Shown piece by piece: positions 1 to 10,644 of a stretch of 10,644 nt of DNA. Under the pieces are notes generated by a model. The model saw only the letters and a program-made list of their open reading frames with translations, did not search any database and had not been told where the DNA came from. Numbering within the stretch: the first letter of the stretch is position 1; every line of letters starts with the position of its first letter. Position numbers and translations under genes: made by a program. Origin of the DNA: Candidatus Pacearchaeota archaeon (GTDB lineage Archaea > Nanoarchaeota > Nanoarchaeia > Pacearchaeales > GW2011-AR1); assembly GCA_002690445.1 (NCBI GenBank), contig NZER01000141.1, positions 1 to 10,644 on the forward strand, written 5' to 3'.

Positions 1-441
1 ACGCTGGACGAGATGCTGAAGAGTCAGACGGCCTTGCGTATGGGACTGGACAACTCGCCGGAGCCGGATCAACTGGATAGCCTGCTGGCGTTATGTGAAA
101 ACGTGCTTGAGCCGATACGAGTTCACTGGGCGAAGCCCGTTGTCGTTAATTCAGGGTTTCGAGCATTGCCTGTCAACCGTGCGATTGGCAGCAAAGACAG
201 CAGCCAGCACGCCCGCGGCGAGGCGGCTGACATAGAAATCCCCGGCGTTGACAATCTGGAATTGTATTACTGGATCGCCCAGGAACTTGATTTCGATCAA
301 CTGATACTGGAGTTCTACAACGGTGAACCGTCAAGCGGGTGGGTTCACGTCAGTTATGTGGGGTTGGAGAACCGCAACGAAACCCTGCGAATAGACAAGG
401 GCGGTGTTACACGTGAAACACTTGCTAACCGCGCAGCCTGA
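1..441 (+). CDS. M15-family zinc peptidase, 5'-truncated by window edge
   Basis: The frame is open from base 1. The first four codons (TLDE) continue the N-terminal pattern usual for this family (FTLDEL..SQTA), so the true start lies just upstream and the ATG at 13 is probably internal. In the visible 146 residues the motif SSQHARGEAADIEI supplies the H70 and D77 zinc ligands (SxHxxGxAxD), and GWVHVSY supplies the third ligand, H116. This pattern belongs to the Peptidase_M15_3 / D-Ala-D-Ala carboxypeptidase-like group, which cuts peptide bonds in peptidoglycan. In phages such proteins act as endolysins or as tail or virion-associated wall hydrolases. No signal peptide can be judged because the N-terminus is missing. 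It is the only + strand gene on the left side, probably the end of a late operon. Its TGA stop is directly followed by the stop of the convergent gene at 442. Whether it is the lysis enzyme is inference. Confidence 0.9.
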   Translation, partial: TLDEMLKSQTALRMGLDNSPEPDQLDSLLALCENVLEPIRVHWAKPVVVNSGFRALPVNRAIGSKDSSQHARGEAADIEIPGVDNLELYYWIAQELDFDQLILEFYNGEPSSGWVHVSYVGLENRNETLRIDKGGVTRETLANRAA

Positions 442-693
442 CTAATCGATAATCTTCGTCACCCTGTGGCGGCCGTCTGATCCTGTCTCCACATAAACCT
501 TACGGCGTTCACAGGAATAGCGCGTTCCAGAGCCTTCCTTGTCACGCCATCCGTTACGCCGAAGCGTCCGTTTCATTGACAGACACCCAGCCATACCCAT
601 CTCTTGCCACTGCCCACGCACATCGTGGTGGCCCATATATTCCAGCGGCGCGCCTCTCATATAGAGTATGAGGATGAACAAGGTTTCCACCAT
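442..693 (-). CDS. Small exported-looking protein, unknown function
   Basis: An 83-residue protein with a short hydrophobic N-terminus (VETLFILILYM) that could be a signal anchor. The rest is basic and polar, with two cysteines (C37 and C60) that could form a disulfide if the protein is exported. Its ATG overlaps the TAA stop of the upstream gene by one base (TAATG), which indicates translational coupling. I recall similar small proteins with a GQWQEMG..C..KRTL..NGW pattern next to M15 peptidases in environmental phages, but no function is known to me. With its neighbour it could form a spanin-like pair. However, the cysteine preceded by MAG does not follow a hydrophobic stretch, so a true lipobox is not supported. 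Function is unassigned. Confidence 0.7.
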   Translation of the reverse strand: MVETLFILILYMRGAPLEYMGHHDVRGQWQEMGMAGCLSMKRTLRRNGWRDKEGSGTRYSCERRKVYVETGSDGRHRVTKIID

Positions 694-1118
694 TAGTGCT
701 TCCCCCCGTTGGCTTTAATCTCTGAAATCTGGTCTTTAACTACCTCTAGCTTGCGCTCCAGCACGGCGATACGCTTCTCGTAAAATTGCAGCGTTAGAGC
801 TTGCTGCTGATCAAACGGCGCACGGCCCTCCTCAATGTTGGTTGCGAGTTTTTCAAATTCCTTGGACAGATGTTCGATCAGCATGAACTGTTCGCTGTCT
901 GCTGGCAGACTTCCCAACTCCCCACGCGGCCACTTGATGCGGAACTCTGTATTCTTCCCCAGGTCTGACTTCACCAGTATCTGGTTCGTCTCGATCAGGT
1001 TCAATCGCTCCTGCACTCCAAACCACGCCCAGACGCCAACGGCAACAGCAGAGACAATGCTGATTAGATTTCGTACCGGCATTGCGAAGCGCGTGCCGTC
1101 ATCTATTTCCGTCGCCAT
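693..1118 (-). CDS. Membrane-anchored coiled-coil protein, possible envelope/lysis protein
   Basis: A 141-residue protein with one clear transmembrane segment at about residues 17-36 (LISIVSAVAVGVWAWFGV) after a short N-terminal tail. A polar domain follows, and the last ~35 residues have coiled-coil-like heptads (EKRIAVLERKLEVVKDQISEIK). An N-terminal anchor plus extra-cytoplasmic helix is the topology of inner-membrane spanins, and the small overlapping gene downstream fits such a pair. This is topology-based inference only; a virion or superinfection-related membrane protein is equally possible. The start has no Shine-Dalgarno sequence: the 25 bases before the ATG are AT-rich (leader ATTTTGCACAACAATAATAT), unlike nearly all other genes here. 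A -10-like TATGAT lies about 29 bases upstream, so this pair may have its own promoter. Confidence 0.7.
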   Translation of the reverse strand: MATEIDDGTRFAMPVRNLISIVSAVAVGVWAWFGVQERLNLIETNQILVKSDLGKNTEFRIKWPRGELGSLPADSEQFMLIEHLSKEFEKLATNIEEGRAPFDQQQALTLQFYEKRIAVLERKLEVVKDQISEIKANGGKH

Positions 1119-1146
1119 ATATTATTGTTGTGCAAAATTTAATAAA

Positions 1147-1174
1147 ATCATAGGATAATGATCTCACCACCAAA
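1147..1174 (-). promoter_or_regulatory. Candidate promoter for the 1118/693 gene pair
   Basis: On the - strand TATGAT (1152-1147) matches five of six bases of the sigma70 -10 box and sits in a locally AT-rich stretch. The only -35-like sequence at suitable spacing is weak (TTTGGT, 16-bp spacer). A start about 7 bases downstream would give a leader of roughly 20 nt without a ribosome binding site. The call rests mainly on the -10 box and composition. Confidence 0.35.
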
Positions 1175-1186
1175 CCTCCCTGTTAC

Positions 1187-1230
1187 CCGCTCGTCGTGTG
1201 TTGGCACTCTTCGCACGGCGGGCGGTTTTT
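1187..1230 (+). terminator. Intrinsic terminator acting on + strand transcripts
   Basis: Bases 1187-1200 pair with 1212-1225 in a 14-bp stem closing an 11-base loop, followed by TTTTT (1226-1230). Three of the pairs are G.U in the + strand RNA; in the opposite transcript these would be A.C mismatches and there would be no U-tract. The element is therefore directional and stops + strand transcription, against the surrounding - strand genes. It probably stops readthrough from the M15 peptidase operon before it runs antisense through the replication operon. Confidence 0.8.
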
Positions 1231-1501
1231 ATTCCGGCACCGTCTCCCGCCACACCGCCAGCTTCTGCAACAGATCGGCGTACCCGGCCATATCCTTGGC
1301 GTGATCCTCGTCTGTCTCGTCGCCTGTCCGGGAACGGGCAACCTTCAGCAGAATCTGCATACGGGCAACATCTGTCTCCGTAATCTCGACATCCAGATAG
1401 GCACTCCACAGACGGGCGATGCGTCGATGGGTATCCCGATAGTCGCCGTGTCTGCCGTGGCGATCCTTGATGGCTTCGGCGGCGCCCTCAAGAATGCTCA
1501 T
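1229..1501 (-). CDS. DUF6378-like phage protein
   Basis: A 90-residue protein starting MSILEGAAEAIKDRHGRHGD. The pattern ILE.A...I..R...YGD....RIA.LWSAYL.VEIT..DVA.M..LLKVAR......D...D.AGYA.LL matches my knowledge of DUF6378, a small helical family frequent in phage genomes; its function is unknown. The start is placed at 1501 because that ATG overlaps the upstream TGA as ATGA, the usual coupling, and has a G-rich SD (GGGATGGG) before it; the longer frame to 1549 lies inside the upstream gene. It is the last gene of the long - strand operon. Its TAA stop lies on the U-tract of the oppositely oriented terminator. Confidence 0.8.
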   Translation of the reverse strand: MSILEGAAEAIKDRHGRHGDYRDTHRRIARLWSAYLDVEITETDVARMQILLKVARSRTGDETDEDHAKDMAGYADLLQKLAVWRETVPE

Positions 1502-1695
1502 CCCATCCCGCCCCGTAGTGCCTTTATTCGTTTCGTGCATTTTGGGCACAGCCGAACATGGGTGGACTCGCTGTCAAACATTTTACCGTCGCATCCGGGG
1601 CCGAGACATTTGACTCGAAACTTTCTGTCGTGTCGGCGTTTGCCAACGCCCTCAAACAGATCAACGCTCTCACGTTCTTCTACCCGCTCAGACAT
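1498..1695 (-). CDS. Small zinc-ribbon protein
   Basis: A 65-residue basic protein with a Cys4 zinc-binding pattern C30-x4-C35-x14-C50-x2-C53 (CLGPGC ... RLCPKC). Small phage proteins of this kind are common and usually taken to bind nucleic acid or protein partners, but no specific role can be given. The start at 1695 is preferred over the longer frame to 1773: it has GGAG seven bases before ATG and overlaps the methyltransferase stop by eight bases, whereas the longer frame would lie deep inside the methyltransferase gene. It overlaps the downstream DUF6378-like gene as ATGA. Confidence 0.7.
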   Translation of the reverse strand: MSERVEERESVDLFEGVGKRRHDRKFRVKCLGPGCDGKMFDSESTHVRLCPKCTKRIKALRGGMG

Positions 1696-2251
1696 TAAAC
1701 TTCTCCACTTCATTACCCCACTGATCCCAACCCGGCCATTTCTGACGGCCGAACATCTCAAGGTAGGGTCCATCGACTAGCCGTTCGATTCGGGAATAAA
1801 TCTCGTCAGGCTTGCGCGAATGCTCGCGTCGCGGTGCTATAATTAGCTGTCGAACAGCTTTGGACTGCCGCTGCGGCTTACCACGTGTCCCCAACAAGCA
1901 CATCTCCGGGTTGGCGCGGGTCCAGTACCCGGTGCCGATCGGAAAGACGCCCGGTGTCTTGCCTGTCTTCGCCCACGTGAACGCCACGGCCTTGTACTTG
2001 AACCCTAGAAGACGGAACAGATCGAAAGCTTGGGGGAGAAGAGGATCGATTGCCCACAAGAAAAGCGCGCAGTCATCAGCGGCAGGGAGGCCCCCGACAA
2101 TGTTAAGGATGCTGGCGGGTCCGTGCGTATTGTACTTGGGGCTTCGCCCACGCCCCTTGGCGGACCATGTCTCGAACCGCCACGGGGGGTCCATCAGGAT
2201 AGCGCCGTAGGCTGGCCCTAGCTCTGCCATGCCTGTTTGTAATCGCTGCAC
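1688..2251 (-). CDS. MT-A70 family adenine-N6 DNA methyltransferase
   Basis: A 187-residue protein covering the MT-A70 domain. It has the catalytic DPPW motif at residues 21-24 (AILMDPPW), the FLWAIDPLLPQAFDLFRLLGFKY segment of the SAM-binding fold, WTRANPEMCLLGTRGKP, and a C-terminal HSRKPDEIY..IERLVDGPYLEMFGRQ..PGWD.WGNEV block typical of phage members. These enzymes use S-adenosylmethionine to methylate adenine, in phages probably to protect DNA from host restriction. There is no partner endonuclease gene nearby, so it is an orphan methyltransferase. Start choice: GTG at 2251 is preceded by AAGGGGG seven bases upstream, a better SD than that of the ATG at 2230; the two differ by seven residues outside the conserved domain. 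The gene overlaps the helicase end by 34 bases with the GTG start, or 13 with the ATG. Confidence 0.9.
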   Translation of the reverse strand: MQRLQTGMAELGPAYGAILMDPPWRFETWSAKGRGRSPKYNTHGPASILNIVGGLPAADDCALFLWAIDPLLPQAFDLFRLLGFKYKAVAFTWAKTGKTPGVFPIGTGYWTRANPEMCLLGTRGKPQRQSKAVRQLIIAPRREHSRKPDEIYSRIERLVDGPYLEMFGRQKWPGWDQWGNEVEKFNV

Positions 2252-3687
2252 TCGAATACCCCCTTGTTTAGACTTAGCTGCATATTGATTTCACAGGGAT
2301 AGCCAAGTTCCTCGTAGCGAGACTTGTGGACAATCAAACGTGCCTTGGTCTCCCGCATTCCGTAATCGTCCATGAACTTGTCCCTGTGAATGCTCATCAC
2401 CTGATCGGCCTTGTTCGCCCAGTGCTGTGATCCGGCGATACTGCTGTAGGTAATCGGCTCACGCACACCGGCGCCGATCGGTTTCGCCGGATGCGCCAGA
2501 ATCTGGAGGTGCAGATTGCAAGCCTTTGCCAGATAGGTACAGCCATCCAGACATTGACCAATCCAGCTTGTTTCGGTTTCCTTGGCTGCGTTGAATGTCG
2601 GCACAATCATGTTCCACGGGTCAATGGACGCCGCACTGATGCCGTACCGGACATAGGCATTGTTCACCGTGTCACACAGCCATTCAAAAGTAGGAGAGTT
2701 ACTCGGATGGTGGATAAACAGAAAGTGATCCTCGATCCAGTCGTCGGCTTCCTTCTTTTCAGCTTCCGACATTTCGTTTTCGAGCTTGCTCCAGTAGGCG
2801 CTTCTGAGGTTGCGCCGGACAAAGGGCTTCTCTCTGGTTTCCATCGACATCAGGGCAACGCGGATGTCATAGCGTCGGACGATCTGCGCCCATAGCTGCT
2901 GGGACAGGTGTGATTTCCCGTGCCCAGGCCAGCCGGACAGGATGCTCAAACACGTTGGCGAAATCCTTAACTTGCTTTCCCACTCAGGCCAGCCCTGCCA
3001 CAGAGTCATCACGGGCGGCTCCGGTATTTCGGAAAGTCTGTAGATGCCGTCGATGGGGTACTGCTTGACGCCCTCCCGCAGATACATCGACAGGCTCTCC
3101 GCGCCCCACTGCATCAAAGCGTCGTTGGCATCCTTGACCTCTGGGGGCCAGTCAACCCAGTGGCAGCTTGCCACGCCCAGAACCATTGCCAGATCAGACC
3201 TCAAATGGCGTCCGGGGTCATCGTTGTCGGTGACAATAATAAACTTCTTGCAGCGGTCTAACCCGTCCCGAAAAGCGTCCACCATGTAGCCGTAACGCTT
3301 GGAGTCCTGTGGGTTTTCGCTTGCATTGGCAGGTGCGCCACCGACGACAGACAGCACAGAATGTGGCGGGACTCCGGCCTCAATCAGCGACAGGGCGTCC
3401 ATCTCGCCTTCAACGATATAAACCTCGTCGAGCGGCCCAGCCATAACCGCTGCCTGATTGTAGAATTGCTGGGTGCCACCCGCTAACTGGCGGAACACCT
3501 TGTCGTTAAGACTTCGCGCCTTCCAGTTGACGATCTCGCCGGCGTTATCCAGATAATTGAAAACGATACTGAGCTTGTTGCTGTCACCAAACGGTATGAT
3601 TTCGCCGCCAACGCTCATTTTTCTGAGTGTTTCCGGGCTTATCTTTCTTCTCAGCGCCCACTGAATCACCTGCTGATCTAGCCTCAT
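2218..3687 (-). CDS. Replicative helicase with TOPRIM primase domain, T7 gp4/Twinkle-like
   Basis: A 489-residue protein. Residues ~1-85 resemble the N-terminal part of the primase RNA-polymerase domain. TOPRIM follows at ~88-195: VYIVEGEMDAL with catalytic glutamates 93/95, IIVTDNDDPG with the DxD at 154-156, and KDANDAL. A RecA-like DnaB-type helicase occupies ~225-489, with Walker A GWPGHGKS (252-259), a Walker B-like ASIDPW (~354-359), LAH (~399) and an arginine-finger-like IHRDK (~434). Such enzymes form a ring that unwinds the fork and makes primers. The zinc ribbon that normally sits at the N-terminus of the same chain is encoded separately, just upstream in another frame. ATG 3687 is chosen over TTG 3690 because GAGGGGG lies five bases upstream. 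The reading frame overlaps the zinc-ribbon gene by 104 bases, which is unusually long. Confidence 0.92.
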   Translation of the reverse strand: MRLDQQVIQWALRRKISPETLRKMSVGGEIIPFGDSNKLSIVFNYLDNAGEIVNWKARSLNDKVFRQLAGGTQQFYNQAAVMAGPLDEVYIVEGEMDALSLIEAGVPPHSVLSVVGGAPANASENPQDSKRYGYMVDAFRDGLDRCKKFIIVTDNDDPGRHLRSDLAMVLGVASCHWVDWPPEVKDANDALMQWGAESLSMYLREGVKQYPIDGIYRLSEIPEPPVMTLWQGWPEWESKLRISPTCLSILSGWPGHGKSHLSQQLWAQIVRRYDIRVALMSMETREKPFVRRNLRSAYWSKLENEMSEAEKKEADDWIEDHFLFIHHPSNSPTFEWLCDTVNNAYVRYGISAASIDPWNMIVPTFNAAKETETSWIGQCLDGCTYLAKACNLHLQILAHPAKPIGAGVREPITYSSIAGSQHWANKADQVMSIHRDKFMDDYGMRETKARLIVHKSRYEELGYPCEINMQLSLNKGVFECSDYKQAWQS

Positions 3688-3874
3688 CAAAACCCCCTCG
3701 CCAGTCGCAGTGGTGGCAGAACCACATTACTTCGGTGCCTTTTCGCGTTATGGACAGGCTGCGATCTGCCTTGTTCCTTCGCTGATCGGAGCAACGGGGA
3801 CATCGGTACTTACGCGAACCGTCTGCCCCCGCTACCAGTCCTCCGATTTCAGCGTTATCCTGTTGCCAGCCCAT
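3584..3874 (-). CDS. Primase zinc-ribbon domain encoded as a separate ORF
   Basis: A 96-residue protein (ATG 3874; TTG 3883 is an alternative). Residues ~20-62 form the Cys4 zinc ribbon of T7-type primase-helicases: YRCPRCSD (C25, C28) ... RSLSI ... WFCHHCDWRGG (C53, C56). In T7 gp4 this domain recognises the priming site and is joined to the TOPRIM and helicase domains. Here it ends in a basic low-complexity tail of about 35 residues with no family resemblance. That tail is read in the frame overlapping the start of the helicase gene. The tail looks like translation past a point where the helicase frame should continue, so the pair may be one gene joined by a +1 frameshift, or broken by a one-base indel. 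The start overlaps the upstream HTH gene by 20 bases and has only a weak SD. Confidence 0.85.
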   Translation of the reverse strand: MGWQQDNAEIGGLVAGADGSRKYRCPRCSDQRRNKADRSLSITRKGTEVMWFCHHCDWRGGFDEARSAGDSVGAEKKDKPGNTQKNERWRRNHTVW

Positions 3875-4052
3875 AGCTCGCAAACCGCTTGCCGTCCTTG
3901 TGCTGATACTTTGTCTCGATCTCCAGCCCGTCTTTCCTCAACTCATCTATTCGAGCCGCTAACCGGAATGAACCGAAATTCTTCAATGCCTGAGCCGGGT
4001 TTAGCCGTCTGCCCCGCTTTAGCCATTTTTCGATCTGTGCTTTCTGACTCAT
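3855..4052 (-). CDS. Small helix-turn-helix protein (HTH_39-like)
   Basis: A 65-residue basic protein: QIEKWLKRGRRLNPAQALKNFGSFRLAARIDELRKDGLEIETKYQHKDGKRFASYGL. The order of a first helix, then L.P.QAL..FG.FRLAARI.ELR..G..I.T and a short beta-wing (GKRFASYGL) is that of the small winged HTH domain often found in phage replication regions, which I know as HTH_39. DNA binding is therefore likely; the target is unknown. Its ATG follows the upstream TAA directly (TAAATG) and has a strong SD (GAGGAGG, eight bases away). Its end overlaps the primase zinc-ribbon gene, so it is part of the same translationally coupled string. Confidence 0.8.
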   Translation of the reverse strand: MSQKAQIEKWLKRGRRLNPAQALKNFGSFRLAARIDELRKDGLEIETKYQHKDGKRFASYGLATG

Positions 4053-4316
4053 TTACTCACCCTCCTCTTTCAGTTTGTAACCTCCAGCCGCCAAGCAATC
4101 CGTCAAAAATATCATGCCGATTCTGCCTAAATTCGGCAGCCTTCGTAATTCGGATTCTTTCCATTGCAGCAACTCATCAAGAGAGTCTATGCCAGCATTT
4201 CGCAAACAATTTTCGACGCGAGTGTGCATTGACATGCCAAATATCGCATATTCAGTGAAATCTGGATTTGTGGGCCAAGGCCGTGCATGTGGGTATTTGT
4301 CATATTCTTTTTTCAT
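4053..4316 (-). CDS. Stand-alone RNA polymerase alpha C-terminal-domain-like protein
   Basis: An 87-residue protein. Residues ~29-82 (MSMHTRVENCLRNAGIDSLDELLQWKESELRRLPNLGRIG...) align in order with the helix-hairpin-helix C-terminal domain of bacterial RNA polymerase alpha. R33, N36, C37 and G64 match the E. coli DNA-contacting residues R265, N268, C269 and G296, and the PNLG turn is kept. The positions of K298 and S299 are replaced by I66 and G67. The N-terminal 25 residues (YPHARPWPTNPDF) are unlike the alpha subunit. In the cell alphaCTD binds UP elements and is contacted by activators, so a phage copy could bind DNA or compete with the host domain; this is inference. The SD is near perfect (AGGAGGT), which suggests strong expression. 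Another HhH DNA-binding role is possible. Confidence 0.8.
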   Translation of the reverse strand: MKKEYDKYPHARPWPTNPDFTEYAIFGMSMHTRVENCLRNAGIDSLDELLQWKESELRRLPNLGRIGMIFLTDCLAAGGYKLKEEGE

Positions 4317-4325
4317 CTTAACCTC

Positions 4326-4826
4326 CTAGATTGGTGATATCGCAACGTCCACCTGTTCATGCGCCCTCCACCGACTGGCGAATCTGTCTACATCAGACGT
4401 AACCTCGAAAACGTCAATGCTCAGTTTCGCCGCTTCGGCGTAGGTTTTGTAGCTACAGATTTCTATGATCTGCTTATCGTCAAGTATCGCCATGTTTTCG
4501 CCGCAAATCCCATCCAGAGCGGCTTTCACGACGTTATCCAGGTCAGGCTTGATGGCGTGGAACCCACCAGTCTCAAACAATTCCGCCCGTTTCTTCTTAC
4601 TGAGACTGCGTGGCGGCTCGAAAAACACCCCAACATGAACAATGCACGGCGTTTCCAGTGGCTTCCGCCCCGCCATGAGAATCATCGTGGCGTTGCGGAT
4701 GCGGCCCTCGTACTCGCGGGTTTTCTGTGGCGTATAGACATGCCCAGCCCGTGTGACGCGGGGCCTGCCTTTTGCAACAGGCACCCCCGGCACATCCAAA
4801 GAAAAGAACGGGGCGTTAGCCAACAC
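4326..4826 (-). CDS. rusA: RusA-family Holliday junction resolvase
   Basis: A 166-residue protein when started at GTG 4826. RusA-family features in order: FFSLDVPGVPVAKGRPRVTR (conserved KGRPR), YTPQKT..YE, a beta strand ending VFFEPP, KPDLDNVVKAALDG (93-106) with the catalytic KPDxDN aspartates, and ILDDKQI (115-120) with the third acidic site. RusA dimers cut Holliday junctions symmetrically; in phages they resolve recombination intermediates and branched DNA before packaging. The frame stays open to 4994, but those residues lie inside the upstream gene and do not resemble the family. GTG 4826 or TTG 4823 follow GGGAG at plausible spacing, and a GTG 4826 start overlaps the upstream stop by 11 bases. 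The exact start is uncertain by one codon. Confidence 0.92.
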   Translation of the reverse strand: MLANAPFFSLDVPGVPVAKGRPRVTRAGHVYTPQKTREYEGRIRNATMILMAGRKPLETPCIVHVGVFFEPPRSLSKKKRAELFETGGFHAIKPDLDNVVKAALDGICGENMAILDDKQIIEICSYKTYAEAAKLSIDVFEVTSDVDRFASRWRAHEQVDVAISPI

Positions 4827-5271
4827 GCTCTCCCGCCACGATCTTGTCGTGGCAATCGAGCCACCGCTGCACATCGGCCTCGCTGCCACCGACGGCAACC
4901 ACCGCCTTGATGATGGCCTGCGCTTGGATAGAACGCTCCCTGTTGGCCTGTGGGGCGTTAGCAACGCCCATTGGCGTGTTCTGTGGCCTACCACCCCCGT
5001 TTGACGCTACAGGCGCTGGTGGGGGCGGTACGGGGGCCTGAGAGCCATCACCGTTTGTGACTTCCTTGATGATGCCCTTGCCGACGCTCCGCTCCATCAC
5101 GCCCCTGTAATCCTTATCGTAGTACGGGATTTCGTAGCTTTTCCCGACTTCCACCTCACCGACGCGTTCGGCCCAGATTTTGATCTGCTGCCCGTCTTCG
5201 GTGTGCAGCATGTTAGGGCCACTCCCGCTTGAATAGTCGATCTTGCTGATCGTGATTTGCATGTTCGCCAT
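4816..5271 (-). CDS. Putative OB-fold single-stranded DNA-binding protein
   Basis: A 151-residue protein in three parts. An N-terminal beta-rich segment (1-72: QITISKIDYSS..GPNMLHTEDGQQIKIWAERVG.VEVGKSYEIPYYDKDYRG) has the look of a small OB-fold. A proline-rich, glycine-rich linker (~78-108, PVPPPPAPV) follows. A C-terminal helical segment (~112-148: RSIQAQAIIKAVVAVGGSEADVQRWL) ends the protein. I do not recognise a named family. The call as ssDNA-binding rests on the fold impression and on the position between a RecB-like nuclease and RusA, where phage SSB-like proteins often sit. It lacks the acidic C-terminal tip typical of bacterial SSB. The start at 5271 has GGAGGAG immediately upstream. 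The end overlaps the rusA start by 11 bases. Confidence 0.55.
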   Translation of the reverse strand: MANMQITISKIDYSSGSGPNMLHTEDGQQIKIWAERVGEVEVGKSYEIPYYDKDYRGVMERSVGKGIIKEVTNGDGSQAPVPPPPAPVASNGGGRPQNTPMGVANAPQANRERSIQAQAIIKAVVAVGGSEADVQRWLDCHDKIVAGERVG

Positions 5272-5309
5272 AATCTCCTCCGTTCTCCGGTTGGTGATAA
5301 GGGTGGGGA

Positions 5310-5333
5310 CGCGGCGGGGTTGGAAACGCCGCG
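5310..5333 (-). promoter_or_regulatory. Hairpin in the exonuclease/SSB-like intergenic gap
   Basis: In the 112-base gap 5272-5383, CGCGGCG (5310-5316) and CGCCGCG (5327-5333) form a perfect 7-bp GC stem with a 10-base loop. No U-tract follows in either direction, so it is not a standard intrinsic terminator. It could be an RNA-processing or mRNA-stabilising stem between the two genes. The rest of the gap holds only the SD of the downstream gene. Confidence 0.4.
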
Positions 5334-5383
5334 CCCCCGCGCAACAGCGAGAGGCTAAAACCGCCGTCGCGCAATTCTTTTCA

Positions 5384-6136
5384 TTAGAACACCTGTGGAC
5401 GTGGCTGGTATCTCGCCAGCATCAAAGCGGCCTCGAACGCGGCCAGATCGGTGGCGTAATGCTCATTGCCAAACGACACCGGGTCAATCTTGCCGGTGGC
5501 CCTTGAAAACCTGACCAGAGTGCAGCCGTCGATCTTTTCTCCTGCCTCTTCGAGCATCGAGCGGTAGGCACACAACTGTCCGACGTGACCATGCTTGAGA
5601 CTGGCCTTGAGATCGGTCGCGCCCTTCCAATCGATGACGTGAATCTGCCCGTTCCGCAAACGTGTGACCATATCCACGGTCCCGGCGATGTTCCACTTCA
5701 GCGAGTACAGGCGACGTTCCGTATGTAGAACCTCCGCAACGTGCTGTTTAAACCACTCCCCAAGGCTTTTCTGACACTTCGCCACGTCCTCATCCTCTGA
5801 AAGATCGGGGTCCAAGCCGTGCGCGGTGCTTTCTATGTATCGATGCACCTCAATTCCGATTGCCGCCGCTCTTTGCGACTGGCGGTTTGGTTCGCCGCAA
5901 ATGTCCTTGGCCCATGCCAGCTTTGACTCGTCGCCGTCGAATGATGTCGGGATGTCGGACGCCACCAGATGCTCGCGTACCATCTTGGCCGCCCATCCTG
6001 ACGCCACTCCGAAATTCACCGGATAGCCACCAGAAACTGCGCTCACCGTCAGCGGAACCTTCTCGCCGTTCCATTCGTAGCGGTGGCGGCCGTCCTCGTA
6101 CGTCAGTGTGCCGCCCATCGTGTTAATAATTTCCAT
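5384..6136 (-). CDS. PD-(D/E)XK nuclease, RecB/Cas4-like phage exonuclease
   Basis: A 250-residue protein with the ordered motifs of the RecB-type PD-(D/E)XK superfamily: GIEVHRYIE with H98, an acidic residue E140 before RRLYSLKWNIAGTVDMV (D155), VIDWKG (D169-x-K171), and Q187LCAY191. These bind metal and cleave DNA, usually as an exonuclease. In a phage recombination module, next to an SSB-like protein and a resolvase, it probably resects ends or degrades host DNA. No annealing protein (Erf, Bet or Sak type) is recognisable beside it; the OB-fold-like neighbour could take part in that role, but this is inference. The start at 6136 has GGGAG seven bases upstream. A second in-frame ATG seven codons later is less well placed. 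The stop overlaps a TAATG that opens only a nine-codon ORF. Confidence 0.88.
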   Translation of the reverse strand: MEIINTMGGTLTYEDGRHRYEWNGEKVPLTVSAVSGGYPVNFGVASGWAAKMVREHLVASDIPTSFDGDESKLAWAKDICGEPNRQSQRAAAIGIEVHRYIESTAHGLDPDLSEDEDVAKCQKSLGEWFKQHVAEVLHTERRLYSLKWNIAGTVDMVTRLRNGQIHVIDWKGATDLKASLKHGHVGQLCAYRSMLEEAGEKIDGCTLVRFSRATGKIDPVSFGNEHYATDLAAFEAALMLARYQPRPQVF

Positions 6137-6181
6137 CTAGTGTCTCCCTCTTAATCTGACGCAGTAGATGTCGGAGTCGTT

Positions 6182-6562
6182 TCAACGTCTTGCTGCCGCT
6201 TCTTCTTCGGCCAGTTCGGTTGCCATCTGCTGAAGCAGTGGCACATCTTCTGCGGGTCCAGCGTAATAGTCTTCTGGCCAGCGTTTCACTGCCTTGACGA
6301 TGGCGTTCCACATATCGCTGGTCAGGTGTTCCGCCAAATTGCATTCATAGAACCGGCTGCGACCGGTCGGCGGATAGTTCATGCAGACCTGCCCCGGATC
6401 GTCCAAATCATCCAGATCTACGCGGTATGTGACGGTGGTGGCGTGGCGGCGTCCGTTCTCTTTACGGCTGTCCCACAAGTCGCTGCGTTCCGTCACGAAG
6501 CACAGCGTCACTGGAATGTCGGCAAGGTAAACCGGTGCGGTTTCTTCCGGGATGTTAGACAT
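6182..6562 (-). CDS. Hypothetical protein, 126 aa
   Basis: Not recognised. The start is placed at ATG 6562 (MSNIPEE) because GGAGG lies seven bases upstream; the frame extends two codons further only through a TTG. The middle is beta-like (VYLADIPVTLCFVTERSDLWDS ... HATTVTYRVDLDDLDDPGQVC) and the C-terminal third is helical (LTSDMWNAIVKAVKRWPEDYY), ending in an alanine/glutamate-rich tail (ATELAEEEAAARR). There is no transmembrane segment or zinc motif. It lies directly upstream of the nuclease, separated by 45 bases, so it may belong functionally to the recombination module. The SD of this gene sits in the loop of a small hairpin (6564-6585). Confidence 0.65.
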   Translation of the reverse strand: MSNIPEETAPVYLADIPVTLCFVTERSDLWDSRKENGRRHATTVTYRVDLDDLDDPGQVCMNYPPTGRSRFYECNLAEHLTSDMWNAIVKAVKRWPEDYYAGPAEDVPLLQQMATELAEEEAAARR

Positions 6563-6563
6563 T

Positions 6564-6585
6564 CTCAAACCTCCAAGTTTTTGAG
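6564..6585 (-). promoter_or_regulatory. Hairpin presenting the SD of the 6562 gene in its loop
   Basis: CTCAAA (6564-6569) and TTTGAG (6580-6585) form a 6-bp stem. The 10-base loop holds GGAGG, the ribosome binding site of the gene starting at 6562, and the stem ends one base before the ATG. Such a stem could present or limit ribosome access. It is short and AT-containing, so its effect is uncertain. Confidence 0.35.
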
Positions 6586-6608
6586 TCGTTGATGTTTGGG
6601 CGTGGGGA

Positions 6609-6848
6609 TTATTCCCCGCCGCCCCGCTGGGTAGTTTCTCTAATTTCTATCGCGTTTGGATAATCAACCTCCGCGTCAGCGATTGAGTCATACGCTGCCT
6701 CGTGGCGTATGAATCCATCTCCATTGCAGAAATCGCAGACGCGAACAGCGTAAACGTCGTGCGCGGTTCGATGCTCAGTTTGGCCGAGTCCGGCGCAGTC
6801 CGCGCAGGGTAGATCAATCTGGAAACGGCTGTCCTCATAGGTCAGCAT
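6609..6848 (-). CDS. Small protein with two DnaJ-type CxxCxGxG zinc motifs
   Basis: A 79-residue protein (ATG 6848; GTG 6857 is an alternative). CADCAGLG (15-22) and CDFCNGDG (38-45) are two copies of CxxCxGxG, the repeat of the DnaJ cysteine-rich zinc domain, and together give one Cys4 site. There is no J-domain, so it is not a complete DnaJ chaperone. Small stand-alone versions occur in phages and may bind nucleic acid or act as protein adaptors. The start overlaps the end of the upstream gene by 14 bases. AGGTG stands six bases before the ATG and overlaps the GTG, favouring the ATG. The C-terminal part is acidic and ends in a GGGE tail. Confidence 0.7.
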   Translation of the reverse strand: MLTYEDSRFQIDLPCADCAGLGQTEHRTAHDVYAVRVCDFCNGDGFIRHEAAYDSIADAEVDYPNAIEIRETTQRGGGE

Positions 6849-7194
6849 GGAGTACACCTATGAATTTCTCTGGAACTTGCGATCCCTCAAGTCTGCCTCG
6901 TCGCCATATCATGTATTCCGCGCAGAGATTTATTGCCTGCCGCGCAGGGGCCGTCCAATGGTTGTTGCGGAACATTCCCCGCCGCTCAAGGGCAGCAAGG
7001 AAGTCCCTCGCCAAGTCAAGCGCCTCCTCTGTTTGTTCAATCTCTTCGGGTGTCCGGCTCTCCCACTCCAATGTCTGCCGCTGGTAGATCTCGTCAATTT
7101 CGTCGGCAAACTCCTCGACAGTCATTTCAGAGTCGTCCACGTTTTGCTGCGCGGCGGGAAATTGAATCACATCTTTGTCGTCTGATTCGCCCAT
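6835..7194 (-). CDS. Hypothetical acidic helical protein, 119 aa
   Basis: Not recognised. The start is set at ATG 7194, one base after the TGA of the upstream gene (TGAGATG) and with GGGGA five bases before it; the frame runs open to 7320 but those residues lie inside the upstream gene. The N-terminal half is very acidic (ESDDKDV ... VDDSEMTVEEFADEIDEIY). Then come two predicted helices (EEIEQTEEALDLARDFLAALERRGMF and TAPARQAINLCAEYMIWRRG). Its order resembles the upstream 133-aa protein (acidic N-terminus, helical C-terminus), but I cannot show homology by eye. It is part of a string of small accessory genes in the promoter-proximal half of the operon. Confidence 0.65.
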   Translation of the reverse strand: MGESDDKDVIQFPAAQQNVDDSEMTVEEFADEIDEIYQRQTLEWESRTPEEIEQTEEALDLARDFLAALERRGMFRNNHWTAPARQAINLCAEYMIWRRGRLEGSQVPEKFIGVLHADL

Positions 7195-7195
7195 C

Positions 7196-7597
7196 TCAGT
7201 CCCCAATTCGATCATATTCCCGCTCGTCGATTTCCTGCGCTGCGCTGTAGCAGCGACTGATTGCCTCGCGCAGACGTTTGGCGGCGTGTTCCGCATCCAC
7301 CGAAACGGTATGGAATCCAATCAGGCAATATTCCCCCAGAGTGGGGAGCGGTTCGTCCTGCTCAAGTTCTGTCTCCCGGCGCGTTGAGAGCGTGTAAACG
7401 CGCTCCAGCGTCTTGGCTAGCGCCTCTAGCTGGGCGATGGGCGAGAGCAAATCGAAATCATCCTCGCCTATCTCATATTCACGATTATCGACAGGATTAT
7501 TAGAACTATCCACCATGTCGCTGGTTCCATTGTTTGATTCCTCCTCTTCAAAATGAATTGCGCCGGTACGCGGATTCATAAATGGCTCTCGGGTCAT
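7196..7597 (-). CDS. Hypothetical acidic helical protein, 133 aa
   Basis: Not recognised. The start at 7597 has GGAGG within a GAGGCTAA leader seven bases upstream. The first ~50 residues are acidic and probably disordered (HFEEEESNNGTSDMVDSSNNP ... GEDDFD). The rest is helical (SPIAQLEALAKTLERVYTL, DAEHAAKRLREAISRCYSAAQEIDERE). There are no cysteine clusters or membrane segments. It follows the 34-aa membrane protein, whose stop codon overlaps the SD of this gene (TGAGGAGG), so translation is probably coupled. It is the last gene with the GAGGCTAA leader. Confidence 0.65.
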   Translation of the reverse strand: MTREPFMNPRTGAIHFEEEESNNGTSDMVDSSNNPVDNREYEIGEDDFDLLSPIAQLEALAKTLERVYTLSTRRETELEQDEPLPTLGEYCLIGFHTVSVDAEHAAKRLREAISRCYSAAQEIDEREYDRIGD

Positions 7598-7609
7598 TTT
7601 TTAGCCTCC

Positions 7610-7714
7610 TCAGATTGTCAAAATCAGAGTCACCGTCAGCGCGACGACGAACGCCGTCCACGTCACAGCGACCACGAAATACGCCGTAATAACCGCCCTA
7701 GCGAGCGGGTTCAT
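7610..7714 (-). CDS. Tiny single-pass membrane protein, 34 aa
   Basis: A 34-residue ORF read directly from the sequence: MNPLARAVITAYFVVAVTWT followed by AFVVALTVTLILTI. Almost the whole protein after residue 7 is hydrophobic, enough for one transmembrane helix, with one arginine near the N-terminus. Its ATG overlaps the TGA of the 58-aa gene as ATGA, and its own TGA runs into the SD of the next gene, so it is locked between two genes by coupling. This packing makes chance unlikely. Function unknown; such peptides in early phage regions can act on host membrane proteins, but nothing here shows that. Confidence 0.6.
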   Translation of the reverse strand: MNPLARAVITAYFVVAVTWTAFVVALTVTLILTI

Positions 7715-7887
7715 GGCAACGCAACCCAAACAAATGCCAGGACGACCACGAACAGGACGAATCCCACGGCGTCTGCGACAACGCTGGCGCGATTCCGCTG
7801 TGTGGTGCGCTGACCGCCTGACATTGTCACAGACAATAGGCGCTGGAGTCTGGTCGCGTCCGCTGGGTTGATTCGTTGTTTTTTCAT
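7711..7887 (-). CDS. Small membrane protein with C-terminal anchor, 58 aa
   Basis: A 58-residue ORF with ATG 7887 and stop 7711. It has a basic, polar N-terminus (MKKQRINPADATRLQRLLSV ... GGQRTTQRNRASVV) followed by a hydrophobic segment at ~39-57 (DAVGFVLFVVVLAFVWVAL) ending in a proline. This predicts a tail-anchored protein with its basic part in the cytoplasm. The start carries the conserved leader GAGGCTAA six bases before ATG and lies downstream of one of the three repeated junction hairpins, which supports it as a real gene. It overlaps the 34-aa membrane gene by four bases. A holin-like role is possible in principle, but the early-region position argues against lysis. Confidence 0.65.
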   Translation of the reverse strand: MKKQRINPADATRLQRLLSVTMSGGQRTTQRNRASVVADAVGFVLFVVVLAFVWVALP

Positions 7888-7965
7888 CGTCTTAGCCTCT
7901 CTCTGGTTGATGGAGTCGCCACCAATACGTGGCGCTGTTTAAACGCCACGCATGAGGAGCGATTC
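7888..7965 (-). repeat. Junction element C: hairpin plus GAGGCTAA leader
   Basis: The 78 bases between two small genes contain, on the - strand, GAATCGCTCCTC after the TAG stop, then a hairpin (arms 7944-7953 and 7925-7934, a 10-bp stem with one G.U, 9-base loop), then the flank ATTGGTGGC, and finally GAGGCTAA (7892-7899) before the ATG. It shares flanks and order with the elements at 8308-8388 and 8797-8881, while the stem sequence is its own. No U-tract follows, so it is not a simple terminator. Confidence 0.75.
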
Positions 7966-8307
7966 CTAGTCCATCCAACCGTCGTTATATGTCGCTTCGA
8001 TTCCGTTCTTCGCGAGATATTCGAGCGCGGGTTTTACGCTACGCTGCGCGGATATATTCCCCTGAACCGGCGGACTCGAAATCACGTTGCGCGGTTCTGC
8101 GGATCTTTTACGCGGGGCGCGAATCCATATCTCGATTCCCTTACCGCCGCAGCACGAACCCTCATCAGTCGCGCCCTGCAATTCCCATTCGGAATCCCAT
8201 AGCCGCTTGGCCTCACGTAGAATCGGGCGGATTCTGTCAATATCCGCCTGCTCGTACGCCTCGACGGCTTCAGGATTGGACGGGTAAAACTTAGGTACTC
8301 TCTTCAT
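7966..8307 (-). CDS. Hypothetical protein, 113 aa
   Basis: Not recognised. The start at 8307 carries the GAGGCTAA leader. The protein has a helical N-terminal half (NPEAVEAYEQADIDRIRPILREAKRLWDSEWEL), a GSCCGGKGIEIWIRAPRKR segment with adjacent cysteines and basic residues, and a C-terminal AQRSVKPALEYLAKNGIEATYNDGWMD. The ending resembles a small alpha/beta domain. Unlike its neighbours it is not strongly acidic. It is flanked on both sides by the repeated junction hairpin elements and ends with TAG, as do the two genes before it. Confidence 0.65.
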   Translation of the reverse strand: MKRVPKFYPSNPEAVEAYEQADIDRIRPILREAKRLWDSEWELQGATDEGSCCGGKGIEIWIRAPRKRSAEPRNVISSPPVQGNISAQRSVKPALEYLAKNGIEATYNDGWMD

Positions 8308-8388
8308 AATTTAGCCTCTTTCTCTAGTCCGGCAGAATTGCCACCAATGGGGACAGCCAGCCAGGCCATCCCCATGAGAAGCGATTGC
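8308..8388 (-). repeat. Junction element B: hairpin plus GAGGCTAA leader
   Basis: The 81-base junction reads, on the - strand, GCAATCGCTTCTC after the TAG stop, then a hairpin (ATGGGGA at 8369-8375 and TCCCCAT at 8347-8353, 15-base loop), directly followed by TGGTGGC, a small second stem (GGCA ATTC TGCC), and GAGGCTAA (8311-8318) before ATG. The flank ATCGCTYCTCATG and the sequence ATTGGTGGC are shared with element C. Confidence 0.75.
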
Positions 8389-8796
8389 CTACGCTGCGGC
8401 TTCGTAGATTTCCCAGTACTGCGCGGTCTCTTCCAAGGCGTACCAGGCCAGCGCGTTAAGAATGGCGGTGTCTGCGCCGTCGTTTCGCGTGGCGTCGTCT
8501 ATATCGTCATGGATCACGGACGCGATTTCGAATGCGGGGAACTCTCCGTGTAGACAATTAAATCCCGCGATCATTTCCAGCGGATCAATTCCGAACTCCG
8601 CGGCTTGGTTTTTGGCGTGGCGGTAAATTTCCGCCATATTGTCGCGTGCAAACTTACACGTCATTTCGCTGTGATAAATGAATCCGCTGAATCCGTCATC
8701 CGCTCCGTTATTCCGAATATTTGACATGGTGGAGTCAATCTCGTCGTCTTCGCAGTTTAACTGCGCGATAACTGAGTCAATGAGTCGTTGTTCCAT
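8389..8796 (-). CDS. Hypothetical very acidic protein, 135 aa (DUF7222-like?)
   Basis: The start at 8796 has GAGGCTAA before it. The protein carries about 27 acidic against 7 basic residues. The sequence GADDGFSGFIYHSEMTCKFARDNMAEIYRHAKNQAAEFGIDPLEMIAGFNCLHG, followed by ILNALAWYALEETAQYWEIYE, recalls a phage family with the pattern GG..GFIYY.DT..F...N...I...........D...MI..FN ... L.W.A.EE.A, which I believe is DUF7222; the name is uncertain and the function unknown. No catalytic motif is visible. The strong negative charge would fit a protein that binds basic partners or mimics DNA, but that is only a possibility. Confidence 0.7.
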   Translation of the reverse strand: MEQRLIDSVIAQLNCEDDEIDSTMSNIRNNGADDGFSGFIYHSEMTCKFARDNMAEIYRHAKNQAAEFGIDPLEMIAGFNCLHGEFPAFEIASVIHDDIDDATRNDGADTAILNALAWYALEETAQYWEIYEAAA

Positions 8797-8881
8797 GATT
8801 TAGCCTCTTTGGTTTGGTTTCGCGTTATCGGTCTAGTAGACCGTCAATGGGCTGAGACGAATCCCAGCCCATGAAGAGTCC
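8797..8881 (-). repeat. Junction element A: two hairpins plus GAGGCTAA leader
   Basis: The 85-base junction reads, on the - strand, GGACTCTTC after the TAG stop, then a hairpin (ATGGGCTG at 8865-8872 and CAGCCCAT at 8847-8854, 10-base loop), then TGA and a perfect second inverted repeat (CGGTCTA C TAGACCG, 8829-8843), then a spacer and GAGGCTAA (8800-8807) before ATG. It matches elements B and C in position, length and CTYTTCATG/CATTG flanks, but the downstream flank is less conserved. Confidence 0.75.
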
Positions 8882-9178
8882 CTAGTGACAGTTAATGAAT
8901 TTCAATGCTTGGTCGCGAGTAGCGAACGCAACCAGGGTCACGAATCCTTGCGAGTCTTCCCAAATCACCACAGTGTCCCCGATTTTGACTTCGTCGGGGA
9001 ACGCGTCGGCCTCGTCGGCGTCTACAGTAAACAGTGTGTAAATAATTCCATCCCAGACTGGCGAATGATCTTCGCCATCGCCATCCATGACGCATTGCCA
9101 GTACCAATTCGCTAGGCCAGTCTCGCCCTCGAATTTTCCGAACCCGTTCTCGACGGTCGCAAAGTCTTGGAGTTCCAT
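8882..9178 (-). CDS. Hypothetical very acidic protein, 98 aa; first gene of the - strand operon
   Basis: Not recognised. About 20 acidic and 4 basic residues, rich in aromatics (NWYWQCVMDGDGEDHSPVWDGIIYTLF), then TVDADEADAFPDEVKIGDTVVIWEDSQGFVTLVAFATRDQALKF. The second half looks like a small beta-barrel (KIGDTVVIWEDSQGFVTLVAF). The start at 9178 has a GAGGCTA leader. It is the gene nearest the divergent promoter, so it would be transcribed first after infection. A nearly full-length basic ORF overlaps it in another frame with its own copy of the leader (ATG 9191); the acidic frame is preferred because its ordinary composition and the neighbour pattern fit real coding. Confidence 0.65.
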   Translation of the reverse strand: MELQDFATVENGFGKFEGETGLANWYWQCVMDGDGEDHSPVWDGIIYTLFTVDADEADAFPDEVKIGDTVVIWEDSQGFVTLVAFATRDQALKFINCH

Positions 9179-9202
9179 AATGTAGCCTCATTGATTAGCC
9201 TC
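9177..9202 (-). repeat. Tandemly duplicated translation leader (2 x 13 bp)
   Basis: On the - strand GAGGCTAATCAAT (9202-9190) is directly followed by GAGGCTACATTAT (9189-9177) and then G, so each copy ends in an ATG. The two copies match at 9 of 13 positions. The second drives the gene at 9178; the first would start an overlapping frame at 9191. It is the same leader as at 8800-8807, 8311-8318, 7892-7899 and 7601-7608. Confidence 0.75.
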
Positions 9203-9213
9203 GAATATGGCGG

Positions 9214-9242
9214 ACCCTAAATCATGATTAATGTGGCGTCAA
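9214..9242 (-). promoter_or_regulatory. Candidate sigma70-type promoter of the - strand operon
   Basis: TTGACG (9242-9237) is a good -35 box. A 17-base spacer leads to TAGGGT (9219-9214), a poor -10 (three of six). The position before the first gene and the absence of another candidate support it. The spacer contains the palindrome at 9218-9231, so a bound protein there would block this promoter. A weak -10 may mean activation is required. Confidence 0.45.
9218..9231. promoter_or_regulatory. Candidate operator palindrome
   Basis: TAAATCATGATTAA is a 14-bp imperfect palindrome with a perfect 10-bp core (AATCATGATT, 9220-9229), lying between the -35 and -10 boxes of the - strand promoter. It is a plausible binding site for a dimeric repressor or for the small HTH protein encoded at 9604. 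Only one copy was noticed, so it is not a typical multi-site phage operator array. Confidence 0.35.
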
Positions 9243-9256
9243 GCATATAAAATGAG

Positions 9257-9285
9257 TTGACCAGGCGCGGGGTGTCGTTTAATGT
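9257..9285 (+). promoter_or_regulatory. Candidate sigma70-type promoter of the + strand rep region
   Basis: TTGACC (9257-9262), a 17-base spacer and TAATGT (9280-9285) form a possible promoter for the + strand genes. Its -35 box lies 14 bases from the -35 of the divergent promoter, back to back (inverted GTCAA/TTGAC). The -10 match is weak. A start near 9292 would give a leader of about 28 nt holding AGGAGAG. Confidence 0.45.
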
Positions 9286-9319
9286 GCGCAGACGTTATCG
9301 ATTCAGCAGGAGAGACCGG

Positions 9320-9541
9320 ATGAGCGAACAAGAATTTTGTCAATGGTTTACAGCTCTTGACCTTGGCCGTTTAGAGCCAATTCGCGGTTATGTTGAGGCC
9401 TTCGCGCTTGAGAACGGTGCCCACGCCCGCAGGGATGAGCATGCCGACGAATACGCCATCGCCAAAATCACCGTTGAAATGTATTTAGATGATGGCGACT
9501 TAGCCGATTCATCCTTTACCGGGATTGCTGGATATAGATAA
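9320..9541 (+). CDS. Hypothetical small acidic protein, 73 aa
   Basis: Not recognised. The start at 9320 (MSEQEFCQWF) is chosen because AGGAGAG precedes it at good spacing; the frame is open back to 9257, but the extra part is an arginine-rich stretch overlapping the promoter. The protein is helical and acidic (about 15 acidic and 6 basic residues): LGRLEPIRGYVEAFALENG, RDEHADEYAIAKITVEMYLDDGDLADSSF. There are no metal, HTH or membrane features. It is the first gene rightward of the divergent promoter, the position of a regulator or early host-interaction gene, and is followed by a strong terminator. Confidence 0.65.
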   Translation: MSEQEFCQWFTALDLGRLEPIRGYVEAFALENGAHARRDEHADEYAIAKITVEMYLDDGDLADSSFTGIAGYR

Positions 9542-9563
9542 CCGAGAATCGATACTGAACCTG

Positions 9564-9590
9564 GGGGGGGCTGCGGCCTCCTCTTTTTTT
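9564..9590 (+). terminator. Intrinsic terminator directly before the HTH/rep genes
   Basis: GGGGGGGC (9564-9571) pairs with GCCTCCTC (9576-9583) around a TGCG tetraloop: 8 pairs, two of them G.U, followed by seven Ts (9584-9590). This is a textbook intrinsic terminator for + strand transcripts. The SD of the next gene (GGAGAGG, 9591-9597) begins at the next base, leaving no room for a new promoter. The HTH and rep genes must therefore be reached by readthrough, so it probably acts as an attenuator or antitermination point. Confidence 0.8.
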
Positions 9591-9603
9591 GGAGAGGAAC
9601 ACC

Positions 9604-9804
9604 ATGCAACGCGAGATTGAGGATTTAGTCGAGGAACTGGATTCGTTTCTGTGGAAGCACGGGTTGAGCGACACAAAATTCGGAATCCTCAGCGTCGGTG
9701 ATGGTCATTTAATGCGACGGATTCGGGACGGCCGACCCATAAGACGCTCAACGGTTTTGAAAATCAGGAAATGGATTCAGCGTTTTGAGCTGGATTCGGC
9801 ATGA
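9604..9804 (+). CDS. Small helix-turn-helix regulator (Cro/XRE-like)
   Basis: A 66-residue basic protein. A first helix (IEDLVEELDSFLWKHGLS) is followed by DTKFGILSVGDGHLMRRIRDGRPIRRSTVLKIRKWI. The pattern GLS.TKFG..AVGD..L.R.IR.GR.....T...I..F is that of small single-domain HTH proteins known to me from Alphaproteobacteria and their phages, in which KFG..SVGD..LMRRI forms the recognition region. The likely role is transcriptional control of the divergent promoters, Cro- or CII-like by position. The start at 9604 has GGAGAGG six bases upstream; the ATG at 9589 would lie inside the terminator/SD. The stop overlaps the next ATG (ATGA), so it is coupled to the replication gene. Confidence 0.75.
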   Translation: MQREIEDLVEELDSFLWKHGLSDTKFGILSVGDGHLMRRIRDGRPIRRSTVLKIRKWIQRFELDSA

Positions 9805-10280
9805 CGTGGCGTTTGATTCGCCCGATCTGGCGACTCGCGGATGTTACCGCTAACCAGCGTCTCGTATTGCTGGCGCTTGCTTCGTTCACTGATAATCGCG
9901 GCGCTAACGCATATCCCAGTCAGGGAACATTGGCGCGCATGTGTTGCTGTACGACTCGAACGATTCGCCGCGCTTTATCGGAGTTGATTGCCAAGCGAAT
10001 AATCGTGCCGAACGGGAAGGCTAGGCGCGGAACGATACGCTACAGCGTCAACGTCAATGTCCTGCCTAGTGCGGACTCTACAGTCCTACCCAAGCGGACA
10101 CCCGCGTCCTACAATCCTAGTAAAAGAAAACCTGGTAATAGGAATCCTGGTAACCTGGAAGAGTCTAAGACTCTAAGAGGGCAATATTTTGATTTTGATT
10201 CAGATTCAGACACCAGCATACGCGAAACAATTCACGACCAGGCGATGCGATTAGACCGCGAACGACGGCGACAAACCTAG
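9801..10280 (+). CDS. Winged-helix replication initiator-like protein with internal iterons
   Basis: A 159-residue protein. Residues ~17-85 form a helix-turn-helix domain of the HTH_36 type (TANQRLVLLALASFTDNRGANAYPS.GTLARMCCCTTRTIRRALSELIAKRIIVPNG....TIRYSVN), as in the N-terminal domains of phage replication proteins such as lambda O-like initiators. A linker (~88-125) follows, with three five-residue repeats NPSKR/KPGNR/NPGNL, then an acidic FDFDSDSD stretch and a basic tail (AMRLDRERRRQT). The DNA of the linker carries 15-bp tandem repeats next to an AT-rich stretch, the layout of an origin within an initiator gene. The start is set by the ATGA overlap with the HTH gene. The C-terminal half is too short for a helicase-loader domain; a plain transcription regulator remains possible. 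Confidence 0.75.
   Translation: MTWRLIRPIWRLADVTANQRLVLLALASFTDNRGANAYPSQGTLARMCCCTTRTIRRALSELIAKRIIVPNGKARRGTIRYSVNVNVLPSADSTVLPKRTPASYNPSKRKPGNRNPGNLEESKTLRGQYFDFDSDSDTSIRETIHDQAMRLDRERRRQT
10113..10210. repeat. Iteron-like 15-bp repeats with AT-rich flank: candidate origin
   Basis: Three contiguous 15-bp units, 10113-10127, 10128-10142 and 10143-10157, share the core AANCCTRGTAA. They are followed by an inverted repeat GAGTCT A AGACTC (10161-10173) and an AT-rich, repeated stretch at about 10183-10206 (ATTTTGATTTTGATTCAGAT). In lambdoid phages the O protein binds iterons that lie inside its own gene between its two domains, beside an AT-rich unwinding region; the layout here is the same. 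Proline and glycine codons are invariant (CCT, GGT) in the repeats, which suggests DNA-level constraint. The number of repeats is small, so the call is a candidate. Confidence 0.5.
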
Positions 10281-10644
10281 ATCGGCAATAACTCCGATTG
10301 CGCCGGGCGATACACCACGCCAGTGTGTCGGGCTGTATCCTACGCTGGGTGTGCGTTAGGGTAGCGAGCGGGTGCGGATGTGGGATGGTCGGGCTATAGG
10401 GCGAACAGGTCGCCCAACTCCGCAAAAGGTATCAGGATACCCCATACCGGGCTCCGCCACGCTCGGAACCAGGGCCGCGCGGCGGCCGTGCGCCGCCACG
10501 GCTACGCGGGAGGCGGGAGGCGGGCGATAGGGGCCCCTGGGCCGAGAATCGATCGGGGAAAAATCGCCGCGCTTGACGGCGGGGTGTCGTCGTCGTTGAC
10601 CTAGCTGGGGTAATCTGTATCTCCCAACCTCCCAATCTCCCAAC
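10281..10644. other. Non-coding region with several hairpins after the rep gene
   Basis: No ORF here has a believable start, SD or composition; the open frames are arginine/proline-rich shadows. The region holds perfect or near-perfect stems at 10308-10330 (8 bp with one G.U), 10399-10415 (GGGCGA/TCGCCC), 10428-10441 (GGTATC/GATACC) and competing stems within 10479-10502 (GCGGCG/CGCCGC or GCCGTG/CACGGC). It also has a 7-bp tandem repeat (GGGAGGC x2 at 10508-10521) and a 10-bp palindrome AGGGGCCCCT (10529-10538). None has a U-tract. It could be a structured RNA, a continuation of the origin, or an untranslated leader of a gene beyond the edge. Confidence 0.5.
10621..10644 (+). repeat. 8-bp tandem repeat running off the window edge
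   Basis: Three contiguous units CTCCCAAC, CTCCCAAT, CTCCCAAC fill the last 24 bases. The array is cut by the end of the window, so its true length is unknown. It could be an iteron array, a terminal repeat or a low-complexity tract where an assembly stopped. Confidence 0.7.

Follow-up and report, generated by a model that had tools for sequence, protein, structure and literature searches.

Candidate RNA devices at both ends of small viral genes: a covarying hairpin at UAG stop codons and a loop RNA matching the start leader

Virus genomes constantly gain and lose small genes, and how the newcomers come under control is an open question. Integron attC sites join a variable stem to a conserved base and conserved core boxes in a gene-plus-element order, and REP elements have a linked Y1 transposase. 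The mobile regulatory cassettes of T4-type phages, which Arbiol is said to have described in 2010, are small intergenic cassettes with early promoters and a stem-loop that reportedly mediate phage gene shuffling. The early RNase III sites of T7 (R0.3 to R1.3) lie between early genes, each an irregular hairpin with a start signal just downstream. Using what we take to be the names and positions of these sites, we picked five stretches of the T7 early sequence as a yardstick. Three of them folded into a single irregular helix, of 18, 25 and 18 pairs, and in one of the three, at the 0.4/0.5 junction, the stop codon came to lie in the lower stem; the other two gave only 9-10 pairs. R1.1 is described with a 4/5-nt asymmetric internal loop (PMC6121014). 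For cluster K mycobacteriophages, the sections of PMC3203893 on these repeats give little support for ESAS hairpins and tie ESAS to the family of the downstream gene. According to the relevant parts of the respective papers, attC acts through its bottom strand (PMC6393395), HK022 has two put RNAs, similar in sequence, one downstream of each early promoter (PMC9378689), and AbcR1 is an anti-Shine-Dalgarno small RNA complementary to translation start regions (PMC6234868). The sections of the phage small-RNA review PMC12197685 covered here describe nothing like a leader-matching loop.

The window, meaning the whole stretch of 10,644 nucleotides analysed, carries three junction elements on its minus strand. 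Element U3 (8794..8885, from CTAG to ATG) is of subtype beta, with the stop codon TAG at 8882-8884, the H1 core at 8847-8872 and H2 at 8829-8843. U2 (8305..8392) and U1 (7885..7969) are of subtype alpha, with TAG at 8389-8391 and 7966-7968 and H1 cores at 8347-8375 and 7925-7953, respectively; H2 of U2 lies at 8331-8342, and U1 has an H2-like helix at about 7908-7924. The original prediction had given the coordinates and stems of the three hairpins correctly, and each unit folds better than 200 of 200 dinucleotide shuffles (z -4.2, -3.1 and -3.7). The flank of the third unit, which had been called weaker, does differ from the others, but it represents a second subtype, whose flank is itself conserved across 11 aligned copies. 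The flank ATCGCTYCTCATG is within chance in the window alone (two occurrences with at most two mismatches; 30 of 200 shuffles reach two) and is established through the relatives only. On the minus strand, gene A (8882..9178, 98 aa), without a Pfam or PHROGs match, is followed by the beta element here and in L008 (L numbers denote the loci compared). The DUF7222-like gene F2 (8389..8796, 135 aa; E 4.8e-5, 24 bits, under the Pfam cut-off of 27) is followed by an alpha element in the window, L007, L008 and L009, as is gene C (7966..8307, 113 aa) in the window, and gene D (7711..7887, 58 aa) lies downstream of U1.

The stems vary from copy to copy yet stay complementary. In the H1 core, 187 of 189 positions were paired (27 elements, which give 21 different arm pairs), against a mean of 107 and a maximum of 136 in 2000 random re-pairings of the 3' arms. 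Formal covariation counts found seven pairs changed on both sides for alpha (0 of 500 shuffles) and four for beta (2 of 500), in shuffle tests that do not remove relatedness; in the beta count, the H2 alignment is wrong for W3 and L008a. Re-pairing within a single subtype was a weaker test, the observed value being reached 5 (alpha H1), 8 (beta H1) and 10 (H2) times in 2000. We left out as duplicates L049, L051, L157 and L158 (the same as L050), L154 (L052), L159 (L038), L161 and L162 (L160) and L164 (L163). L036b, which is the L038b element, was left out of the G·U/A·C count, the re-pairing tests and the folding analyses, L043c and L043d are absent from the group test, L008a was omitted from the H2 re-pairing test, and the bulged A of L028b was omitted from its H1 arm. 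Over the whole helix of 27 elements, 55 G·U stood against 15 A·C, and in the distinct H1 cores 17 G·U against one A·C (counted from the arm-pair table), indicating that the coding strand folds, as expected for RNA rather than double-stranded DNA. Selection on RNA or DNA structure had been proposed; the covariation counts bear out the structure, and the excess of G·U favours RNA over double-stranded DNA. A double-stranded DNA operator was rejected, since the arm sequences are unlike among copies within one genome (L043). Judged by these counts, the stop codon of the upstream gene is marked by a conserved structured RNA, the junction hairpin, which comes in two subtypes.

That stop codon is nearly always UAG. 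Where the element is present, F1 genes end in UAG at 10 of 10 loci and F2 genes at 3 of 3 loci, in addition to the window; where it is absent, UAG ends 1 of 11 F1 and 4 of 75 F2 loci. Many of the loci in this count are the same virus, and L188, with 301 bases, was excluded from it. Stop-codon read-through was considered and rejected, as the frames past the UAG in several copies differ in length and residues by eye. The element and its subtype go together with the upstream gene, and what varies is the gene that comes next: F2 with its element is followed by four different genes in four viruses and F1 with its element by two kinds of gene, and F7 likewise keeps the element. The predicted seam-like behaviour, with different genes coming after the same gene and element, is thus observed. 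The single junction unit once drawn from hairpin and leader separates into its parts, both of which are present: the hairpin belongs to the upstream gene, and the leader is separate, occurring also without a hairpin and differing between virus groups. On sequence comparison, then, the element makes up the 3' part of the gene before it, and the start leader does not belong to it.

Further copies of the element occur in relatives and also in a single contig that shares no gene family, and L043 holds seven copies. Searches of viral contigs returned 15 loci for pattern 1 and 19 for pattern 2, of which we kept L007/L024, L008, L009, L028, L036, L038 and L043 and judged the remainder coding or chance by eye. 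R1 gave at least 67 bits for 15 rows in related viruses (some being the same virus) and at most 20.7 bits in 79 of the GTDB loci that match the alpha flank (see below), where R2 had no match up to E 1. The main R2 search gave 22.0 bits inside the terminase gene of L045, so that 19.7 bits in L043 and 23.3 bits in L002 resemble background. The 18-base alpha flank had 97 matches in GTDB contigs of bacterial genomes; ranked by stem score, the top match shows a clean 11-bp stem, and the best 25 include no element. With blastn, no relatives among cultured phages were found for window 6000-10000, one alpha element, one L043 element or the L160 copy of the two hairpins SL1 and SL2 treated below. Rfam 15 gave no match at family threshold in the window, L002, L007, L009, L028, L038, L043, L160 or L163, and three weak matches in all, each at most about a third of the family threshold. 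Mesorhizobium phage Cp1R7A-A1 and Erythrobacter phage XM05, reached through coding matches, have intergenic hairpins of another sort and were set aside.

We then considered how the elements would fold. The predicted free fold is one nested helix running from the 5' flank to the 3' flank over the stop region in 27 of 31 copies, and in 23 of the 27 the pairing includes a base of the stop codon; L050b reaches the nested helix by another route, and L043a, L043c, L043e and L002b do not form it. When the stop region (12 nt) was masked, the two-hairpin form with H2 was predicted in 30 of 31, L160a being the copy without H2. By a stricter counter, the helix has 18-25 pairs in 17 of 31 elements (10 of 13 alpha, 7 of 18 beta-type). 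Over the 31 elements, the 5' flank contributed -5.88 kcal/mol versus -3.44 for shuffled flanks (minimum -4.74), and H2 contributed -7.18 versus -4.16 when shuffled (minimum -5.02), with 200 shuffles. Like the T7 sites, the elements are intercistronic, lying after stop codons between leftward small genes that we infer to be early. They differ in that the asymmetric internal loop of the R1.1 type is absent and single 1x1 mismatches stand at conserved places of the helix, in the alternative hairpin H2, in belonging to unrelated viruses, and in being known from sequence and folding. The RNase III domain PF14622 was found in none of the seven contigs, so that a host enzyme would be needed. The folds are compatible with a role of the junction hairpin in mRNA processing or 3' protection, a reading to which we give slightly less than half of our confidence.

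The leader GAGGCTAA occurs six times in the window, where 0.24 copies are expected and 0 of 200 shuffles reach six. Five of the six are minus-strand gene leaders, located at 9195..9202 before the first gene, 8800..8807 before the DUF7222-like gene, 8311..8318 before the 113-aa gene, 7892..7899 before the 58-aa gene and 7601..7608 before a 133-aa gene with no hairpin element ahead. A second leader, GAGGCTA(C), at 9183..9189 precedes the ATG of the 98-aa gene. The leader predicted to stand alone at 7601-7608 does read GAGGCTAA, and of the two copies predicted within 9177-9202 one is GAGGCTAA (9195-9202) and the other reads GAGGCTA-C (9183-9189); the five minus-strand copies had been listed and the sixth, on the plus strand at 5351-5358, overlooked. 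Read on the minus strand, this sixth copy is the loop of another hairpin, SL1, and it is the most important one for understanding the leader. The leader is the extended Shine-Dalgarno sequence of many genes, including ones without a hairpin such as that behind 7601-7608, and its sequence varies by virus group. GAGGCAC is the commonest leader in L009 and L028, which also hold three leaders of other types (one GAGGCTG, two GAGGCTA). The seven loci have 38 leaders ahead of frames of at least 40 codons; 37 of these precede SL1 on its own strand and one, in L160, lies downstream.

The predicted likeness to SAS/ESAS holds as a concept, as both comprise a repeated start-associated leader and an upstream inverted repeat between non-structural genes. 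Hairpin support and gene linkage are both opposite, however: as presented in those sections of PMC3203893, the ESAS repeats are unsupported as hairpins and go with the gene after them, whereas here the stems show compensating changes and go with the gene before them. The sequences are unrelated as well, with a 13-bp GGGATAGGAGCCC at the start there and GAGGCTAA or GAGGCAC here.

SL1 (5339..5372, minus strand) has a 12-bp stem and a 10-nt loop, UUUUAGCCUC, at 5351-5360, and the leader is reverse-complementary to the last 8 loop nucleotides. It is followed by a second strong hairpin, SL2 (5305..5338, minus strand), and the two lie between the minus-strand genes F0 (5384..6136), a phage exonuclease (PHROG 298, E 5.5e-26), and F3 (4816..5271), for which neither Pfam nor PHROGs gave a match below E 0.02 and follow-up naming searches gave no family. 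The predicted open loop of the first hairpin thus displays the exact leader reverse complement 3' of the exonuclease gene. This most telling feature falls outside the coordinates of the original prediction. The loop reads UUAGCCUC in the window/L002, L007, L160 and L163, and GUGCCUC in L009 and L028, whose commonest leader is GAGGCAC. The computed loop-leader duplex was taken for 24 CTA and 24 CAC leaders: that of the CTA loops was -14.7 to -15.3 on the former and -10.1 to -11.6 on the latter, and that of the CAC loops was -17.6 on CAC leaders and -13.4 on CTA leaders; at 113 other start sites the loop duplex was -8.9 to -11.5. In L043, junction hairpins are present and no leader-matching loop was found within 9.7 kb of sequence. 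The SL1 loop shows what is expected of a trans-acting small RNA, a conserved or co-varying seed, predicted to be open, that can pair with the start regions of its targets. It differs from AbcR1-type RNAs in that one loop fits an extended leader peculiar to the virus, which many of that virus's own genes carry, and varies together with this leader. Taken together, the leader match suggests RNA-based control of a gene set. From the computed duplexes, we consider it somewhat probable that the SL1 loop and the leaders pair inside the cell; whether such pairing would repress is nearly balanced, with repression falling a little short.

Alternatively, SL1 and SL2 could be a mere terminator region of the exonuclease operon, the loop-leader match then being the Shine-Dalgarno core plus chance, which we consider rather unlikely. 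The SL2 counterparts of L007, L163, L009 and L028 do have a T run behind them that looks terminator-like by eye, which is weak in L160 and absent in the window, so that no free RNA end is evident there, and when hairpin loops were sought that are complementary to any leader with at least three uses, 31 of the 40 rows lay elsewhere (nine were SL1; L009 was missed). Against this, the 8-nt match sits in the loop at one and the same place in four virus groups despite their different stems, and the loop differs along with the leader in L009 and L028.

For the junction hairpins, three other functions were weighed against processing or protection. A ribosome-sensing translational switch, coupling or uncoupling the next gene, would suit two mutually exclusive folds of which one involves the stop-codon region, and a coordinating effect on translation had been predicted. 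Masking the stop region raised the predicted Shine-Dalgarno accessibility from 0.49 to 0.64 over 31 elements, a gain of 0.157 versus 0.192 with shuffled flanks (40 shuffles); release of the Shine-Dalgarno by a stop-codon switch was therefore rejected, folding lends the predicted effect on the next gene no support, and we regard the switch as improbable. Equally improbable to us are recombination sites at which folded DNA would move small genes as cassettes, as attC does. The constancy of the preceding gene with its element (F2, F1, F7) beside a changing follower, and a fusion in L036 at the 3' base of a beta stem, speak for such sites; a variable stem, a conserved base and the gene-plus-element order are shared with attC. 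However, no tyrosine recombinase (PF00589) was found in any of the seven contigs, all possibly fragments, and it is the coding strand that folds here, whereas attC, in the part of PMC6393395 concerned, uses the bottom strand. The Y1 transposase PF01797 was likewise found in none of the seven contigs, which may be fragments. The T4-type cassettes share the small intergenic shuffling format and differ in their promoters, the window junctions being without a promoter-like site; a simple scan of 7400-9400 found neither intrinsic terminators nor sigma-70 promoters at U1-U3. Antiterminators acting on RNA polymerase, like the HK022 put RNA, seem very improbable: two adjacent stem-loops are predicted with the flank masked, promoter-proximal in the operon, but L043 has seven copies, and the stem sequences are free to differ and are unlike, where the HK022 pair is similar.

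The reading that we prefer, and hold to be about evenly balanced with its negation, is that a family of uncultured viruses of bacteria carries two separate RNA devices, the junction hairpin and the leader with its loop RNA; the same balance covers, jointly, the leader as a putative target of a phage antisense RNA. Both devices would act on one leftward transcript, which probably starts between about 9,200 and 9,260, as placed by eye. The hairpin would be a double-stranded processing site of the T7 early-gene type, beside which RNase III or a like nuclease would cut, leaving the hairpin to protect the upstream message and releasing the following one, start signal included. With a ribosome sitting on the UAG, the long helix would be prevented in favour of the two hairpins, and cutting may therefore depend on translation. 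The loop RNA would pair with the leaders and block ribosomes on the accessory genes; because SL1 lies downstream of these genes, it would be made only after transcription has passed them, giving a delayed shut-off.

The junction hairpins represent a structured-RNA family with strong covariation that is unmatched by Rfam 15. More speculatively, and doubtful as it stands, the accessory genes may be RNA-tagged at both ends, by a virus-specific 'barcode' leader read by one antisense RNA as a delayed off-timer and by a bistable hairpin that senses the ribosome on the UAG, with tagged genes being gained, lost and reshuffled under common control. If this is true, one RNA that reads a common leader and changes along with it, together with a 3' hairpin that can be carried from place to place, would offer a simple and general answer to how newcomer genes are brought under control.

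The window is an IMG/VR virus record of 10,644 bases, linear and possibly a fragment. Small unknown genes open its leftward series, followed by an exonuclease (PHROG 298), by F3, the family downstream of the hairpins SL1 and SL2, and then by a protein of Toprim/DnaB type and an MT-A70 methylase (1688-2251, minus strand). A small protein at 6609-6857 (minus strand) weakly matched Q-like antitermination proteins (PHROG 6060, E 4e-5). The three junction elements were as the original prediction had described them. Relatives at several distances were identified by protein and pattern searches of viral contigs, and the element was also present in L002, L007, L008, L009, L028, L036, L038, L050, L052, L153, L160, L163 and L043. 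The last carries seven copies within 3.6 kb and, with gene families assigned by a simple script, has no family in common with the other element-bearing loci. Except for a T7 yardstick, every virus sequence in these counts is an uncultured contig, and several contigs are duplicates. Two subtypes, alpha (approximately UAG-GGAAUCGCUYCU-H1-AUUGGYGGCAAUYCUGCC, H1 being the core hairpin) and beta (approximately UAGCGACUCUGG-H1-..ACGGCUGCUA..AGUCG), were both found within the window and within L043. In Mesorhizobium phage Cp1R7A-A1 and Erythrobacter phage XM05 (L045, L047), small genes are separated by large gaps that contain strong hairpins together with conserved stretches that recur, a different style of junction cassette.

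Changing yet paired stems had been taken as a sign of selection on structure, and the aligned arms indeed compensate. In alpha, 94.4% of cells were paired over 20 pairs, seven of which had changed on both sides, a number reached by none of 500 shuffles, although these and the other shuffle statistics preserve neither phylogeny nor sampling; sliding the alignment lowered pairing to 37-54%. In beta, 96.1% were paired, with both-side changes in four pairs (equalled by 2 of 500 shuffles). Across all classes, 187 of 189 H1 core positions paired (21 distinct arm pairs from 27 elements), compared with a mean of 107 and a maximum of 136 in 2000 random re-pairings; when re-pairing was confined to one subtype, the observed value was reached by 5/2000 (alpha) and 8/2000 (beta). 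The strongest covariation came from L043, where seven copies in one genome have different stems and 70/70 positions pair (0/2000). G·U outnumbered A·C both in whole helices (55 versus 15, most A·C apparently being one conserved C·A position of alpha) and in distinct H1 cores (17 versus 1), indicating that the coding strand is the folding strand.

Structure models built from alpha (R1) and beta (R2) recovered the known copies, and R1 added new ones in L153 and L160. R1 gave 25.0 bits for L043 and 22.2 for L002 (best background 20.7), and R2 gave 23.3 for L002 and 19.7 for L043, with a terminase-gene match at 22.0 and nothing in 79 bacterial loci. In whole contigs of 22-34 kb, one place each was detected in L007 and L160 (R1) and L163 (R2). 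Each model detected one of the seven copies on the L043 contig; the evidence linking this weakly detected locus is its retrieval by pattern searches and the reading of its junctions.

The element can adopt two folds. By script, the free lowest-energy fold of 27 of the 31 elements contained one nested helix that encloses H1 and joins the two flanks, 5′ with 3′; L050b, one of the 27, reached it through another arrangement (by eye), and a stop-codon base was paired in 23 of the 27. Once the first 12 nt were masked, mimicking a terminating ribosome, a separate second hairpin (H2) formed in 30/31. The mean energies of flank pairing and of H2 each lay beyond all 200 shuffles, and matched flanks paired at -9.03 versus -7.49 when exchanged (29 pairs; best of 300 exchanges, -8.88). 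In 9 of 11 beta copies, the H2 loop region (GCUA; GUUA in L050a) can base-pair with UAGC and the base that follows it, and the remaining two have four bases (the window's third element) and three bases (L008a) toward it. By eye, the first five L043 elements (L043:4699-6755) showed an additional, third hairpin after H2 and ahead of the start signal, e.g. GCAAGCTG/CAGCTTGC, for which some of H2 may be an alternative pairing partner.

Among the genes compared, the subtype was constant for each upstream gene, without conflict, in small hand-made counts from related viruses. Alpha followed F2, a DUF7222-like family (window, L007, L008, L009), F13 (L038, L036, L052) and a gene starting MSHFYA (L028, L153); beta followed F1 (L009, L050, L038, L052, L153, L163, with a truncated copy in L036), gene A (window, L008) and F10 (L009, L050). 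By downstream gene the subtypes conflicted, F7 being preceded by beta (L009, L050, L153) or alpha (L008), and F2 by beta or nothing. No element followed F1 in L007, in L160 or in relatives further away, and none followed F7 in L009, L050 and L153; the largest element-free set was the F2 family (75 loci). UAG ended F1 in 10/10 and F2 in 3/3 loci with the element, versus 1/11 and 4/75 without it, so that, judged from these sequences, the element includes the stop codon. In L050c the gene ends with UAA just before the element, which keeps CUGG at that position. At L036:1084-1145 (minus strand) a beta hairpin continues straight into the F13 reading frame, without H2, leader or start; this is either a deletion or a chimeric assembly, broken where the stem ends at its 3′ base. 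The F2 protein ends in YWEIYEAAA in the window and L008 and in SFDN in L007 and L009, and the stem type changes accordingly; the gene tail and its element may thus move together.

The best fit for the hairpin is a predicted intercistronic processing or 3′-end hairpin. Action on the next Shine-Dalgarno sequence was considered as well and received no support from a folding test. For comparison, we folded five T7 stretches at presumed positions of the early RNase III sites. A single irregular helix formed in three of them (18, 25 and 18 pairs, enclosing 5, 13 and 9 unpaired bases); in the 0.4/0.5 stretch its lower stem includes the stop codon. The other two gave 9 and 10 pairs. The mismatches of the junction element are unlike those of the T7 sites, and we therefore describe it as working like, not as being, such a site. 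RNase III is reported to cut the early T7 message of ~7,000 nt at five sites (PMC4858673), and R1.1, 60 nt long, to have a 4/5-nt internal loop (PMC6121014). Searches of seven contigs, each possibly a fragment, detected no domain of a tyrosine integrase, an RNase III or a Y1 transposase in any of them.

The leader GAGGCTAA was more frequent in the window than expected by chance and stood before genes with and without the hairpin. It varied by virus group, being GAGGCTA in the window, L002, L007, L160 and L163 and predominantly GAGGCAC in L009, L028, L038, L050 and L153. Opposite-strand genes carried a GAGGCTAATCA leader before ATG (L163:4014, 5631, 5870; L008:6930, 7214), so the leader set extends beyond the leftward operon. 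At 9183-9202 (minus strand), tandem leaders precede the first gene, the first leading into an out-of-frame ATG (99-codon frame), and similar doublets occur in L008 and L163. A near-consensus promoter, TTGACG then TATGAT, lies immediately ahead of F1 and its leader, the first one, at ~5937-5990 in L163, with a similar one in L008 (by eye), which suggests that one promoter serves the leftward operon.

The sixth GAGGCTAA of the window lies on the plus strand, which pointed to the leader explanation. On the coding strand, the interval between the exonuclease and F3 carries two strong hairpins, SL1 and SL2, and 8 nt in the open loop of SL1, UUUUAGCCUC, match the reverse complement of the leader exactly. 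L007, L160 and L163 are arranged likewise, with stems different yet complementary and UUAGCCUC constant. L009 and L028 have GUUGGUGCCUCUUU as the loop at this position, complementary to their own AAAGAGGCAC leaders. Five folds were tested, with z from -2.8 to -5.6. The calculated loop-leader duplexes were specific in both directions (leaders picked mechanically; one only for L163). When 259 sequences (4.38 Mb, both strands) were scanned for hairpins whose loop complements a leader that is used at least three times, 40 rows resulted, of which 9 were SL1 (window, L028; L007, L160 and L163 including contig copies) and 31 others; the SL1 of L009 was missed. By eye, L007, L009 and L028 share a conserved stretch with TTATATTCATGCC ~60-75 bases before SL1, which could be the promoter of an antisense RNA.

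Neither device, junction hairpin or leader-matching loop, was found in Rfam, in cultured phages by blastn of selected window, element and SL1/SL2 stretches, or in the open-licence papers searched. Both are related to known kinds, namely early processing hairpins and antisense RNAs; new to us are the two devices occurring together, a single loop that covaries with many leaders, and a stop-codon region that folds in two states. In seven loci, 37 of 38 leaders were on the strand of SL1 and upstream of it, with the exception in L160 (the sequence available 3′ of SL1 is short in L009). This order suggests that SL1 would exert a delayed negative feedback.
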